Assembly: GCA_028291515.1 (NCBI GenBank)
Contig: JAQGHU010000050.1
Span: 1 to 64,000, forward strand
Direction: 5' to 3'
DNA length: 64,000 nucleotides
DNA from: Schlesneria sp.
GTDB taxonomy: Bacteria > Planctomycetota > Planctomycetia > Planctomycetales > Planctomycetaceae
Shown here: positions 1 to 64,000 of the stretch, piece by piece
Layout: each line of letters opens with the position of its first letter
Position numbering within the stretch: the first letter of the stretch is position 1
Translations under genes and position numbers: made by a program
The notes under the pieces: generated by a model
Told to the model about the DNA's origin: nothing
Databases searched by the model: none
What the model saw: only the letters and a program-made list of their open reading frames with translations

Positions 1-275
1 CTTCCTTGAACGCATGGCCCACCTCCTTGGGGTTGATTTGCGTTGACACAAATCATTCTCCAAGTTGGGCCTGCGTTCATCTACTGCCATTCAACAAACT
101 TGAAACTACTGACTTTGCAATTCGCAATTTGCAATATCCTTCATCCAAATCGGGCAGCACCACCAACGATCTCGCCCAAGACCTCAGCTACAAAAACCGA
201 CTATGCCTCACTCCTCTCAATCTTTTTCCTAATCCGTACTACAAACGATTGAAATCTTTGTTAGGCGCGAAGATT
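1..275. other. No gene seen at window start
   Basis: I see no convincing gene here. Short reading frames on the + strand run into the following remnant in antisense and look like chance. Around 116-141 there is a low-complexity run with repeated ttgcaatt/gcaattt words. The region is downstream of the minus-strand remnant at 276-1034. Confidence 0.5.
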
Positions 276-1034
276 TTACGCGACGAGTTGCGCAAGTTGT
301 TGGACGTTTGTTCGTTGCGCAGCGATGACGGCGTGGATTGTGAGTCGGCCCGAGTCGGTGAGTTGGTAGCGGTGCGTCTTGGGGATTTTGCGGATCAGGT
401 GATGGGCCCGGAGCAACCTCAGGAGTCGAGTGGTCCGGGCGGCCCGCCGTTTGGCCTCTTTCAGATCCAAGGTCGCCTCGCCATAGAGCAGAGCTGTCAC
501 GTCACGGTTGCGGAAGCCATTGATGGCGAACTCCCCCCGTGCGACTGCGCTCAGCAGCGCTGCATCCCCCTCGCCGAGCGGTTGCAGGGCGCGAACTCGT
601 CGTCCTTGGAATTGGGTTGGGGCGCAGACTTTTCCGACGACCTCCTGCAGCGGAGTGCTGATTTCAGTCGCGGCCAAGGATTCCAGGTACCGTTGATTGG
701 ATTGTTCGCTGATCTCGGCGCGTCGATGCAGATCGGAAACGCCCTTTCTTAACCGCTGCCAGGACTTGGCTCCTTGAGGATCACTCTCTTTGGCACGAAA
801 CGATTTCATGTCGCGCGGGTCGTTGATCGTGGTCTCCACCCGCAGGACCTGGCCCTGCTTGTCGTACATCTTGACAGGTAAGATCCCAATCCCCTCAAGC
901 TCGCCAGCCACCGGATCGTCCCGCGAAACCGAAGCGATCCCATCCGGAAAGAACACCCTTGATTTCTGACCCAAAACGCGAGAGAAACGTCGACATGGCG
1001 TGAGTCCTGGCTGGGAAAGTGTTGTCCGTTGCAA
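276..1034 (-). pseudogene. C-terminal remnant of an unnamed family with an RVETTINDPRD motif
   Basis: The 252-residue frame carries a conserved-looking C-terminal region: an RVETTINDPRD segment, then a helical stretch with LRKGVSDLHRRAE, then GRRVRALQPLGEGDAALL, and a basic end with LRLLRAHHLIRKIPKTHRYQLT that reads like a winged-helix segment. From memory, proteins with this C-terminus are usually well over 400 residues and are common in planctomycetes and other bacteria, with no assigned function. Here the first 50 or so residues (rich in Arg, Ser and Pro) do not look like that family, so I read this as a 5'-truncated copy with a chance N-terminus. The stop is intact. It could instead be a shortened functional variant. 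The next gene upstream on this strand starts at 2385. Confidence 0.5.
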
Positions 1035-1067
1035 ACATCACTCTACCAACAGTCCTCACGCTTCTAC

Positions 1068-1125
1068 ATTGGGTTGCGGGCTTCGCCCGCGCTGGGTTTC
1101 ATCCGTGTTCAATCCGTGGCTAAAA
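1068..1125. repeat. Short intergenic dyad plus dispersed-type repeat
   Basis: A perfect 6-bp stem gcgggc/gcccgc with a 3-base loop (about 1077-1091) is followed by ttcatccgtgttcaatccgt at 1099-1118 and ggctaaaa. Sequences of the form 'atccgtg..aatccgtggct' are, from memory, dispersed intergenic repeats in planctomycete genomes. It lies in the gap just downstream of the beta-lactamase-fold gene and could help end its transcript. Confidence 0.4.
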
Positions 1126-1242
1126 ACTTCTTCACTCGTCCGATTCGTGGACAGCCCGCACGGCCGGATCGCTCTTTGACAATTTGTAGTATCGCGAGGT
1201 TGTGTCGGACAGCCGCATTCGCGCACGGTCATTTAGCATCGA

Positions 1243-2385
1243 CTACTTGCCGAGAGCCGCTGCCGCCTGCTGGAACGCGCCTTGCGCCTGGCCTCCGTTG
1301 CCGGGGAAGCCAGCGTGCTGGATCATCCAGACTGTGACTAGCCCGCGCTGAGTATCCACGGTCATATTCGTGGCATGCGCTCCGCCGTGACCGAACGAAG
1401 TCGGGCTGACAGACCAGCCGAGCCCATATCCGTCTTTCAGGTTATCGCCCGTCTGCTTGCTCACCATCTGCTTGAGAGCTGCTTCTGACAAGTAGCGTCG
1501 ACCTTCGAAAGTGCCCCCGTTCAAAAGCATCTGGCAGAACCGACCCATGTCGCCAGCGGTCGAGAAATACCCACCGGCAGGCATGGGAAATCGCCGACTG
1601 TGATCGGACAGCGGATAGAGCAACTGGCCGATTTGAAACTCTTCCAGATTGTCTTTGGCGACGTTGGGCTTGTATGACTTGGCCAGACGAGAGACCTGTT
1701 CTTCATTGGGCCAGAACGTGGTGTCTTTCATGCCGAGCGGTTTGAACAGGCGTTCTTCCAGGAATTGCTCATAGGACATTCCGCTGACCACTTCGATGAT
1801 TCGCCCCGCCGTGTTAATCCCGGCGTTGCTGTACTGATACTTGGAATCAGGCTCAAATTCGAGCGGCGTCAGGGCATAACTGCGGACGGCTTCACGAAGT
1901 GGCAGCCCATCCAAAGTCGGCTGTTCGATGGCCGAGCGGAACGGCAGACCGCTGGTGTGCGACAGCACGTTTTTCACGGTAATGGGATGCTTCGGCCGCT
2001 TCAGCAGCTTCGTCGAATCGTCCTGGTAGGCGATGACCATCTGACCGCGAAACTCAGGCAGGTACTTTTCAACCGGATCGTCGATGTTCACCTTGCCTTC
2101 GTCGACCAGCAGCATCAATGCTGTCCCCGTGATCGGCTTGGACATGGATGCAATCCAGAAGACGCTGTCGGCCGTCATCGGCTTCTTCGCGCCGACATCA
2201 GCATAGCCAACCACATCCACACTCAGCACCTTGTCTTTCGAAGCAACCAATGTTACGGCCCCGGCGAGCGTGTGACTGTCGACATACGGCTGCAGAACGG
2301 CCGCAATCTTGGGCTCATCCGCCTGCGCGAACGGAGCCGACAGAGATAGTAGCAACAAAGGAAATGCCAGCGTATGCGCTCTCAT
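1243..2385 (-). CDS. Secreted serine hydrolase of the beta-lactamase (class C / DD-peptidase-like) fold
   Basis: 380 residues from the chosen ATG at 2385, which has AGAAGGA six bases upstream; a longer frame to 2427 lacks a comparable site. A signal peptide (MRAHTLAFPLLLLSLSAPFA-QA) indicates export. The active-site SxxK is S80-M-S-K83 in WIASMSKP, the YxN is Y185-S-N187, and HGG at about 333-335 stands in for the KTG motif. This arrangement is typical of the large class C/esterase EstB-like family, whose members act as esterases, D-aminopeptidases or peptidoglycan hydrolases; true beta-lactamase activity is only one option. A single gene with no operon partner in the same direction close by. 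Substrate unknown. Confidence 0.88.
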   Translation of the reverse strand: MRAHTLAFPLLLLSLSAPFAQADEPKIAAVLQPYVDSHTLAGAVTLVASKDKVLSVDVVGYADVGAKKPMTADSVFWIASMSKPITGTALMLLVDEGKVNIDDPVEKYLPEFRGQMVIAYQDDSTKLLKRPKHPITVKNVLSHTSGLPFRSAIEQPTLDGLPLREAVRSYALTPLEFEPDSKYQYSNAGINTAGRIIEVVSGMSYEQFLEERLFKPLGMKDTTFWPNEEQVSRLAKSYKPNVAKDNLEEFQIGQLLYPLSDHSRRFPMPAGGYFSTAGDMGRFCQMLLNGGTFEGRRYLSEAALKQMVSKQTGDNLKDGYGLGWSVSPTSFGHGGAHATNMTVDTQRGLVTVWMIQHAGFPGNGGQAQGAFQQAAAALGK

Positions 2386-2522
2386 CAGTTGTCCTTCTGG
2401 GATGTCTTCTTGAAGTAGTTCCAACATCCAGATGATGCCGATGCAGCAACGATTCGGTCAACCGCGAGAGCCTGAATCTTCTGTGGGCTTTGGCCCCGTG
2501 ATGTTTCCTATTCAAACTTCGG

Positions 2523-3428
2523 TCAGAACTCGGAGGTCACTTCACCACCAGCTCGAGTCGCGATTGCCTTAAACAGGTTTGAATCAATGTACTGATTCAC
2601 GAATCGGACGCGACCGTCACCGAACAGCAGATGAACCCCACCCACATGCCAACTGCTGAAGTCGTCGATGTGCAGGGCAGGGTGGTTTGGCGTGTGATCT
2701 GACACCGCCAGGATCCGTGCGATCGCTTCATCGCCTTGTGGCACGACTCCTGCCCAGGTGCTGTGCCAGCCGAGCGAATTGTTTGTGCGATGTTCTCCCA
2801 GGAACACGGTGTTGCTGGTCCCATCGACCGCGTCGGCCATCCGTGTTGAACTGTTATGATAGAACATTCCATTGCTGACACACTGGGCAGCAGGAAAGGG
2901 AGGATTCTCGCAAATATCCTCAAACCCCAGCGTTCCAAAGCTCGCGACGTAATTCGCCGTTGGCAGAGTCGCCAGAATATTGGAAAGGTTCCCTTCCTGC
3001 CCCAAGGACCAGGTATCTGTGGAGGGATCCGAAGGGCAGCGAAACGCCGGCAAGACCGTCTGACGAGCCACCAGATTGCTCGCGTCCAGGCACGACACTC
3101 CGAAGTTGAGACGGCTATAGAGCGGTGCTTGATCGATCTGTGGCAGAATATGGCTTCCCCAGGCGAACCCGTTTGGCCCCTGCATATTCGGCACGCCCGA
3201 TTGAACTCCGATCCAGCCGGGAGGGAAGGCGTTCATGTTGTCGTGATAGTTGTGCAGAGCCAGACCCAACTGCTTCAGATTGTTGATGCACTGCGAACGA
3301 CGAGCCGCCTCGCGTGCCTGTTGAACGGCAGGCAACAGCAGGGCAATCAGAACGGCGATAATGGCAATGACGACCAGCAATTCAATCAACGTAAACCCTC
3401 GTCGAAAACGACGAGACAAAGAAAACAT
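2523..3428 (-). CDS. DUF1559 protein with type IV pilin-like N-terminus
   Basis: 301 residues. The N-terminus [12 protein letters not shown] is a prepilin cleavage site (G11/F12, E16 at +5) followed by one hydrophobic helix and the DUF1559 signature [20 protein letters not shown] at about 38-57. The C-terminus has [15 protein letters not shown], the GDG motif typical of this family. Family members are predicted to be processed by a prepilin peptidase and assembled or anchored as pseudopilins; planctomycetes carry many copies and their role is unknown. The protein ends at 2523, and the His-rich gene at 3630-4031 lies 201 bp upstream on the same strand. Confident in family, not in function. Confidence 0.93.
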
Positions 3429-3629
3429 GACGATGATCCTTCATTTGATGAAGAGCTGCCCAACAATGGACAAAGCTCAGGAACGACGCTTGGCACAACA
3501 AGTCTCGCTGCAGATCACTGGCGTGATCTCACGAGCAGGGCGGCGCAGAGACGATGAATTGGAAGGCCTCGTATCACAACGAATAGCTGTACACGAAGAC
3601 GATCAATCCCGTTCGCACTGGCAAGCGGT

Positions 3630-4031
3630 TCAGACAGAAGGAGGGCCACGAGAATCAAAAGCACGAGCACAATCAAACGTCGGCTGAAGAACAGGCGCGA
3701 TCGCGACAGCTTCAACTCGTTCCAGCGATCCCGTGAGCTGGATCACCTCGGCCGCGCACCCAACGTGAAGCGCCAGGACGCATAGTCCGCAGTGCTGATC
3801 GTCGTCAGGACATTGATCGTGCGAATCGTGGGTCGAATGCGAATAGGTGGGTGCAGAGGAATGAGAATGGTGATGCGAACAATGATGTGACTTACTCGGG
3901 GGCGCCTCGGCCGTTCGAGGAAGCAATCGCGAGTGATGCAGCAGACGATGAGCAGGCGCGTAGAAGCCCCAGACGCCTAGCTGAGCTAGCGCCAACAGGA
4001 CCGCACCAAGTCGCATCGACCTTGAAAACAT
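3630..4031 (-). CDS. Small His-rich secreted protein
   Basis: 133 residues. A hydrophobic N-terminus (MRLGAVLLALAQLGVWGFYA) looks like a signal peptide or anchor. A histidine/serine cluster follows (SKSHHCSHHHSHSSAPTYSH), then an Asp/Cys segment CPDDDQHCGLCVLALHVGC. The spacing HCGLCVLA recalls DUF2946-type proteins that occur beside copper or metal transport genes, so metal binding is a reasonable guess. No metal transporter is next to it here; the neighbours are a DUF1559 gene and a divergent hydrolase. The start at 4031 has no clear ribosome site; an internal ATG at 4016 is the alternative. The family assignment is tentative. Confidence 0.6.
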   Translation of the reverse strand: MFSRSMRLGAVLLALAQLGVWGFYAPAHRLLHHSRLLPRTAEAPPSKSHHCSHHHSHSSAPTYSHSTHDSHDQCPDDDQHCGLCVLALHVGCAAEVIQLTGSLERVEAVAIAPVLQPTFDCARAFDSRGPPSV

Positions 4032-4250
4032 CAGATTTGCCGGGAATGAGTGATTTTCCGATCACACAGTTCGCACCGCAGGGTACGCGATGTTAGGCCA
4101 CTTCGTTGGATTTCGCAATCACTTTTCGCAAAGCGGGACTTCCGCAGATCCGCCCACAGCACTGTCAGCCACGCTTGGCGATCGGGTGCCGAAGCGTCAA
4201 TCTATGCTCCGCGAGAAGCCGCTGGACCGAAACACAAAAGGAACCGTCTG

Positions 4251-6140
4251 ATGCGAATCTTCCTGGGCGTGGTGTTGGCAACCTCTGTCTTGTCAGGCTT
4301 TGATCCGGTCCGCGCGATCGCTCAGGAACCGACGCAGTTAGAAAACTACATCCGGCTGCACTACAGCAAGTCCGAACACATGATCCCGATGCGGGACGGC
4401 GTGAAGTTGTTTACGTCCGTGTTTGTCCCGCGTGACAATACTCGCGCGTACCCCTTCATGATGAAGCGAACGCCGTACAACGTGGCTCCGTATGGCGAAG
4501 ACAAGTATCCCGCGCGACTGGGCCCCAGCGAACTGTTCGTCAAAGCAGGATACATCTTTGTCAATCAGGATGTTCGAGGTCGCTTCGCCTCGGAAGGGGA
4601 GTTCACGCAAGTCACGCCGCACTTGCCCTCCAAGACCAAGCCCGCCGATGTCGATGAGAGTTCTGATACCTACGACACGATCGACTGGTTGCTGAAAAAC
4701 ATCCCCAATCACAACGGTCGTGTCGGCATGGCAGGCATCTCGTATCCAGGTTTCTACGCCGCAGCAGGAATGATTGACGCTCACCCCGCACTGAAGGCCG
4801 TGTCGCCTCAGGCTCCTGTCGGAGATTGGTACTTCGACGACTTCCTGCATCACGGATCATTCTTTCTGGCCCACGCGTTTCGCTGGCTGACCGGGAATGC
4901 CACCGAACGCCCCAAGCCGACGACTGAGCCAACCAAACCTTACATCTATCCAACTCCCGATGGTTACAAGATGTTCCTGGAAGCGGGCTCGGTCGAGAAC
5001 ATCGACAAGCAGTACCTGAAGGGCTCGATTCCCTTCTGGAAAGAAATGATGACTCATCCCAATCGGGACGAATTCTGGCAGAAGCGAGCCCTGATCCCGC
5101 ATCTGAAGAACGTCGCCCCCGCAGTCATGGTCGTCACGGGTTGGTACGACGCGGAGGATCTGTACGGGTCCTTCAAGACCTATCAGTCGATCGAACAGCA
5201 GAACCCCAAGGTCAACAATGTGCTGGTCGTTGGACCGTGGCATCATGGCGGTTGGGCATCGGGCGATGGCGACAAATTGGGTGCCGTCCCCTTCGGTTCC
5301 AAGACGAGTGCGTTCTATCGCGCCGAGATCGAACAGCCGTTCTTCGAGAAATACCTGAAGGACGCGAACCTTCCCGCCCCCGCCGAAGCCATTGTCTTCG
5401 AGACGGGATCCAATCATTGGCGTACGTTTGATCACTGGCCGCCCAGCAAGACGGAAACGAAGCAGCTCTATCTGCAGAATGGCGGCAAACTCGCCTGGTC
5501 CGCGGCCACGGAAAAGAACGCCTTTGACGAGTTCGTCAGCGATCCAAACAAGCCGGTGCCGTACTGCGAAATCATCACTCCCAAGATGACGATCGAATAC
5601 ATGGTCGACGATCAGCGCTTTGCCTCGCGCCGACCGGACGTGCTGACTTATCAAACGGAACCATTTGAAGAAGACATGGTCGTCGCGGGACCACTCGAGG
5701 CTGATCTGTGGGTTTCCACCACTGGGACGGACGCCGACTGGGTCGTGAAGCTGATCGACGTGCGGCCTGATGCTCCCGAAGCGACGCCGCTGGCGGGCTA
5801 TCAGATGCTGGTTCGCAGCGAAGTTTTCCGCGGTCGCTTCCGCAAGGACTACGCGAAGCCAGAACCGTTCCAACCAGGCGAACCAACACAAGTCAAGTTC
5901 GAGCTACTCGATGTCTTGCATCGCTTTCAAAAGGGACATCGGCTGATGATCCAGATCCAAAGTACCTGGTTCCCACTGGTGGATCGCAACCCACAAACCT
6001 ACGTGCCCAACATCTACTTCGCAAAGCCCGAGGACTTTCAGCGAGCGACTCATCGTGTCTATCGGTCACCAGATCATCCCACCAGCTTCAAGCTGGGCGT
6101 GCTGCCAGCGACGAAACCCGTGTTTTCGCTGGCGAAGTAG
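4251..6140 (+). CDS. CocE/NonD family secreted acyl hydrolase (X-Pro dipeptidyl-peptidase-like)
   Basis: 629 residues from ATG 4251, preceded by AAAGGA; the frame is open further upstream but the signal peptide MRIFLGVVLATSVLSG begins here, with likely cleavage near AIA-QE (residue 24). Alpha/beta-hydrolase residues are visible: nucleophile S164 in MAGISYPGF, acid D300 in TGWYDAED, and His in GPWHHGGW (331/332). The C-terminal part (DMVVAGPLEADLWVSTTGTD onward) is the jelly-roll domain of the X-Pro dipeptidyl-peptidase/cocaine-esterase family. Predicted to hydrolyse an ester or amide (for example a glutaryl-7-ACA-type or peptide bond) in the periplasm; substrate unknown. It converges on the aminotransferase, with the dyad repeat at 6154-6260 between them. 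Confidence 0.92.
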   Translation: MRIFLGVVLATSVLSGFDPVRAIAQEPTQLENYIRLHYSKSEHMIPMRDGVKLFTSVFVPRDNTRAYPFMMKRTPYNVAPYGEDKYPARLGPSELFVKAGYIFVNQDVRGRFASEGEFTQVTPHLPSKTKPADVDESSDTYDTIDWLLKNIPNHNGRVGMAGISYPGFYAAAGMIDAHPALKAVSPQAPVGDWYFDDFLHHGSFFLAHAFRWLTGNATERPKPTTEPTKPYIYPTPDGYKMFLEAGSVENIDKQYLKGSIPFWKEMMTHPNRDEFWQKRALIPHLKNVAPAVMVVTGWYDAEDLYGSFKTYQSIEQQNPKVNNVLVVGPWHHGGWASGDGDKLGAVPFGSKTSAFYRAEIEQPFFEKYLKDANLPAPAEAIVFETGSNHWRTFDHWPPSKTETKQLYLQNGGKLAWSAATEKNAFDEFVSDPNKPVPYCEIITPKMTIEYMVDDQRFASRRPDVLTYQTEPFEEDMVVAGPLEADLWVSTTGTDADWVVKLIDVRPDAPEATPLAGYQMLVRSEVFRGRFRKDYAKPEPFQPGEPTQVKFELLDVLHRFQKGHRLMIQIQSTWFPLVDRNPQTYVPNIYFAKPEDFQRATHRVYRSPDHPTSFKLGVLPATKPVFSLAK

Positions 6141-6153
6141 ATTCTCGATGAAT

Positions 6154-6260
6154 CGTCATTCCCGCGCAGGCGGGAATCCCGCGAGACATTGGGCGATGTC
6201 AACTTGTCAACCACGGCTTCTATCCGCAACGACTGGATTCCCGCCTGCGCGGGAATGACG
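6154..6260. repeat. REP-like inverted repeat pair, copy 1
   Basis: Two 26-bp arms in inverted orientation: 6154-6179 and 6235-6260, each containing the core ttcccgcgcaggcgggaa or its complement, which is itself a hairpin (ttcccgc/gcgggaa around gcag). The arms are perfect reverse complements over cgtcattcccgcg through ggaatcc. The same unit occurs at 28396-28479. Both copies sit between convergent genes, so a role in ending transcription from both sides is plausible. Confidence 0.9.
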
Positions 6261-6308
6261 AGATGGTTGATTGAAACCAGCAATTATCCGGCGCGCGAAT
6301 TATCCGGC

Positions 6309-7613
6309 CTAGTGTTGCTGCAGTCGTTCCCGCACGGCAGCAGCCAGACGCTTGATCCCTTCCGCGATTCCCGCCGTATCCTGAACACCAAAACTCAATC
6401 GCATCTGATTCTTTTTCTGGCGGGGCGAGCCACTCGGGTAGCAGAGTTCACCGGGGACATACATGACACGGTGGGACTTGGCGGCGAGATGAAACATCTC
6501 GCTCGCAAAGCCTGTTTCGATGCGATCGGGGACTGACAGCCACACATACAGCCCCCCTTCGGGACGCAGCCAGGTTACTTCGGGGAGGTCTTTGAATTCG
6601 CGATCCAAAGCCTGCAGCATGGCATCGCGCTTCGTGCGATAGGCGGTACAGACATCTTCGACGTGGGGGACATATTTGCTCGACGACAGGACAGTCGCCA
6701 GCAGGTGTTGATTCAGGTTTGCGGACCCGAAGTCGAGATTGCCTTTCAGATCGCAGACGGGGCCGACCAGTTCGGCGGGAAGAACGCCATAACCGACGCG
6801 GACGCCGGGCGAGAAACTCTTCGAAAATGTTTGAGCCAGGATCACGGTATCGCGCGAATCATCGCAGCCCCAGACACTGGGACGCTCTTCGCCGTCATAA
6901 CGCAGTTCACGATACGCGGCGTCTTCCAGAACGAACAAACGCTGATAACGAGACCACCGCTTGGCAATCTCGACGATCTGGCGTCGACGTTCGGTGGCCA
7001 AGCTCACGCCGCTTGGATTTTCGTAGTAGCTGACCAGATAGATCAGCTTCACCTTGGAAAGCTCACCCGCCACGTTCAATCGAGCGAGCTCGGTTTCGAG
7101 CGCTTCCGGCCGCAATCCGTGCTCATCGGTGTCGATGGCAATCGTTCGTGCCCCTACGCCGTTCAAGACACCCAGAAAAACGAAGTACGTCGGTGCTGCA
7201 ACCAAGCAGATGTCGCCTGGATCGAACAAGGCATCGGCGACCAACGCGAGCAGTTGTTGTGACCCGGTCGTCAGGACGAAGCGACTGGTATCGACCTTCA
7301 ACTCGTCGACCGTACAGTGCTCCTGGCGTGCCAGATGGATTCGCAGTTGCTCGCGCAGCCGATCGGCTCCGGCTGTCGTTCCGTACTGCAAAGCCTGCCG
7401 CGCTTTTCCGGCCTCGTCAAACAGATGATCAACCGACTGACCACATTCGATCACCGGTAAGCTGGCTTCATCGACCAGACCCGCGGCCAGCGAAATGACA
7501 TCGCGATTCTCGACGGCCTGCTGCATCAGAAAGCTGATGGCCTGATCTTTGGCCCACTGAGCCCGTTGACTGAAACGGGGCGCGACGACATCTGGCATGA
7601 CGATTTCCGACAA
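6309..7613 (-). CDS. PLP-dependent aminotransferase class I/II (LysN / 2-aminoadipate transaminase-like)
   Basis: 434 residues. Fold-type I features: YENPSG (residues 197-202) and the PLP lysine K265 in AQTFSKSFSPGVRVGY, plus LQYGTTAGADRLRE near 75-88, a motif of the MocR/LysN-type subgroup. There is no N-terminal winged-helix domain, so it is an enzyme and not a MocR regulator. Related enzymes transfer amino groups from 2-aminoadipate, kynurenine or branched/aromatic amino acids to 2-oxoglutarate in the cytoplasm; the exact substrate cannot be read from the sequence. The next gene upstream on this strand, sufS, ends 156 bp away. Confidence 0.9.
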   Translation of the reverse strand: MSEIVMPDVVAPRFSQRAQWAKDQAISFLMQQAVENRDVISLAAGLVDEASLPVIECGQSVDHLFDEAGKARQALQYGTTAGADRLREQLRIHLARQEHCTVDELKVDTSRFVLTTGSQQLLALVADALFDPGDICLVAAPTYFVFLGVLNGVGARTIAIDTDEHGLRPEALETELARLNVAGELSKVKLIYLVSYYENPSGVSLATERRRQIVEIAKRWSRYQRLFVLEDAAYRELRYDGEERPSVWGCDDSRDTVILAQTFSKSFSPGVRVGYGVLPAELVGPVCDLKGNLDFGSANLNQHLLATVLSSSKYVPHVEDVCTAYRTKRDAMLQALDREFKDLPEVTWLRPEGGLYVWLSVPDRIETGFASEMFHLAAKSHRVMYVPGELCYPSGSPRQKKNQMRLSFGVQDTAGIAEGIKRLAAAVRERLQQH

Positions 7614-7769
7614 ATGGAGCCTGACGAACCTACTGGAATCGGCGCAATTCGAAACGAACAGGCCGCATCACCAACGACACCCGCGACATCAAAAGGTTCG
7701 CCGCTCAAGTCTATCCACAAGGGGACGGAAAGATCACGCCCGGCTTCGCTTTTAGGTCGAGATATCGGG

Positions 7770-9017
7770 CTACTTCAATCGAAAGACTTTTCGCGCGGCA
7801 TGCACACCATCGACCAAGGCATCGACTTCATCAAGGGTGTTGTAGAACGCCAGACTCGCGCGGGTCGTCGCCGTCAAATTCAGCAGTTCATGCAGCGGCA
7901 TCGTGCAGTGATGGCCAGCTCGGACAGCCACCCCACGACGATCCAGCACATCGGAAAGGTCGTGAGGATGAACTCCATCAACTGTGAAGCTCAGGATCGC
8001 TCCCTTGTGGTCGACCGAAGGCCCATGAATCGTCACACCAGGAACCGCGGCCAGCTTTTCATGAGCTTTGACCGACAACTGGTGCTCGTACTGCCCAATC
8101 TGCAGCAACCCGATTGAATTCACGTAGTCGATCGCCGCACCCAACCCGACCGCCTCGATAAAGGGGCACGTTCCCGCTTCGAACTTCGCAGGGGGATCCG
8201 CCCAGGTTGACGAATCGAGAAAGACTTCCCGAATCATGTGTCCGCCAGCCAGGAACGGATCCATCGCTTCGAGCAATTGGCGACGGGCATAGAGCACGCC
8301 GATCCCCGTTGGACCGTAAAGCTTGTGGCCCGAGAACGCGAGGAAATCGATTTGAGGCGAGCGCACATTAGTGGGCATGTGCGGCACCGACTGAGCGGCA
8401 TCGACACAGATCAAGGCCCCCACGTCATGAGCCCGGCGTGCCAACTCGTTGATGGGGTTGACGGTTCCCAGGACGTTGGACATCGCGGTGACAGCCACCA
8501 GCTTCGTCTTGCTCGTGAGCAGTTGGTCCAGCGAAGACAGATCAAGCCGGCCGTCAGCAGTCAGCGGAATGTATTTCAGCGTGGCACCGGTGGCGGCCGC
8601 GGCGAGCTGCCAGGGAACCAGGTTCGCGTGATGTTCCATCATGTTCAGGAGGATTTCATCACCGGGCCGCAGGAACTTGCGTCCCCAGCCATGGGCCACC
8701 ATGTTCAGTGACATGGTCGTTCCGGACGTGAAGACGATCTCTTCCAGTTCGCCGGCACCGATGAATCGCTGGACCTTTTCGCGAGCCGCTTCCAGCTCGA
8801 TCGTCATCCGGTCGCCAAGCTGATGGATTCCGCGATGAACGTTGGAGTTGTACTGCTCGTAGCACTCCATGACCTTGGCCATGACCGAACGAGGCTTTTG
8901 GGCCGTCGCGGCCGTGTCGAGATAAACCAGCGGCATATCACCAGACAAGCGCTGATGCAGGATCGGGAAGTCCCGTCGGACGGCTTCGACATCAAAGGTA
9001 GCAGAGTTAGCAGTCAT
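7770..9017 (-). CDS. sufS: Cysteine desulfurase SufS
   Basis: 415 residues from ATG 9017, the usual SufS length; an in-frame TTG at 9080 would add 21 unlikely residues. The PLP lysine is K232 in FSGHKLYGPTG and the persulfide cysteine is C371 in VRAGHHCTMPLH, both characteristic of group II (SufS/CsdA) desulfurases. The enzyme releases sulfur from cysteine, yielding alanine, and passes it to a scaffold or transfer partner. The SufU-like gene upstream on the same strand (9528-9965) is the expected partner, since SufU activates SufS by accepting the persulfide. The two are separated by a 510-bp stretch holding a nested inverted repeat, so they may be transcribed separately. No strong ribosome site is visible. 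Confidence 0.95.
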   Translation of the reverse strand: MTANSATFDVEAVRRDFPILHQRLSGDMPLVYLDTAATAQKPRSVMAKVMECYEQYNSNVHRGIHQLGDRMTIELEAAREKVQRFIGAGELEEIVFTSGTTMSLNMVAHGWGRKFLRPGDEILLNMMEHHANLVPWQLAAAATGATLKYIPLTADGRLDLSSLDQLLTSKTKLVAVTAMSNVLGTVNPINELARRAHDVGALICVDAAQSVPHMPTNVRSPQIDFLAFSGHKLYGPTGIGVLYARRQLLEAMDPFLAGGHMIREVFLDSSTWADPPAKFEAGTCPFIEAVGLGAAIDYVNSIGLLQIGQYEHQLSVKAHEKLAAVPGVTIHGPSVDHKGAILSFTVDGVHPHDLSDVLDRRGVAVRAGHHCTMPLHELLNLTATTRASLAFYNTLDEVDALVDGVHAARKVFRLK

Positions 9018-9110
9018 GGTGTACAAGCAATCATAGCAGCCACGGGCGCTTCGACGAGCACCTCGGCTGCAGGAAGACAAGTGTTTTATGAGTAAATCAA
9101 CGAGCGATTA

Positions 9111-9131
9111 TGCTCACCGAAAAAGTGAGCA
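9111..9131. repeat. Small hairpin at the edge of the sufS/sufU gap
   Basis: Perfect 7-bp stem tgctcac/gtgagca around a 7-base A-rich loop, directly abutting the left arm of the large inverted repeat and about 95 bp upstream of the sufS start on the minus strand. Could be part of the sufS leader. Confidence 0.5.
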
Positions 9132-9514
9132 TGGGTGCCACGGTTTTGCAAAAGTATTCGCAGAACTCGGATGTATTCATTTTGGGATGCATTGGCTTCT
9201 GTCCTCAGGCCCAAGGGGCCGGAACTTTGCCCAGCCGGGGCCCTTCGGCCCCGGAACAAGACTTCTTAAAACGTCTCTGGAGGCCTGAAGGGCCGGCCCC
9301 ATTAGTCCCTGATATTGAGATCGGCAGCCTCCTGAAATGTCCGGCCCTTCAGGCCTTTGGAAGTTTAGTTATGGGCTTAATTCCAGGGCCGAAGGGCCCT
9401 GGCTGGATAAAGTACCGGCCCCTTGGGCCTGAGAACAATGGACCGACAGACCATCTTTCGGGTTGCAGTCGGGCAAGATGTATAGATACCTATGCTCCAA
9501 AACCGTGGCACCCA
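9132..9514. repeat. 383-bp nested inverted repeat between sufS and sufU
   Basis: Four pairs of arms nest around one centre. Outer: 9132-9148 with 9498-9514 (tgggtgccacggttttg and its exact complement). Next: 9204-9222 with 9415-9433, exact over 19 bp. Next: 9231-9254 with 9383-9406, two mismatches. Inner: 9281-9296 with 9341-9356, exact over 16 bp. Spacing is nearly symmetric, so the whole unit could fold as one long interrupted hairpin, and several arms are also self-complementary (for example gggcccttcggcccc). The open frame across it on the + strand has no family character and I take it as non-coding. It may be a miniature mobile element or a long transcript structure. Confidence 0.85.
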
Positions 9515-9527
9515 AAATAAATCTAAA

Positions 9528-9965
9528 TCAGCCCGAGCTCGCCGGTTCGCGTTGCTCGTCCATGCCGTAGAGCATTGTCTTGAGGACCTTGAAACTGAGC
9601 AGGCCGCATTTCTGGCGGCTCGCAGTTAGACGGACTTTCAATAGATCCAGCATCTGCTGAGCTTGGAAGTCCTTGAGTTCATCCAGTGTTTTCCCCTCAA
9701 TCTGCTCACACAGAATCGATGCGGCGGCCTGACTGATTGCGCATCCCTTCCCGTCGAAGTACGCTTCTTTCACGCGGTTCTGATCGTCGACCAGCAATTC
9801 TACTGTCACTTGGTCGCCACAAATCGGATTACGATCGGAGTGCGAGCAGGTGGGGTTTGCCAGATGCCCCTTGTGATAGGGGGATTCAAAATGATCGAGA
9901 ATATGATCGTCGTAGGGATCTTCCAACGAATCAGTCACCGTCAACATCCTCACTAATGAGGGCAT
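9528..9965 (-). CDS. sufU: SufU / IscU-like Fe-S assembly protein
   Basis: 145 residues from ATG 9965, which has GAGGG just upstream; alternatives are TTG 9974 and ATG 9947, the latter giving MLTVTDSLEDPYDDHIL. The three conserved cysteines of the family are visible: C49 in NPICGD, C75 in GKGCAISQ and C120 in RQKCGLL. The first and second anchor zinc and sulfur transfer in SufU. The protein receives sulfane sulfur from SufS and feeds cluster assembly. sufS lies downstream on the same strand beyond a large inverted repeat; no sufBCD genes are in the window. Confidence 0.92.
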   Translation of the reverse strand: MPSLVRMLTVTDSLEDPYDDHILDHFESPYHKGHLANPTCSHSDRNPICGDQVTVELLVDDQNRVKEAYFDGKGCAISQAAASILCEQIEGKTLDELKDFQAQQMLDLLKVRLTASRQKCGLLSFKVLKTMLYGMDEQREPASSG

Positions 9966-10072
9966 GGCCCTCAACCCAATTCGAGCTGCCGCTCGGAAGC
10001 TGACACCGCCGCTTCCGTTGGTCGCATACCGAAACAGGAGCGCACATCGCGATTATCTCATGACGAAAGTAT

Positions 10073-10921
10073 CTAAAGTAGCTGTGCCTTCAATCGCTGC
10101 AGCAGGCCAACTGCCATGCCGATATCGCGCTTCTGTCGTTCGCGATCATGAGCGATCTCGCGTTCGATCGTCAGTGGCCCCTGGTAGCCGACTTCTTTCA
10201 GCGTCCGCAGGTATGTATCCATTCCGACATCACCTTCGCCCAAAGCCACTTCGCAGCCCCATTCCTTCCCGCGTTTATCAGCGGCGGCCCAGGTCGCGTC
10301 CTTACAGTGTACGCTGCGAACCAGGTGTCCGACCTTCTTTAAGGCTTCGATCGGGTTACCCGTTCCGTACAGAATCATATTGGCGGGGTCAAAATTGATG
10401 AACAGATTTGATCGTTCGACATCGTGAATAAATTCCAGCAGATGATCGGCCGACTCTTGTCCTGTTTCCAGATGCAACCTCTGCCCATTCGCCCCGACGT
10501 GATCCAACAGGCTTCGAGTCGTCTCAATTAAGCTCTGATAGCCCGCGCTGGCGCGATCCGGGGGGACAAATCCGATATGCAAGCCAACGGCTTCGCAGCC
10601 CAGCAGCTTCGCGAAATCCGAAATCTCTTTCATTTCCTGGACACGAGCCGCTCGCGACTCTTCGGGGACCAGTCCGACGGTACGAGCTGTCGTCGGGATA
10701 TCGGCATAGCTTTCGCCGTCGAAACCGCCGAATACGCAGGTCACCGTGATCGCTGCCGCTTTCGTGCGAGCCAGAAAGGCATCTGCCGCGGCCTGAGTTC
10801 GAGTCTGCTGATGCGGAGCATGCACTTGCACAGTGGGAATTCCCAGTTCCTGTGCCACATCAAGATGCACGCCTAAACCGGCGTCAACTGACGCAAAAAC
10901 TCCGATCTGCCACGGCTGCAT
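10073..10921 (-). CDS. Sugar phosphate isomerase/epimerase-like TIM barrel
   Basis: 282 residues. The xylose isomerase-like TIM barrel family is indicated by GLHIGFVP, the metal-ligand segments LHLETGQE (Glu), NFDPANMILYGTGNP (Asp), SVHCKDATW (His/Asp) and the C-terminal PLTIERE (Glu). These supply a divalent metal site for isomerising or epimerising a sugar or inositol derivative. No catabolic partner gene is adjacent, so the substrate is open. It is divergent from the FKBP lipoprotein gene, sharing a 226-bp upstream region. Confidence 0.88.
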   Translation of the reverse strand: MQPWQIGVFASVDAGLGVHLDVAQELGIPTVQVHAPHQQTRTQAAADAFLARTKAAAITVTCVFGGFDGESYADIPTTARTVGLVPEESRAARVQEMKEISDFAKLLGCEAVGLHIGFVPPDRASAGYQSLIETTRSLLDHVGANGQRLHLETGQESADHLLEFIHDVERSNLFINFDPANMILYGTGNPIEALKKVGHLVRSVHCKDATWAAADKRGKEWGCEVALGEGDVGMDTYLRTLKEVGYQGPLTIEREIAHDRERQKRDIGMAVGLLQRLKAQLL

Positions 10922-11147
10922 AACGACGGTCTCCAGATATTTTTCGGGGAGGATTCCAGGGTTTCAAGCGGCATGAGCCCAACGTCGAGCATGTCTTTTT
11001 CGTAGACACACCGCACCGGCATCCATCCCTTTGAAACGAGACGACAATTCTGGGTGGAAATTGGCGGATTCATCACCGATCATACGATTCGCGTCGGCCG
11101 TGTTCCAGCCAGCGCCATTTGAACAGCCATCGGGAGTTGCAGAGATT

Positions 11148-12041
11148 ATGCAAGGTTGGCGCGCCGCAGTGTTAAGTCTACTGGTTATTTTTTCCTTCGC
11201 AGGATGTGAATACGAATCACCTGCCAGAACGGCCAAGGTCGAAAAGCCGAAGATTCCGGCAAAGGCTCCTGGCCCGGTCGATCCGGACGCTCCCGAGGAG
11301 TATTCGACAACCGAATCAGGATTGAAGTACCGTATCCGCCGCAAGTCTGATGGTGAAAAACCGACCAAGGACCAGATGGTTTACGTCGACTACCGGGGAT
11401 GGCTGGACGACGGCACCATATTTGAAACGACTTATGGGACGGCCGGTACGCCGGGCACACTGCAACTGACCGCCGATCCCGCTCGCGGGCGAGCCGAGGG
11501 AATCCAACTGATCGGCGTCGGCGGAATGATCGAATTGGAAGTCCCCGCGACGGAAGCCGTCGCGGATCGCCCCGGGTTGCCGAAGCTGCATTATCTGATT
11601 GAACTGATCAAAGTAATGGATGCGCCGAAGGCGTCGGATCCATCGATGTCGCCTCCGTCAGGCAACGCGACTCTCGTCGGCAAAGTGGATGATGACGCCC
11701 CTGAAGAGTTCACGACCACCGCCTCGGGCCTTAAATATCGCATTCGACGCAAGTCCGGTGGGAAGAAACCGACGGCGGCCAATTCGGTCAAGGCGCATTA
11801 CAAAGGATGGCTGGACGATGGAAAGCAGTTCGATTCGTCCTACGATCGCGGCCAGCCGAGCGATTTCCCTTTGAGCAAAGTCGTCGCCGGATGGACCGAA
11901 GGGCTGCAACTGATCGGCACCGGCGGAATGATCGAACTGGAGATCCCCAGTGAACTTGGTTACGGACCCGGAGGTAAACCCCCCGTGATCCCTCCCAACT
12001 CCACACTGCACTTCATCGTCGAACTACTGGACGTGAAGTAG
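11148..12041 (+). CDS. Lipoprotein with two tandem FKBP-type peptidyl-prolyl isomerase domains
   Basis: 297 residues from ATG 11148 (GGGAG upstream); the frame is open to 11031 but the lipoprotein signal MQGWRAAVLSLLVIFSFAGC starts here, with lipobox FAGC. Two FKBP units follow, each introduced by EE(Y/F)(S/T)TT.SGLKYRIRRKS. The second (about 185-297) keeps FDSSYDRG, WTEGLQLI, GYGPGG and HFIVELL, so it should be an active isomerase. The first (about 44-160) lacks the WxEGL tryptophan and the GYG loop and has FETTYGTAG, so it is probably not catalytic. Predicted to fold exported proteins at the membrane. Confidence 0.92.
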   Translation: MQGWRAAVLSLLVIFSFAGCEYESPARTAKVEKPKIPAKAPGPVDPDAPEEYSTTESGLKYRIRRKSDGEKPTKDQMVYVDYRGWLDDGTIFETTYGTAGTPGTLQLTADPARGRAEGIQLIGVGGMIELEVPATEAVADRPGLPKLHYLIELIKVMDAPKASDPSMSPPSGNATLVGKVDDDAPEEFTTTASGLKYRIRRKSGGKKPTAANSVKAHYKGWLDDGKQFDSSYDRGQPSDFPLSKVVAGWTEGLQLIGTGGMIELEIPSELGYGPGGKPPVIPPNSTLHFIVELLDVK

Positions 12042-12071
12042 CGGATTGCGTGCGACAAGAATTGAATCGAA

Positions 12072-12104
12072 AGCCCGCTTTTCTCCATGCGAGAGAAGGG
12101 GGCT
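12072..12104. terminator. Hairpin between convergent genes
   Basis: Arms agcccgcttttctc (12072-12085) and gagagaagggggct (12091-12104) pair with one mismatch around a 5-base loop. It lies in the 66-bp gap between the converging FKBP and HAD genes and has the look of a bidirectional terminator, though there is no strong T-run. Confidence 0.6.
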
Positions 12105-12107
12105 CGT

Positions 12108-12785
12108 TCACTTGGCTCCTTGAACCAGGCCAATCACGAACGGATCATTCAATCCGGTGGCGATATACTTCGCTTGTGAGAAATCATGAGTCGCCGTGTG
12201 TTCATGCGGGACCGACACGACGTAGGCCCCCGCGGCGGCCCCGGCTCTGGTGCCGGTTTGAGTGTCCTCTAAGACCAGCATCTCGCTTGGATGGACACCC
12301 AGTTGTTCGGCAGCCTTCAAATAGATTTCTGGATTCGGTTTGCCGTGAGTCACACTCTCGGCCGTCAACGCAATCGGAAACCGCGACAGCAGGTTGAACC
12401 GTCCGAAGACATCTTCCAGGTAATCACGCGGCGATGAAGTCGCGACCCCTTTCGGCAAACCAACCGCTTCGATGAGGTCGAGCAGTTCAAACAATCCCGG
12501 CATCGGCTGCAGCTTGGTCAGCAGCAGTTCATGGAACACGACGCGAGATTCCGTGAGCAACTCGGCCGGACCTTCCTTCAGCCCCAAAAAATCGATCAGG
12601 GCCTGGAACGATTCCAACGGACGACGCCCCAGCATCGCGTCCATCGCTCCTCGAGACATTCCCAGTCCACGCCGCTGAAGCAGCACATCGGCGGACTCGT
12701 AAAAAACGTGTTCGGTATTGAACATCAAACCGTCGAGATCAAAACAGACGGCACGAATCGTGGGAGCGGGGGAGGGCGAGGTCAT
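12108..12785 (-). CDS. HAD-superfamily hydrolase, beta-phosphoglucomutase-like subgroup
   Basis: 225 residues from ATG 12785; a longer frame to 12866 is less likely since the HAD core begins at residue 12. Motif I is D16-L-D18-G in FDLDGLMFNTE, motif II is VATSS near 115-118, motif III is K149 in THGKPNPEIY, and motif IV is VLEDTQTG near 171-178. A helical cap follows motif I (class C1). Members dephosphorylate sugar phosphates or isomerise beta-glucose phosphate; the substrate is unknown. Motif IV reads EDTQTG where EDSxxG is usual, a mild change. Confidence 0.88.
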   Translation of the reverse strand: MTSPSPAPTIRAVCFDLDGLMFNTEHVFYESADVLLQRRGLGMSRGAMDAMLGRRPLESFQALIDFLGLKEGPAELLTESRVVFHELLLTKLQPMPGLFELLDLIEAVGLPKGVATSSPRDYLEDVFGRFNLLSRFPIALTAESVTHGKPNPEIYLKAAEQLGVHPSEMLVLEDTQTGTRAGAAAGAYVVSVPHEHTATHDFSQAKYIATGLNDPFVIGLVQGAK

Positions 12786-12906
12786 TGTGGGGGCAAGTCT
12801 GCGGGCGGAAGTTGAGCAAAGGTAAACTTCGCCACATCTTCGCCGAGCCATCCGGGAAGTCAACACCCAGAAGCGGGAAGCAGGGCAATCGCTTTTTCAA
12901 TTTGGG

Positions 12907-12988
12907 TGGCACGCTTTGAGGCTTTGCGAAGGGCGTGGTTATGAATGAAGCCGAAATCCCACGCCCTTCGAAGACTCATGGCGTGCCA
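12907..12988. repeat. Imperfect inverted repeat downstream of the giant gene
   Basis: Arms at 12907-12938 and 12959-12988: tggcacgc...gcgaagggcgtgg and ccacgcccttcg...gcgtgcca. The outer and inner blocks pair well, with a few mismatches in the middle. It lies about 90 bp past the stop of the 2807-residue gene and upstream of the HAD gene, consistent with a transcript end or a small repeat element. Confidence 0.7.
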
Positions 12989-13077
12989 CACTCACCGCAT
13001 TGTGATCAAGGCGATGGCCCTGCCACGGGAGTCAGCACGCAGCAACCGACGTATCACAAACGAAAGATATCTTCCGG

Positions 13078-16000
13078 TCAGATCGTTTCCGGCGCACGGC
13101 GATTGATCCAGGCGATGATTAAAGTCACCACCACAAATGTCATGAACGCACAGCCATTGAGGGGACTTGGCAAGACGATAAAGCCCAGAATGCTGAGAGC
13201 GGCGATTGCGATCAACAATTGCTGCGGGAGACGGCCCGACATCGAACTGCTGCGAACCGCCAGAGCGATGCCAATCCCGATCGCCAGCCAGATCCCCGAC
13301 CAGACTAGATTCAATCCCCAGCGAACGGTTTCCTGAGGCCTGACGGCCAGCGCCAGCTTCGGATCTCCCCCCGCCTTGGAGAACACCAATTTCTTTCCGG
13401 TCGTGGGCAAGTCAAATCCGAGCGACAATCCACCGGTTGGCATACGCATCTGTGCGCCCCCTGCAGGGTTGTTCCCCGCGATGACGGGCTCACCTGCATT
13501 TTGCGCGAATAGGTTACCGTTCACATTCGCCAATCCGATCGAATCCTCGACCCACGCGTTGGGATCTCCCTTGAAGCCTGCCGACGGAATCATTCGATTT
13601 CCCTGTGGCTGGGACGAAGTCGCACCGGGGACGAACCCACCGTATTGTGTGTAGCCACGCGGACCGTCAGGCCCCGAACCCGGACCGAGGTTGCCACTGC
13701 CGCCGACATTGCCAAATTGACCACCCAACTGGCCGACGAATCCCCCTTGTCCGCCTTGCTGACCATTAATCCCGCCACCAAATCCGCCGCCCATGGCTTG
13801 AGGATTCACGGGGTTGGCCATCCATAATCCTTGTTGGCCGCCGAAACCTTGTTGCCCACCCTGCGGCTGTTGAGCGATTGGTTGCCCATCTTGCGGGTAA
13901 GTGACAGCCCCACTGTTTGGATAGGTCGCATTGGCCCGATTTGGTTCGGCCGTTACTCGATATCCCAGTCCGCCACCAGGACCTGAGCCATCCACCATCG
14001 GCCCGGGCTGTGCCATCCGACCTCGCCCCAGTTGCTGAAGCTGTCCTTGTTGGCCCTGCTGACCGGCCTGCTTTTGAGCGTTGATGTCATTGTTCAACGC
14101 ATCGATATTCACTCCGTTTCCAAGCTGCAGACTTTGTCGAGTCTGTTGGCCAGCCACATTTCCCTTCGCGGAAGCAGGCTTACCCCCATCCTTAGTCGAT
14201 TCCGGTGCCTTCTCGGCATTCTTGTTTTGCAATTCGAAAGAGAATTCATTCGATTCGCTTTTTGTATTGACTTGCAGCCCGTTGCCTGTGTTCGAAAGCA
14301 AGAGCGAATTCGAGTTCAATTCCACGTTCGACAATTCCGTCTGCGCCTGACTGAAGAAACTGTTCCCAGTGAACGAACTATTGAGCTGAATTCCGCGGAC
14401 CGTGCTGCCAGATTGATCAATAGCAATGCCACTGGCTATCGCCGGCAATTGTTGTTGATCTGTCTGGATTGATTTCTGAAGATCTGACAGACGTTTCAAT
14501 GCCACATCACGCTGTTGAACAAAATCATGATCACCACCATTGACGCTGCCTACCGATTGACTCAAATGCGTGGCGTTGTCGAGAGCCAATCCAATCTGCT
14601 TCATATTGTTGGTCGCTTGCGCACGTCGACCTTCGCCTCGAGTGTTGTACGAGTAGTTCTGCTCGACAAACCCCAACAGTTCGGACAGCTCTTGCACCGC
14701 GGCCTTCTGGTAGAGCAAATCTGGGGCATCATCGGACTGCAGCGTCAAATTGTTACGGACGGAGGCCTTCAATGGCTGCGCATCGAGATCGTCCGGCAAC
14801 CACACTGTCCACCGCGTCCGCGCGACGGGGATTCCAAAGTCGGGATCGTCCTGCTGACTGACAACGATCGGAGCCGCGATATCAACCTCTTGTCGCAGCA
14901 GGCGAGCGGCCTTGGGGAGTCCCGATCCCACGCGTCCGCGCCAGATGATCCGGACGGGAAAAGCCAGGCTGGCGGCACTGGTTTTGGGAAGCGCGATCAG
15001 TTGAATCGTGTCGTTCTTCCGTTTGGTCGTCACAGCGCGTGAGGGGACGTTGCCAACGAAGACGGACAACAATTCGGCATTCTCGGGCATCTTCAGCGCC
15101 AGGAACTGGCGCGAGCGATTCTTGATGGTGTAGATCGCCTGTCCGCGGTACGTCCCGTCCCGGCTGACGATCGTCGTCAAATCTGCCACGTTGACCGAAG
15201 CAGGGACACTCGCCGTTTGCGCAAACGTCTGCAGGGTCCAGCGCGGAGCCGTCGACAATTGCTTCACTCGGACCAGTTCGGTCGCTTGATCGACCAGCGA
15301 CTGATCAACCACGACCGGCACATCTTCGCGTTGGACCGATTCCGTCAATTCCGGGGAGGCCGAAGTCAGTTGACTCTGCGACAGATTAATCAGCAGGACA
15401 TACTGTCGTTGCCCTTCCACAGGCGTCGTGACGCCGTTCCCCTGTTCAAAGACAATCGCGGGGGCGACAACTTCTTTTGAAGCGGGCGGTAGTGTGGCAA
15501 CAGCGGCCACGAAATACTTGCCGCTGACGGGCGTTCGCAACCAGATCGTCCAGCGAGTGCGGCCTTCGCCCGCGTCGACGTGCGTCGTTTCGCGAATTCC
15601 AGTGCCGGTAAATTCCAACTTGCCCGCCAGAAAGCTGGGGGTCGTAAACACCAGCGAATCTGTCGTCGCCGAGTCGATCTGCCACTGCAACGCCAGCGTA
15701 TACACGACCGCGACATCCGTCACCGAGACCATCGCCAACCCGTTGGCCGTCAATCGTGGAGTCGCACGTTGCAGCAGGATCTTGATGGCATCTGGCGCAC
15801 TGACTGTCGATTGAAACGCAAATTGCACAGGCAGGTCTGGCCGAACGGCTTTCAAATCGCCACTCACGAGTCCCGCATCGACTGAGCGCCAACCGTCAAA
15901 GCGATCGAGCGTCCCGGTGAATCCTTCGTCCAACCAGACGGCTGCCATCGAATTCAGCTTCGTGGCATCGGTGGGATGAGGAAACACGACCTCTGCGGCC

Positions 16001-19000
16001 GTTGTCGCATTCTCTCGTGGCACCGTCCCCGACAACACGACTTCGGCAATCCCCAGTCGAGGTCCATCCAGATCAATCGTCAGCGTTGTTTTGTCATCTT
16101 GCTTCCCCAACGACCAGTCGTGCAGCCCAGTCGCTTTGACATCCAGCACGACATAGCCCGCTGGCAGAGCGATGTTGAACGACGACCGCGGGGCTCCTGT
16201 CAGGTTGTAGACCAAACGAGTCGTCAGTTGTTGCTTGCGCTGCATCACAAAAGCGGCCTGCTGGGCAGTGACATTAGCCTGAGACTCCTGTCGAGTGACT
16301 CGCAGGCTGAGCGTGAAGGGCCGCTTGGAGAATCGATAGGCCAACTGCGGTGCGACGTTCGGGCGACTCACGGGAACCGACGTTGTGAATTTGTCGGCAT
16401 CAATCTGCGAGAGCGATTCCACTTTTTCTGCTCGCAGCGTGAATTGATTCCCCGCGAAGACGGCAACCTGGCCAATCTCGTTGGTGACTTCCAGAGGAGC
16501 GAGTTGCGGCAGGTCGACCACAACGGCTTCCGTGCCGACGCGCGTATCCAGAAACGCTTCCACGGTCAGTTGCGTCGCATCCGAAACATTTCGCCGGAAG
16601 ATGACTCGCAACTTGCGAGCGTCCCCTTCACCCTGCAATTCCCAACCACCGACATCCGATCCATTCACGGCCTGCAGTCGATAGGTGGCCGGCAGCGACA
16701 ACGTCACGTCCGCGACGCCCCCTTGTCGGACTCGATATTGAAAACCGGTGCTGACGCGAATGCCCGCATCCGTCAGCGTGATCGCCTGCACAGAATCGAC
16801 GTGAACGACGGCTGCGGCGGCCCCCTTGGCTTGTTCCGGCTGCCAGGCAATCGTGAGATCGCCTCCCTTATCGACGGGAACCTCGATCGATTGAACGTCG
16901 CCCGTGGTCACTCTGCGAAAGATCGTCGATGAGCCATTGATACGGACGGACAGGTCTTTTGACGGCAACGTGAACGACAACTTCCCTGTCGGCACCGGCA
17001 GTAACGGCACTGTGACTGCTCCGGTTGTCCCGGAAAGACGAGCCGACACCGAGAACACGAAATCGAGGACGTGCAAGCCCGGGCTGGAAATCGCGACCTT
17101 GGTACACACACCATTTACGATCAGGGCGGCGTTCTTGCCATCCAGTTTCGCATCGCGCGCCGCGACCGCGCCGATCGGGAGTTCGACCTGCAGTTGCCCG
17201 TCCACATAGCTACGGATCGCATACCGCGCGGTCACTTCCACGGTGGAATCATCAGGCGTTTTTTCATTGGCGACAACCTTGGCTGAGTAGAACGCAGCCA
17301 CAATTCCACCGTCAACGGGAGCAGTCCCATTCAATGGTTTGTTCGGATACGCCTGTCGATACAACTCGACAAACTTCTCGTAGGGAAGCAGGATCTTGTC
17401 GGCGGCCAGGGGGTCTGTCCCAGCGTCAAAGGGGACAATCAACGTCCCTTCCGGCCGGACTGGTACCGCGGCCTGCTGAGCCGGTTCATTCGGTTGAGCG
17501 TTTGGCTGTGCCGACGCATCGGCCCCGAACAGCAGCAAGGCTGCGACGCAGGCTCCGATCACAGGTCCGCTCTTCGTCGGACGATTTCCTGGGGTCCAAC
17601 CACAACAAGTGACACAACAGGTCTCGACGCACCGCGCGATCGCCACCAGCAGCCACAGCCCACAGGCCACGATGATTCCGAAGAACAGACCATCCAAGAC
17701 CACTTGCAATCCCTGTGGAACCAGCGGCAACAACGCCAGCGGCAGTGTCAGACCGAGGGCTGCGATCGTGGCTTTCGTGATGCAACTGGAACGACGCAAG
17801 AACCAACCGATAAGTCCGACAAGTGCCACTAGAAAGACGCGGACGGTCGCACCGGAACGCTCATCAACATAACCAAGGTTCAACGCGATGCCGCCGCGAG
17901 CGGGATCGGATCCGGCATAACGAAACGTCTTCTGCAAACTTCCTTCCGGCGGCGTCAAGTCAATCGCCAGCGACAGCAGGCCAAGCCGTTCTTTGCTGGC
18001 CGGGAGTGCTGGATCGGCGAGCTTGTCGCGAGGAATTCGCTTCTCATCCGCTTTCTTCTCGTCCGCCTGTTGAGCGACATCCAAATTATCCTTCCACTGC
18101 TGTTGAGGCTCTTGCGGAGCATTGTCGGCGGCTGGAGGTTCGCCACGGGGAAGATCCGCGAGGCCGGTAGCCAGCCCCTTGCGTCTCGGCGGTGTGTCAC
18201 TTGGCTCGATTCTGAATTTCTCTCCCGACTTTTGAGGAGTACGATTTCGAACTGTATGCGACTGAAGTCCGGCTTGAGGCAAAACAACTGGGGAATCGGG
18301 ATCCACTTGAATCGGGAGGCCAGTAGAATCAGAAGCCATCGGGTCTAGAACGGCTCCTTTGTCATACCTCTCTTCTTTGACGTATGCGTCCTCTACCATC
18401 TCTGAATAGTACGAGGCATTGCTGCGTTCCTTGCTGGCGATTGAATAGACGAAGCCGAAATAGCCGACCCCCAGCAGCAACAACAAGGCCACGCTGGCAA
18501 CGACCGTACCTTGTCCTTTGCGATAGGCCAACATCAACAGTGCGATCGCTCCCAGCGTGACGATGACCGCAAAAATCTGCCATCCCAGTTCGCTCACGGT
18601 TGGGACTCGCACACCCGTGTTCAAGCGGCCCAAGATGCTGGTTTCGTCCAGATGTTGTTCTGGCTCAAGCGGACCTGAGCTACTGATCAACAACGTCTTT
18701 GACGGATAGTTCAGTTGCCAGTGCTGATCGAGCACATCGACTGGCTGCGATGTTCCTTGACCCGTCTGCACTGACAGTTCAGGAGGTGCCTGTTCAAACG
18801 TGCCGAACCGCGTGAGAGCGGGGACATCGGATCGATAGAACAATTGCAGTTGCCGTGACTGCCCCACATGCGGCCCACCTTGGGGAGTCGGCACGGCGGC
18901 GCTGGCATTCAGTGGAACGAGATAGATATCGCCCTGGCGACGGACTTCCACCGGCTGGCCATCGACCAACGTCGCCCATAGCACGGTCTCTTTCGGCAGG

Positions 19001-21501
19001 ATCACTCGCAGCCCCTGAACGCCGACGGCGATCAATTGAAATGTCGCGCGATGTTGCAATTCGCCCGTGCGTCCCAGCACGCTGGTGACACTTAAGACTG
19101 GACACACGGCGGACGGAACGGGCAGCTTGTCGAATCGTTCTTCGGTCAGCGTGACCTTGGCTCCGGCGGTTGCATTGCGGTAAACAGCGACAATCCGCTC
19201 TTTCGGCGCGTAGTACAGGTTCGGCAGGTCCAGCGGATCGACTTCCACCAGCGGCGTGCCGTCTGCGGCCTTGGCATCGATCGTGATCCGTTGCTCACCA
19301 CCCGCTTCGATCGCCTGAAATCCGTTCTGACGTTCAGCATCAATAAATCGCAGTTGCGGCACGACGAACTCTTTGGCGGCCCCGCGCGGAAGGTCGATGT
19401 CGCAGAATAGTGGCACCACTCCACGGGAGCGTTGATCGAACTGCAGTGTCCAGATCCGATCGCCCGCCTGAATTGCTCCCGGCTTCTGCTCGATGATCTG
19501 CCGATCCGGGCTTTGGAAACGAATCGCGGTCCCGGCCGATTCAGGCAACGAGACTCGAAGTGTTCGAACGCCGCCCCCTTGTACTTCGACCATCGCCTGC
19601 ACAAAGGCATGCATCGTCTGCGGATCCAGCCGACCGACAGTGATCGTCTGAGCCGAGATGCGCGAGGGCTTGCGAGTCACCTTGAGTTGACCGCCATAGC
19701 GAGTGTCCTGGGTCCGAAACCGCAGTCGTTCGAAATCAGCACTCAGCGGGACCGTGTCCAACCCTTTCAACTCTGAAGCCGCCAGATCCAGATCGTCGTC
19801 CCCGCGGATGACGATCGTTCCTTCGTTTAAGCTCGACTGCGGCAGAAACAGTTCTGGAATCGCGACGGTGATTGGGGTCGACTCCACCGGCCACCCTTCG
19901 ACCTCACGACGCAGAACCAGATGAATCGTCCCAGTCCCTTCGGCGGCCAGCGGCGGGTCGAGCAGAATGCGTAGCTGGTTGACTCCCGGTTCTTGTGACA
20001 GGATCTGCCACTTTAAGGCGGCTTTGTCACGCTCAGCGCTGATCACATTCCAATCCGCGGGCAGCCTGACATCCAGTTCGAAGAGGGGCGCGAACTGCGT
20101 CTTGACGGTGATGATGACCTGCAGGTCAAGGCCGGTGGCGTTGACATCCAACACTGCGGCCACAGCGGTCTGAACTTCGCGCTGCTTCGGTTGAGTCGTC
20201 AGCCGCAACACGAAATCGGGCTGCCAGACATCGAACCGCAGGAATTCGGTCGCATTGAACTTCGACATGTCATCGGGCATGTCAGCAGTCGGCTTCTGTC
20301 CTTGAGTGGCGCGTCGAACACCTTCTGTCTCTTCCACGCGCAATCGCACATCGGCGGGATGTTGCACGAGCACCTGGCCAATGTGCGAGGTGACGTTGGC
20401 AATCGTCAGCGGTGGCACCGTCCAGGGCTTACCCGTCTCAATCGCCATCACACCCTTGAACGAGATCTTGCGAGTCCCGTCGAAGGCCTGACCAAACGTC
20501 AGTGCGATATTCGTGCGACCTTTGTCGTTCGGATCGTCGGTAAGGTCCCACGATTCCAGTCCGGTTGATTCCACGTCAGCAATTTCCAACTTCGACGGCA
20601 CGGAAAACGACAAACGATCGACGGGCTTGCCGAAGACCTGCAGGTTGGTCAACGCGTGCCAGGTCACTTCGCCGGGGGCGACATGCAAACCATAACCAGT
20701 GGTCGCAAACGTCAAAGCATCCGCCGCATTTTCCGCAGCGCGATCGGTCACACGCAACTGAATCCCCGGAGCACCACCGATCGCGACAGTGTAGTCGGCC
20801 GGCTTGTCGAGCGGAGCAGGGCGTTCCAGTTGCAACGCGCCGACCAGCAGACGCTTGCCCGCGGGCAACGTGAGCGACAGCGTGCCACTGGGCGCACGCA
20901 ACAGCGAAAATGCAGCAACCTGATCACTTCCCTGGCTGGTCAGTTCCGTCGACAGTTCTAGCTTGAGAACGTGCTTGCCCGCTTCATTGCTGAAGAGCGA
21001 GAGGGAACCATCCTGATTGCGCCCCAACATTGCCGGCTGATCATCCAGCGTCGCCTTTTCGATCGACAGGCGTTGCGTCGGAAAAATAGTGGTCTGCCAG
21101 TCGCCCACAAACTGCGACAGTTCGGCCGTGACCGTCATCAGAAGTTGGTCACCACTGACTCGTGCCTGATAGTTGCTGCTCGTCAAGACGATCGGCAGAT
21201 TGGGTCGTGTTTTGGCGTTCGTTTTCGCCAGACCGATCAGTTCATCGAACTTCTTTCGCGTCAGCATCACGCCGCGACGGTCGTGCTCGACAACGACATC
21301 CAGCTCTTCGGCAGGAACGAAGATTCGGCGACCTTCGGTCAGTTCCGTGACCAGATCGACCGGTTGTGCCGTAGCGGATTGAACCGCCAGCAGAACCAGC
21401 CACAACGCAGCACCACAAATCGCTAACCAGCGCTGAACGACAGGCCGCGTTCCATGCGAGACTGGCATCATCAGGCGGCATGTCATCCGTTGATGACTCA
21501 T
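13078..21501 (-). CDS. Giant (2807 aa) secreted membrane-anchored protein, apparent fusion of two module-bearing halves
   Basis: I do not recognise a named family. A signal peptide ends near residue 45 (QSATA-QP). Half one (about 46-970) is beta-rich. Two membrane segments lie near 973-1021, then a charged Pro/Lys linker, then more hydrophobic segments near 1224-1315 including CCVTCCG. Near 1310-1329 GACVAALLLFGADASA-QP reads like a second signal peptide. Half two restarts the same pattern as half one: IVPF (about 1356), LLPYEKFVELY (about 1371-1381), FYSAKV (about 1402). Near 2292-2307 is RRAQATNNMKQIGLAL, close to the DUF1559 signature. Residues about 2470-2660 are Gly/Gln-rich, and the C-terminus (about 2722-2807) has three membrane helices. 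AAGGA lies seven bases before the ATG. It follows the 1126-residue paralog by 43 bp, so the two form an operon. Confidence 0.85.
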   Translation of the reverse strand: MSHQRMTCRLMMPVSHGTRPVVQRWLAICGAALWLVLLAVQSATAQPVDLVTELTEGRRIFVPAEELDVVVEHDRRGVMLTRKKFDELIGLAKTNAKTRPNLPIVLTSSNYQARVSGDQLLMTVTAELSQFVGDWQTTIFPTQRLSIEKATLDDQPAMLGRNQDGSLSLFSNEAGKHVLKLELSTELTSQGSDQVAAFSLLRAPSGTLSLTLPAGKRLLVGALQLERPAPLDKPADYTVAIGGAPGIQLRVTDRAAENAADALTFATTGYGLHVAPGEVTWHALTNLQVFGKPVDRLSFSVPSKLEIADVESTGLESWDLTDDPNDKGRTNIALTFGQAFDGTRKISFKGVMAIETGKPWTVPPLTIANVTSHIGQVLVQHPADVRLRVEETEGVRRATQGQKPTADMPDDMSKFNATEFLRFDVWQPDFVLRLTTQPKQREVQTAVAAVLDVNATGLDLQVIITVKTQFAPLFELDVRLPADWNVISAERDKAALKWQILSQEPGVNQLRILLDPPLAAEGTGTIHLVLRREVEGWPVESTPITVAIPELFLPQSSLNEGTIVIRGDDDLDLAASELKGLDTVPLSADFERLRFRTQDTRYGGQLKVTRKPSRISAQTITVGRLDPQTMHAFVQAMVEVQGGGVRTLRVSLPESAGTAIRFQSPDRQIIEQKPGAIQAGDRIWTLQFDQRSRGVVPLFCDIDLPRGAAKEFVVPQLRFIDAERQNGFQAIEAGGEQRITIDAKAADGTPLVEVDPLDLPNLYYAPKERIVAVYRNATAGAKVTLTEERFDKLPVPSAVCPVLSVTSVLGRTGELQHRATFQLIAVGVQGLRVILPKETVLWATLVDGQPVEVRRQGDIYLVPLNASAAVPTPQGGPHVGQSRQLQLFYRSDVPALTRFGTFEQAPPELSVQTGQGTSQPVDVLDQHWQLNYPSKTLLISSSGPLEPEQHLDETSILGRLNTGVRVPTVSELGWQIFAVIVTLGAIALLMLAYRKGQGTVVASVALLLLLGVGYFGFVYSIASKERSNASYYSEMVEDAYVKEERYDKGAVLDPMASDSTGLPIQVDPDSPVVLPQAGLQSHTVRNRTPQKSGEKFRIEPSDTPPRRKGLATGLADLPRGEPPAADNAPQEPQQQWKDNLDVAQQADEKKADEKRIPRDKLADPALPASKERLGLLSLAIDLTPPEGSLQKTFRYAGSDPARGGIALNLGYVDERSGATVRVFLVALVGLIGWFLRRSSCITKATIAALGLTLPLALLPLVPQGLQVVLDGLFFGIIVACGLWLLVAIARCVETCCVTCCGWTPGNRPTKSGPVIGACVAALLLFGADASAQPNAQPNEPAQQAAVPVRPEGTLIVPFDAGTDPLAADKILLPYEKFVELYRQAYPNKPLNGTAPVDGGIVAAFYSAKVVANEKTPDDSTVEVTARYAIRSYVDGQLQVELPIGAVAARDAKLDGKNAALIVNGVCTKVAISSPGLHVLDFVFSVSARLSGTTGAVTVPLLPVPTGKLSFTLPSKDLSVRINGSSTIFRRVTTGDVQSIEVPVDKGGDLTIAWQPEQAKGAAAAVVHVDSVQAITLTDAGIRVSTGFQYRVRQGGVADVTLSLPATYRLQAVNGSDVGGWELQGEGDARKLRVIFRRNVSDATQLTVEAFLDTRVGTEAVVVDLPQLAPLEVTNEIGQVAVFAGNQFTLRAEKVESLSQIDADKFTTSVPVSRPNVAPQLAYRFSKRPFTLSLRVTRQESQANVTAQQAAFVMQRKQQLTTRLVYNLTGAPRSSFNIALPAGYVVLDVKATGLHDWSLGKQDDKTTLTIDLDGPRLGIAEVVLSGTVPRENATTAAEVVFPHPTDATKLNSMAAVWLDEGFTGTLDRFDGWRSVDAGLVSGDLKAVRPDLPVQFAFQSTVSAPDAIKILLQRATPRLTANGLAMVSVTDVAVVYTLALQWQIDSATTDSLVFTTPSFLAGKLEFTGTGIRETTHVDAGEGRTRWTIWLRTPVSGKYFVAAVATLPPASKEVVAPAIVFEQGNGVTTPVEGQRQYVLLINLSQSQLTSASPELTESVQREDVPVVVDQSLVDQATELVRVKQLSTAPRWTLQTFAQTASVPASVNVADLTTIVSRDGTYRGQAIYTIKNRSRQFLALKMPENAELLSVFVGNVPSRAVTTKRKNDTIQLIALPKTSAASLAFPVRIIWRGRVGSGLPKAARLLRQEVDIAAPIVVSQQDDPDFGIPVARTRWTVWLPDDLDAQPLKASVRNNLTLQSDDAPDLLYQKAAVQELSELLGFVEQNYSYNTRGEGRRAQATNNMKQIGLALDNATHLSQSVGSVNGGDHDFVQQRDVALKRLSDLQKSIQTDQQQLPAIASGIAIDQSGSTVRGIQLNSSFTGNSFFSQAQTELSNVELNSNSLLLSNTGNGLQVNTKSESNEFSFELQNKNAEKAPESTKDGGKPASAKGNVAGQQTRQSLQLGNGVNIDALNNDINAQKQAGQQGQQGQLQQLGRGRMAQPGPMVDGSGPGGGLGYRVTAEPNRANATYPNSGAVTYPQDGQPIAQQPQGGQQGFGGQQGLWMANPVNPQAMGGGFGGGINGQQGGQGGFVGQLGGQFGNVGGSGNLGPGSGPDGPRGYTQYGGFVPGATSSQPQGNRMIPSAGFKGDPNAWVEDSIGLANVNGNLFAQNAGEPVIAGNNPAGGAQMRMPTGGLSLGFDLPTTGKKLVFSKAGGDPKLALAVRPQETVRWGLNLVWSGIWLAIGIGIALAVRSSSMSGRLPQQLLIAIAALSILGFIVLPSPLNGCAFMTFVVVTLIIAWINRRAPETI

Positions 21502-21544
21502 TGTAATATCCTTATTCCAAAGCCATTTCCAACGTCAGATCGCG

Positions 21545-24500
21545 TTACACTTCATCGCTATTTGGCGGACCGGGGTCCGCTGGCGGCGAAGGCGACGTAG
21601 GAGGGCTTGATATCGGAACGACGGGAATTGGGGTCGGAGCGGCAACCACCTCAGGTGGCCGTCGGCTGAGCAGGGCGTGGACCACCCAGATAGCAACCAA
21701 GGCTGTCAGACCATAGACCGAGACTGCCAGGCCGTGAATAACCAGATCGGCATCCTTCAGGGCATAGGTACAAGCACAGAATGCAGCCAGGATCAGCAGC
21801 GTCAACTTGTTTTCCCACGAGGTGTTTCGCAGCAGGAAAGCAATCGCAATGATCGCTCCACTGACGATCCACGTGTAATACGGCAGATGCCACCAGCCGA
21901 ATCCTTGAACCGCATCGCGACCTGCCAGACTGGAGTACTGGTAACGATGCCCTTCCACTGGAAATTCGAAGACCCCGCCTGCATCCGTTCCAATCCAGGC
22001 ATCCAGATCCTGTGTCCCTTGATGGCCGGACCGTCGCTTGCGAAACAAGTCGCGCAATGAGGTTCGTGTCTCGCTCGTGAAATTTTCTGGCGTCCCGATC
22101 AATGCGTATTCATCGGGAATCCAGACGCCCAGCCGCAGTTGCTGAATCGCGACCGCTTTGGCCTCGTACCCGCCGATGATTGGCAGCCTGAGCAACAGTG
22201 ATCCCCCTGCCGTCTGAAATGCATCGGGCTTAACCGCCATGCGGAACAGGATCGTCAGCGAAAAAGGCTCGTCAGATGATTTCGTGCGGGCCACGTTGAT
22301 GAAGTACGAAGTCCACAGATCGCGGGCTTTCAGATCCGCCTTCTCAAGCGCGACTGGCTTGCGATCCACGAGCACTCCCAATGGCTCGGCCGAGGTCGGC
22401 AGATCCACACGCAGCCGCTGACGTTCGCTGGACTTCATCACGTAACGAGCCCGGTACGTGGCAGTGCTGGCTTTATCTAAGACGACTTCCACGAGGGCCT
22501 TGCTGACGACGGTTTCGACGACCCCTTGCACGTCATATTTGTTGGCGGACAGCTCCAGCTTCACCGGCTGCTTGAAGTAGCGATAAGCGACAAATCCGTC
22601 CTGCGCCAGATACTGCAGTTCACGCACATCAATCGGCTCGACATCGCCTCCGCTGGCGGTAGCGGAAACAGAGAGGGCTCGATCTTTGAGTACGGTCATT
22701 TCACCGATTGTCCGCGACAAGGTGATCTCACGCTTCCCCTGCGGTCCATCATCTTTGTCATACGGATCCAGCGCGCGAATCGCTTCAATCACGCTCTTTT
22801 CGCTTTTCGCTTCGGTATCCGCCGTCGGACTCAAATCGTAGGTGATCTGGAAGGGCTGTGACCCCAGCACTTCACGCTGCATGATGACGGTCCAGGTGAC
22901 CCAGCCGTCAACAGCCTTGGCGGCGCGACTCTTTTGCTTGATCGGTGGTGCGGAGCCTCCGGCGGTCGAACTGATCTGAACCTTGTCGGCCAATGCTTCG
23001 GGAACAGAGAACCGGAACGTGTCGATGCCCGCGTACTCGATGACATAATTCAGATTGGTCGTGACCTGCACTTGTCCCTGCTTCACGTCCGCGCGAGTTC
23101 CGATGGACGCCGTCAGTCGAGTCGGCTTGCGAACGGTTCGGACAGGGATCTCCACCGGCCTACGGTTGTATAGCCACGACGAGACCAGTCGTGCATTCGC
23201 AATCGCCTCGGCCTGCGGTGATGGATCGGGCTGAGCTCCCACCAACTTTTCGGCATCGGTGATGACGTCGATCGATTCTGGTGCATAGACCTGAATCTTG
23301 CCGTTTTCCAGTTCTGCTCCAACCGGTTCGAGTGTCGGGATCGTCTGATCCGTTTTCTCGGCAGTCGGATCGAGCGATCGGAACGCGAACACCGTGATCG
23401 CCAGCGTCCCAAGTGTCTTTTCACGCAGACTGACCGACAGTGTTGTCTTGTCCGGCGAGACATCGAACTGCTTCATGCGATCGCACACGACATTTTCAAC
23501 CGTGATATCTGCGGGCAACTTGTACTTCACTTCGAACACGCCAGCGCGATCGATCGTGAAGTTCGCCACCGACCGCAGTCGCAATTGATCGTCGCGGAAT
23601 ACCAACTGCGATGATTGATTGACAATCAGACGTGGTTCGACAGGCTTCGCCAAGACCTTCAGATGAAACGCCGGGCTGTAGTACTTGAAGTACAGACCTC
23701 CAGGTCGCTTCAATCGAGCGTCCACTTCGCTGTCATCTGTCCGCAGCAAGCCAGTCTGCTCTTCCACGGTCAGCGTCAGATCGCCACCCTGTTTCAAGGC
23801 CACCGTGCCACTCTCGCGAATGACATCGAGAGCATGAATCCCATAAGCGGTCGCCCCTTCCATACCGGCGACATCAAATGCTTCCGTCGGCGCGGCCTGC
23901 TCGGTGTGCACTTCGAGCGTCACCTTGCCATCCAGTCGGCTGAGCAGTTCGATCGTCACCAATTGGCGGTTGTCTTCCTCGACCGCTTTCCACTCTTTCA
24001 CTTTGGCATTCGAAGTGATGTCCAGAATCCGCTGACCTTTGGGAACAGCGATCCGGACCTTTTCAATCTGGCCTCGCAAAACTTCGTAAGTCAGCCAGGC
24101 GTCGGTATGAACCAACCCGTCTTCAACCGTCACCAGAGTCTGATTCGTGACGCTCGCCAGCAGTTCCATATCCGGCTTCGTGCCGACTCGAGGATGCCAG
24201 CGGGCTGAGATCTTGTCGGTCGACCCAATCGTCGCCTTGATCCGAGTCTCTTTCGCCGCGGCCGCAATCGGTTCACTGACCAGCTTGGGTTTCAATTCAA
24301 TCGTCTGATCGGCATCGGGAATCACGAGGTCGAAAGTGGTAATCCCGACGGTCGGGACATCCATCTCCAGACTCTTGCCTTCGGGTGCCGTGCGAACCCG
24401 CGCTGTCAGCTCGATTTGAATCTTGTGTTCACCCGGAGTCGGCAGCAACAGCGAATACGTTCCGTTACCGGTTCCTCGCAGCAAGACCTTTCCCGAGTCC

Positions 24501-24925
24501 GAGGTGATTTTCCCGATCGCCGCTTCGCCGAACTTGATCGGCACCTCAGCCCAGCCTTTGTCGAGAGCCTGAACGACCAGTGTTGCCGAGACCTGGGCAA
24601 CATCCTTTTCGACCTTGGCGACGTAGGTTGCCGAAGTGATCACGCCCGAAACCGGCGGCTGATCGGTCTTGCGCAGACCGTTGCCAACCGTCGATTCAAT
24701 CAGCTTGAGGTACTCGGCGTATGGAATGAAGACGCTTCCATCCGGCTTTTCAAAGATGGATTTCAGGCTTTTGAACGGCATGTAGATTAGCCGTTCGACT
24801 GTTTTTGCCGGCGGCGCGCCTGCTGGCTTTTCGCCCTCCACGGGCTGTCCAAAGGCAGCCGAATAACAGAGCGTCAAACTGCTGATCGCAACGGCAACAA
24901 GTCCAGAGTGCCGAATCGCTTGCAT
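21545..24925 (-). CDS. Large (1126 aa) secreted membrane-anchored protein, paralog of the giant downstream gene
   Basis: Signal peptide MQAIRHSGLVAVAISS... with cleavage near AFG-QP (residue 26). The N-terminal module has YMPF (48-51), FIPYAEYLKLI (66-76) and ITSATYVAKV (96-105), matching the order and spacing of the module found twice in the downstream 2807-residue protein. A long beta-rich middle follows. The C-terminus carries about three membrane helices (WIVSGAIIAIAFLL, LTLLILAAFCACTYAL, HGLAVSVYGLTALVAIWVV) and a Pro-rich tail. Domains are therefore mostly outside the membrane. AAGGA precedes the ATG by nine bases. Unnamed family; an envelope structural or scaffold role is only a guess. 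First gene of the two-gene operon. Confidence 0.85.
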   Translation of the reverse strand: MQAIRHSGLVAVAISSLTLCYSAAFGQPVEGEKPAGAPPAKTVERLIYMPFKSLKSIFEKPDGSVFIPYAEYLKLIESTVGNGLRKTDQPPVSGVITSATYVAKVEKDVAQVSATLVVQALDKGWAEVPIKFGEAAIGKITSDSGKVLLRGTGNGTYSLLLPTPGEHKIQIELTARVRTAPEGKSLEMDVPTVGITTFDLVIPDADQTIELKPKLVSEPIAAAAKETRIKATIGSTDKISARWHPRVGTKPDMELLASVTNQTLVTVEDGLVHTDAWLTYEVLRGQIEKVRIAVPKGQRILDITSNAKVKEWKAVEEDNRQLVTIELLSRLDGKVTLEVHTEQAAPTEAFDVAGMEGATAYGIHALDVIRESGTVALKQGGDLTLTVEEQTGLLRTDDSEVDARLKRPGGLYFKYYSPAFHLKVLAKPVEPRLIVNQSSQLVFRDDQLRLRSVANFTIDRAGVFEVKYKLPADITVENVVCDRMKQFDVSPDKTTLSVSLREKTLGTLAITVFAFRSLDPTAEKTDQTIPTLEPVGAELENGKIQVYAPESIDVITDAEKLVGAQPDPSPQAEAIANARLVSSWLYNRRPVEIPVRTVRKPTRLTASIGTRADVKQGQVQVTTNLNYVIEYAGIDTFRFSVPEALADKVQISSTAGGSAPPIKQKSRAAKAVDGWVTWTVIMQREVLGSQPFQITYDLSPTADTEAKSEKSVIEAIRALDPYDKDDGPQGKREITLSRTIGEMTVLKDRALSVSATASGGDVEPIDVRELQYLAQDGFVAYRYFKQPVKLELSANKYDVQGVVETVVSKALVEVVLDKASTATYRARYVMKSSERQRLRVDLPTSAEPLGVLVDRKPVALEKADLKARDLWTSYFINVARTKSSDEPFSLTILFRMAVKPDAFQTAGGSLLLRLPIIGGYEAKAVAIQQLRLGVWIPDEYALIGTPENFTSETRTSLRDLFRKRRSGHQGTQDLDAWIGTDAGGVFEFPVEGHRYQYSSLAGRDAVQGFGWWHLPYYTWIVSGAIIAIAFLLRNTSWENKLTLLILAAFCACTYALKDADLVIHGLAVSVYGLTALVAIWVVHALLSRRPPEVVAAPTPIPVVPISSPPTSPSPPADPGPPNSDEV

Positions 24926-25220
24926 ACGATGGAATCCTTATAATCACTAACCTTCGCCAAGGCGATAAGTTCAGCAAAACAGGCAGAAGATGTCGAGTGT
25001 GCGGGTTCGGAAAACCAGGAAGACTTGGGGCAAAGAGACGATGAGGTGGTTTTCTTGAGGAAACTACACAAGTTGACGCGGAAAGTGTCGAGAATTCTCC
25101 CTGAAAATGTCTGACTCTGCCAATTTGGCAAACTTTGCGAGCGACTTCCGGGCTGATTTCGCCTCGCCCCGGTTTTGTTTCTAATGTCACTGCCCGTTTA
25201 CCGCTCATTAGGAAACACCG

Positions 25221-25988
25221 ATGCGACTTCAGACGTGTCTCGCCGTTCTGGTGATGTTGCTGGTCAAGTCTGCCATCGCGGAAGACAGTCCTGATGCATC
25301 GCTCACCGTTGAGCAGACGGCGGAACTCGCGAAGTCGCTCGAAAAATCGCTCGCCGATGCCAAGCAGGCGATCGAAACCAATCCCAAGGACCTCAATGCC
25401 TATTCACGGCGTGGCGACGCCAATTTCTTTCTCGGTAAATTTGGCGATGCGGTCGCCGACTACGACCGAATGGTGGAACTCGACGACACCCTGGCCAATT
25501 CACATTGGCGACGCGGAATCGCGCTGTTCTACGCGGGCCGATACAAGGACGCGGCCACTCAATTTGAGAACTATCACTCGTTCGATCAGGTCGATCGTGA
25601 GAACGGGATCTGGCGATATCTTTCCCAGCACAAAGCCTACGGACAGGACAAGGCGCGTGAGGGCTTGCTGAAATATGAAAAGGACGATCGCGAACCTTTT
25701 CCCTCGATCTACAAACTATTTGCCGGCACGATGACGCCCGCGGAGATCGAAGAGCAGATCGCGACCGCAAAAATCTCGAAGGAGGAGCGAGAGAAGCGGG
25801 CTTTTTATGCTCATCTCTACATCGGACTTAATTTTGCGGTGGAAGGGGATGCAAAGGCCGCCAAACGTCACCTCCGTTTAGCGACGACAAATAAGTGGGG
25901 ACCACGCGCAGGCTACGGCCCGAACTACATGTGGCACGTGGGCCGCTTGCACGAGCAACTGCTGCGAGAAGCTTCCAAGACGGAATGA
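25221..25988 (+). CDS. Secreted TPR-repeat protein (NlpI-like)
   Basis: 255 residues with signal peptide MRLQTCLAVLVMLLVKSAIA-ED. At least two tetratricopeptide repeats are visible: AKQAIETNPKDLNAYSRRGD (about 48-67) and ADYDRMVELDDTLANSHWRR (about 78-97), followed by a third weaker unit around RYKDAATQFENYHSF. The C-terminal half has paired helices (AHLYIGLNFAVEGDAKAAKR) similar in shape to NlpI. TPR proteins act as protein-binding scaffolds; the partner is unknown. AGGAAA lies upstream of the ATG. It is divergent from the large-protein operon, with a 295-bp gap that could hold promoters for both. Confidence 0.85.
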   Translation: MRLQTCLAVLVMLLVKSAIAEDSPDASLTVEQTAELAKSLEKSLADAKQAIETNPKDLNAYSRRGDANFFLGKFGDAVADYDRMVELDDTLANSHWRRGIALFYAGRYKDAATQFENYHSFDQVDRENGIWRYLSQHKAYGQDKAREGLLKYEKDDREPFPSIYKLFAGTMTPAEIEEQIATAKISKEEREKRAFYAHLYIGLNFAVEGDAKAAKRHLRLATTNKWGPRAGYGPNYMWHVGRLHEQLLREASKTE

Positions 25989-26117
25989 TCGGCGTTAGAG
26001 GGGATGGTCTGTGATCTCGCCCATGTTGCGGATGCAGTTAAGTTGTCCAACATGCTCGCGGTCCCTTGCTGGAGCCAATCCCAAAAACATCGGTGAATTC
26101 ACAGCAGGGTAACCCGC

Positions 26118-26633
26118 ATGCTAACGATCACTCGTCACGAATCGCTGCCAAGAACCTACACGCTGCGTGACGAACTCTGGTTACCCCATCCAATCAACGA
26201 GGTCTTCGGTTTTTTCGCTGACGCGTTCCAATTGGAACAAATTACGCCACCTTGGCTGCACTTCCACGTGCAGACGCCAAGGCCGATCGCGCTGCAAGCG
26301 GGTTCGTTGATCGATTACAAGCTGCGATTGCACGGAATCCCGATCCGGTGGCGGACCGAAATCAGCGAATGGGAACCACCCTATCGATTTGTGGATCGGC
26401 AACTACACGGGCCGTATCGTCTCTGGCGGCATCTGCATACGTTTGAGGAACGTGATGGCGGAACCCTCGTCAAAGACCACGTGGACTATGCTGTCCCCGG
26501 AGGCAGCCTGATCGACCGGTTCTTTGTTCGTCCCGACTTGCGACGTATTTTTGCGTTCCGTGATCAGAAACTGCGGCAATTGTTCGGACAGCCGCTATCT
26601 GCGACGGCCGACCTTGAAAGAGGACAACCTTGA
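26118..26633 (+). CDS. SRPBCC (START/Bet v1-like) family protein
   Basis: 171 residues. Features of the lipid/ligand-binding SRPBCC fold: EVFGFFADAFQLEQITPPWL near the N-terminus, GSLIDYKLRLHGIPIRWRTEI, and RFVDRQLHGPYRLWRHLHTF followed by VKDHVDYAVPGG. This subgroup occurs widely beside NAD-dependent epimerases and is often called a ligand-binding or cyclase-like protein; no enzymatic residues can be assigned. No signal peptide, so cytoplasmic. The RuBisCO-like gene follows on the same strand after 131 bp. Confidence 0.82.
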   Translation: MLTITRHESLPRTYTLRDELWLPHPINEVFGFFADAFQLEQITPPWLHFHVQTPRPIALQAGSLIDYKLRLHGIPIRWRTEISEWEPPYRFVDRQLHGPYRLWRHLHTFEERDGGTLVKDHVDYAVPGGSLIDRFFVRPDLRRIFAFRDQKLRQLFGQPLSATADLERGQP

Positions 26634-26764
26634 CTCGATCGCCATGATTACCCCGCGCATCGGTTGACGCGATCGCGCTTGGTTGACGGTCATCTACCCC
26701 TTGTGGTACGTCTGTCAGTTCGAACGGATGATGGACAGACTGTTGGGAAGACTTACGGAAGATC

Positions 26765-28360
26765 ATGGATTTTATCGCTGCGACTTATCGGCTGACCTGC
26801 TCGGCTGCCGATGTCGAACGCTTGAGTCACGATATTGCGCTCGAACAAACCGTAGAAGTCCCCGACGCACTGATCGCGTGTTCCGACCTGCGCGAAGCCG
26901 TGGTCGGTCGAGTCGGTTCGATCTCCGCTGTCAGTTCTGCAAATGGACGCAATCCATCAGAACAGTTTGATGTCCGAATTGACTATCCCGCGGATCTGGC
27001 GACAGGTCTGGGCGCGCTCATCAACTTGATCTACGGCAACATTTCTCTGAAGCAGTGTATCCGCCTGCGCGATCTGCAGTTGCCCGATTCCGTGCTGCGG
27101 ACCTTTCGCGGCCCCAATTTGGGAATCGAGGGACTGCGGCAGATCCTGGGTGTCTACGGTCGGCCATTGCTGGCAACCGCGTTGAAACCACGAGGATCGA
27201 CGCCAGTACACCTCGCCACGCGAGCCAACCAGTTTGCGGCGGGCGGCGGTGACCTCGTGAAGGACGATCACAATCTAATCGATCCGTCATTCGAAGCCTT
27301 CTGCGAACGAGTCACACTGTGTCAGCAGGCCACGACCGCCGGCAGCCAGGAATCGGGACGGCCGTGCCTGTATTTTCCAAATCTGGCAGGACCGACGGGT
27401 GAACTGGAACGGCGAGCCGAGTTGTTGGTGAAGCTTGGGGTTCGTGGAGTCCTGATCGCCCCGCTGATCGTCGGACTGGATCACGTTCGCCACCTGGCGG
27501 ACCGCTTTCCGCTGGCGTTCATGGCACACCCCACATTCGCCGGTGCCTATTTTCACGACGGAACACATGGTGTTGAACCTGGCCTGCTGTTGGGAACACT
27601 GTTTCGTCTGGCAGGCTGCGACGCCACGATTTATCCCAATCTTGGCGGACGCTTCTCATTTACCGCCGACGACTGCCGCCAGATCGATCGCTTGGCTCGA
27701 GCACCGCTGGGTGACCTCCGCTCGGCCTGGCCGTCCCCGGCAGGCGGCATGTCCTACGATAACTTGGAGCAAATGGCGAAAGATTGCGGCGAAGACTCCA
27801 TCTTTTTGATCGGCGGCGCACTTCTTGGTGACTCGGCCGATCTAAAGTCGAGCACTGCGCGATTCCGCGATCAGATCGCCGCGCTGTTCCCAGCCTCCAA
27901 GTCGGTCGCTCCATCCTTCAACGAAGTCGTTTCGGCCTGCGAATTACCCGCCCCTGGGCTGACGCAACGACTGTTGGAACATCTCCGCTTCGTCAACAGC
28001 TTCCACTGGGACGGTCGAGAGCCCGTCGCCTACAAAGCCAGCGATGAGCTTCCCTTTCGCAACGTCAGCCGGACCGAGTTGATCGGCACCGCCGGCGAGC
28101 AAACGGCGTTTGATTTGAGATACTTCGAAATTGACACCGGTGGTCATTCCAGCCTGGAAAAGCATGTCCACACTCACGTCGTCATCGGCGTGCGTGGCAC
28201 CGGCAAACTGATCAGCGGAGAGAACCGAGTCGACATCAAACCGTTCGATGTGGCCTACGTCCCACCGCTGCAAGTGCATCAACTCACGAATGAATCGAGT
28301 GAGCCGTTCGGGTTCTTCTGCATCGTCAATCACGATCGTGATCGGCCGCAGAAGCCTTAG
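26765..28360 (+). CDS. RuBisCO-like protein (form IV type) fused to a C-terminal cupin
   Basis: 531 residues. Residues 1-395 are RuBisCO large-subunit-like: LATALKPRG (K141 at the position of K175), GGGDLVKDDHNLID (K166, the carbamate lysine position, then D-D-H169), FMAHPTFAG (H255), YPNLGGRF and the phosphate-loop-like LIGGALLGDS. The usual KDDE is KDDH and I see no loop-6 lysine, so it is not expected to fix CO2. KDDH-type variants are, from memory, known among RuBisCO-like decarboxylases of apionate catabolism; other enolase/isomerase roles are possible. Residues about 445-525 form a cupin: KHVHTHVVIG (H467, H469, H471) and PLQVHQL (H505). GGAAG-type site (CGGAAG) lies upstream of the ATG. 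Confidence 0.88.
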   Translation: MDFIAATYRLTCSAADVERLSHDIALEQTVEVPDALIACSDLREAVVGRVGSISAVSSANGRNPSEQFDVRIDYPADLATGLGALINLIYGNISLKQCIRLRDLQLPDSVLRTFRGPNLGIEGLRQILGVYGRPLLATALKPRGSTPVHLATRANQFAAGGGDLVKDDHNLIDPSFEAFCERVTLCQQATTAGSQESGRPCLYFPNLAGPTGELERRAELLVKLGVRGVLIAPLIVGLDHVRHLADRFPLAFMAHPTFAGAYFHDGTHGVEPGLLLGTLFRLAGCDATIYPNLGGRFSFTADDCRQIDRLARAPLGDLRSAWPSPAGGMSYDNLEQMAKDCGEDSIFLIGGALLGDSADLKSSTARFRDQIAALFPASKSVAPSFNEVVSACELPAPGLTQRLLEHLRFVNSFHWDGREPVAYKASDELPFRNVSRTELIGTAGEQTAFDLRYFEIDTGGHSSLEKHVHTHVVIGVRGTGKLISGENRVDIKPFDVAYVPPLQVHQLTNESSEPFGFFCIVNHDRDRPQKP

Positions 28361-28395
28361 CCTGGATGAGTCGCATCCCGAGAGTTGCCATCAAC

Positions 28396-28479
28396 CGTCA
28401 TTCCCGCGCAGGCGGGAATCCAGTGAACTGGTGAGAGATAGTCGGGAATAGCTGGATTCCCGCCTGCGCGGGAATGACG
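28396..28479. repeat. REP-like inverted repeat pair, copy 2
   Basis: Arms 28396-28423 and 28452-28479 are exact reverse complements over 28 bp and match the arms at 6154-6260. The spacer is 28 bp here against 55 bp in copy 1. It lies in the gap between the converging RuBisCO-like gene and asnB. Confidence 0.92.
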
Positions 28480-28485
28480 GGACGT

Positions 28486-30450
28486 TTAGATGCCGGTCGG
28501 CACTGCGCCGTCGATGAATTTGCGATGCCACAACTCAAACACCAGTAGCAGCCACAACCGGGAGCTGTGATCCCATAGGCTGCGCGTGTGTTCGTCAATC
28601 ATGCTGCGGATCGCCGCGGCGTTGAAGTAGCCTCGGCCTAGCGTCCGCGAATCGAGCAGCGTGTCGGTCATCATCTCGCGCAGTTCGTTGCGGAACCAGT
28701 GGTCCAACGGCACACCAAACCCCATCTTCGGTCGAGTCTGAATCGACTTCGGCAACAGATCTTCAAACGTCTTGATCAGAATCTGTTTGCCCAGCCCCTT
28801 CTGCAATTTCAGCGGACGCGGGATTGCAGCCGCCAATTCGACGACGCGATGGTCCATGAATGGGCTGCGAGCTTCCAGACTGAAGGCCATGCTGGCGATG
28901 TCGACCTTGGTCAGAATATCGCACGGGAGGTACGTCTCGGTATCAACGCAGGTTGTCCGTTGCACGAAGTCCTGTTCAGAGCAATCCGCGTAGGATTGCA
29001 GCAAGAACGACAGCCCATCGTGACCTTGAAGTGTCCGCTGAAATTCAGGGGTGAACAACGACTGACGCCGCCCGTCATCGTAGATGCTCATCCAGTTGCC
29101 ATACCGCCGCTCAGGAGCCAGCCCCAGAGCCGCGACGAACCTCTTCACCTGCCGCAAGCGAGATTTCTGCTGCACGGGTGCGGGCATATATCGCCAGATC
29201 GGACTGTACAGCGGTGCCCGAAAGATCCACGGCCAGCGATCGATTTCCGCGGCCAGCTCGACAGCTCGATAGCGATCGTAGCCGGCAAACAATTCGTCGC
29301 CGCCATCTCCCGACAGGGCGACCGTCACATGCTGACGAGTCAACTGCGATAGATACATCGTCGGAATCGCGGAGCTGTCCGCAAACGGTTCGTCGTAGTG
29401 CCACGTCAAACGCGGCAGCATCTCGACCGCGGACGGATCGACCACAAACTCGTGATGCTCGGTCCCCAGCTTGGTTGCCGCTTCGCGCGCATAGCTGCGT
29501 TCGTCGTATTTCTTCACCGAGAAGCCGATCGAGAACGTCTTCACCCGTTGCGACGTTTGCTGCTGCATCAATCCCGTGATGATCGTCGAATCCACTCCGC
29601 CCGACAGGAACGCGCCAAACGGGACATCGCTGCGCATTCGCAGGCGAACCGCTTCGGTCAACGTTTCACGCAGTGCTGCTGAAATCGCTGCGGGGTCGCT
29701 TATGTCCTTTTTCGGTTCCTGTTCATCAGGCCGCGCATAAGGAGCCCGCCAATAACGCTGAAGCTTGAGATCGCCAGTCTGGGCATCGAATTCGGCCCAA
29801 TGTGCGGGAGGCAATTTGTGATAGCCAGACAGCATCGTCCGGGGATGTGGCACATACTGCAGCGTGACGAAGTCCGCGACAGCACACGGGTCCACATCGC
29901 GAGGTGCCCCCGGGATCTGGAGCAGCGCCTTCAACTCACTGGCAAACGCGAGCCGACTGTTGGCAATTCGATAGACCAGTGGCTTCTGACCCATGCGGTC
30001 TCGTGCCAGGAACAAGCGACGCCGACGTTCGTCCCAAATCGCCAAGGCAAACATCCCGCGCAGATGCTGGACGCAATCGTTTCCCCACTGCTCGTAGGCA
30101 TGCACGATACATTCGGTGTCGCTGGCTGTGCGAAATTGATGTCCCAGCGACTCCAGTTCGGGCTTCAGCTCGCGGTAGTTGTAGACCTCGCCATTGAAGG
30201 CGATCCAGATGGTACCGTCTTCGTTGGAAAGTGGCTGATGCCCGCCCGAGAGATCGATGATGGACAGGCGTCGAAAACCGAGTGCCGCCCCATCCGGTCG
30301 GACGGTTGTCGTATTCTCACCACGATCAGAGAAGTACTCTCCGGCATCGTCCGGACCACGATGTACCAGCACGTCGGTCATCTTTTTCAAGACAGCCTCA
30401 GGAAGCGGTTCACCGTTCGAAGTCCAGCCCGCGCCCGCAATACCACACAT
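28486..30450 (-). CDS. asnB: Glutamine-hydrolysing asparagine synthase
   Basis: 654 residues. The N-terminus MCGIAGAGW exposes the catalytic Cys2 of the class II glutaminase domain, with FNGEVYNYREL and GMFALAIWD further on. The synthetase domain has the ATP pyrophosphatase loop FLSGGVDSTII and ALSGDGGDELFAGYDRY. It makes asparagine, or amidates a related carboxylate, from aspartate, ATP and glutamine. Enzymes of this form are often found in polysaccharide clusters, and here it starts 4 bp from the end of a glycosyltransferase gene, so the two are one operon and it may amidate a sugar or cell-surface precursor. No exosortase gene is in the window. Confidence 0.95.
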   Translation of the reverse strand: MCGIAGAGWTSNGEPLPEAVLKKMTDVLVHRGPDDAGEYFSDRGENTTTVRPDGAALGFRRLSIIDLSGGHQPLSNEDGTIWIAFNGEVYNYRELKPELESLGHQFRTASDTECIVHAYEQWGNDCVQHLRGMFALAIWDERRRRLFLARDRMGQKPLVYRIANSRLAFASELKALLQIPGAPRDVDPCAVADFVTLQYVPHPRTMLSGYHKLPPAHWAEFDAQTGDLKLQRYWRAPYARPDEQEPKKDISDPAAISAALRETLTEAVRLRMRSDVPFGAFLSGGVDSTIITGLMQQQTSQRVKTFSIGFSVKKYDERSYAREAATKLGTEHHEFVVDPSAVEMLPRLTWHYDEPFADSSAIPTMYLSQLTRQHVTVALSGDGGDELFAGYDRYRAVELAAEIDRWPWIFRAPLYSPIWRYMPAPVQQKSRLRQVKRFVAALGLAPERRYGNWMSIYDDGRRQSLFTPEFQRTLQGHDGLSFLLQSYADCSEQDFVQRTTCVDTETYLPCDILTKVDIASMAFSLEARSPFMDHRVVELAAAIPRPLKLQKGLGKQILIKTFEDLLPKSIQTRPKMGFGVPLDHWFRNELREMMTDTLLDSRTLGRGYFNAAAIRSMIDEHTRSLWDHSSRLWLLLVFELWHRKFIDGAVPTGI

Positions 30451-30453
30451 GAA

Positions 30454-31566
30454 TCACGTTCCCATCAATTGGCGATACAAGTCGGCATAGCGATCGACCA
30501 TATTCTGGATGCTGAACAACGTTCGGATCCGTTCCCGACCAGCAGCACCCAAGCGTTCTCCCAGACCCGGTTCGTCAATCAGTCGTCGCAGATACTGCAT
30601 ATATCCGACGGCATCACCCAGCTTGCACAGGAAACCCGTTTCATTGTGAACAACCAATTCGCGATTGGCTGGAATGTCACTGGCGATCACTGGCAGCCCA
30701 GCCGCCATCGCCTCCATGACGCTATTCGACATCCCTTCAAAGCTGCTGGCCAGACAGAATACGTCCATCGCCTTCAAAAAGCGGGGCGCATCTTCGCGAT
30801 GCCCCAAAAAATGAGCGTTCTCGATGCAGTTCACGTTGCGCGTGAACTCTTCCAGCTTTTCACGCTCGGGTCCGGCTCCAATCAGAACCAGATGCAATTG
30901 CGTTCGGATCTGCCGCAGAGTTTCCACCGCCCAGATCAAATCCTCAACTCGTTTTTGACGAGCCAATCGCCCCACGTAGCCCGCGACGAAAGCGTCGCGC
31001 GGCACGTTCAATTCGCGACGCAATGAGGCTCGATCCGAATTCTGCGACGAGTCAGGACTAAGATCGATCCCGTTCGGAATGCGGGACAGCTTCTCCGCCG
31101 GCAGACCAAGTTCCCGATAAAAATCGACCACCGCCTGCGAATTACCGACCAGCCGATCCGTCCGAGAGATCAATCGTCGATCGAGCCACAGTTGCCAGCC
31201 TACTTTCCAACTGTCGACACATCGTTCGGAGACGACAATCTTCGCCTGCGGAATGACGCTGGCACACAGCCGACCATAGGAATTGGCGGCGAATAACCAA
31301 GTGTGCAGGATGTCGGGTTGCAGGCGTTTCAACTCGCGACGCAGCCGCCAGAACGACGAAGGGTCGAACTTGAACCGCTTGCCGATGATCGTCACCGGGA
31401 TGCCGGCCGCCGCGAGATCGTCCGCATGAGGACCACCGCGAGTGAGCGCGACGACGTGAATATCAAACTGGTCGCGCGGCAATCGAGCCGCCAGTAGGGT
31501 ACATTGCTTTTCTGCACCAGACCGATCCAGCGTTGGGATCAACAGGACGACACGCTTCTTAGCCAC
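30454..31566 (-). CDS. Glycosyltransferase family 4-like (GT-B fold)
   Basis: About 370 residues using GTG 31566, which gives MAKKRVVLLIPTLDRSGAEK, the standard GT4 N-terminus. The frame continues 411 bp upstream but overlaps the divergent macrodomain gene and encodes no recognisable sequence. GT-B motifs: HTWLFAANSYGR near 90, RIPNGIDL, AGYVGRLARQKRVEDLIWA, HLVLIGAGPE, and the C-terminal donor-site segment SSFEGMSNSVMEAMAAGLPV (the E-x7-E type motif). It transfers a nucleotide-activated sugar to a glycolipid or polysaccharide in the cytoplasm. asnB starts 4 bp downstream. Start codon is uncertain. Confidence 0.9.
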   Translation of the reverse strand: MAKKRVVLLIPTLDRSGAEKQCTLLAARLPRDQFDIHVVALTRGGPHADDLAAAGIPVTIIGKRFKFDPSSFWRLRRELKRLQPDILHTWLFAANSYGRLCASVIPQAKIVVSERCVDSWKVGWQLWLDRRLISRTDRLVGNSQAVVDFYRELGLPAEKLSRIPNGIDLSPDSSQNSDRASLRRELNVPRDAFVAGYVGRLARQKRVEDLIWAVETLRQIRTQLHLVLIGAGPEREKLEEFTRNVNCIENAHFLGHREDAPRFLKAMDVFCLASSFEGMSNSVMEAMAAGLPVIASDIPANRELVVHNETGFLCKLGDAVGYMQYLRRLIDEPGLGERLGAAGRERIRTLFSIQNMVDRYADLYRQLMGT

Positions 31567-31728
31567 GAGGCGAGAATCTTTGACTAGTGGGACAATCGAC
31601 CGAAAGATCAGGAAGTAGCTTACGTTCGCCGATGAGGACTGCAAAGGCAAGAACGCCGACAACGTGGCCCGCTTCACAATTCTCCAATCGACGCATCTGA
31701 CAATATCAAGCCAGGATGGAACGTGCTT

Positions 31729-32268
31729 ATGAAAGTCCAATACGGAAACAGCCACATCGAACTCGTGCAAGGCGATATCACTTTGCAACGTGTGGATGCG
31801 ATCGTGAACGCCGCCAACTCGGATCTGATTGTCGGTGGCGGTGTCGATGGAGCGATTCATCGCGCTGCCGGCCCTAGCGTGAACGAAGAAACCAGCAAAC
31901 GCTATCCACTCGGTTGTCCAACGGGAGATGCCGTCGCCAGCGGCCCTGGTGATCTGCCCGTGAAATTCATCTTTCACGCAGTCGGCCCCGTCTGGCGCGG
32001 CGGGCGCGATGGCGAGCCCGAACAGCTTCGCTCGGCCTATCGTCGCTGTCTGGAACTCACGATTGGATATCAGTGCGCCAGCATCGCGTTTCCCGCAATC
32101 AGTACCGGCATCTACGGCTTTCCCGTGGACTTGGCGGCCGAAAACTCGCTGGACGAAACGCGAGCGTTCCTACTCAGCCATCCCGCAGCGCTGGCGGTTC
32201 AATTCGTCCTGTTCGACGCGGGAACGTATGCGGCATTCGCTCGCGTCCTCGATGGATTCGCGGAATGA
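31729..32268 (+). CDS. Macrodomain protein (ADP-ribose / O-acetyl-ADP-ribose hydrolase-like)
   Basis: 179 residues from ATG 31729, with AGGATGGA upstream; a GTG at 31723 is the alternative. Macrodomain motifs: VQGDIT (13-18), IVNAANSDL (25-33), GGGVDGAIH (36-44), and the phosphate loop ISTGIYGFP (124-132). The NAAN and GGGVDGAI pattern matches the YmdB/MacroD class that removes ADP-ribose from proteins or deacetylates O-acetyl-ADP-ribose. No partner ADP-ribosyltransferase is nearby. It converges on a small unknown gene 17 bp away. Confidence 0.93.
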   Translation: MKVQYGNSHIELVQGDITLQRVDAIVNAANSDLIVGGGVDGAIHRAAGPSVNEETSKRYPLGCPTGDAVASGPGDLPVKFIFHAVGPVWRGGRDGEPEQLRSAYRRCLELTIGYQCASIAFPAISTGIYGFPVDLAAENSLDETRAFLLSHPAALAVQFVLFDAGTYAAFARVLDGFAE

Positions 32269-32285
32269 CAGCAATCGCCGCGATT

Positions 32286-32870
32286 TCAAATCGACGTATA
32301 AGCCGCAACCAATTGCGCCACCTCATTCGCAATCTCAGGGGCGCAGGAGTGAGCAAATCGCTTAGCCTCCGCAATGGTTGCTTCGTCTCTGAAGAGAATC
32401 AGCAGCATCGACACCGCCGCCAGTAAGCGATCTTTGGGCAGCTGTTGCTGGAGGGCCGACAGCAATAGCTGTCGCCCCTCCGTCCCTTTATTGCCGATCT
32501 CTTCCAACGCCCAGTCGTTGGCACCGGCGCCACTGGCAAAAGCCTCTAGAACGTCGTCAATCGACGGCGCACTGTCGAAGGAATAAAGCAGCACAGTCGC
32601 ATCATCGACGGAGTTCAGAAAATCAAGCACCGCCGACAAGCTTGTCACGAATTCTGGAACGCCGCGACCACCCTGCAAATCCGGCTGCTGCAATGACAAT
32701 CTCAATTCCGTAGCAGCCTGAATCAGGTGACTCCGCAGTTGCTCCTCTTCGAATTCGTAGGCACCTCCCAACGCCGCCAGAAATTGGGCCCCCTCCGTCG
32801 AAGGGGGGATCTTAATGAGTGGCGCGTCGAACAAATGACTTTGCGAGAGAGCTTGGAATCGCGTGAACAT
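32286..32870 (-). CDS. Conserved-looking hypothetical protein
   Basis: 194 residues from ATG 32870 (GAGG six bases upstream); the frame runs on to 33002 but that part overlaps ftsH. Mostly alpha-helical by eye, with repeated acidic and Leu-rich helices (DVLEAFASGAGANDWALEEI, GRQLLLSALQQQLP) and no signal peptide, metal motif or nucleotide site. It recalls DUF4259-type small proteins, where an acidic EAF..G.NDWA segment and a late helical DE..A segment occur, but this is a weak impression. It starts 77 bp after the end of ftsH on the same strand. Confidence 0.65.
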   Translation of the reverse strand: MFTRFQALSQSHLFDAPLIKIPPSTEGAQFLAALGGAYEFEEEQLRSHLIQAATELRLSLQQPDLQGGRGVPEFVTSLSAVLDFLNSVDDATVLLYSFDSAPSIDDVLEAFASGAGANDWALEEIGNKGTEGRQLLLSALQQQLPKDRLLAAVSMLLILFRDEATIAEAKRFAHSCAPEIANEVAQLVAAYTSI

Positions 32871-32946
32871 CAAAACCTCGGTTCCAATTTGCCACACGGG
32901 ATCGATCGTGAACACTTGGACAAAAGTTAATCGGTCCCCATCGCAA

Positions 32947-34890
32947 CTACGACTGTTCTTCCAACCGACGAGCCGCCTCACCTCGCACTGTGGCCACGCC
33001 AATGATCTCGGCGATCTCGTTCTGATCGAGTGATTCCTTCTCGACGAGTGCCTTGGTCATCGCATCCAGCTTGTCACGATTATCTGTCAGCACCTGAACA
33101 GCGCGTTTGTCCGCCAACGACAGGAACTTCTGCACTTCCAGGTCGATGATCCGAGCGGTTTCCTCGCTGTAGTCACGCTGCTCGTGCATTTCCTTGCCGA
33201 GGAACGGATGCTCGTCGGTATCACGGAACGCGACCGGACCGATGACGGTACTCATGCCCCAACGTGTGATCATGCGTCGCGCCATCTGGGTGGCTCGCTT
33301 CAAATCGTCTTCCGCACCGGCCGAGTATTCGTCAAAGATCAGCTTCTCGGCAGCGCGACCACCCAGCATGAATGACAGTTGCGAATGCAGACGGGCTTCG
33401 CCAACGTTGTAGCGATCTTCGTCTGGCAGCAACTGCGTCACACCGAGGGCTCGACCGCGCGGGATGATTGTCACCTTGTGGACGTGATCGACGTCCGACA
33501 ACAGCCAAGCTAACAGAGCATGCCCGCATTCGTGATAGGCGGTCATCAGACGTTCGCGTTCGTTGAGAACTTCTTCACGCTTGGGGCCCATCAGGATCTT
33601 GTCGCGGGCCGCATCGAAGTCGGAGGCGACGACCGTGTCCTTACTGGTTCGAGCGGCATGCAGGGCGGCTTCGTTCACGAGATTCTTGAGTTCGGCCCCC
33701 GAGAATCCGATCGACCCCGCTGCGATCGCGTTGAGGTCGACATCTTCCCCGAGCGGGACTTTCCGTGAATGCACTTTCAGGATCGCCGCGCGGCCTGCCT
33801 TGGTAGGTCGATCGACAGTCACGTGACGATCGAAGCGACCCGGGCGCAGCAGGGCAGGGTCCAGCACGTCGGGACGATTCGTCGCCGCCACAACGATGAC
33901 GGCTTCAGTCTGCTGAAAGCCGTCCATTTCGCTCAGGATCTGATTCAGTGTCTGCTCACGTTCGTCGTGACCGCCACCCAGACCCGCACCACGCATTCGC
34001 CCGACGGCATCGATTTCGTCAATAAACAGAATGCAGGGAGCATTCTCTTTGGCGGTCTTGAACATATCACGGACGCGGCTGGCACCGACACCCACAAACA
34101 TCTGAATGAATTCTGAACCATTAATCGCAAAGAACGGCACGCCCGCTTCGCCAGCGGTGGCTCGAGCCAGCAGCGTCTTGCCGGTTCCAGGCGGCCCCAT
34201 CAGCAAGACACCCTTGGGAATCTGGGCACCCAACCGCAGGAACTTGGCAGGAGTCTTCAGGAATTCGACAATTTCCTGCAGTTCGAACTTGGCCTGCTCC
34301 ATGGCGGCGACATCATCAAACGTCGTCGGATGTTCTGAAGGCTTCACGCGCTTGGCAGGACTGCGGATAAAGTTCCCCAGCATTCCGGAACTGAACGGGT
34401 CGCTGTTGCGACGCAGAATGAACCACATGAACCAGACGAACGCGACCAGTGACAATGCGTTAATCAGCAGCATCACGCCATTCGCGCCGAACAGACCGTT
34501 TTCCGACTTGCCATCGAATCGAACCCCATGGTCCTGCATATGCTTCTTCAGATCGTGATCCAGCGGCACCGGCAAATAAAGCTCGAAATCCTTACCTAAT
34601 GCAGGTCCGTTTTTCTCAGCCGGTGGCGGCGGTGTTTTCCATCGTCCGCGAACAATTTCGCCTTGGAAGGTCGCTTGCTCGACATTGCCATCGGTGATCT
34701 GATTCCACAAGAACATATAGTCGACACGCGATGCCGTATCTCCATATTTCCCGGTCAGGAACAGCAGCAATAGCAGCGCCACGACCGAGAAGATGATCCA
34801 TTGCGGAGAAAACATCGGACGTGACGCACCCGGACGGCGTGAATCACCAGAACTATCGTTATTCGAACCACTCTGCGGCGAACTACTCAT
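32947..34890 (-). CDS. ftsH: ATP-dependent zinc metalloprotease FtsH
   Basis: 647 residues. Membrane helices near 31-47 and 137-158 flank an extracytoplasmic segment. The AAA domain has Walker A GPPGTGKT (232-239), Walker B DEID (291-294) and the arginine-finger region RPGRFDR (349-355). The peptidase has HECGH (453-457) with E454, and the third zinc ligand Asp in [10 protein letters not shown] (about 528). FtsH degrades membrane and short-lived soluble proteins. The N-terminus is Ser/Asn-rich and uncleaved. Planctomycete genomes usually encode several FtsH proteins, so this need not be the only copy. Confidence 0.97.
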
Positions 34891-34975
34891 TCAAAAAACA
34901 CCTTCTCGCGGGTGTGTGACAGACAAAGAGCCGTGACGAAACGTTGACGGCAGTGGACGGACTGAACGGGCAAAA

Positions 34976-35812
34976 TCAGTCTTTCCACCAATATCGCAGG
35001 ATGCACCATAGAGCCTGCACACCATCCTTCCAACCGATGTGCTTCCCTTCCTTGTACGTCCTGCCGTGATAACTGATGGCCAATTCGTACACGCGAAGAT
35101 GTCGCCGAGCGATTTTGGCCGTCAGTTCAGGTTCAATCCCAAACCGATTTTGCTTCAGCGTTGGCCAGATATCGGACAAAGCCTGACGAGTGAAAACCTT
35201 ATAGCAGGTTTCCATATCTGTCAGGTTCAAATTGGTCATGCAATTGGAAACGGTCGTCAGCACTCGATTGCCCAGGGAATGATAATAGTAGAGCACTCGA
35301 TGTTCTTGATCGCCCAGGAACCGACTTCCGTAGACAACGTCGGCATGGCCTTCGACAATCGGCCGTAACAGACGCGGATATTCGGACGGATTATATTCGA
35401 GGTCCGCGTCCTGGATGATGATGACATCCCCGCGGGCCTTGGAAAAGCCGGTCCGAACTGCCGCCCCTTTCCCCTTGTTCACGTCGTGATAGGTGACGCT
35501 GATGATATTCAGCGGATCGGGATTCGCCGCGGCTTCGGCTTCCAGTTGCTGTAGGACTGCCCGAGTTCCGTCTTTACTGCAATCTTCGACCAGCACCAGT
35601 TCTTTGCGAATCGGAACCGACCGGACCCGGTCAATTAAGACCCTTAAGGTTCGCTCTTCGTTGTAGACGGGGATGACAACGGAAAGCACCCAGTCGTCGG
35701 GCATCGCATACAGGCCCAGTTGTCGGCAACAGGCTTCGCCCAAAGTCCGTTTGAGCGCCTCATACCACTCTTTCGAGTAGGGCCGAAAGGCATCCATCCC
35801 ATCAAGGCTCAT
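34976..35812 (-). CDS. Glycosyltransferase family 2 (dolichyl/polyprenyl-phosphate sugar transferase-like)
   Basis: 278 residues. GT-A motifs: [13 protein letters not shown] near 44-56, [19 protein letters not shown], and the metal-binding [13 protein letters not shown], followed by VVYGSRFLG. The order and the KGAA/DADLEY segments match polyprenol-phosphate glucosyl- or mannosyltransferases. There is no C-terminal membrane domain, so it is soluble or peripheral. Probably makes a lipid-linked sugar for later transfer. Divergent from the DUF4432 gene, with 165 bp between starts. Confidence 0.92.
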
Positions 35813-35977
35813 GCCGCTCCCGTTCGGTATTTAGACATTGATCGTTGGCCCGAAATGCCGGTGCCCGAAACATTTGCCAGCGGCCAGACTGCGGCCACTC
35901 GCGATGTCGTGTGCGATGTTGTACATTCTGGCAGACAGGCTGTCACCCGTCCGCCTGACTTCTCCTATGAGGTTCTG

Positions 35978-37156
35978 ATGGCTGCCGCTGCTTTCATATT
36001 GACCGATGTCGATGCCGGAGTTCACTCTGACCGCGGTGAAATCCTTCCAAATCAAGCTCTACGCCTCTCGGGATCCAGCCATTGGTCAGTCCGTTGGAAG
36101 ACGCTGCGGGGTGGTGTTTCCGAAGGGGTCCAGGTCATTGAACTCGACAATGGCCGGATGTCGCTGTCGGTGCTCCCCACTCGCGGGATGGGGATCTGGA
36201 AAGGACGACTGGGCGATCTGCCACTCGAATGGAAGTCTCCGGTCGAACGGCCGGTTCACCCCGCGTTCGTCAATTTGCAGGACCGAGGGGGCCTCGGCTG
36301 GCTCCATGGGTTTAACGAACTGCTCTGCCGATGTGGACTCGCTTTCATGGGTCCGCCGGGCGAAGACCAGGGCGAAAGCCTGACCCTGCATGGCCGAATC
36401 GCCAATCTCCCGGCTCATCGAGTCGAAGTCCAGATCGACACCACGGGATCGGGCGCGATCGAACTGATCGGCGTTGTCGACGAATGTTCGATGTTCGGTC
36501 CGCGCTGGCGGCTCACTTCCACATTGCGGCTGCAGGCGGGCTCGAACGTTTGTTCGATCACCGATGAAGTAACCAATCTTGGCGGGCAGGCCTCCGAACT
36601 GTCACTGCTCTATCACATCAACGTCGGCCGACCGTTCCTCGAACCATGTGCGACATACGCCGTTCCCTGCCGCGACATCGCCCCGCGGGATGCCCGCGCG
36701 GCTCAAGGAATTGACGCCTGCTATGTCTACGGAGCTCCCATCGCGGGATTCGCCGAGCAAGCCTACTACCACGTTCCACTGGCCGATTCGGACGGGTGGT
36801 CAACCGCGGTGCTCGCCAACTCTTCCAACAACGCGGCCTTCGCGGTTCATTTTCAGACCCGCCAACTCCCTGCGTTCACTGTCTGGAAAAATACCGTCGC
36901 CGAAGATGACGGCTACGTGACCGGTTTGGAACCAGGGGTCAACTTCCCCAATTTCCGGGCCTTCGAGCGAAAGCATGGCCGACTGCCCATCGTCAAACCG
37001 GGCAAGTCGTACAAGACGGAATTAGTGCTGGAAGTGGTCGACACCGAAGTCGCCGTTCGCAAACTCTATGATCGCGTGAAGGCGATCCAAGGACCGAACG
37101 AACCAATCGTCCACCGAGAACCCGTCGCCAAATACTCACCGGCTGGCACGAAGTGA
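35978..37156 (+). CDS. DUF4432 / aldose 1-epimerase-like protein
   Basis: 392 residues from ATG 35978 (GAGG five bases upstream); the frame is open back to 35720 but that region overlaps the divergent GT2 gene. The sequence reads as the galactose-mutarotase-like beta-sandwich of DUF4432: LSVLPTRGMGIWKG (near 65-78), GLGWLHGFNELLCRCG, LTLHGRIANLPAH, LLYHINVGRPFL and GLEPGVNFPNFRAFE. His and Glu residues at HGR and EPG are where mutarotases bind sugar. Likely handles a sugar or sugar acid in the cytoplasm; substrate unknown. Confidence 0.88.
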   Translation: MAAAAFILTDVDAGVHSDRGEILPNQALRLSGSSHWSVRWKTLRGGVSEGVQVIELDNGRMSLSVLPTRGMGIWKGRLGDLPLEWKSPVERPVHPAFVNLQDRGGLGWLHGFNELLCRCGLAFMGPPGEDQGESLTLHGRIANLPAHRVEVQIDTTGSGAIELIGVVDECSMFGPRWRLTSTLRLQAGSNVCSITDEVTNLGGQASELSLLYHINVGRPFLEPCATYAVPCRDIAPRDARAAQGIDACYVYGAPIAGFAEQAYYHVPLADSDGWSTAVLANSSNNAAFAVHFQTRQLPAFTVWKNTVAEDDGYVTGLEPGVNFPNFRAFERKHGRLPIVKPGKSYKTELVLEVVDTEVAVRKLYDRVKAIQGPNEPIVHREPVAKYSPAGTK

Positions 37157-37204
37157 ACTGGATAACCGTCCGATTTTGCTCAGAGAATCAGCACTGACAA
37201 CCAC

Positions 37205-37325
37205 GAGGGCCGCGGACTTAGAGCCCTCGATAGAAGTGTTGCGATTCTCCGCTAAATCTGCGTGCTTCTGCGAAATCTGCGGATCAGAATTCTTGTCCGC
37301 AGATCACGCAGATTTCACAGATTCA
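37205..37325. repeat. Dyad elements between convergent genes
   Basis: A 6-bp stem gagggc/gccctc (37205-37228) is followed by a larger inverted repeat: aaatctgcg-type words at 37254-37282 and their complement, ccgcagatcacgcagattt, at 37297-37315 and onward. The ctgcg/cgcag words repeat in both orientations. The gap separates the DUF4432 gene from the GH39-like gene. Confidence 0.7.
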
Positions 37326-37358
37326 AGTTGAGATGAATGACTTTCGGTCCTACTGAAT

Positions 37359-38804
37359 CTACTTTTGCCGAACCTTAATCAGCACAACGCCGTTCCCAGG
37401 CAAGGTCACAGTGCACGACTGATCGTTGACTTCAAAGCTGGCCTTCGGGGTGATCTCCAAGTTGTGGGTCTCATCCAGATGCAACACCTGAAATTCACTC
37501 GCCCCTTTCCAAGGGAGATTCTCGATCACCAACGTTTGAGTTTGCTCTGAGGCGATCTGGCGAGTGACCAAGACGCGCAGTTCCGTTTGCGCTTCATTCA
37601 ACCCCGCCAGTCCGAAATGGTTTCCGGCCTGCCCACCCGACAGCCGTACGCGATGCGGCGTCTCCAGCAATTGAGCGAATGCTAGAAAGCTATAATAAGT
37701 CTTCTTCGGCGTCCCAAAGCGCTCGAACAAGCCAAACGGGCTGGTATCGCCGCTGTAGTAGTTGGCCACGTCTAATGGCGAATCCTGAAAATTCACGAAC
37801 GAGTTTGCCACGAACGTCGCGCCGGGTACGCCGCCCATGTCCGCATACCAGCGGTCGCGGGCTCCCGGATCCGCCGTATTCAGCATTCCGCCCCAGTCAT
37901 TGCCCGGCAGGTAATTCCACTCGTTCAGATGCGATTCGGTCTTGGTGAACCCTTCCGCATCGAGCCACTGCCGGATTCCCTGAGCCTTCTTCGCGTACAG
38001 CGTCGGGTCATTCGTGTAGGTATGCCACGAGAAAAAATCGAGCGGCGCCCGCGCTTCCCGGCAAGTTCTCAATAGATCTCGTAGAAACTGCGTCGGCTGA
38101 TACTGACCGTTGACGATGTCGCCCGATGCCCCCGCCGCCGGACCGCCGACTTTCAAGTCTGGATACTTTGCCTTGATCGCCTTCGCGGCAGTCACGTACA
38201 GCCGAATATAATCGGCATCGCTACCGCTCCACATCGTCGGCCGATTCTCGGGCTCGTTCCAGATTTCCCAATAGCGAATCTGATAGCGATGCCCGTCAGC
38301 CCAGCCTTCGTTGTAGTGCCGGATGATCCCCAAACAAACGTTGGACCAACGATCGTAATCCCGAGGGGGATGCACAAAATGCTTTCGCTTGGTGTGCTCG
38401 ATACTCTCGCCCAGCCGGTAAACGATGCCGCTGCCCGACGCGACAATCGGCTTGATGTAGTCGTCCGTACGAGCGAATCGGTAGCTCGCTGGTAACAACG
38501 GATCGGCGTTCAAATCAGGGAAAATCGCGTGAATATCGACAATGTCGCCGGTCGGCCATTCGCTGTCGTGAAGTCGCGTCGACGGAATCGACAGCGGCTT
38601 CCACGCGGTCGTAACGTCGACGGTTTCCCCTTGATTCACCGGCCCATTGTTGACCCCATGCAAGGGCCGTATCCGCCCGATTGCCTTTGATGCATCGACG
38701 GTTAACGGCTCCGCAGCAGCCACCCATCCGGGCACAACTGCAGCCGTGCCCACAAGCACGCAGAAGAAGTAGCTCAACATCGGCGATACTTCACGTCGTC
38801 TCAT
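37359..38804 (-). CDS. Secreted glycoside hydrolase, GH39-like (clan GH-A)
   Basis: About 481 residues from ATG 38804, which gives a basic n-region MRRREVSP and a signal peptide ending near WVAA-AE; ATG 38780 is an alternative. Clan GH-A residues: acid/base Glu in YWEIWNEPENRP and nucleophile Glu in SHLNEWNYLPG. Earlier IGRIRPLHGVNNGP and the late beta-sandwich (LVIENLPWKGASEFQVLHLD) fit the GH39 beta-xylosidase/iduronidase layout. It probably cleaves a plant or algal polysaccharide side chain outside the cytoplasm. The exact sugar cannot be told from this. Confidence 0.88.
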   Translation of the reverse strand: MRRREVSPMLSYFFCVLVGTAAVVPGWVAAAEPLTVDASKAIGRIRPLHGVNNGPVNQGETVDVTTAWKPLSIPSTRLHDSEWPTGDIVDIHAIFPDLNADPLLPASYRFARTDDYIKPIVASGSGIVYRLGESIEHTKRKHFVHPPRDYDRWSNVCLGIIRHYNEGWADGHRYQIRYWEIWNEPENRPTMWSGSDADYIRLYVTAAKAIKAKYPDLKVGGPAAGASGDIVNGQYQPTQFLRDLLRTCREARAPLDFFSWHTYTNDPTLYAKKAQGIRQWLDAEGFTKTESHLNEWNYLPGNDWGGMLNTADPGARDRWYADMGGVPGATFVANSFVNFQDSPLDVANYYSGDTSPFGLFERFGTPKKTYYSFLAFAQLLETPHRVRLSGGQAGNHFGLAGLNEAQTELRVLVTRQIASEQTQTLVIENLPWKGASEFQVLHLDETHNLEITPKASFEVNDQSCTVTLPGNGVVLIKVRQK

Positions 38805-39094
38805 GTCAGCAACTCGAACAAGAGCAAGTATCAGTTGGCCAACGCTGGTTGGTATGTTGGAGATTCTGCACGCCATCAGTGGGACAGACAAGTATCCGCA
38901 CGCTGACCAGGCGTGATCCCTCGCCACAGCTTGTGAACGAACTGTGGGAATTCTAACATCTGGCGAAATCAAACTGAGCCCCAGACTGAATAAGGCTGAG
39001 CAATGACCTTTTCACTAGCCAGCCAAGAACCGCAGAGAGCGCTCGAAGGGATATTGTCGACTCCTCGCGAAAGTCACGAGGAAGGGCAGGGGAC

Positions 39095-39820
39095 ATGAAT
39101 CCTGATTTCTTCGGCGAACTCATAAACGGAGCGATCCCGCTGCTGGGTGGCATTTATCTCACGCTGCTCGGCTTTCGGCAAACGGGCAAGCAGCCCGGCG
39201 TGAATCCCAGCTTTGATGAATGGCATCGCCGCTACGGTCGACTGTTAAAAGTGATCGGTCCAGCACTCATTATGTTCGGCCCAGGTTTGTGGCTGATGAA
39301 CTGGGCTCGGATGGGGCCGCCAGCGGGTGACTGGAAGCGCTACTCCACCTCTGACGGCGTCTGCAGCATCGAGTTTCCCGCCTCACCAAAAACGACCAAT
39401 CAAAAAGCGCAGCGAGTCACCTCGACAGGCATGTCACTCGCGTTGCAAGGTTCGAACACTTACTACACGTTGACCCATTCCGACGAATTCGCCGACGACG
39501 CCGCACAAACGGATGAGCAACGTCTCGACCTGATCCGCGACAATTTCCCCGCAGTCGGCAAACACCTCGGAGTCGAATACAAACTGCTCCGAGAGCAAAA
39601 AATCACAATCAGCGGACTGAACGGGCGCGAATGGGAATTCGATGCCAGCCGGAAACACTCCCTCCAGATGCGAGTCTTCTTCGTCGGCGGCAAGTGCTAT
39701 CGAGCGATCGCGGCCGTCGCCTTAAAAGACAGAAACAGCGCGCAAACCAAGCACTTCCTGGCTTCGCTGAGAATCGATAAACCAGACGGTGCGATCACTG
39801 AGCCCGTCGCTACTGATTAA
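39095..39820 (+). CDS. Small membrane-anchored protein of unknown function
   Basis: 241 residues, AGGGGAC before the ATG. Two N-terminal membrane segments (INGAIPLLGGIYLTLLGF at about 10-27 and VIGPALIMFGPGLWLMNW at about 52-69) precede a soluble domain of about 165 residues. That domain begins WKRYSTSDGVCSIEFPASPK and contains MRVFFVGGKCYRAIAAV, a pattern I know from small planctomycete proteins that follow 'CSIEFPxxP', but I cannot name a family. No partner gene in the same direction lies close. Confidence 0.75.
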   Translation: MNPDFFGELINGAIPLLGGIYLTLLGFRQTGKQPGVNPSFDEWHRRYGRLLKVIGPALIMFGPGLWLMNWARMGPPAGDWKRYSTSDGVCSIEFPASPKTTNQKAQRVTSTGMSLALQGSNTYYTLTHSDEFADDAAQTDEQRLDLIRDNFPAVGKHLGVEYKLLREQKITISGLNGREWEFDASRKHSLQMRVFFVGGKCYRAIAAVALKDRNSAQTKHFLASLRIDKPDGAITEPVATD

Positions 39821-40216
39821 CCTTTTTCCTTCAGGCTATTCAACTTACACGGAGTCGATAGAACAACGGGCGGTCGTTCGCTGTTCAACTGAGCCCGACC
39901 AACCTCGACAACATTCGATTGCGACGCCGCACCACGGACACTCAAAGCGATAGGTCCATTCTTTCGCCGCAATGTCTTCGACTCAAACAAAGTCCGCCGG
40001 CTTCCAGCGTCTGCACAGTCCGAACTATTGGAAGAAACAATTAAACACCTGATTTCGACTCCGCGTCAGAGTTGTATTAAAACTAGCCACAATAGACATC
40101 AACGCTTTAGATTAAATCTGAAATAAAACTGTTGAGTTTCGGGAACCACATGGATACTGTCCTCATTCTTCAACATATCGGAGTTTTCCTTTTCTCCACA
40201 CTTCAATCAGGGGCCA
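39821..40216. other. 396-bp gap without a gene
   Basis: No convincing coding frame. The last 200 bp are AT-rich relative to the neighbours (for example 40010-40130), as expected for a promoter region upstream of the lipoprotein gene at 40217, but I could not pick a clear -35/-10 pair. Confidence 0.5.
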
Positions 40217-40681
40217 ATGATTGTGGCGCGTTCTAGCCAGTGGTTTTTGAATCCTCGCGCACTTGCCTCTGCAATTTGCGTCTGTGCGACAATCTTCCTA
40301 TCGGGTTGTGGCGGCGCACCCACCGGCGGTCGCCTGCCAATCTCGGGCGAAGTCCTGCTGGACGGTCAGCCGCTCGACGAAGGGATGATTCATTTCGAAC
40401 CGTCCGTGGAGTTAAAGTTAAGACTGGACTCTGGAGCAACTATCTCCAAAGGTACGTATCAAGTCTCGGCTGAACATGGCTTGCCTCCGGGAAAGTACAT
40501 CGTGTCGATCTCCAGTCAGACGAAGGACACCCGTACGGCGGATGATGTCATGAAGGGGGTCGAGTCTTCGACAGTCAAGGAACGGATCGCCGCCAAATAC
40601 AATACTGAGACGACACTCGTGGCCGAGATCAAACCCGGTCCAAACAAATTGGACTTCAAAGTTGAGTCTGCAGCGCAGTAA
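40217..40681 (+). CDS. Small lipoprotein with carboxypeptidase-regulatory/transthyretin-like fold
   Basis: 154 residues. Lipobox FLSGC near residue 31, then LPISGEVLLDGQPLDEGMIHF and GLPPGKYIVSIS, the hallmark of small planctomycete lipoproteins with a transthyretin-like beta-sandwich ('GxVxxDGxPLxxGxIxF'). These genes are commonly found next to DUF1559 genes, as here: the DUF1559 gene starts 143 bp downstream on the same strand. Function unknown; possibly an accessory of the pseudopilin. A purine-rich AGGGG lies just before the ATG. Confidence 0.85.
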   Translation: MIVARSSQWFLNPRALASAICVCATIFLSGCGGAPTGGRLPISGEVLLDGQPLDEGMIHFEPSVELKLRLDSGATISKGTYQVSAEHGLPPGKYIVSISSQTKDTRTADDVMKGVESSTVKERIAAKYNTETTLVAEIKPGPNKLDFKVESAAQ

Positions 40682-40824
40682 TCCCGAGCCGCATCTGACG
40701 CCAACGTCTAATTTATGTTGTCTTAACAGTCGTGTTGGCAGCGTAAGTCATAGTTCACGTTCGATGTCTTAACACTATCCCAATCGTGGTTTTTCACTTC
40801 TTGCTTTTTATAAGGAATTCCAAG

Positions 40825-41748
40825 ATGTTGCTGAAGAGAAAGGCTTTCACGTTAATTGAATTGCTGGTCGTGATCGCGATCATCGCGGTGCTGATCGCGT
40901 TACTGTTGCCAGCCGTCCAGCAGGCTCGCGAAGCAGCACGCCGAACCCAGTGCAAGAACAATCTCAAGCAACTGGGCTTGGCCATGCACAATTACCACGA
41001 TGTCTATCTCCGTCTCCCTTGCGGCGCATTCACGGGTGTGGGCGGGACGGATGTCGCCGGTATGGTCTGGGTGCGAGCATTGCTACCCAACATCGACCAG
41101 GCGAATTCTTACAATCAATGGAACTATGCGCAGGACTACTACAGCACCCCTACTGGTGCCCCAGCAAACACCAACATCAACATCGTTCGAACCATTTTTC
41201 CAGCTTTTCAATGCCCAAGCGATACTCCGACGAAGACGTGGAACAACGCCCCCAACTACAACTATGCCGTGAATTTGGGGAATACGGATTCGGGCCGCAC
41301 CGCTACCTTGAACAGCGTTGTTTTTCTGCCCGCGCCGTTCACCTACAATTCCAATGTCTTTTATGCCTTGCGAGATATCAATGACGGGACATCGAATTGC
41401 CTGCTGATGTCCGAAGTGCGCCAAGGGCCAGTTGCCAATGACTTGCGAGGGTTGATCTGGTACGGTCCTCATACTGGCTTTACAACGATGTATGGCCCAA
41501 ACACCACTTCGCCCGATACTTTAGCTCAAAACTTCTGTCAAAATACGCAAGCGTCCCTTGTTGGCCTTCCTTGTGTTCCGACACCTACAGGATTCTCGAC
41601 GATTTTCGCGGCCCGCAGCAAACATGTGGGCGGTGTACATGCGTTAATGGGCGATGGCGCGGTGCGCTTTATCAGCCAGAACATTGATATCAACACATGG
41701 CGCAATTTGAGCACGATGGCCGACGGCCAGACGGTTGGTGACTTCTAA
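40825..41748 (+). CDS. DUF1559 protein with type IV pilin-like N-terminus
   Basis: 307 residues from ATG 40825 (AAGGA eight bases upstream); the frame is open to 40786. Prepilin site [11 protein letters not shown] with the Glu at +5, hydrophobic helix, then [20 protein letters not shown] and MHNYHD. The C-terminus has [20 protein letters not shown] and ends [19 protein letters not shown]. That ending is nearly identical to the broken copy at 44163-44369. Only six residues precede the cleavage region, typical for the family. A clear terminator follows at 41776. Confidence 0.95.
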
Positions 41749-41775
41749 GGCAACGGTCAATAACCCGATGCGAGC

Positions 41776-41806
41776 GCCCGATCCATCAAGTGGACCGGGC
41801 TTTTTA
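41776..41806 (+). terminator. Rho-independent terminator
   Basis: Stem gcccg-a-tcca paired with tgga-c-cgggc around the loop tcaag (41776-41800), followed directly by ttttta. It lies 28 bp past the stop of the DUF1559 gene. Confidence 0.85.
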
Positions 41807-42069
41807 TTTAATGCGTCGAGATGCTGGGGCAGATTCCGCTCGTCACATCTCCGTCTGCAGCCCAACGAGAGTCTCGCGGCCGATCGTAAGGCTCGATGTT
41901 TCATCATCAGGTCTGAACGAGTAAGTGTGCCCGATCCAATTATTACTCTGGCAATCTAAATCGATTGCAGTCAGCAAGTAAGACAAATAGCAATCCGGCG
42001 CGAAGGATAAATTCAATACACATAATTTTTAAAATTGACTCCTATTAAAACAAAACGCATAGTATCAGC
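41807..42069. other. Gap upstream of the first secreted paralog
   Basis: No gene seen. The right part (about 41990-42060) is AT-rich, with runs such as ataatttttaaaatt near 42020-42034, and probably holds the promoter of the gene at 42117. Confidence 0.45.
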
Positions 42070-42116
42070 GTCATGCATTTTCGCATGGCGCTGATCGGTT
42101 TTTGAAAGGAGTCCAC
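42070..42116 (+). promoter_or_regulatory. Conserved leader with six-codon frame, copy 1
   Basis: The 47 bases before the ATG match the leader of the second paralog (43216-43261) almost throughout. It holds ATGC/GCAT around a 6-base spacer, a six-codon frame ATG 42085 to TGA 42105 (MALIGF), and AAAGGAG overlapping the TGA. The small stop lies 11 bases before the main ATG. Confidence 0.5.
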
Positions 42117-43025
42117 ATGAAAAGCGCACGATGGATTTCGAAACTGGCTCTGGTTTGCACACTCTATAGTGTGGCAACAACGAGCTTGGCAGTGATGGCC
42201 GGTAATGTAACATTTGTGAGGCGATCGACTGGAAATTGGCATCAGATCGGTGAAACGGATCAAATCATCGGGATGGCCACACGCCTCGTTAACGATGCGG
42301 TCGATGCGGATATTCCAGATGGGCTCCCCTCGGTCATCGCTCCGCTTACAGCGGACGGCGAAGATTCGTTCTCCGACGATACTCGAAGTGCTGAAATCCT
42401 CTATACAGGTGAACTGGCGGGAACGTACGACCACCAGGGCGTGATCGATCATTCGATGGAGTCAACGTTTACTTCGATACTCGAACTTACGATCGTGGAT
42501 ATTAACTCCAACGGCGGAATTGGAGGATTTTGTCCACATGATGAAGACGCGGTGTGCGGCAGTCTCGATGTCTCGATTGATGGCGATGGAATCCAGTTTA
42601 TCGATGTCTCTCTGGAAATGGATTGGCAGGCTGCCGGACTTCAGAGTGGTGATAGTGGGTTCATGTCGTACGCAGATTTCCCATTTTATGGCGTGACCAT
42701 CACAGTCTATCGTAACGGAGGCCCCGTGATATGGATCGACGGAGATCACAATGGGGTGAGTTATTTGACGATGGACGGGCTCACGGGGCCGGATGGGGGA
42801 ACGGCATATCGCGATGGTGATGCGACATTTGGCAACTGCACGATTGGTGATCATTTTGGGCTATGGGCCGCGGACGGAGATGTCATCGAGTACGAACTCC
42901 ACATAGATTATGTCTATGACAGCGGACTCGGCAACATTAACAACTTCAGCGATGCAGAAGCCGGGTTTACCGGCAATGGTCTTTTGAACTGGCGCTTTGC
43001 GTTGGAAGATTCGCATATCGATTAA
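42117..43025 (+). CDS. Secreted protein of unrecognised family, tandem copy 1
   Basis: 302 residues from ATG 42117 (AAAGGAG six bases upstream). Signal peptide MKSARWISKLALVCTLYSV, cleavage near VMA-GN (about residue 27-28). The mature part is acidic, Gly- and Asp-rich, with LTADGEDSF, HDEDAV, LDVSIDGDGIQFIDVSLEMD and an invariant end NWRFALEDSHID. No membrane anchor, no PEP-CTERM or other sorting tail, and no family I recognise. The repeated short Asp-rich turns might bind calcium, but there is no canonical EF-hand or RTX repeat. The next gene is a close paralog. Confidence 0.8.
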   Translation: MKSARWISKLALVCTLYSVATTSLAVMAGNVTFVRRSTGNWHQIGETDQIIGMATRLVNDAVDADIPDGLPSVIAPLTADGEDSFSDDTRSAEILYTGELAGTYDHQGVIDHSMESTFTSILELTIVDINSNGGIGGFCPHDEDAVCGSLDVSIDGDGIQFIDVSLEMDWQAAGLQSGDSGFMSYADFPFYGVTITVYRNGGPVIWIDGDHNGVSYLTMDGLTGPDGGTAYRDGDATFGNCTIGDHFGLWAADGDVIEYELHIDYVYDSGLGNINNFSDAEAGFTGNGLLNWRFALEDSHID

Positions 43026-43215
43026 GCCAGATTGATTCTGAAGTGCTGGGTATCCAACCCAATTGCTGTGCGTGATTGGCCACCGGACGAAACTTGGCAG
43101 CAGGCAGGGTGGTTTTGGTCCCTGTCGAGTTGTCGTCCGATGGATTCGGCAGACCAGCAGACTGTTTCGTCGCGGTCTGCTGGTCGTTCTTGTCTCGTAG
43201 AAGCGAACGCAAATT

Positions 43216-43261
43216 GTCATGCATTTCGCATGGCGCAGGTCTGTTTCTGAAAGGAGTCCAC
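43216..43261 (+). promoter_or_regulatory. Conserved leader with six-codon frame, copy 2
   Basis: Matches 42070-42116. The six-codon frame is ATG 43230 to TGA 43250 (MAQVCF), again 11 bases before the main ATG, with AAAGGAG following the TGA. A one-base length difference between the copies lies upstream of the small frame and leaves it open. Confidence 0.5.
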
Positions 43262-44158
43262 ATGAAAAGCGCGCGATGGATTTCGAAACTGGCTCTCGTC
43301 TGCACACTCTATAGTGTCGTGACGGCGAGCGCGGCGGTGATGGCCGGCAATGTGACATTCGTTCGGCGGGCTACCGGAAACTGGCACCAAATAGGTGAAA
43401 CGAGGCATATTGTTGGTATGTACGTTGCCGGTGTGAACGACGCGGCCGACGCCGATATTCCAGACGGGTTGCCCTCGGTCATCGCCCCACTCACAGCGGA
43501 CGGCGAAGATTCGTATTTGGATCCCAATTCAAGCGCGGATATCTTGTATACAGGCGAATTGGCTGGAACTTATGATCACCAAGGCGTAATCGATCACTTG
43601 ATGGAATCCACATTTACCTCGGTACTTACGACTTCTGGCGGAGTTCAGCAAGCGTGCCCGCACGATGAAGATGCCGTGACGGGCAGTCTCGACGTGTCGA
43701 TCGATGGCGACGGGGTCCAGTTTATTGATGTCTCTCTGGAGATGGACTGGCAGGCTGCTGGGATCCTGACCGGTGATCCTGGATTTGGGGCCGACGCATG
43801 GTTTCAATACTACAGCGTGGACATCATCGTTTATCGTAATTCAACCCCCGTGATCTGGATTAGTGGTGATCAGAATGGCGTTGGGGCTACCACATTCGAC
43901 GGCGTCTCGCATGGAGTCGAGGGCGGATCGTCATTTATTGACGAGGAAGGAGATGCTTCGTTCGGTAGTTTGACTATTGGTAATCACTTTGGATTGTGGG
44001 CTGCTGATGGTGACATCATCGATTACGAAGTGCAGATAACATATGAGTATGACGACTACCTCAGCAATCTGACTAATCCCGGTCCTGCAGAAGCACAGTT
44101 CAATGGCAATGGCATTTTCAACTGGCGTTTTGCGTTGGAAGATTCGCATATCGATTAG
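43262..44158 (+). CDS. Secreted protein of unrecognised family, tandem copy 2
   Basis: 298 residues. Almost the same signal peptide as copy 1 and long identical blocks: LPSVIAPLTADGED, ILYTGELAGTYDHQGVIDH, MESTFTS, HFGLWAADGD, NWRFALEDSHID. The middle differs most: copy 1 has FCPHDEDAVCG and copy 2 ACPHDEDAVTG. The frame is open back to 43076 but the start at 43262 is fixed by AAAGGAG and the copy 1 alignment. Both genes likely arose by duplication of gene plus leader. It is followed at once by a broken DUF1559 tail and a terminator hairpin. Confidence 0.8.
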   Translation: MKSARWISKLALVCTLYSVVTASAAVMAGNVTFVRRATGNWHQIGETRHIVGMYVAGVNDAADADIPDGLPSVIAPLTADGEDSYLDPNSSADILYTGELAGTYDHQGVIDHLMESTFTSVLTTSGGVQQACPHDEDAVTGSLDVSIDGDGVQFIDVSLEMDWQAAGILTGDPGFGADAWFQYYSVDIIVYRNSTPVIWISGDQNGVGATTFDGVSHGVEGGSSFIDEEGDASFGSLTIGNHFGLWAADGDIIDYEVQITYEYDDYLSNLTNPGPAEAQFNGNGIFNWRFALEDSHID

Positions 44159-44162
44159 CGCC

Positions 44163-44369
44163 GGTTGCGTGAAGGGACTTGAGCGGTCGCCAACCGGTTG
44201 GGCATCGGTTGGCGGCACTGCTCAATTCGCGGCACGCAGCCAACACACAGGTGGGGTCCACGTTCTTCTGGGCGACGGATCTTCGCGATTTGTCAGCAAC
44301 AACATCGATATCAACACGTGGCGAAATTTGAGTACGATGGCTGACGGTCAAGTCATTAGCGATTTCTAG
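44163..44369 (+). pseudogene. C-terminal remnant of a DUF1559 gene
   Basis: Starting within about 30 bp of the paralog's stop, the + frame reads SPTGW...FAARSQHTGGVHVLLGDG followed by [20 protein letters not shown] and ADGQVISDF. This is the family's C-terminal end with the GDG motif, and it matches the end of the gene at 40825-41748 (for example [14 protein letters not shown] is identical). No pilin helix or NNLKQ signature lies upstream in frame; that part is replaced by the second secreted paralog. So a DUF1559 gene was cut here by recombination or insertion. Confidence 0.85.
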
Positions 44370-44407
44370 CCAAAGTTTTCGTATAGGCTCCGGTTGTTCG
44401 AATTGTG

Positions 44408-44446
44408 CAGGGCAATCAGGCGTGGCTACCACACCTGATTGCCCTG
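44408..44446. terminator. Strong hairpin between convergent genes
   Basis: Arms cagggcaatcagg (44408-44420) and cctgattgccctg (44434-44446) are exact complements, extended inward by gtgg/ccac. It is followed by tgttgttg, a weak T-rich run. It can end transcripts from both the secreted paralog (+) and the glucosidase (-). Confidence 0.75.
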
Positions 44447-44533
44447 TGTTGTTGATCGGGCTCGGAAATGGGCCTGCTCCAAATCTGTTCGGCGCGCGAT
44501 TCGCCATCAAAGGCGAATGACAACGGTTGAAAG

Positions 44534-47293
44534 TCATCCGCCAACGCTCTGTACCTCGGCACCAGCGACGTGGGATTCTGCTCGCTCTTTCGCCAACTGT
44601 TCCAGGATTGGTGCAATCAACGCGGTCCAACCTGTTTGATGGCTGGCTCCTAAACCTCGGCCTGTGTCGCCGTGGAAATACTCATAGAACAGCACCAGGT
44701 TGCACCAGTTCGGATCGTTCACAAAACGATCACCGCGCGCATAACAGGGGCGAACGCCTTCTTCGTTGGCCAGGAATAACATGGACAGTCGACGACGAAG
44801 TTCGTTGGCGACTTGCTTCAAGTTCATCAAGATGCCGGAACCTGTAGGGCATTCCACTTGCAGGTCGTCTCCGTAGAACTGGTAGTAGCGTTCGAACGCT
44901 TCCAGCAAGATATAGTTGAGCGGAAACCAGACCGGTCCGCGCCAGTTCGAATTGCCCCCGAACATCCCGCTATCCGATTCGCCGGGGACATACTGGACCC
45001 GCATCTCTGACCCGTTCACGTCGAAGCTGAACGGGTGCTTCTCGTGATATTTGGAGAGTGACCGAATGCCGTAGGGCGACAGAAACTCGTCTTCATCGAG
45101 AACGTATTTCAGGATCCGCTCCAACTGTTTTCGAGTTGGAATTGCCAGCAGCCGCAGTCCTTCCATCGGACAATCGGGACCACTCTTCTCCATATACGTC
45201 ATCGTATCGATGATGTCTTTGCGATGATTGAGGAACCAGTCCATTCGCTTGCGAAAACCGGGTAATTGACGAATCACCCGGTCGTAAAGGACATCGACCG
45301 TGAACAGCGGGATGATTCCCACAATCGAACGAATCCGTAGCGGAATACTCTTCCCGTTGACATGCAAGTGGTCGTAGTAGAAGCCGTCTTCCTCATCCCA
45401 CAGGCCCGTACCATCAATCGAATTCATCGCAGCGGCGATCGTCATGTAATGTTCAAAGAACTTCGACGCCATGTCCTCGTACGCGGGATTGCCGTCCGCC
45501 AGTTCAAACGCAATCGACAGCATGCTCGAGCAGTAATAGGCCATCCAGGCAGTTCCGTCGGCCTGTTCCAGATGCCCGCCCGTGGGGAGCGGCTTGGAAC
45601 GGTCGAAGATCCCGATGTTGTCGAGACCCAGGAAACCTCCCGTGAAGACATGACGATCGTTCACATCTTTGCGATTGACCCACCAGGTGAAGTTCAGCAG
45701 CAGCTTCTGGAAACACCTCGCCAGGAACTCGCGATCGCGATCTCCGTTGCGAGCCGTCATCTGATAGACGCGCCAGCAGGCCCACGCATGCACGGGCGGA
45801 TTCACATCGCTGAAGTTCCATTCATAAGCCGGAATCTGCCCGTTCGGATGCATATACCATTCACGCAGGAACAGCAGGATCTGCTCTTTCGCGAAATGGG
45901 GATCCAGACTGGTGAACGGAATCATATGGAAAGCACTGTCCCAGGCCGCGTACCAGGGATACTCCCACTTGTCCGGCATCGAGATCACATCGCGATTGAA
46001 CAGATGCGTCCAAGCGGCGTTGCGAGTTTTCTCGACAGAATCGCCGGCATGAATCCGCTTGGGTGTTTCGCGCAGCCAGTCTCCCACAGCGTAGTAATAA
46101 AATTGCTTCGACCATAGTAGACCTGCATTGGCCTGCCGATGGACGCGTCGTTCGTCATGTGTCAATCCTCGCGAAACATGCGAATTATGGAATTCATCCG
46201 CTTCCGCAATGCGCTGAGCAAAGATCTCATCGAATTGCGCAGAGAAGGGAACCGTCACTGGAATCGAATCATCGGCCAGTCTCAGTCGAATGGTCGTCGA
46301 TCCGCCCGCGGGAATATTTAGTGTGTATTGAGCGGCCGATTTGGTACCGCGCGGGAACTGATTGATGGCTCCGCGCTGGTTTTGAACGACATGCAAGTGA
46401 AAGGCGTCTTTTGATGACAGCCGAGTTCCCTCGCCGCCGTTCTGCCGCACGGTATTGGTCTCGTTCTCGGTAAAGAGCCACGCGGGCAGGTTGCCTTGAG
46501 GATCGGTATCGGCGTCGAAGCGATAGCGTCCCAGCGTGCTATGTTCGGCCATCAACTGGCCGGGACCAACCTGACTGATCCGTGGCTTCGGCACATCCGC
46601 TTCATAGCCCGATTCCCAGGCCCACGAATTTCGAAACCAGAGTGTCGGCAAGACATCGAGCTTTGCCGCTTCATCGCCGCGGTTATGAATCGTGATTCGA
46701 ATCAAGATGTCGTCGGCGTCGGCTTTCGCGTACTCGACATAAACATCGAAATAGCGATCACCATCGAAGATGCCGGTGTCAGTGAGTTCATATTCCAAGT
46801 CCCGCCGAGACCGCATCCGGTTTTCATCGCGCAGGCCCTGATAGGGAAAGGCGGTCTGCGGGTACTTGTACAAGGCCTTGCAGTAGGAATGCGTCGGAGT
46901 CGCATCGAGATAAAAATAGCACTCCTTCACGTCCTCGCCATGATTCCCTTCGTGCCCGGCCAGACCATACAGGCGTTCTTTTAGAATTGGATCGACGCCA
47001 TTCCAAAGCGCCACGGCGAAACACAATCGGCACTGCCGATCCGTGAAACCAAGCAGCCCGTCCTCGCCCCATCGATAGGCTCGCCAGGTCGCATCGTCGT
47101 GAGTGAAGTGATGCCAGACCGCACCATTCGTGGAATAGTCTTCGCGAACAGTCCCCCACTGGCGTTCGGCGAGATAGGTCCCCCAGCGTTTCCAGTTCGC
47201 TGCGGGTTCGCGCCGCGCTTCGGCACCCAATCGGCGGCCTTCTGCCGTCGTCGGTTGTGACTGATCCAAGGAATCGCTCCACCAATGATTCAA
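44534..47293 (-). CDS. GH63-like glucosidase (MGH1-type family)
   Basis: 919 residues. An N-terminal beta-sandwich (WKRWGTYLAERQWGTVREDY, then GEDGLLGF) is followed by an (alpha/alpha)6 barrel with WEYPWYAAWDSAFHMIPF (acid Asp), GQIPAYEWNFSDVNPPVHAW, and NWRGPVWFPLNYIL near the C-terminus. These fit the mannosyl-oligosaccharide glucosidase / glucosylglycerate-hydrolase group, which releases glucose or mannose from oligosaccharides or compatible solutes. No signal peptide, so cytoplasmic. The frame begins with TTG 47293 (aattgg follows); there is no ATG nearby and no strong ribosome site, so the start is uncertain. Confidence 0.88.
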   Translation of the reverse strand: MNHWWSDSLDQSQPTTAEGRRLGAEARREPAANWKRWGTYLAERQWGTVREDYSTNGAVWHHFTHDDATWRAYRWGEDGLLGFTDRQCRLCFAVALWNGVDPILKERLYGLAGHEGNHGEDVKECYFYLDATPTHSYCKALYKYPQTAFPYQGLRDENRMRSRRDLEYELTDTGIFDGDRYFDVYVEYAKADADDILIRITIHNRGDEAAKLDVLPTLWFRNSWAWESGYEADVPKPRISQVGPGQLMAEHSTLGRYRFDADTDPQGNLPAWLFTENETNTVRQNGGEGTRLSSKDAFHLHVVQNQRGAINQFPRGTKSAAQYTLNIPAGGSTTIRLRLADDSIPVTVPFSAQFDEIFAQRIAEADEFHNSHVSRGLTHDERRVHRQANAGLLWSKQFYYYAVGDWLRETPKRIHAGDSVEKTRNAAWTHLFNRDVISMPDKWEYPWYAAWDSAFHMIPFTSLDPHFAKEQILLFLREWYMHPNGQIPAYEWNFSDVNPPVHAWACWRVYQMTARNGDRDREFLARCFQKLLLNFTWWVNRKDVNDRHVFTGGFLGLDNIGIFDRSKPLPTGGHLEQADGTAWMAYYCSSMLSIAFELADGNPAYEDMASKFFEHYMTIAAAMNSIDGTGLWDEEDGFYYDHLHVNGKSIPLRIRSIVGIIPLFTVDVLYDRVIRQLPGFRKRMDWFLNHRKDIIDTMTYMEKSGPDCPMEGLRLLAIPTRKQLERILKYVLDEDEFLSPYGIRSLSKYHEKHPFSFDVNGSEMRVQYVPGESDSGMFGGNSNWRGPVWFPLNYILLEAFERYYQFYGDDLQVECPTGSGILMNLKQVANELRRRLSMLFLANEEGVRPCYARGDRFVNDPNWCNLVLFYEYFHGDTGRGLGASHQTGWTALIAPILEQLAKERAESHVAGAEVQSVGG

Positions 47294-47622
47294 TTGAAGA
47301 CTCGCGCACCGATTAAGTGATCGCTGCCCGATTCTTGAGCAGCATCACTAGAAATCATCAGTGTGCATGCGTGTTGCATGCTGGACCTCACAATTGCGAA
47401 TAGCGTTCCGGTCCGTAGGAGGAAGAAAACAAGAAATAAGTTTTTCACGCGAAGCCGCGGAGGCGCGAAGAAGAAAGGAAAAGGCAGGTTAGATCAGTGG
47501 CAGCCGTAGACTTGCCACCTGACAAGCCATTCCAATGCATCGATAATTGCTTGTTTTTTCAATCTTCGCGGCTCCGCGGCTTCGCGTGAAAATCTTCCTC
47601 TTTCGTCATTTCCTGGAGACCT
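47294..47622. other. Gap holding Cys-repeat-free intergenic dyads
   Basis: No gene seen. It holds the inverted pair at 47442-47470 and 47564-47592 listed separately. The rest shows no clear structure. Confidence 0.5.
47442..47605. repeat. Inverted pair of ttcgcggcttcgcgtgaaa-type repeats
   Basis: 47442-47470 reads ttttcacgcgaagccgcgg then aggcgcgaag; 47564-47592 reads cttcgcggctccgcggcttc then gcgtgaaaa, the reverse complement with one mismatch. A third copy lies at 48065-48105 in the same orientation as the second, and the GxxExxY gene sits between copies two and three. Such cttcgcggcttcgcg words are dispersed repeats in many environmental genomes. Confidence 0.85.
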
Positions 47623-48015
47623 TCATTGCCTCCAGTCGGGCGCACCATTGGAAACTCGCGTAATCCCGTCCTTAAGAAGACCGGCCCCGAAGTTGATCAG
47701 ATATCCCAGGCGCATTTCCGCGAGACGCAAATACGTTAGAAGTTGCTTCTTATAGACTGGGTGAACTTCTTCCACAGACTTCAATTCAATGATCACAAGT
47801 TTCTCGACGATGATGTCCGCGCGAAACCCTTCATCAAACACCAGGGTGTCATAGCGAACGGGAATGGGAACCTGCCGATCAATTCGCAATCCCAACTTCC
47901 CGATCTCATGCGATAGGGCCAATTCATAAACCGATTCCAGCAAGCCCGGCCCCAATTTCCGATGCACGACCAATGCGCAATCCACCACAATTCTTCCAAC
48001 CTCATTCTCTGTCAT
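47623..48015 (-). CDS. GxxExxY protein
   Basis: 130 residues from ATG 48015, giving MTENEVGRIVVDCALVVHRK, the standard start of this family; a GTG at 48021 is in frame. The eponymous motif is GPGLLESVYE near residues 22-31, and VFDEGFRADIIVEKLVIIELK resembles a PD-(D/E)xK nuclease core (D..E.K). The family is small, widespread and often flanked by repeats, as here on both sides. Its job is unknown; a DNA-acting enzyme tied to repeats is a frequent suggestion. Length is normal. Confidence 0.9.
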   Translation of the reverse strand: MTENEVGRIVVDCALVVHRKLGPGLLESVYELALSHEIGKLGLRIDRQVPIPVRYDTLVFDEGFRADIIVEKLVIIELKSVEEVHPVYKKQLLTYLRLAEMRLGYLINFGAGLLKDGITRVSNGAPDWRQ

Positions 48016-48064
48016 CTTCACCGGCCCATTCCGATCAATTCCAAACGACTCTTCATCTCCACTT

Positions 48065-48105
48065 CTTCTTCGCGACTTCGCGGCTTCGCGTGAAAAACCT
48101 CTTCC
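48065..48105. repeat. Third cttcgcggcttcgcgtgaaa repeat copy
   Basis: Direct-orientation partner of 47564-47605: both contain cggcttcgcgtgaaaa followed by cttcctcttt. It overlaps the gap between the GxxExxY gene and the DUF1501 gene. Confidence 0.85.
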
Positions 48106-48116
48106 TCTTTTCGTCG

Positions 48117-49568
48117 CTACGCCAAAATCGACCGCACGACGTGCGCCTCTTCGACTCCGGTGAGTTTGGCATCGAGGCCTTGGAACTTATATGTGAGTCG
48201 ATCGTGGTCGATGCCCAGCAGATGGAGGATTGTGGCGTGGAAGTCGCGGACGGGGACGGGGTCTTTCACGATGTTGTAGCCGAACGGACAGGTCTCGCCG
48301 TGGACGGTACCCCCTTTGATGCCTCCGCCTGCCATCCACATGCTGAAACATCGCGGGTGATGATCGCGACCGTAGTCGGTGGCGGTGAGCTTCCCCTGGG
48401 AATAGTTCGTCCGCCCAAACTCGCCACCCCAGATCACGAGGGTGTCGTCGAGCATTCCGCGCTGCTTGAGGTCCGTCAATAAGGCCGCGGCCGGTTGGTC
48501 GGTCTCGCGACATTGAGTCCGAATCCCGTTGGGCAGTCCGCCGTGCTGGTCCCAGCCTTGATGATAGAGTTGAATGAACTTCACGCCCCGTTCGGCAAGC
48601 CGCCGCGCCTGCAGGCAGTTCGCAGCGAAGGTTCCCGGCTTCTTGGCGTCGGGACCATACAGATCGAAGATATGTTCCGGCTCGGCCGCGGTGTCGGTCA
48701 CTTCCGGCACACTCGATTGCATGCGAAACGCCATCTCGTACTGCGCGATCCGCGTGTTCAACTCGACATCGCCAGTCGCTGCCAGTTCAATTTCATGCAG
48801 CTCATTGAGTCGATCGAGCATCAGTCGGCGACTATCTCGATCTACACCGGCCGGGTTGTTCAGATACAGGACCGGATCCTTTCCGGCTCGGAACTGGACT
48901 CCCTGATAACGACTTGGCAGAAATCCCGTTCCCCAGAGTCGCGAATAGAGCGGCTGATCGCCTTTGCCCTTGGTGATGAGCACGACGAACGCGGGGAGGT
49001 TTTCGTTGTCGGTGCCCAAACCATAGTTTAACCAGGCCCCGATACTGGGTCGTCCCGAAATCTGATTGCCCGTCTGCAAAAAGGTAATGGCCGGGTCGTG
49101 ATTGATCGCTTCTGTTTCCATCGACCGGATAATTGCCAGGTCATCCGCCAACTTCGCGGTGTGCGGCAGCAGTTCGCTGATCCACGCCCCCGCTGTTCCA
49201 TGTTGAGCGAACTTGAACATTGATCCCGCGAGTGGCAGCGAGGCCTGATTACCCGACATTCCTGTCAGTCGCTGTCCCTGTCGCACAGAGTCTGGCAGTT
49301 GCTGACCGTGACGTTCGTTCAGCAACGGCTTGTAGTCAAAAGTCTCCAGTTGCGACGGCCCGCCGCTTTGGAAGAGGTAGATGACTCGCTTGGCTTTGGG
49401 CGGGTGATGTGTGTCTGACAAAGCACCGCCGGTGCCGGCCAACAAGGAGTGTTCTTGTCCAAGCAAATGAGAAAGCGCCAAGCCTCCGAATCCCAAGCCA
49501 GTGCGATAAAGCAAATCACGACGAGACAGGGGGTAACTTCGTATGTCTTCGAAAGCAGAATCATTCAT
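48117..49568 (-). CDS. DUF1501 domain protein
   Basis: 483 residues from ATG 49568 (AGGAT about eight bases upstream); ATG 49577 is an alternative. The N-terminus YPLSRRDLLYRTGLGFGGLA is Tat-like (SRRDLL). Family motifs: [53 protein letters not shown] and YKFQGLDAKLTGVEE near the C-terminus. The fold is alkaline-phosphatase/sulfatase-like. Function is unassigned; these genes pair with PSD1/PSCyt cytochrome genes in planctomycetes. The membrane-protein gene upstream overlaps its start by 8 bp, so translation is probably coupled. Confidence 0.93.
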   Translation of the reverse strand: MNDSAFEDIRSYPLSRRDLLYRTGLGFGGLALSHLLGQEHSLLAGTGGALSDTHHPPKAKRVIYLFQSGGPSQLETFDYKPLLNERHGQQLPDSVRQGQRLTGMSGNQASLPLAGSMFKFAQHGTAGAWISELLPHTAKLADDLAIIRSMETEAINHDPAITFLQTGNQISGRPSIGAWLNYGLGTDNENLPAFVVLITKGKGDQPLYSRLWGTGFLPSRYQGVQFRAGKDPVLYLNNPAGVDRDSRRLMLDRLNELHEIELAATGDVELNTRIAQYEMAFRMQSSVPEVTDTAAEPEHIFDLYGPDAKKPGTFAANCLQARRLAERGVKFIQLYHQGWDQHGGLPNGIRTQCRETDQPAAALLTDLKQRGMLDDTLVIWGGEFGRTNYSQGKLTATDYGRDHHPRCFSMWMAGGGIKGGTVHGETCPFGYNIVKDPVPVRDFHATILHLLGIDHDRLTYKFQGLDAKLTGVEEAHVVRSILA

Positions 49569-50610
49569 GGGAGACATCCTGTGCGGAAGAACTGGTGAAT
49601 CGGTGGCGGCGATGCGCCAGGTACTGACACGTATAGGATGCGGCAATCAGCAGACCGCCATAACAAAGACCATGAAAGATCGCCGATGTTGGGCCCAGAA
49701 AGCCGAATCCGGTCAAAGCCATCGGCGATCCGATGGGCGCCGATAGCGGTTCGAGGATCTGCGGCGTGTACTTCAGCAGTCTTTCATCGAACGATGTACA
49801 TGAGCCGCCTCGAAACATGAGCAGCAAATAAGGATAGAGAACCCCGCCGGAAGGCCCAGCGGATGTTAGCGTCATAACCGCATATCCCAGATATACAGGT
49901 AATCGAAACAAGAATGGCAAACAGGCCACGTGCAGGCCCCAACCGACTGAAGAGAAACGGCGAATTCCTGGCCAAAGAGCAAATAGCACCAGCCCGGAGA
50001 GAAATATCCATTCGAAAACAAAATCGGCCCAGTACCAATCCGCTTGTCGCCACCGCCGTTGAAACAATTGCTCATTAGCCCCAATAAACGCAACTGTATC
50101 GATATCGCTCTCAGCCGTGCGGAGTTTGCGTTCTCGGGCAATTGACGTGATGAGTCTTCGCACATCACGACGATCTTGAGGTAGTTCCTTCCACGAAAGA
50201 TACCCCTTCACAGAGACCTTGTTTTTTTCGTTGCGACGATCCTCTTCAAGCTTCTGAACAACGACTCCCAGATCAGCGTTGACTTCACTAAGTGGCACAC
50301 CGTAAACATGGCTGCCATGCATATGGTTCTCGTCATACGCCGCCCAAGTTTCATCGATGACATAGGCATCGCCACCCCAGACCGTGTCGATGTTGGGCGT
50401 TAACTTGACGTTCGCTCCAATGAGCCAGAAATCATCAGAAGTTCCCCGCCGTATCGGATTCATGGACGGTCCGAGCGTGGCAAGACTGATCGCAATTGCA
50501 AGTGATGCAATCACTACGATTCCGATCAAGCTGACAACACGAAGCTGCATGTCCATCACCATTGGAACATTTGCCATGCCGGTGGCATTAGCGTTTTGTG
50601 ACGCACTCAT
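49561..50610 (-). CDS. Multi-pass membrane protein of unknown function, between PSD1 and DUF1501 genes
   Basis: 349 residues. One membrane helix near 25-45 (VVSLIGIVVIASLAIAISLA), a soluble domain of about 140 residues (ADLGVVVQKLEEDRRNEKNK, RDVRRLITSIARERK), then about four helices in the C-terminal half (FVFEWIFLSGLVLFAL, LHVACLPFLFRLPVYLGY, FHGLCYGGLLIAASY). I recognise no family. It overlaps the PSD1 gene upstream by 23 bp and the DUF1501 gene downstream by 8 bp, so all three are one tightly coupled unit. The parallel cluster at 54051-58780 has no such gene. Confidence 0.75.
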   Translation of the reverse strand: MSASQNANATGMANVPMVMDMQLRVVSLIGIVVIASLAIAISLATLGPSMNPIRRGTSDDFWLIGANVKLTPNIDTVWGGDAYVIDETWAAYDENHMHGSHVYGVPLSEVNADLGVVVQKLEEDRRNEKNKVSVKGYLSWKELPQDRRDVRRLITSIARERKLRTAESDIDTVAFIGANEQLFQRRWRQADWYWADFVFEWIFLSGLVLFALWPGIRRFSSVGWGLHVACLPFLFRLPVYLGYAVMTLTSAGPSGGVLYPYLLLMFRGGSCTSFDERLLKYTPQILEPLSAPIGSPMALTGFGFLGPTSAIFHGLCYGGLLIAASYTCQYLAHRRHRFTSSSAQDVSHE

Positions 50611-53600
50611 CGAAATTCATCAGGGTCTGCACCAGCACAGTCATTGCCGCGTGCTCCACAGCGTCAACCTTATCATTGCGAGGCGAGTCACCAATGGTGA
50701 TCAGTTCTGTCGCTTTTGCGGGTGCAGCAGTGAAGTGCGACTTCTGCTCATCGTAGAGTTTCTTCAGCACGGACATTTCTTTTTCGGACGGTGCGCGACT
50801 GGTGAGCTGTCGAAATGCTGCCTTGAGTCGAACGTCTACCGAATCGGGGTTCTGCAGGATCAGCTTCTCGGCGAGTGCGCGGGCCGATTCGATGAACTGC
50901 GGATCGTTGAGTAGGACCAAAGCCTGCAGCGGTGTCGCCGTTCGTTCGCGACGGGCGGTGCAGGTTTCGCGGCCGGTTGCGTCGAAAGTCACCATGGTTG
51001 GCGGGGGTGAGGTGCGTCGCCAGAATGAGTAGATGCTGCGCCGATACAGTCCTTCGCCCTTGGCCTGATGATAGGACTTACCGGTGCCGGCCTCTTCCCA
51101 CAGACCAGCTGGTTGATACGGCATGACACTGGGGCCACCCAGCTTGGGAACGAGCAGCCCGCTGACCGCCAGAGCGTTGTCGCGAATCTGCTCGGCCGAC
51201 AGGCGGTAACGAGGCCCGCGAGCCAGCCACAAGTCGTCTGGATCAGTGTGGGCGACTTGAGGATCCTTCGGTGTCGACGACTGCCGATAGGTGGCCGACA
51301 ACACCATCTGCTTGCAGAGTCGTTTCACGTTCCAACCGCTATTCATGAAATCGCGGGCGAGCCAGTCGAGCAGTTCTGGATGCGTGGGGGGCTGTCCTTG
51401 AGCCCCAAAGTCTTCGACGGAAGCGACCAATCCGCGACCAAACAAGTAACCCCAGAACCGGTTCGCAGCGACTCGGGTGACGAGCGGGTTGCGGTCCTCG
51501 GTCATCCATTTCGCCAGACCCAATCGGTTGCCCGGCAGACCAGCGGGTAGTGGGAACACGCCTGCCGGAGTATCCGCACCAACTTGCTCGGCCGGGCTGT
51601 CATAGGCACCTCGTTTCAAGACGAATGTCGGACGCGGCTGATCCATTTCCTGCATCGTCATGATCTGGCGAACCTTCGTCACCAGCTCATTTTCGTCACT
51701 GCGCAGCGTCTGCAGTTCCACTATGGCTGACTGATAGGGGTCGTCATGACGACGCAGGTAGTGTTCGAACGCGGCAGATGGATCCGCTTTTCCTGGAGGG
51801 GACGGCGGGGCGTTGGGCACAACGTACTGGCTCGGCAAGGCGGCGACTTCGAGCGGCGTCAGTTCCTGATTGAAGACCAGCAGTTCATCGACAATGCCCC
51901 CTTTGAAGCCGACATCGCGGAAGCGTGCCCCCAGTGCCAGTTCGACCCCACCGGAGTTCGAATCGCCCCATTCCGCGCGGTATTTGATATCGCGCGTCAG
52001 TTTGTCGCGAACGACATCCCGTTCGACTGCCTGACCGTTCAAGTAAATATGCAAGCCGTTTGCGTGGCTGCTGCCATCGTAGGTGACCGTGATTAGGGTC
52101 CATTGACCGACGGGGACGATTCTCGGACTGCTTACTTGAATTGCATTGCCCGGCCAGAAATGGATGAGCGATACGACCGGTTCACCATCGTCGAGGACCA
52201 GCGAAATGCCGCGAAATGCCGAATCTTCGGCGGCGACACTTTGATGCAGGATCACTTCGCGCGGCTTGTGGCTGGCCGGGTGTACCCACAGCGAAAACGT
52301 GAACGGGGAAACTCGGCCAAACTGTCCCGAACCTTTGCAGGCAAAGCTGTCGTCCCCGTCGAATTGAATCGCTTTGCTTTCGGTCGCTGCGGGTGCGGCA
52401 CTGGCATCAGACTTTGGTACCTCAGCAGCAATGGCCCGAGTCACTCCAGCCACCAAGGCATTGCCTCCACCTGGCTTGGCATCATCGAAGCTGAATTTGG
52501 CAGTCGCCGTGATGGATTTGGTGGTGGCTTCTCCAATCGTCTGTGGATGATTGACTGCGCCGTAGGATGGGCTGGTGACCGCGTAGTCCGGCTTCGATGA
52601 AGCGTGTTTTGCGAATCGTTCTTTCGCTGCTTCGCGAATCTTGACGAGTTCAGTTTCCTTCAAGCGGATCTTGTCGAGCAACTCGCGGTGTTTGACTTCC
52701 TGGTCGCCGTCGTACAGCAGCAAGGCTGGAGTGGGGGCCGTTTCCGTGAAGTGCGAGTAGAGGCCGTGTTCGTCGATGTTCGAGAAGAAGGCCGAAAACT
52801 GATAGAAGTCGCGCTGCGTGATCGGATCGTATTTGTGATCGTGACATCGGGCACATTCGAATGTCAGCCCCAGAAAGGCCGTGCCGTTTGTGACAACGCG
52901 GTCAGCCACGTACGCGACTCGGAACTCGGCTTCGATGCTGCCCCCTTCGTTGGTCTGACGATGTAGGCGGTTGAACGTCGTCGCCAGACGTTGATCCCGC
53001 GTCGGATCGGGGAGGAGATCGCCCGCCGTCTGCCAGGTGATGAACTGGTCGTAGGGCAGGTTCTGATTGAAGGCCCGAATCACCCATTCTCGCCAAGGCC
53101 AGACATGCATGTCGCGGTCGGCCTGATAGCCGAATGTGTCGGCATAGCGAGCGACATCGAGCCACTCGTTCGCCATCCGCTCGCCGAATGCAGGGGACTC
53201 CAGCAGGCGATCGACGGCATGTTCGTAGGCTTCGGGAGATTGATCGGCCAGGAACGCATCGAGTTCGGCAATCGTGGGTGGCAGTCCCGTCAGATCGAAA
53301 CCGGCTCGTCGCAGCCATTTTTCCCGAGTCGCCTCGGCGGCGGGTTCGAGTTTGAGTTGCTGCAAACGATAGAGCACGAAGGCATCGATGGGATTCCGAA
53401 TCCAATGACCGGGATCGCCTGGCTTGGGAACGGCGACTTCTTTGGGCACGGGAATGAAGGCCCAGTGCGGCTGGTATTCGGCTCCCTCGGCAATCCAGCG
53501 CTTGAGCAATTCTTTCTGTTCGTCGGTCAACGGTTTGTTGTGCCTGGGCGGGGGCATCACCAGTTCTTCGTCGTCAGCGAAGATACGTTTCACCAGTTCA

Positions 53601-53860
53601 CTGTCAGCGGGATGGCCCGGTTTGATGACATCGGACTCGACCGCCGCATCGCGCTGATCCAACCTCAAGTCGGCCTTGCGAGCGTTCTTGTCGGGTCCGT
53701 GACAGGCAAAGCATCTGTCCGAGAGGATCGGTCGAATATCGCGATTGAAGTTGATCGGCTCGGCCGCGTGCAGGGGGCGAAGTGCTATCATTCCGTAAGC
53801 CAGGATCACCGACAAACTAATTCGGCTGAGTGGTGACGGCGATTTTGACCTGAATTGCAT
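50588..53860 (-). CDS. PSD1-type planctomycete cytochrome c protein with LamG domain
   Basis: 1090 residues. Signal peptide ends near HAA-EP (residue 33). Haem motif C50-F-A-C53-H54 in ILSDRCFACHGPD (PSCyt1), then DUF1549/PSCyt2 with GLPPTIAELDAFL and YQADRDMHVWPWREWV. A concanavalin/LamG-like domain (about 520-680, for example QFGRVSPFTFSLWVHPASH and GLHIYLNGQAVERD) is inserted before the C-terminal DUF1553/PSD1 part (RVAANRFWGYLFGRG, ATYRQSSTP, DATGRETCTARRERTATPLQ). Presumed periplasmic and carbohydrate-linked; biochemical role unknown. First gene of the three-gene unit with 49561 and 48117. Confidence 0.95.
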   Translation of the reverse strand: MQFRSKSPSPLSRISLSVILAYGMIALRPLHAAEPINFNRDIRPILSDRCFACHGPDKNARKADLRLDQRDAAVESDVIKPGHPADSELVKRIFADDEELVMPPPRHNKPLTDEQKELLKRWIAEGAEYQPHWAFIPVPKEVAVPKPGDPGHWIRNPIDAFVLYRLQQLKLEPAAEATREKWLRRAGFDLTGLPPTIAELDAFLADQSPEAYEHAVDRLLESPAFGERMANEWLDVARYADTFGYQADRDMHVWPWREWVIRAFNQNLPYDQFITWQTAGDLLPDPTRDQRLATTFNRLHRQTNEGGSIEAEFRVAYVADRVVTNGTAFLGLTFECARCHDHKYDPITQRDFYQFSAFFSNIDEHGLYSHFTETAPTPALLLYDGDQEVKHRELLDKIRLKETELVKIREAAKERFAKHASSKPDYAVTSPSYGAVNHPQTIGEATTKSITATAKFSFDDAKPGGGNALVAGVTRAIAAEVPKSDASAAPAATESKAIQFDGDDSFACKGSGQFGRVSPFTFSLWVHPASHKPREVILHQSVAAEDSAFRGISLVLDDGEPVVSLIHFWPGNAIQVSSPRIVPVGQWTLITVTYDGSSHANGLHIYLNGQAVERDVVRDKLTRDIKYRAEWGDSNSGGVELALGARFRDVGFKGGIVDELLVFNQELTPLEVAALPSQYVVPNAPPSPPGKADPSAAFEHYLRRHDDPYQSAIVELQTLRSDENELVTKVRQIMTMQEMDQPRPTFVLKRGAYDSPAEQVGADTPAGVFPLPAGLPGNRLGLAKWMTEDRNPLVTRVAANRFWGYLFGRGLVASVEDFGAQGQPPTHPELLDWLARDFMNSGWNVKRLCKQMVLSATYRQSSTPKDPQVAHTDPDDLWLARGPRYRLSAEQIRDNALAVSGLLVPKLGGPSVMPYQPAGLWEEAGTGKSYHQAKGEGLYRRSIYSFWRRTSPPPTMVTFDATGRETCTARRERTATPLQALVLLNDPQFIESARALAEKLILQNPDSVDVRLKAAFRQLTSRAPSEKEMSVLKKLYDEQKSHFTAAPAKATELITIGDSPRNDKVDAVEHAAMTVLVQTLMNFDECVTKR

Positions 53861-54010
53861 CCGGTAGTCCTCAGAATGATCTCGTCGAGTCCGTCACCAT
53901 GATACCGACGAAACGACTTGGAGAGGCCCGACGATGCCGACTTTTCTGTCGAAACCGATCCGCAAGTCATAAGGTCCGAGTAGAGAGAAAAGACACGGCC
54001 TTGTCGAAGA

Positions 54011-54029
54011 CTCCAAAACCGTGGCACCC
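54011..54029. repeat. 19-bp copy of the sufS/sufU repeat arm
   Basis: ctccaaaaccgtggcaccc is identical to 9495-9513, the outer right arm of the long inverted repeat. Here it stands alone just downstream of the DUF1501 gene at 54051, with a weak partner at about 53994-54003. Confidence 0.8.
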
Positions 54030-54050
54030 GAGCAGGAAATGGCTGATTCG

Positions 54051-55484
54051 TTATGCCAGGACGGGCCGAATGATCTCGCCGTGGACGTCGGTCAGGCGGT
54101 AGTGGCGGCCCTGGAATTTGTAGGTGAGTTGATGATGGTCGACTCCCAGGCAGTGCAGGATTGTGGCGTTGAGGTCGTGGACGTGGACTGGGTCACGGAC
54201 GATGTTGTAGCTGTAGTCGTCGGTTTCGCCGTGAGTGACTCCGCCGCGGATGCCTCCGCCGGCCATCCACATCGTGAAGCAGCGCGGGTGATGGTCGCGG
54301 CCGTAGTTCGTGGCGGTGAGGTTCCCCTGGCAGTAGACCGTTCGACCAAACTCGCCACTCCAGACGATCAGTGTGTCATCGAGTAACCCGCGTTGTTTGA
54401 GGTCCTTGATCAGAGCGGCACAGGGTTGATCGATATCGCGGGCCTGCTGCGGGATCTGCGTGGGCAGGTTCGTATGCTGATCCCAGCCCATGTGGAAGAG
54501 TTGGATGAAGCGAACACCTCGTTCGGCAAGTCTGCGGGCGAGCAGGCAGTTCGCGGCAAACGTCCCCGGCTTTCGCGAATTGGGGCCGTAGAGGTCAAAC
54601 GTCTGCTCGGTCTCTTGCGAGACGTCTGCCAACTCGGGGACAGAGGTTTGCATGCGGAAGGCAAGTTCATACTGAGCGATCCGCGTTTCGATCTCGGGAT
54701 CGCCAGCGCTTTCGTGCTGGATTCGATTCAATGCGGCTTGATCGTCGAGCATGTCGCGTCGCAAGGTGGCATCGATCCCGGCGGGGTTGGAGAGATACAG
54801 CACCGGGTCACCGCCGCTGCGTAGCTTCACCCCCTGGTGACGTGACGGCAGGAAGCCTGAACCCCACAAGCGATCGTAGAGCGGTTGATCATTGGGACGG
54901 CCGGTTCCGCGTGAGAGCATCACGACGAACGCGGGGAGGTCTTTGTTTTCTGAGCCAAGTCCGTAGGACAGCCACGAACCGAGACTGGGCCGACCGGCGA
55001 GTTGAGCCCCTGTCGTGAGAAACGTGACGGCAGGATCGTGATTGATCGCTTCCGTGTGCATGGACTTGATGAAGCAGAGGTCGTCCGCGACCCCGCTGAG
55101 GTGCGGCAGCAGTTCGCTGATCGTCGCACCGCTGTCGCCATGTTGGGCGAACTTGTACATAGACGGAACGACAGGGAAGGAGTCCTGACCGGCGGTCATG
55201 TTCGTCAGACGCTGTCCCTGCCGGATTGACTCGGGAAGGTTTTCCCCTTTGCGTTTTTCCAGCCCCGGCTTGTGATCGAACAACTCAATTTGCGAGGGGG
55301 CGCCAGACTGGAACAGAAAGATGACTCGCTTGGCTCGTGGAGCGATTTTTGACAGGTCTGGAATCGGCGGTGACTCGTCAGCGAGCAGCGACCCCAAGGC
55401 CGTCAGGCCCAACGCGCCACCCGTTCCGCCCAGAAACGCGCGACGAGACTGGCGATGCATCAGATCAGCGAACGATGGGAACAT
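54051..55484 (-). CDS. DUF1501 domain protein
   Basis: 477 residues from ATG 55484 (GAGGAA eight bases upstream); the frame runs to 55502. The N-terminus [20 protein letters not shown] is Tat-like. Same motifs as the gene at 48117: [64 protein letters not shown]. The alkaline-phosphatase-like fold is predicted and the role unknown. It follows the second PSD1 gene by 44 bp on the same strand and makes a two-gene operon with it. Confidence 0.93.
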
Positions 55485-55528
55485 CACAGATTCCTCGGGC
55501 AAAGGCGGTCATCAAACCAACAAGCGGA

Positions 55529-58500
55529 TCAGGGTTTCGCGACGAACTCGTCGATATTGAAGATCACACTGGCCGTGGCGGTGTAGGCGGCCAGTTCGTG
55601 AGGATTGAGCGACGGGTCGGCCACCGTTTCTCCCAGCTGTAAGAGTTCTTGCGTTTCTGCGGGGTGTTGCTGATATGCCTGGCGGCGTCGTTCAAATCCG
55701 TCAACCAGGACCTTCAGTTCGCGATCACTCGGGTCGCGCGAGAGGACTCGTCGGAAGGCGAAGGTCAGTCGTGAGGGAGCGGAGGCGCCTCCTTCTTTCA
55801 TCGCCAGTTCGGCCAGAGCTCGTGCCGCTTCGACATACGTGACATCGTTCATCAAGTTGAGAGCCTGCAGCGGAGTGTTGGTGCGCGGGAGGCTGACGCG
55901 ACAGGCCTCTCGGGGTGAGGCGTCGAAGATGGCGAGGGCCGGGGGTGGGACTGTGCGCTTGCGAAACGTGTAGATGCCGCGGCGATACAGATTGGGGCCG
56001 TGGTCCTGCACATAGACAGCGAATGGTCCCGGCACCGCTTCGGCACTGAGTTCTTCCCAGATTCCAGCGGGTTGATAGGGCTTCACACTGGGGCCGCCCA
56101 GCGTTTCGACCAGCAGGCCACTCGATGCCAACGCCGCGTCGCGAATCATCTCGGCAGGGAGGCGAAATCGTGGTCCGCGTGCCAGCCAGCGGTTATCGGG
56201 ATCGCGAGGTTCGTTGACGGCCGACGATTGCCGATAGGTGGCCGACGTGACCATGTGTCGTAAAGATCGCTTCAGGTCCCACCGATCGGCCGCCACCGTT
56301 GTGGCGTCACCCGAGAACTCGAGGGCCAACCAATCGAGCAGTTCCGGGTGACTTGGCGACTCGCCTTGCGTGCCGAAGTCTTCGGCGGTCTTGACCAAGC
56401 CGACGCCGAACAGCGATTGCCACAGGCGATTGACGGTGACACGCGCGGTGAGCGGGTTCTCGTTCGAGACCAACCAGCGAGCGAGATCGAGACGATCGAG
56501 CGACTGACCGGACTTCGGTGTGGGTAGCTTCGCCACGGGCAACGAGGCTGGCAAAGCCGCCTGGACCTGTTCGCCGGGCTTGTCATATTCGCCTCGCTTC
56601 AGCACGAACGAATCGCGCTGCGGGCGGTCTTGCATCACCATCGTGGTGGGAATGGTCGCCAGATAATCGTTGTACTTCTGTCTCGACTGCAGCAGGTTTA
56701 CGCGGGTAGATTGTTCATTACGGGGAGCGTAGTCTGCCAGATAACACTCGCGGAGTTTTTCCAGATCGGATCGCGGCGTCTGATCGTTGAGCGGCCGGGC
56801 AGCAATCTGTGAGATGGGGTCGCCTGCGGCCAGGGCCAGCGCAGATTCGGCGGTCAGTCGTCCGCGATAGGTTCGCAATTCATCAATCGCGCCCTGAAAG
56901 GGAGCGGCACTTCCACCAGCCCCAATGCACAGCGGTAGTTTCACTTTGATCGGGTTGCTGAGCAGATCCGTGATCACCTTCAGTTCGGTCGACTCGCCAT
57001 TGATGCGAATCGCGACGCCCCGCGCGGCGCTTGATCCGTCATACGAGACAAACAGGTGCGACCACTGGTCGATCGGCAGCGTGGCCTTCGTTTCCACTCG
57101 GATCAGGTCGTCCAGGATTCGCCCGGAGAACAGGGCCTGCAAATGACCATTGGCTTCGCGGCGAAGTTCGTAACCGCGGGAGGCATTATCATGATCCATG
57201 CGAGCGAGGATGGTCATCGCTTCTGTACCGGTCGGTTTGACCCAGCAGGAAATCGCGAAGGACTCGTCGTCGGCGAAGTCGCCGGCCTCCAACGATTCGA
57301 TCCAGCGCTGGCCATCGAACTGGGCGGCCTGTGCGATACGACCCTCGCCGAAGGTTGGCGCCCCTTGTTTCCAGACGAAGTCAGTTGGTACGGGGGGTTG
57401 GCCGTTCTTAGTCGCCATCACGACTTGACTGTCGCCATCAAACTCGATTTTCGCATCTAGTTTGTCCGAGACACTCCAATCACGGCGAGAGCCTTGAGAC
57501 CGGATCAACTCGACCATCGCCACGATTCCCTGATCGATCTGCGGACCGAGGGCTTTCCAAGCAGACTCGGCCGCATTTCGTTCCTGCTGCAACTCGGTCA
57601 AGTGCCGTTGCTGATCGGGTGTCGGCGCGGGCAAATACGGCATCGAGTTATCATTACGAATGTACTTGCCTGGTTCTGGGACCTGATTGAAGAAGGCGAA
57701 CAGTTGATAGAAGTCTCGCTGGCTGATCGGGTCATACTTGTGATCGTGGCAGCGGGCGCAGCCGATGGTCAGGCCGAGCCAGACGGCGGATGTCGTTTCG
57801 ACGCGATCGACGACATACTCGACGCGGAACTCTTCGGGGATGATGCCTCCCTCGGCATTCCCGCGATGATTGCGATTGAATCCGGTGGCGATCAGGCGAG
57901 CATTCGCGATCGGTGACTGGCGGACGGTTTGTTCTTCGAGAAGGTCACCGGCGAGTTGATCGATCGTGAATTCGTCGAACGGTTGGTTCTGGTTGAACGC
58001 GTCGATAACCCAATCTCGCCAGCGCCACATGAACCGGGGGCCGTCGGTCTGATAGCCGTTCGTATCGGCAAAACGGGCGGCATCGAGCCAATTGAGGGCC
58101 ATGCGTTCGCCGTAGCGAGGCGAGGCTAATAAACGATCGACGAGTTTTTCGTAGGCATCGGGAGAGGTATCCACCACAAAAGCGGCGACATCATCGGGTG
58201 AAGGAGGCAGGCCGGTCAGATCGAGGGTCACGCGGCGGATGAGGGTGCGTCGGTCTGCCTCGGGTGAGGCCGTGAGATCTTCCTGATCCAGCCGGGCGTG
58301 AATGAAACTGTCGATCGGCTGACAAGCGATAGCGGTTTGCTTGCTGGCCGGCGGTGGGATTCGCCGGGGTGGAATGAACGACCAGTGCGGTTGATACTCA
58401 GCTCCTTCATTAATCCACCTCCGGAGCAAATCGATTTCGGTGGGGGAGAGCTTCAAGTTCGAATTCGGCGGCGGCATCTGCAGATCGGGATCGGCAGAGG

Positions 58501-58780
58501 TCGCTCGCAAGAAGGCTTCGCTTTTTTGCGCGTCACCCGGAACGACGGCTTGAGAATTATCGTGCATCGCGATCGCCGCTTCGCGCTGATCGAGGCGCAG
58601 GCCCCCTTGGCGCTTGGCCGAATCGGGACCGTGACAAACGAAACATTTGTCGGACAGGATGGGACGGATGTCTCGATTGAATTCGATTTTCGGTGACCGC
58701 GGTTCCACAGCGGTCGCGCCCTGGAAACTGGCCAAGATGAATCCCGCGAGAAGGAGACCGCGCATAGGAAGTCGAGCCAT
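55529..58780 (-). CDS. PSD1-type planctomycete cytochrome c protein with LamG domain
   Basis: 1083 residues. Signal peptide ends near ATA-VE. Haem motif C46-F-V-C49-H50 in ILSDKCFVCHGPD, then DUF1549 (GLPPSPDDVAAFV, YQTDGPRFMWRWRDWV), a LamG-like insert (about 450-640, GRIAQAAQFDGQRWIESLEA, SYDGSSAARGVAIRI) and DUF1553/PSD1 (RVTVNRLWQSLFGVG, ATYRQSSAV, PREACRVSLPRTNTPLQALN). Paralog of the 50588-53860 protein, with the same order of domains and clear divergence in the LamG part. DUF1501 partner 44 bp downstream. Confidence 0.95.
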   Translation of the reverse strand: MARLPMRGLLLAGFILASFQGATAVEPRSPKIEFNRDIRPILSDKCFVCHGPDSAKRQGGLRLDQREAAIAMHDNSQAVVPGDAQKSEAFLRATSADPDLQMPPPNSNLKLSPTEIDLLRRWINEGAEYQPHWSFIPPRRIPPPASKQTAIACQPIDSFIHARLDQEDLTASPEADRRTLIRRVTLDLTGLPPSPDDVAAFVVDTSPDAYEKLVDRLLASPRYGERMALNWLDAARFADTNGYQTDGPRFMWRWRDWVIDAFNQNQPFDEFTIDQLAGDLLEEQTVRQSPIANARLIATGFNRNHRGNAEGGIIPEEFRVEYVVDRVETTSAVWLGLTIGCARCHDHKYDPISQRDFYQLFAFFNQVPEPGKYIRNDNSMPYLPAPTPDQQRHLTELQQERNAAESAWKALGPQIDQGIVAMVELIRSQGSRRDWSVSDKLDAKIEFDGDSQVVMATKNGQPPVPTDFVWKQGAPTFGEGRIAQAAQFDGQRWIESLEAGDFADDESFAISCWVKPTGTEAMTILARMDHDNASRGYELRREANGHLQALFSGRILDDLIRVETKATLPIDQWSHLFVSYDGSSAARGVAIRINGESTELKVITDLLSNPIKVKLPLCIGAGGSAAPFQGAIDELRTYRGRLTAESALALAAGDPISQIAARPLNDQTPRSDLEKLRECYLADYAPRNEQSTRVNLLQSRQKYNDYLATIPTTMVMQDRPQRDSFVLKRGEYDKPGEQVQAALPASLPVAKLPTPKSGQSLDRLDLARWLVSNENPLTARVTVNRLWQSLFGVGLVKTAEDFGTQGESPSHPELLDWLALEFSGDATTVAADRWDLKRSLRHMVTSATYRQSSAVNEPRDPDNRWLARGPRFRLPAEMIRDAALASSGLLVETLGGPSVKPYQPAGIWEELSAEAVPGPFAVYVQDHGPNLYRRGIYTFRKRTVPPPALAIFDASPREACRVSLPRTNTPLQALNLMNDVTYVEAARALAELAMKEGGASAPSRLTFAFRRVLSRDPSDRELKVLVDGFERRRQAYQQHPAETQELLQLGETVADPSLNPHELAAYTATASVIFNIDEFVAKP

Positions 58781-58929
58781 AGGGAGAATCTCTGGGAGCG
58801 AACTTTAAGGTGATACGAGGCTAGCCGCGGCGGTGCGAAGTCGCAATCTGAAGAGGGGTGTTCGCCTGACTCGCAATCACGCGCGGGGCGTTGCCCACGC
58901 GGTTAAACGATGACGTTGTCGCTCAAGCA

Positions 58930-59415
58930 CTATCTCCGTTCGTAGGTGCCGACGATCGAGGCTGTTGCCAGTACGTGATCGTGCATTGCGGCCAAGAGCT
59001 GCGCTTTTTGGACTCCAGGGGGGAGATTGAGTGGCGAGCGGAGTGCGTACAACGTGAAGTGGTAGTGATGCAGGCCGTGGCCGGGCGGCGGCATCGGGCC
59101 CAGATAGCCGAGGTTTTCTCCTTCGGGCCACGAATTGCAACCCTGGCACGCCTTCACGGGGCTTTGCAGCTGCGCATCGCGGGAAACTTGTTCCGGCAAC
59201 GAAGAAGTGTCGGCCGGAAGGTTGTAGATCAACCAGTGGACCCAGGGTTCGGAGGTCGGCGCGTCGGGGTCTTCGCAGATGAGCGCTAGTTCGTGCGCGG
59301 CCTGCGGAACACACTGCCACGTCAACAAGGGGGACACATCGTCCCCTTCGCCCGTGTATCGCTGGGGAATTTGGTGACCGTTTTCGAAGGCGGTGGAATG
59401 TAGAGTCATGGTCAT
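58930..59415 (-). CDS. YbhB/YbcL family PEBP-like protein
   Basis: 161 residues from ATG 59415 (AAGGGA nine bases upstream). PEBP signatures: SPLLTWQ, ALICEDPDAPTSEPWVHWLI and GYLGPMPPPGHGLHHYHFTL (ligand-binding His). Bacterial members bind phospholipid-like ligands; they do not have a settled function and are sometimes called Raf kinase inhibitor-like. No signal peptide. A longer frame to 59499 is open but starts in an Arg/Cys-rich unlikely stretch. Confidence 0.93.
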   Translation of the reverse strand: MTMTLHSTAFENGHQIPQRYTGEGDDVSPLLTWQCVPQAAHELALICEDPDAPTSEPWVHWLIYNLPADTSSLPEQVSRDAQLQSPVKACQGCNSWPEGENLGYLGPMPPPGHGLHHYHFTLYALRSPLNLPPGVQKAQLLAAMHDHVLATASIVGTYERR

Positions 59416-59658
59416 GATGTGATCCCTTCGGCACTTTGAGCAGATATGCGAGCGGCATCCTCCACTGACTATTATGCCGCGCCTGGTTCGCCAACTCACG
59501 AGGCGAATTTAAAATCTGGGCCGGTGAGATCGAGGGGGTGGAGAATTGAAACGCGGAGGCTGGAAGGTCGCAGAGAAGACAAGAAGAAAGAGCTTCTCAT
59601 CACGGAATACAGGAAAAGCAGGAAAGGGAGAGATGAGCATGCGGGCGCGATGTTTTGC

Positions 59659-60303
59659 TTACTCAGTGACCTCGGTGCCTCTGTGTTTCAGATTCTTCAC
59701 TCCGATGTGAAAGGGCTGCAGTTCACAGGAGTCGGTGTCGTAGGTGGCGTAGTCGCCGTTGCAGAGGGCTCCGATGACGACGAAGAAGCGGTCGCCGCGG
59801 AGGCGGATCGGGGTCTCACCGTGCCAGGGGTCGATTCTCTGCGGTTGAGCCACCAGCCACTGATGATAGTGGCCGGCAAATGTGATTCGTTGGCTGGTCG
59901 CTCCGAAGATGCGATCGAGATGTTGGTGGTCTTGCGGCGGACCGGCGTGATACCACAGATCTTCGAGGCGTTCGGCATCCAGCCACGGTTCGATGTGACA
60001 GAACAGGCAGTCTTCCAACTGCAGACGGGGGTTCAAAGAGGCCATGAATTGAAGCGATTCGGCCGAATACCGCAGACGGGTTTGATCGTCGGGGCGAACA
60101 CACAGGCCGTAATCGTGATTCCCCCAGACTCCGATCGCCCCCGCGTCGGCGAGCAGGTGGCAGACTTCATCCAGGTGTTTACCCAGTTCGAAAACGTCGC
60201 CGATGACGACGACGAGGTCGACGTGTTGCTGCTGAAACGACTGCAGCGCGGACCGCAGGTTGCCGACGTGTTCATGGATGTCGGTCAGCAGGCCGAGTTT
60301 CAT
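59659..60303 (-). CDS. Calcineurin-like metallophosphoesterase
   Basis: 214 residues, GGGAGG five bases before the ATG. Metal motifs in order: D-x-H in LTDIHEH (8-10), GD in VVIGDVF, GNHDYG, and GHYHQW for the final His ligands. This is the YfcE/MJ0936-like phosphodiesterase layout with a compact single domain. Substrate unknown; RNA 2'-phosphates or cyclic nucleotides are typical for the group. The LMW-PTP-like gene upstream ends 47 bp away on the same strand. Confidence 0.92.
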   Translation of the reverse strand: MKLGLLTDIHEHVGNLRSALQSFQQQHVDLVVVIGDVFELGKHLDEVCHLLADAGAIGVWGNHDYGLCVRPDDQTRLRYSAESLQFMASLNPRLQLEDCLFCHIEPWLDAERLEDLWYHAGPPQDHQHLDRIFGATSQRITFAGHYHQWLVAQPQRIDPWHGETPIRLRGDRFFVVIGALCNGDYATYDTDSCELQPFHIGVKNLKHRGTEVTE

Positions 60304-60350
60304 CGAACCTCCCGCGCAGCTTCAATCTGCACCGCTGACCGAGCGAGCCT

Positions 60351-60794
60351 TTACGTTTTGGGAAGCTTCGCCAGGCGGTCGAACAATGCCGTGACAAGTT
60401 CGTGCAGTTGAGGAATCGCTACTTCCGGCACCGCACAGTCGACATCGTCGACCTTCCAGAACTCTACGCGTTCCAGCCACTCGGGAAAAGCTTGCGAGAG
60501 CAAAGGCCGATGCTCGGCTTCCTTGACCGCCACGACATGCTGGGCGGCTTCCAGGTCGGCGAGAGTCAGGGGTCGCGGGTAACGAATGGGGTCTTGCAGC
60601 TGAATTTCCAGCTTCTGGAGGGCATTCAGGGTGAATCGCGAGATGGGCCCGGGGTTCGCTGCTTCCAACCGCAGACCGCACGAATCGGCCACCCAGTCCA
60701 GATGGTGTTTGGCCGCGAGCGAATTAAAGACGATCTCGGCATAGCGGCTGCGGTAGTAGTTGCCTGTGCAGAGAAACAAGACAGTCTGTGGCAT
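60351..60794 (-). CDS. Low-molecular-weight protein tyrosine phosphatase-like
   Basis: 147 residues. The P-loop is C9-T-G-N-Y-Y-R15-S in LFLCTGNYYRSR, so C(X)5R is kept; the usual CxGNxCRS has Tyr where the second Cys normally sits. A helix (RYAEIVFNSLAA) follows as in LMW-PTP/arsenate reductase. The C-terminal acid is less clear: the canonical DP dipeptide is absent and VDDVDCAVPE stands near its place. Possibly a phosphatase or related enzyme with altered mechanism. Upstream of the phosphoesterase on the same strand. Confidence 0.8.
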   Translation of the reverse strand: MPQTVLFLCTGNYYRSRYAEIVFNSLAAKHHLDWVADSCGLRLEAANPGPISRFTLNALQKLEIQLQDPIRYPRPLTLADLEAAQHVVAVKEAEHRPLLSQAFPEWLERVEFWKVDDVDCAVPEVAIPQLHELVTALFDRLAKLPKT

Positions 60795-60839
60795 CGAATC
60801 TTATCTTCGAAAAGGAACGTGATCGTGAATCAGCGCGGC

Positions 60840-62375
60840 TTAACCTCGTTGGGCAGAACGAGTGAGGTCGGCCAGACGCCGCTGCGTTTCGGGGGTCAAC
60901 ATGCCGGGTGAATACTTCCAGCGCCAATTTGTCGTCGCATCGCCCGACGTTCCGGGGGTGTTCATACGGGCCGACGAATCGAGCGACAACAGATCCTGCA
61001 GCGGAGCGATGGCCAGGTTCGATCCGGACCGCCACGCGTAGTCGATGAATTCCCAGGGGAATTGATCTTCATGGCAGGGAACGTATCGCCGCAAGCGTTC
61101 GAGCAACCCGTGGTCGGGCAGCATCTTTTCGCGGAACCAGCCGAGTGAGGTGTCGTTGTCGTGCGTCCCGGTGTAGACGACGGAATTCGGTTCGAAATCT
61201 TCGGCGCGAGTCTGGTCCCACGGTTCGCCGGGAAGCATGAACTGCAGCACTTTCATGCCTGGCAACTGAAACTGTTTCCGTAAGGCATGTACTTCTTCCG
61301 TGATCATCCCCAAGTCTTCGGCAATGATCGGGACGCTAGGGACTGTGGTCGGCGAATCAGAGGGTCGTAGTGCGTCGGCAAAGGCTTGCAGTAATTTGGT
61401 GCGTGGTCCCGGAACCCATTCTCCGTTCATCGCGGTCAGTTCGCCGGCGGGGACCGACCAGTAGGCTTCGAACCCGCGGAAATGATCGAGGCGAACTTCG
61501 TCGACCAGATCCAGTGAGGCCTTCAGGCGACGAATCCACCAGGCATAGCCTTCGGATTCCATGGCGTTCCAGTCATACAGCGGATTGTTCCAGAGCTGAC
61601 CGGTGGCCGCGAAATAGTCTGGTGGAACTCCCGCGACGCGCATCGAATTTCCTGCGGAGTCCAATTGAAACAGGTGGCGACTGGCCCAGACGTCGGCACT
61701 GTCGTAGGAGACATAGATCGGGATATCGCCGATAATGCGAATCCCCAGCCGACATGCTCGGTCTCTAATTTCCTGCCATTGGCGATAGAACAGGAATTGG
61801 AAAACGAGATGGACCATGAAGCGGGGGGCGAGGTCTCGGGGGATGAACGGCGGCTTGAGATCTCTAAATTTTGACCACTTCTGCCAGGGCTGAAACTGAT
61901 TCGCTTCGCGCGCTGCCATAAAGAGGGCGTGGGCTTCCACCCAGTGGCGATGCTGGGCGACGAAGTTGTGGAGTTGTTCTCGCCAGTGACTGTGGCCGGA
62001 TTGCGAATGCAGGTTTTCGACAGCCCGCTCCAGCAGGCGCATCTTCCGTTCAGTGACGAGCGAAAAGTTGACTCGCGATGCCGATTCGATGTCGGGGAGG
62101 GCCGCTTCCTGCAGATCTGCATCCGTAAGCAAGCCGTCGCGGGCGAGCAATTCGGGGCTGATCAGCAGGGGATTTCCTGCGAAACTGGAGGCCGACTGGT
62201 AGGGAGATCCGCCTAGGTCAGCCGGGCAGAGGGGCAAGACCTGCCAGTAACGCTGTCCGGCTCCGGCCAGCCAATCCAAGAATTCCCAGGCTTGCGGCCC
62301 TAAATCACCGATGCCGAACCGCGTGGGAATTGAGGTCGGATGTAATAGGACACCACTGGCTCGCTCCATCAGCAT
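60840..62375 (-). CDS. malQ: 4-alpha-glucanotransferase (GH77, amylomaltase)
   Basis: 511 residues from ATG 62375 (GGAAGA seven bases upstream); the frame runs to 62465. MERASGVLLHPTSIP is the usual N-terminus. Catalytic Asp in DEVRLDHFRGFEAYW, acid/base Glu in IAEDLGMI, and transition-state Asp in GTHDNDTSLGW are all present. It moves maltosyl or longer glucan units between acceptors in glycogen or maltodextrin metabolism. With the pgm gene nearby this fits glucan turnover, though the two are separated by a + strand gene. Confidence 0.96.
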   Translation of the reverse strand: MLMERASGVLLHPTSIPTRFGIGDLGPQAWEFLDWLAGAGQRYWQVLPLCPADLGGSPYQSASSFAGNPLLISPELLARDGLLTDADLQEAALPDIESASRVNFSLVTERKMRLLERAVENLHSQSGHSHWREQLHNFVAQHRHWVEAHALFMAAREANQFQPWQKWSKFRDLKPPFIPRDLAPRFMVHLVFQFLFYRQWQEIRDRACRLGIRIIGDIPIYVSYDSADVWASRHLFQLDSAGNSMRVAGVPPDYFAATGQLWNNPLYDWNAMESEGYAWWIRRLKASLDLVDEVRLDHFRGFEAYWSVPAGELTAMNGEWVPGPRTKLLQAFADALRPSDSPTTVPSVPIIAEDLGMITEEVHALRKQFQLPGMKVLQFMLPGEPWDQTRAEDFEPNSVVYTGTHDNDTSLGWFREKMLPDHGLLERLRRYVPCHEDQFPWEFIDYAWRSGSNLAIAPLQDLLSLDSSARMNTPGTSGDATTNWRWKYSPGMLTPETQRRLADLTRSAQRG

Positions 62376-62833
62376 GTCAGTCTTCCGTGGTTTGTTCGGA
62401 TCGCCGGAAGCTTCCGGGTCCGTCTTGCTTCCAAAGTCAAATGCTGTCTTTACTTGCAGAGGCAATCACATCAGTCAACGTTAGTTCGTTGCGGTGTTTG
62501 GCACTGCCGTGGCTGACACCCTAATGGCGATCCCCAGTCGGTGTCTAGAGATCGGGGATTTAGAAGCGGTGATGTTTTCGGGAGGTGGCACATTGGTCAG
62601 TCTGGAGCCAGGCATCACATCCACGTCGATCGGCGATTTCACGCGGTCAACAATCTGAAGAAAAGACAAGATTTCTTAGAAAGCTGCGATCTACTTTTCG
62701 ACCAGTGGTGTTTAGCCCACCGCGATGCTGCGAATCGGGAATCTATTCTCTTCTCATCTCTCCCGTATCTCGTGGTTCACCGCATCTTTTTCACGTCTTT
62801 TAACATCTTGTCTCAGTCAATCCGGGAGTCATT
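62376..62833. other. 458-bp gap without a clear gene
   Basis: I see no supported gene. A 62-codon minus-strand frame at 62481-62669 has no family character that I can confirm. There is a ggaagcttcc palindrome at about 62407 and a partial dyad with gatcccc/gggatt near 62530-62560. It is the divergent upstream region of malQ and the DUF4253 gene. Confidence 0.5.
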
Positions 62834-63478
62834 TTGGTCAAGGAAATCGAGCTCGTCACCATTTCAGGGCAGGACGCCATCGGCGAATTATCATTTGCCC
62901 TCAGGGAAGCAGCGGAGACCGGATATCACCCCATCCTGGTGGGCGACCCGGACGACTACGATCAGATTCTGGAAGGGATTGAAGAGGGGCCGGCACCGGA
63001 AATCACCTTGGGCGATTCGCTGGAATTTGATCCAAGCCAATTATCGAATGAGGATGACGACGATGAGCCTGTCGCGAACGGGGACGACGCCGTCGATGTC
63101 GCCGGGTATCGAGGCGTGATCACTCATCTGGACCAATCCACCGGTGAGCCGAAGCCGCGTGTGCTGATCCGGAACTTTAGGGCTCCCGCGGCGTGGTACG
63201 CGTTTGCAGAAATGGCTTGGGGAGGCTGGAATTCCTGCCCCTCGGCCAAAGTGCATTGCGCCGTCCATCGCTATTGGGCGGAGCGGTACGGAGCGACCGT
63301 GATCAGCATCACCAGTTCGGAAGTCCAGTGCCTGGTCGCCAATCCGCCGGCGGATTACGCATCTGCGCTGCGACTGGCACGCGAGCAGATTGCCTACTGC
63401 AGCGACGCTGCGGAATCGGTCGGGGCACTGGCACGTAATCTGATCAATGCCCAGTACTGGTATTTCTGGTGGGATTAA
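62834..63478 (+). CDS. DUF4253 domain protein
   Basis: 214 residues from TTG 62834, preceded by GGGAG; no ATG is available upstream in frame. The C-terminal half is DUF4253: AEMAWGGWNSCPS near 127-139, HRYWAERYGATVISIT, ARLAREQIAYC-type ending and the final WYFWWD. The N-terminal half ends in an acidic linker EDDDDE (about 73-78). Family members often sit near toxin-immunity or SUKH-like genes, but no such neighbour is present here, so I assign no role. Confidence 0.85.
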   Translation: MVKEIELVTISGQDAIGELSFALREAAETGYHPILVGDPDDYDQILEGIEEGPAPEITLGDSLEFDPSQLSNEDDDDEPVANGDDAVDVAGYRGVITHLDQSTGEPKPRVLIRNFRAPAAWYAFAEMAWGGWNSCPSAKVHCAVHRYWAERYGATVISITSSEVQCLVANPPADYASALRLAREQIAYCSDAAESVGALARNLINAQYWYFWWD

Positions 63479-63496
63479 GTGCTTGGCTGACCCTTT

Positions 63497-63568
63497 GTAG
63501 ACGGCACAATCCGTGTGCCGAGGACCGTTTTGCGATAAGAGAAGACACGGCACACGGAGTGTGCCTAC
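63497..63568. terminator. Inverted repeat between convergent genes
   Basis: Arms gtagacggcacaatccgtgt (63497-63516) with gccg following, and cggcacacggagtgtgcctac (63548-63568), pair with a few mismatches and an extra base or two. It separates the DUF4253 gene from the converging pgm gene. Confidence 0.65.
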
Positions 63569-63598
63569 TACAGTGTCGTCGCCAGGGTCACCAAGAAC

Positions 63599-64000
63599 TC
63601 AACCTGTCGCGAGGGCCTTGGTCACGATGTCCCGGGCTTCTGTCACGAGTGTGTTGAGGTGCGTGTCGTCTCGGAAGCTTTCGGCGTACAACTTGTAGAT
63701 CGCTTCGGTTCCGGACGGGCGTGCCGCGAACCAGCCGGCGTCGGTCGTGACTTTCACCCCGCCAATCGCTTTGTGATTGCCGGGGGCTTCGCTGAGTTTC
63801 TCGCGTATGGGGTCGCCCGCGAGTGTGGTCGCGGTGATTGCGGCGGGGGTCAGGAACTTGAATCGTTCCTTTTCCGTCAGCGTGATCGGCTGGTCAATCC
63901 GCACGTAGCGGTGATCGCCGAATTGGGCAACCAGATCGCGATAATGTTCGCCGGGGTCGCGTCCCGTCTTCGCAGTGATTTCGGCGGAGAGCAGGGCGAG
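63599..64000 (-). CDS. pgm: Phosphoglucomutase, C-terminal part (runs off window end)
   Basis: The last 134 or so residues of an alpha-phosphohexomutase of the glucose-specific Pgm group. Visible: LALLSAEITAKTGRDPGEHY, RIDQPITLTEKERFKFL, GGVKVTTDAGWFAARPSGTE (the phosphate-binding RPSGTE loop) and a normal C-terminus VTKALATG. The enzyme interconverts glucose 1- and 6-phosphate. The N-terminal catalytic Ser domain lies beyond position 64000. Ends with TGA at 63599-63601. Confidence 0.94.
   Translation of the reverse strand, partial: LALLSAEITAKTGRDPGEHYRDLVAQFGDHRYVRIDQPITLTEKERFKFLTPAAITATTLAGDPIREKLSEAPGNHKAIGGVKVTTDAGWFAARPSGTEAIYKLYAESFRDDTHLNTLVTEARDIVTKALATG

Follow-up and report, generated by a model that had tools for sequence, protein, structure and literature searches.

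Described systems and the locus

The described systems closest to the locus presented here resemble it in fold, in chain make-up or in gene neighbourhood. Beta-sandwich domains (our reading) of Ribophorin I and Ost1 are among the top Foldseek matches of its proteins A and C (6s7o_E, E 4.1e-9 for A; 6ezn_A, E 4.3e-9 for C), and an M1 aminopeptidase-type N-domain, 4gaa_B, is a match listed for A only. However, TM-scores in the rows for these three structures are 0.12-0.31, and A, B and C differ from such domains in having many more of them, in being bacterial and triplicated, and in giving no significant sequence match in the PDB. Integrin alpha ectodomains (3fcs_A, 4nen_A) are likewise long chains of beta domains ending at the membrane, but their TM-scores are 0.08-0.15 among the matches listed, so the common feature is only a generic beta-domain chain; the beta-propeller calcium motif DxDxDG is absent from A and BC and, unlike integrin alpha, the subunits have several predicted membrane helices each. 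Bradyrhizobium FbcH, cytochrome b/c1, is made as one bacterial chain with an internal signal peptide, at which signal peptidase separates the two parts. It is unrelated to BC, a protein of two giant paralogous ectodomains in which a cut would be placed similarly. As for gene neighbourhood, YfbK-type VWA systems with ECF sigma and zf-HC2 domains (PF13490, PF12450, PF00092, PF12034) precede the giant gene or A in some relatives, but none was seen at the locus studied here, and neither A nor BC matches these families. A gene for BatA, of the BatA/BatD aerotolerance proteins, lies upstream of A in one relative (L027); of the loci searched, the BATA profile matched none but the one it came from, A and BC have no BatD Pfam match, and we dropped the link as a single case.

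In the window (the whole 64,000-nucleotide stretch of Schlesneria sp. DNA that was analysed), two adjacent genes on the (-) strand, 43 bp apart in the ORF list, encode three copies of one large membrane-anchored beta-sheet module, as seen from ORFs and profiles. Their parts are as follows.

21545..24925 (-), gene A, 1126 aa, with a signal peptide and the PY motif, a beta-rich ectodomain of five units, three membrane helices at the C-terminus and a proline-rich tail (ORF; AF2)
24848..24925 (-), predicted N-terminal signal peptide of A, about residues 1-26 (hydrophobic 8-26 by hydropathy; family comparison)
24686..24796 (-), signature of A, residues 44-80, IYMPF..VFIPYAEYLKLI (columns conserved in A/B/C relatives)
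21887..24658 (-), beta-rich ectodomain of A, units R1-R5, residues 90-1013 (AF2 strands; hhalign of R2/R3/R4)
21668..21886 (-), predicted C-terminal membrane helices of A, residues 1014-1086 (AF2 helices, hydropathy)
13078..21501 (-), gene BC, 2807 aa, in which the paralogs B and C are fused (ORF; hhalign)
18607..21366 (-), ectodomain of B, residues 46-965 (alignment of 41 sequences; hhalign)
21214..21333 (-), signature of B, residues 57-96, IFVPAEELDVVV..VMLTRKKFDELIG (columns conserved in relatives)
18448..18582 (-), predicted membrane helices of B, residues 974-992 and 1000-1018 (hydropathy)
17635..17853 (-), predicted membrane helices between B and C, residues 1217-1289 (hydropathy)
17509..17592 (-), internal signal-peptide-like segment ahead of C, residues ~1304-1331, ..GACVAALLLFGADASA|QP, where signal peptidase may cut (hydropathy; (-3,-1) site rule)
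14512..17514 (-), ectodomain of C, residues 1330-2330 (alignment of 41 sequences; AF2)
17347..17475 (-), signature of C, residues 1343-1385, LIVPF..ILLPYEKFVELY (columns conserved in relatives)
14575..14640 (-), short stretch of C resembling DUF1559, residues 2288-2309 (Pfam PF07596, below cut-off)
13432..14511 (-), Q/G/N-rich low-complexity stretch, residues ~2331-2690 (translation, by eye)
13105..13311 (-), predicted C-terminal membrane helices of C, residues 2731-2799 (hydropathy)

The first-pass annotation had described an operon of two giant exported proteins with one module present three times. The analysis supports this description. Coordinates and sizes of both ORFs agree with it exactly, and the predicted operon is supported by the common strand, the 43-bp gap and the conserved gene order. 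Export and terminal membrane helices, which it also claimed, are both predicted by hydropathy; "membrane-anchored" fits the proteins better than "secreted". Beyond that description, BC has more membrane segments, and one segment in mid-chain resembles a signal peptide. Scans for promoters and terminators gave 3 and 13 sites against 4.2 and 12.5 in shuffled sequences, about chance level. Genes for TPR, HAD and FKBP proteins are among the neighbours in the window.

Paralogy and internal repeats

Family profiles of A, B and C, whose mutual matching had been named beforehand as a check, match one another in all three pairs (hhalign E 3e-64 for A/B, 2.1e-62 for A/C and 5.3e-60 for B/C; probability 100; 859-866 columns), and BLASTP aligns the N half of the giant protein with A at 2e-21 and its C half at 8e-19. 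With such values for every pair the likeness is not due to chance, and A, B and C can be taken, from their sequences, as one paralogous family that is similar over the full ectodomain. The annotated signature is indeed present three times (IYMPF..YAEYLKLI..TYVAKV in A, IFVP..KKFDELIG..NYQARV in B, LIVPF..YEKFVELY..FYSAKV in C), and relatives keep its first part as a pattern of conserved columns, as read in 14 rows of each alignment; the claim of a shared module was in fact understated, as homology extends from this N-terminal signature over about 860 columns. In a quick-method tree of 77 modules from 28 loci and the window, with the short L175 module (334 aa) dropped, each of A, B and C has a clade to itself (SH-aLRT 92, 99 and 99); long-branch warnings were raised, second-operon modules among them.

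Each module in turn resembles five beta-rich units of ~170 aa, the middle three of which are detectably homologous. With borders that we placed from the AF2 model of A (252, 430, 601 and 802), units R2, R3 and R4 match one another at hhalign E 8.4e-12 to 1.8e-10, while R1 and R5 match weakly; the repeat comparisons for B and C stand without reversed controls. The models of A and C have mean pLDDT of 82.8 and 83.5, and their low pTM (0.46 and 0.41) means that they do not fix the arrangement of domains. The expectation that the modules would agree in structure was followed for A and C only: strand order is alike by eye, and the leading Foldseek groups are common to both.

Neither A nor BC matches any Pfam or NCBIfam family over its cut-off. 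The sub-threshold matches were PF07596 (16.9 bits), PF05939 (12.6) and NF003153 (14.5), and membership of DUF1559 or SBP_bac_10 was rejected, the PF07596 match covering 22 residues only against a cut-off of 23.3. Pfam and NCBIfam likewise gave no match over cut-off for A' and BC' of the second operon or for the A-less L022 giant, and NCBIfam gave none for L046, where B and C are separate genes. A sequence search of the PDB with profiles of A, B and C gave nothing significant (the top match, PsaE at E 0.011, was put down to chance). In the parts of the open-access literature reached by queries in our own wording, and in those of PMC7406223 reached by a word search, nothing pointed to the A/B/C family.

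Residues conserved in at least 90% of sequences are chiefly G, P, W, L and R, which together with the absence of the enzyme motifs that we sought argues for a non-catalytic role. Five polar positions of C (N2039, S2041, N2128, Q2132 and N2251) are invariant in 41 sequences, so a functional site is possible there. The PY motif is degenerate in the second operon, and in four A-less giants whose N-termini were read it is absent there.

The B-C fusion

The two module-bearing halves of the giant protein are better described as a fusion of B and C, which exist as separate adjacent genes in six relatives (L046, L048, L069, L078, L118 and L182). Under a strict, home-made (-3,-1) rule, which is not SignalP, a cleavage site is placed in the segment ahead of C for 28/44 family members, near the frequency at the N-termini of B (31/44; A, 22/49) and far above that in eight other membrane segments of the A and BC proteins (0-4 of 42-49). 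From these counts we infer that BC may be a polyprotein cut by signal peptidase. A permissive rule passes the internal segment in 40/44, including the window's own, which has no site under the strict rule. When any (-3,-1) site is allowed, the contrast becomes much weaker (33/44 against 3 to 28 of 42-49). Internal signal peptides in giants of other lineages (22/26, 14/19, 6/9 and 3/4) were not counted as evidence because that scan used a different, laxer rule, placed sites elsewhere in GC-rich chains and had no matched control.

Alternatively, BC could stay one chain, the internal segment being only a membrane anchor that returns the chain to the outer side and the fusion tethering B permanently to C. 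Cut or uncut, the chain needs a membrane segment at this point for its topology; 16/44 rows (the window's copy and 15 others) fail the strict test, and the laxer count separates internal from other segments poorly. We nevertheless consider an uncut chain rather unlikely, given that strict sites are about as common here as in N-terminal signal peptides and that separate C ORFs (L078, L118, L069) have a hydrophobic segment before the ectodomain, which spans residues 90-155 when counted along the longest ORF.

Distribution, neighbours and proposed role

Of the genomes sampled, gene A is present in 17/17 from the window's family and in 97/294 from its phylum, the labels Planctomycetaceae and Planctomycetota being assigned to these sets from named records; in the phylum of an Opitutia record 23/145 genomes match, four of the 23 weakly (E above 1e-12). 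The survey of gene neighbours, a check proposed in advance, found a set that recurs widely in related bacteria. Among 77 Planctomycetaceae loci, A is followed by one fused BC in 47 and by separate B and C in 2, while 27 have too little downstream sequence and 1 has no adjacent BC; these loci are not independent, since at least three contigs occur twice (L037/L063, L042/L100, L040/L121) and L131 and L132 are from one genome. The two genomes in which BC was not seen beside A carry B-type sequence on another contig. The order is not universal, the A-like gene being the second of two at four distant loci (L024, L025, L026, L028). A second, diverged copy of the set lies 176 kb from the window's copy in the same genome.

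In other Planctomycetota and in Verrucomicrobiota, a membrane VWA protein often precedes the set, mostly with an ECF sigma gene. Pfam searches of 11 of the 23 VWA partners gave vWF_A, VWA and YfbK_C in all 11 and zf-HC2 in 8/11 with E no higher than 0.01, six of them above its cut-off; a MIDAS-type start is seen as DxSGS in 22/23 and as the full simple pattern in 14/23. The VWA link is absent at 61/61 type I and 9/9 type II Planctomycetaceae loci with upstream sequence visible and at 24/40 judged loci of other Planctomycetota, fractions that leave out loci whose upstream is cut off (24/64, 16/77, 1/13) and that come from a profile built from six of the loci scored with it. Locus L160, where an ECF-like gene is divergent and the VWA match weak (44 bits), was counted as having no VWA. 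YfbK_C was matched in none of 11 of the 17 window-family genomes, an ECF-like match lies within 7 kb upstream at 3 of 61 type I loci, and ECF, zf-HC2 and VWA domains were not found among the eight window neighbours searched. A sensing role is therefore not transferable to the window.

We tentatively propose, with slightly less than even confidence, that A, B and C are subunits of an envelope assembly, a non-catalytic scaffold or binding structure, with BC probably cut by signal peptidase I; of the roles considered, a non-catalytic envelope scaffold is the most likely. The locus would supply three paralogous subunits of one assembly, each exported and built of an N-terminal PY motif, a rod of ~900 residues made of some five beta-sandwich units, and membrane helices at the C-terminus. 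One chain would carry both B and C, and its internal signal peptide would direct it into export a second time, which would bring the two ectodomains to a common side, periplasmic or outer; signal peptidase I would then probably separate B from C, giving a fixed 1:1 supply. The subunits would serve the large planctomycete envelope, and in some relatives the assembly may be sensed or controlled by a membrane VWA protein, which in most cases comes with a zinc finger of the anti-sigma type and with an ECF sigma gene. A wider reading, that Planctomycetota and Verrucomicrobiota share an envelope machine using one beta-sandwich module at two levels, with a cut polyprotein and, in part of its range, ECF reporting through a VWA anti-sigma, seems to us doubtful. 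The two levels in that reading are three subunits of five units each, two of the subunits coming from one polyprotein.

A surface adhesin or receptor, an integrin-like rod that binds a ligand instead of forming a scaffold, is unlikely: integrin alpha ectodomains are among the best Foldseek matches and the relatives' VWA partners have the MIDAS-type start, but the low TM-scores speak for a generic beta-domain chain only, the calcium motif is missing, and the two DxSxS strings of BC (residues 164 and 2362) lie outside any VWA domain. We hold a machine handling lipid or cell-wall precursors to be very unlikely. A BacA/UppP-like gene adjoins the end of the second operon in 5/9 loci (L168, L170, L172, L175, L176; called by Pfam for L170 and by reading the N-terminus for the others), but it is convergent, none was seen in the other 4/9, and none is among the eight window neighbours searched. 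An enzyme of the M1 aminopeptidase or alpha-2-macroglobulin kind might be suggested by the M1 N-domains and A2M-family chains that Foldseek matches and by the invariant polar residues of C, but is extremely improbable, as HExxH and GAMEN of the former and the thioester CxEQ of the latter are absent from A and BC and the matches are generic beta domains only.

Planctomycete envelopes are unusual, and many of their large proteins have no assigned role. The set described here is widespread, yet its tested members match no Pfam or NCBIfam family over cut-off, and it offers a defined target for knock-out. If the internal signal peptide is cut, BC would be an uncommon bacterial polyprotein, and the linkage to sigma and VWA genes in relatives makes the question of sensing testable.

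Three copies of one module in the A-BC pair

The set consists of two genes separated by 43 bp, each with AAGGAT shortly 5′ of its start codon:
21545-24925, minus strand: gene A, an ORF of 1126 aa
13078-21501, minus strand: gene BC, an ORF of 2807 aa with halves B and C

The first-pass annotation had proposed that one module occurs three times, in A and in both halves of the giant, and this was borne out by BLASTP and, at full length, by hhalign; each copy opens with the shared N-terminal signature that it described, which is conserved. Both giant halves align with A by BLASTP (E 2e-21 and 8e-19), and in hhalign the family profiles, built from 49 sequences for A and 41 each for B and C, matched with probability 100 over 866 columns for A/B (E 3e-64), 862 for A/C (E 2.1e-62) and 859 for B/C (E 5.3e-60).

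Modelled by AF2, A (pLDDT 82.8, pTM 0.46) shows alternating beta domains, and the model of C (residues 1330-2330; pLDDT 83.5, pTM 0.41) has, by eye, the same strand order, with four unusually long strands in both. Foldseek returned the same leading groups for the two models, namely integrin alpha chains, OST1/ribophorin I and M1-type aminopeptidases, with ITIH1 also among the matches for C. Because TM-scores were low throughout (0.05-0.31 in the rows listed for both models), these matches point to tandem beta-sandwiches and nothing more.

From the model of A we delimited five units of about 170 aa. Units 2, 3 and 4 of A are mutually similar and in register (hhalign E 8.4e-12, 1e-11 and 1.8e-10; reversed controls for all ten unit pairs, 0.038 or worse), while units 1 and 5 of A show only weak similarity (best E 0.0014). 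Units 2-4 also match one another in B (8.2e-10, 2.5e-6 and 6.2e-7) and in C (8.7e-18, 3e-7 and 1.2e-6). Units at the same position match across modules in 15 of 15 comparisons (E 2.1e-10 or better). Since units 2-4 also match across positions, 16 of 18 such comparisons giving E 5e-5 or better, and unit 3 of A is closer to unit 2 of C (3.1e-23) than to unit 3 of C (2.2e-13), one-to-one positional descent of the middle units is not clear-cut.

In the window, a divergent TPR gene lies upstream of A; a HAD-type gene follows BC by 211 bp on the same strand, with an FKBP gene beyond, and these neighbors look unrelated to the set. At 26765-28360 (plus strand) a RuBisCO-large-like protein (Pfam PF00016, 69.4 bits) carries a fused cupin domain at its C-terminus (Cupin_2, 37 bits).

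Distribution and history of the set

Of 294 genomes sampled from the phylum, 93 have A by single-protein search and 97 by profile search (one, G261, at E 8e-4 only), including all 17 sampled genomes of the window's family, Planctomycetaceae; it was absent from the three genomes searched of another family of the class. Among Verrucomicrobiota, the phylum of the Opitutia record G294, matches were obtained in 23 of 145 genomes and are weak in four of these. The closest named record, an uncultured Schlesneria MAG, is 97% identical across A, which places the window in a Schlesneria-like planctomycete; its family assignment follows the named records.

A second, diverged operon, A′-BC′, is present in all eight of the 17 family genomes that were searched in depth and in the named relative G296. 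In the window genome it occupies about 200.6-210.7 kb of the contig that holds the window (L170; A′ 1149 aa, BC′ 2220 aa). An inositol-monophosphatase-like gene, called by Pfam in L170 and by reading the N-terminus in the other six loci, lies 5′ of A′ in seven of nine loci (L168, L170, L171, L172, L174, L175 and L177). At L170 6712-18710 the operon has this gene on one side and, on the other, a BacA/UppP gene in convergent orientation.

In a quick ML tree of 77 modules, with SH-aLRT support only and long-branch warnings that include second-operon modules, the first, second and third modules of A-B-C sets, second operon included, formed separate clades (support 92, 99 and 99), and giants without gene A formed their own (99). 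A is followed by a single fused BC at 47 of the 77 Planctomycetaceae loci and by separate B and C at two (L069, L078), the downstream sequence being too short to judge at 27; among these 27 is L083, with no BC within 4 kb downstream of A. At the remaining locus, L117, no BC adjoins A. The genomes of L083 and L117 both have B-type sequence on another contig, for L083 only a piece at a contig edge. B and C are also separate genes in L118, L046, L048 and L182. Exceptions to the order are four distant two-gene loci with the more A-like gene second (L024, L025, L026, L028) and two with additional copies (L154, L158).

An internal signal-peptide-like segment in BC

Within BC, the membrane helices of B are followed by a short loop, a hydrophobic core, an A-x-A-type site and then C. 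We read this segment as a putative polyprotein junction that would be cleaved. The site was found in 40 of 44 relatives under a permissive rule, applied without a control, and in 28 under a stricter (-3,-1) rule, which accepted 31 of 44 N-terminal signal peptides of B and 22 of 49 of A. For six other BC membrane segments the same stricter rule accepted 2, 3, 4, 1, 4 and 0 of 42-44, and for two membrane segments of A it accepted 0 and 1 of 49. When any (-3,-1) site was accepted, counts rose to 33 of 44 (internal), 36 of 44 (B signal peptide) and 36 of 49 (A signal peptide), with 3 to 28 of 42-49 for other membrane segments; these counts separate segments poorly, so the contrast depends on site quality. 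The window's own segment passed the permissive rule and failed the stricter one. In half of the relatives (22 of 44) the loop ahead of the segment contains at least three Cys; in the window giant the Cys-rich loop, predicted to be cytoplasmic, spans residues about 1286-1313.

Sigma/VWA neighbors and possible role

Outside the family, 40 of 64 Planctomycetota loci could be judged for an upstream YfbK-type VWA gene, which was present in 16 (15 directly upstream, one within 4 kb) and found in neither position in 24. By type, it accompanies 8 of 8 giants lacking A and 8 of 32 others. In the Verrucomicrobiota set, where 12 loci could be judged, it occurs at seven, all among the nine that lack A; the three with A do not have it, and the named records L124 and L126 have none. 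An ECF sigma gene stands alongside in 10 of the 15 Planctomycetota loci with a VWA gene directly upstream and in 7 of 7 Verrucomicrobiota cases. Of the 23 VWA proteins, 11 were run through Pfam: each has vWF_A, VWA and YfbK_C, and eight also match zf-HC2 with E 0.01 or better. In the window's family no VWA gene was found at 61 type I (A-BC) and nine type II (A′-BC′) loci, and an ECF-like match lies within 7 kb upstream at three of the 61. The window genome has an ECF-VWA pair on another contig (L128), and the 16 kb around that pair contains no giant.

Two VWA partners carry further domain matches. In that of a Verrucomicrobiota giant (L181 4476-8333), residues 134-164 form a DUF1559 start that scores above the cut-off (27.8 bits), just past the segment of highest hydrophobicity, which begins at 114; a similar stretch in C of the window giant scores below threshold. 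In the linker of another (L184 9214-13029) a Secretin-family stretch falls below the cut-off (22.9 vs 27.5 bits).

Conserved residues are mainly glycine, proline, tryptophan, leucine and arginine, and the enzyme motifs searched for were not found in A or BC, which makes a binding or structural role more likely than an enzymatic one; given its invariant polar residues, a functional site in C is possible. That three old paralogs have largely retained their order, two of them being supplied from one chain, suggests that A, B and C form one assembly. In some relatives, the association with sigma and VWA genes suggests a means of monitoring this assembly, or of controlling its expression, across the membrane; for the window such a role would apply by analogy only.
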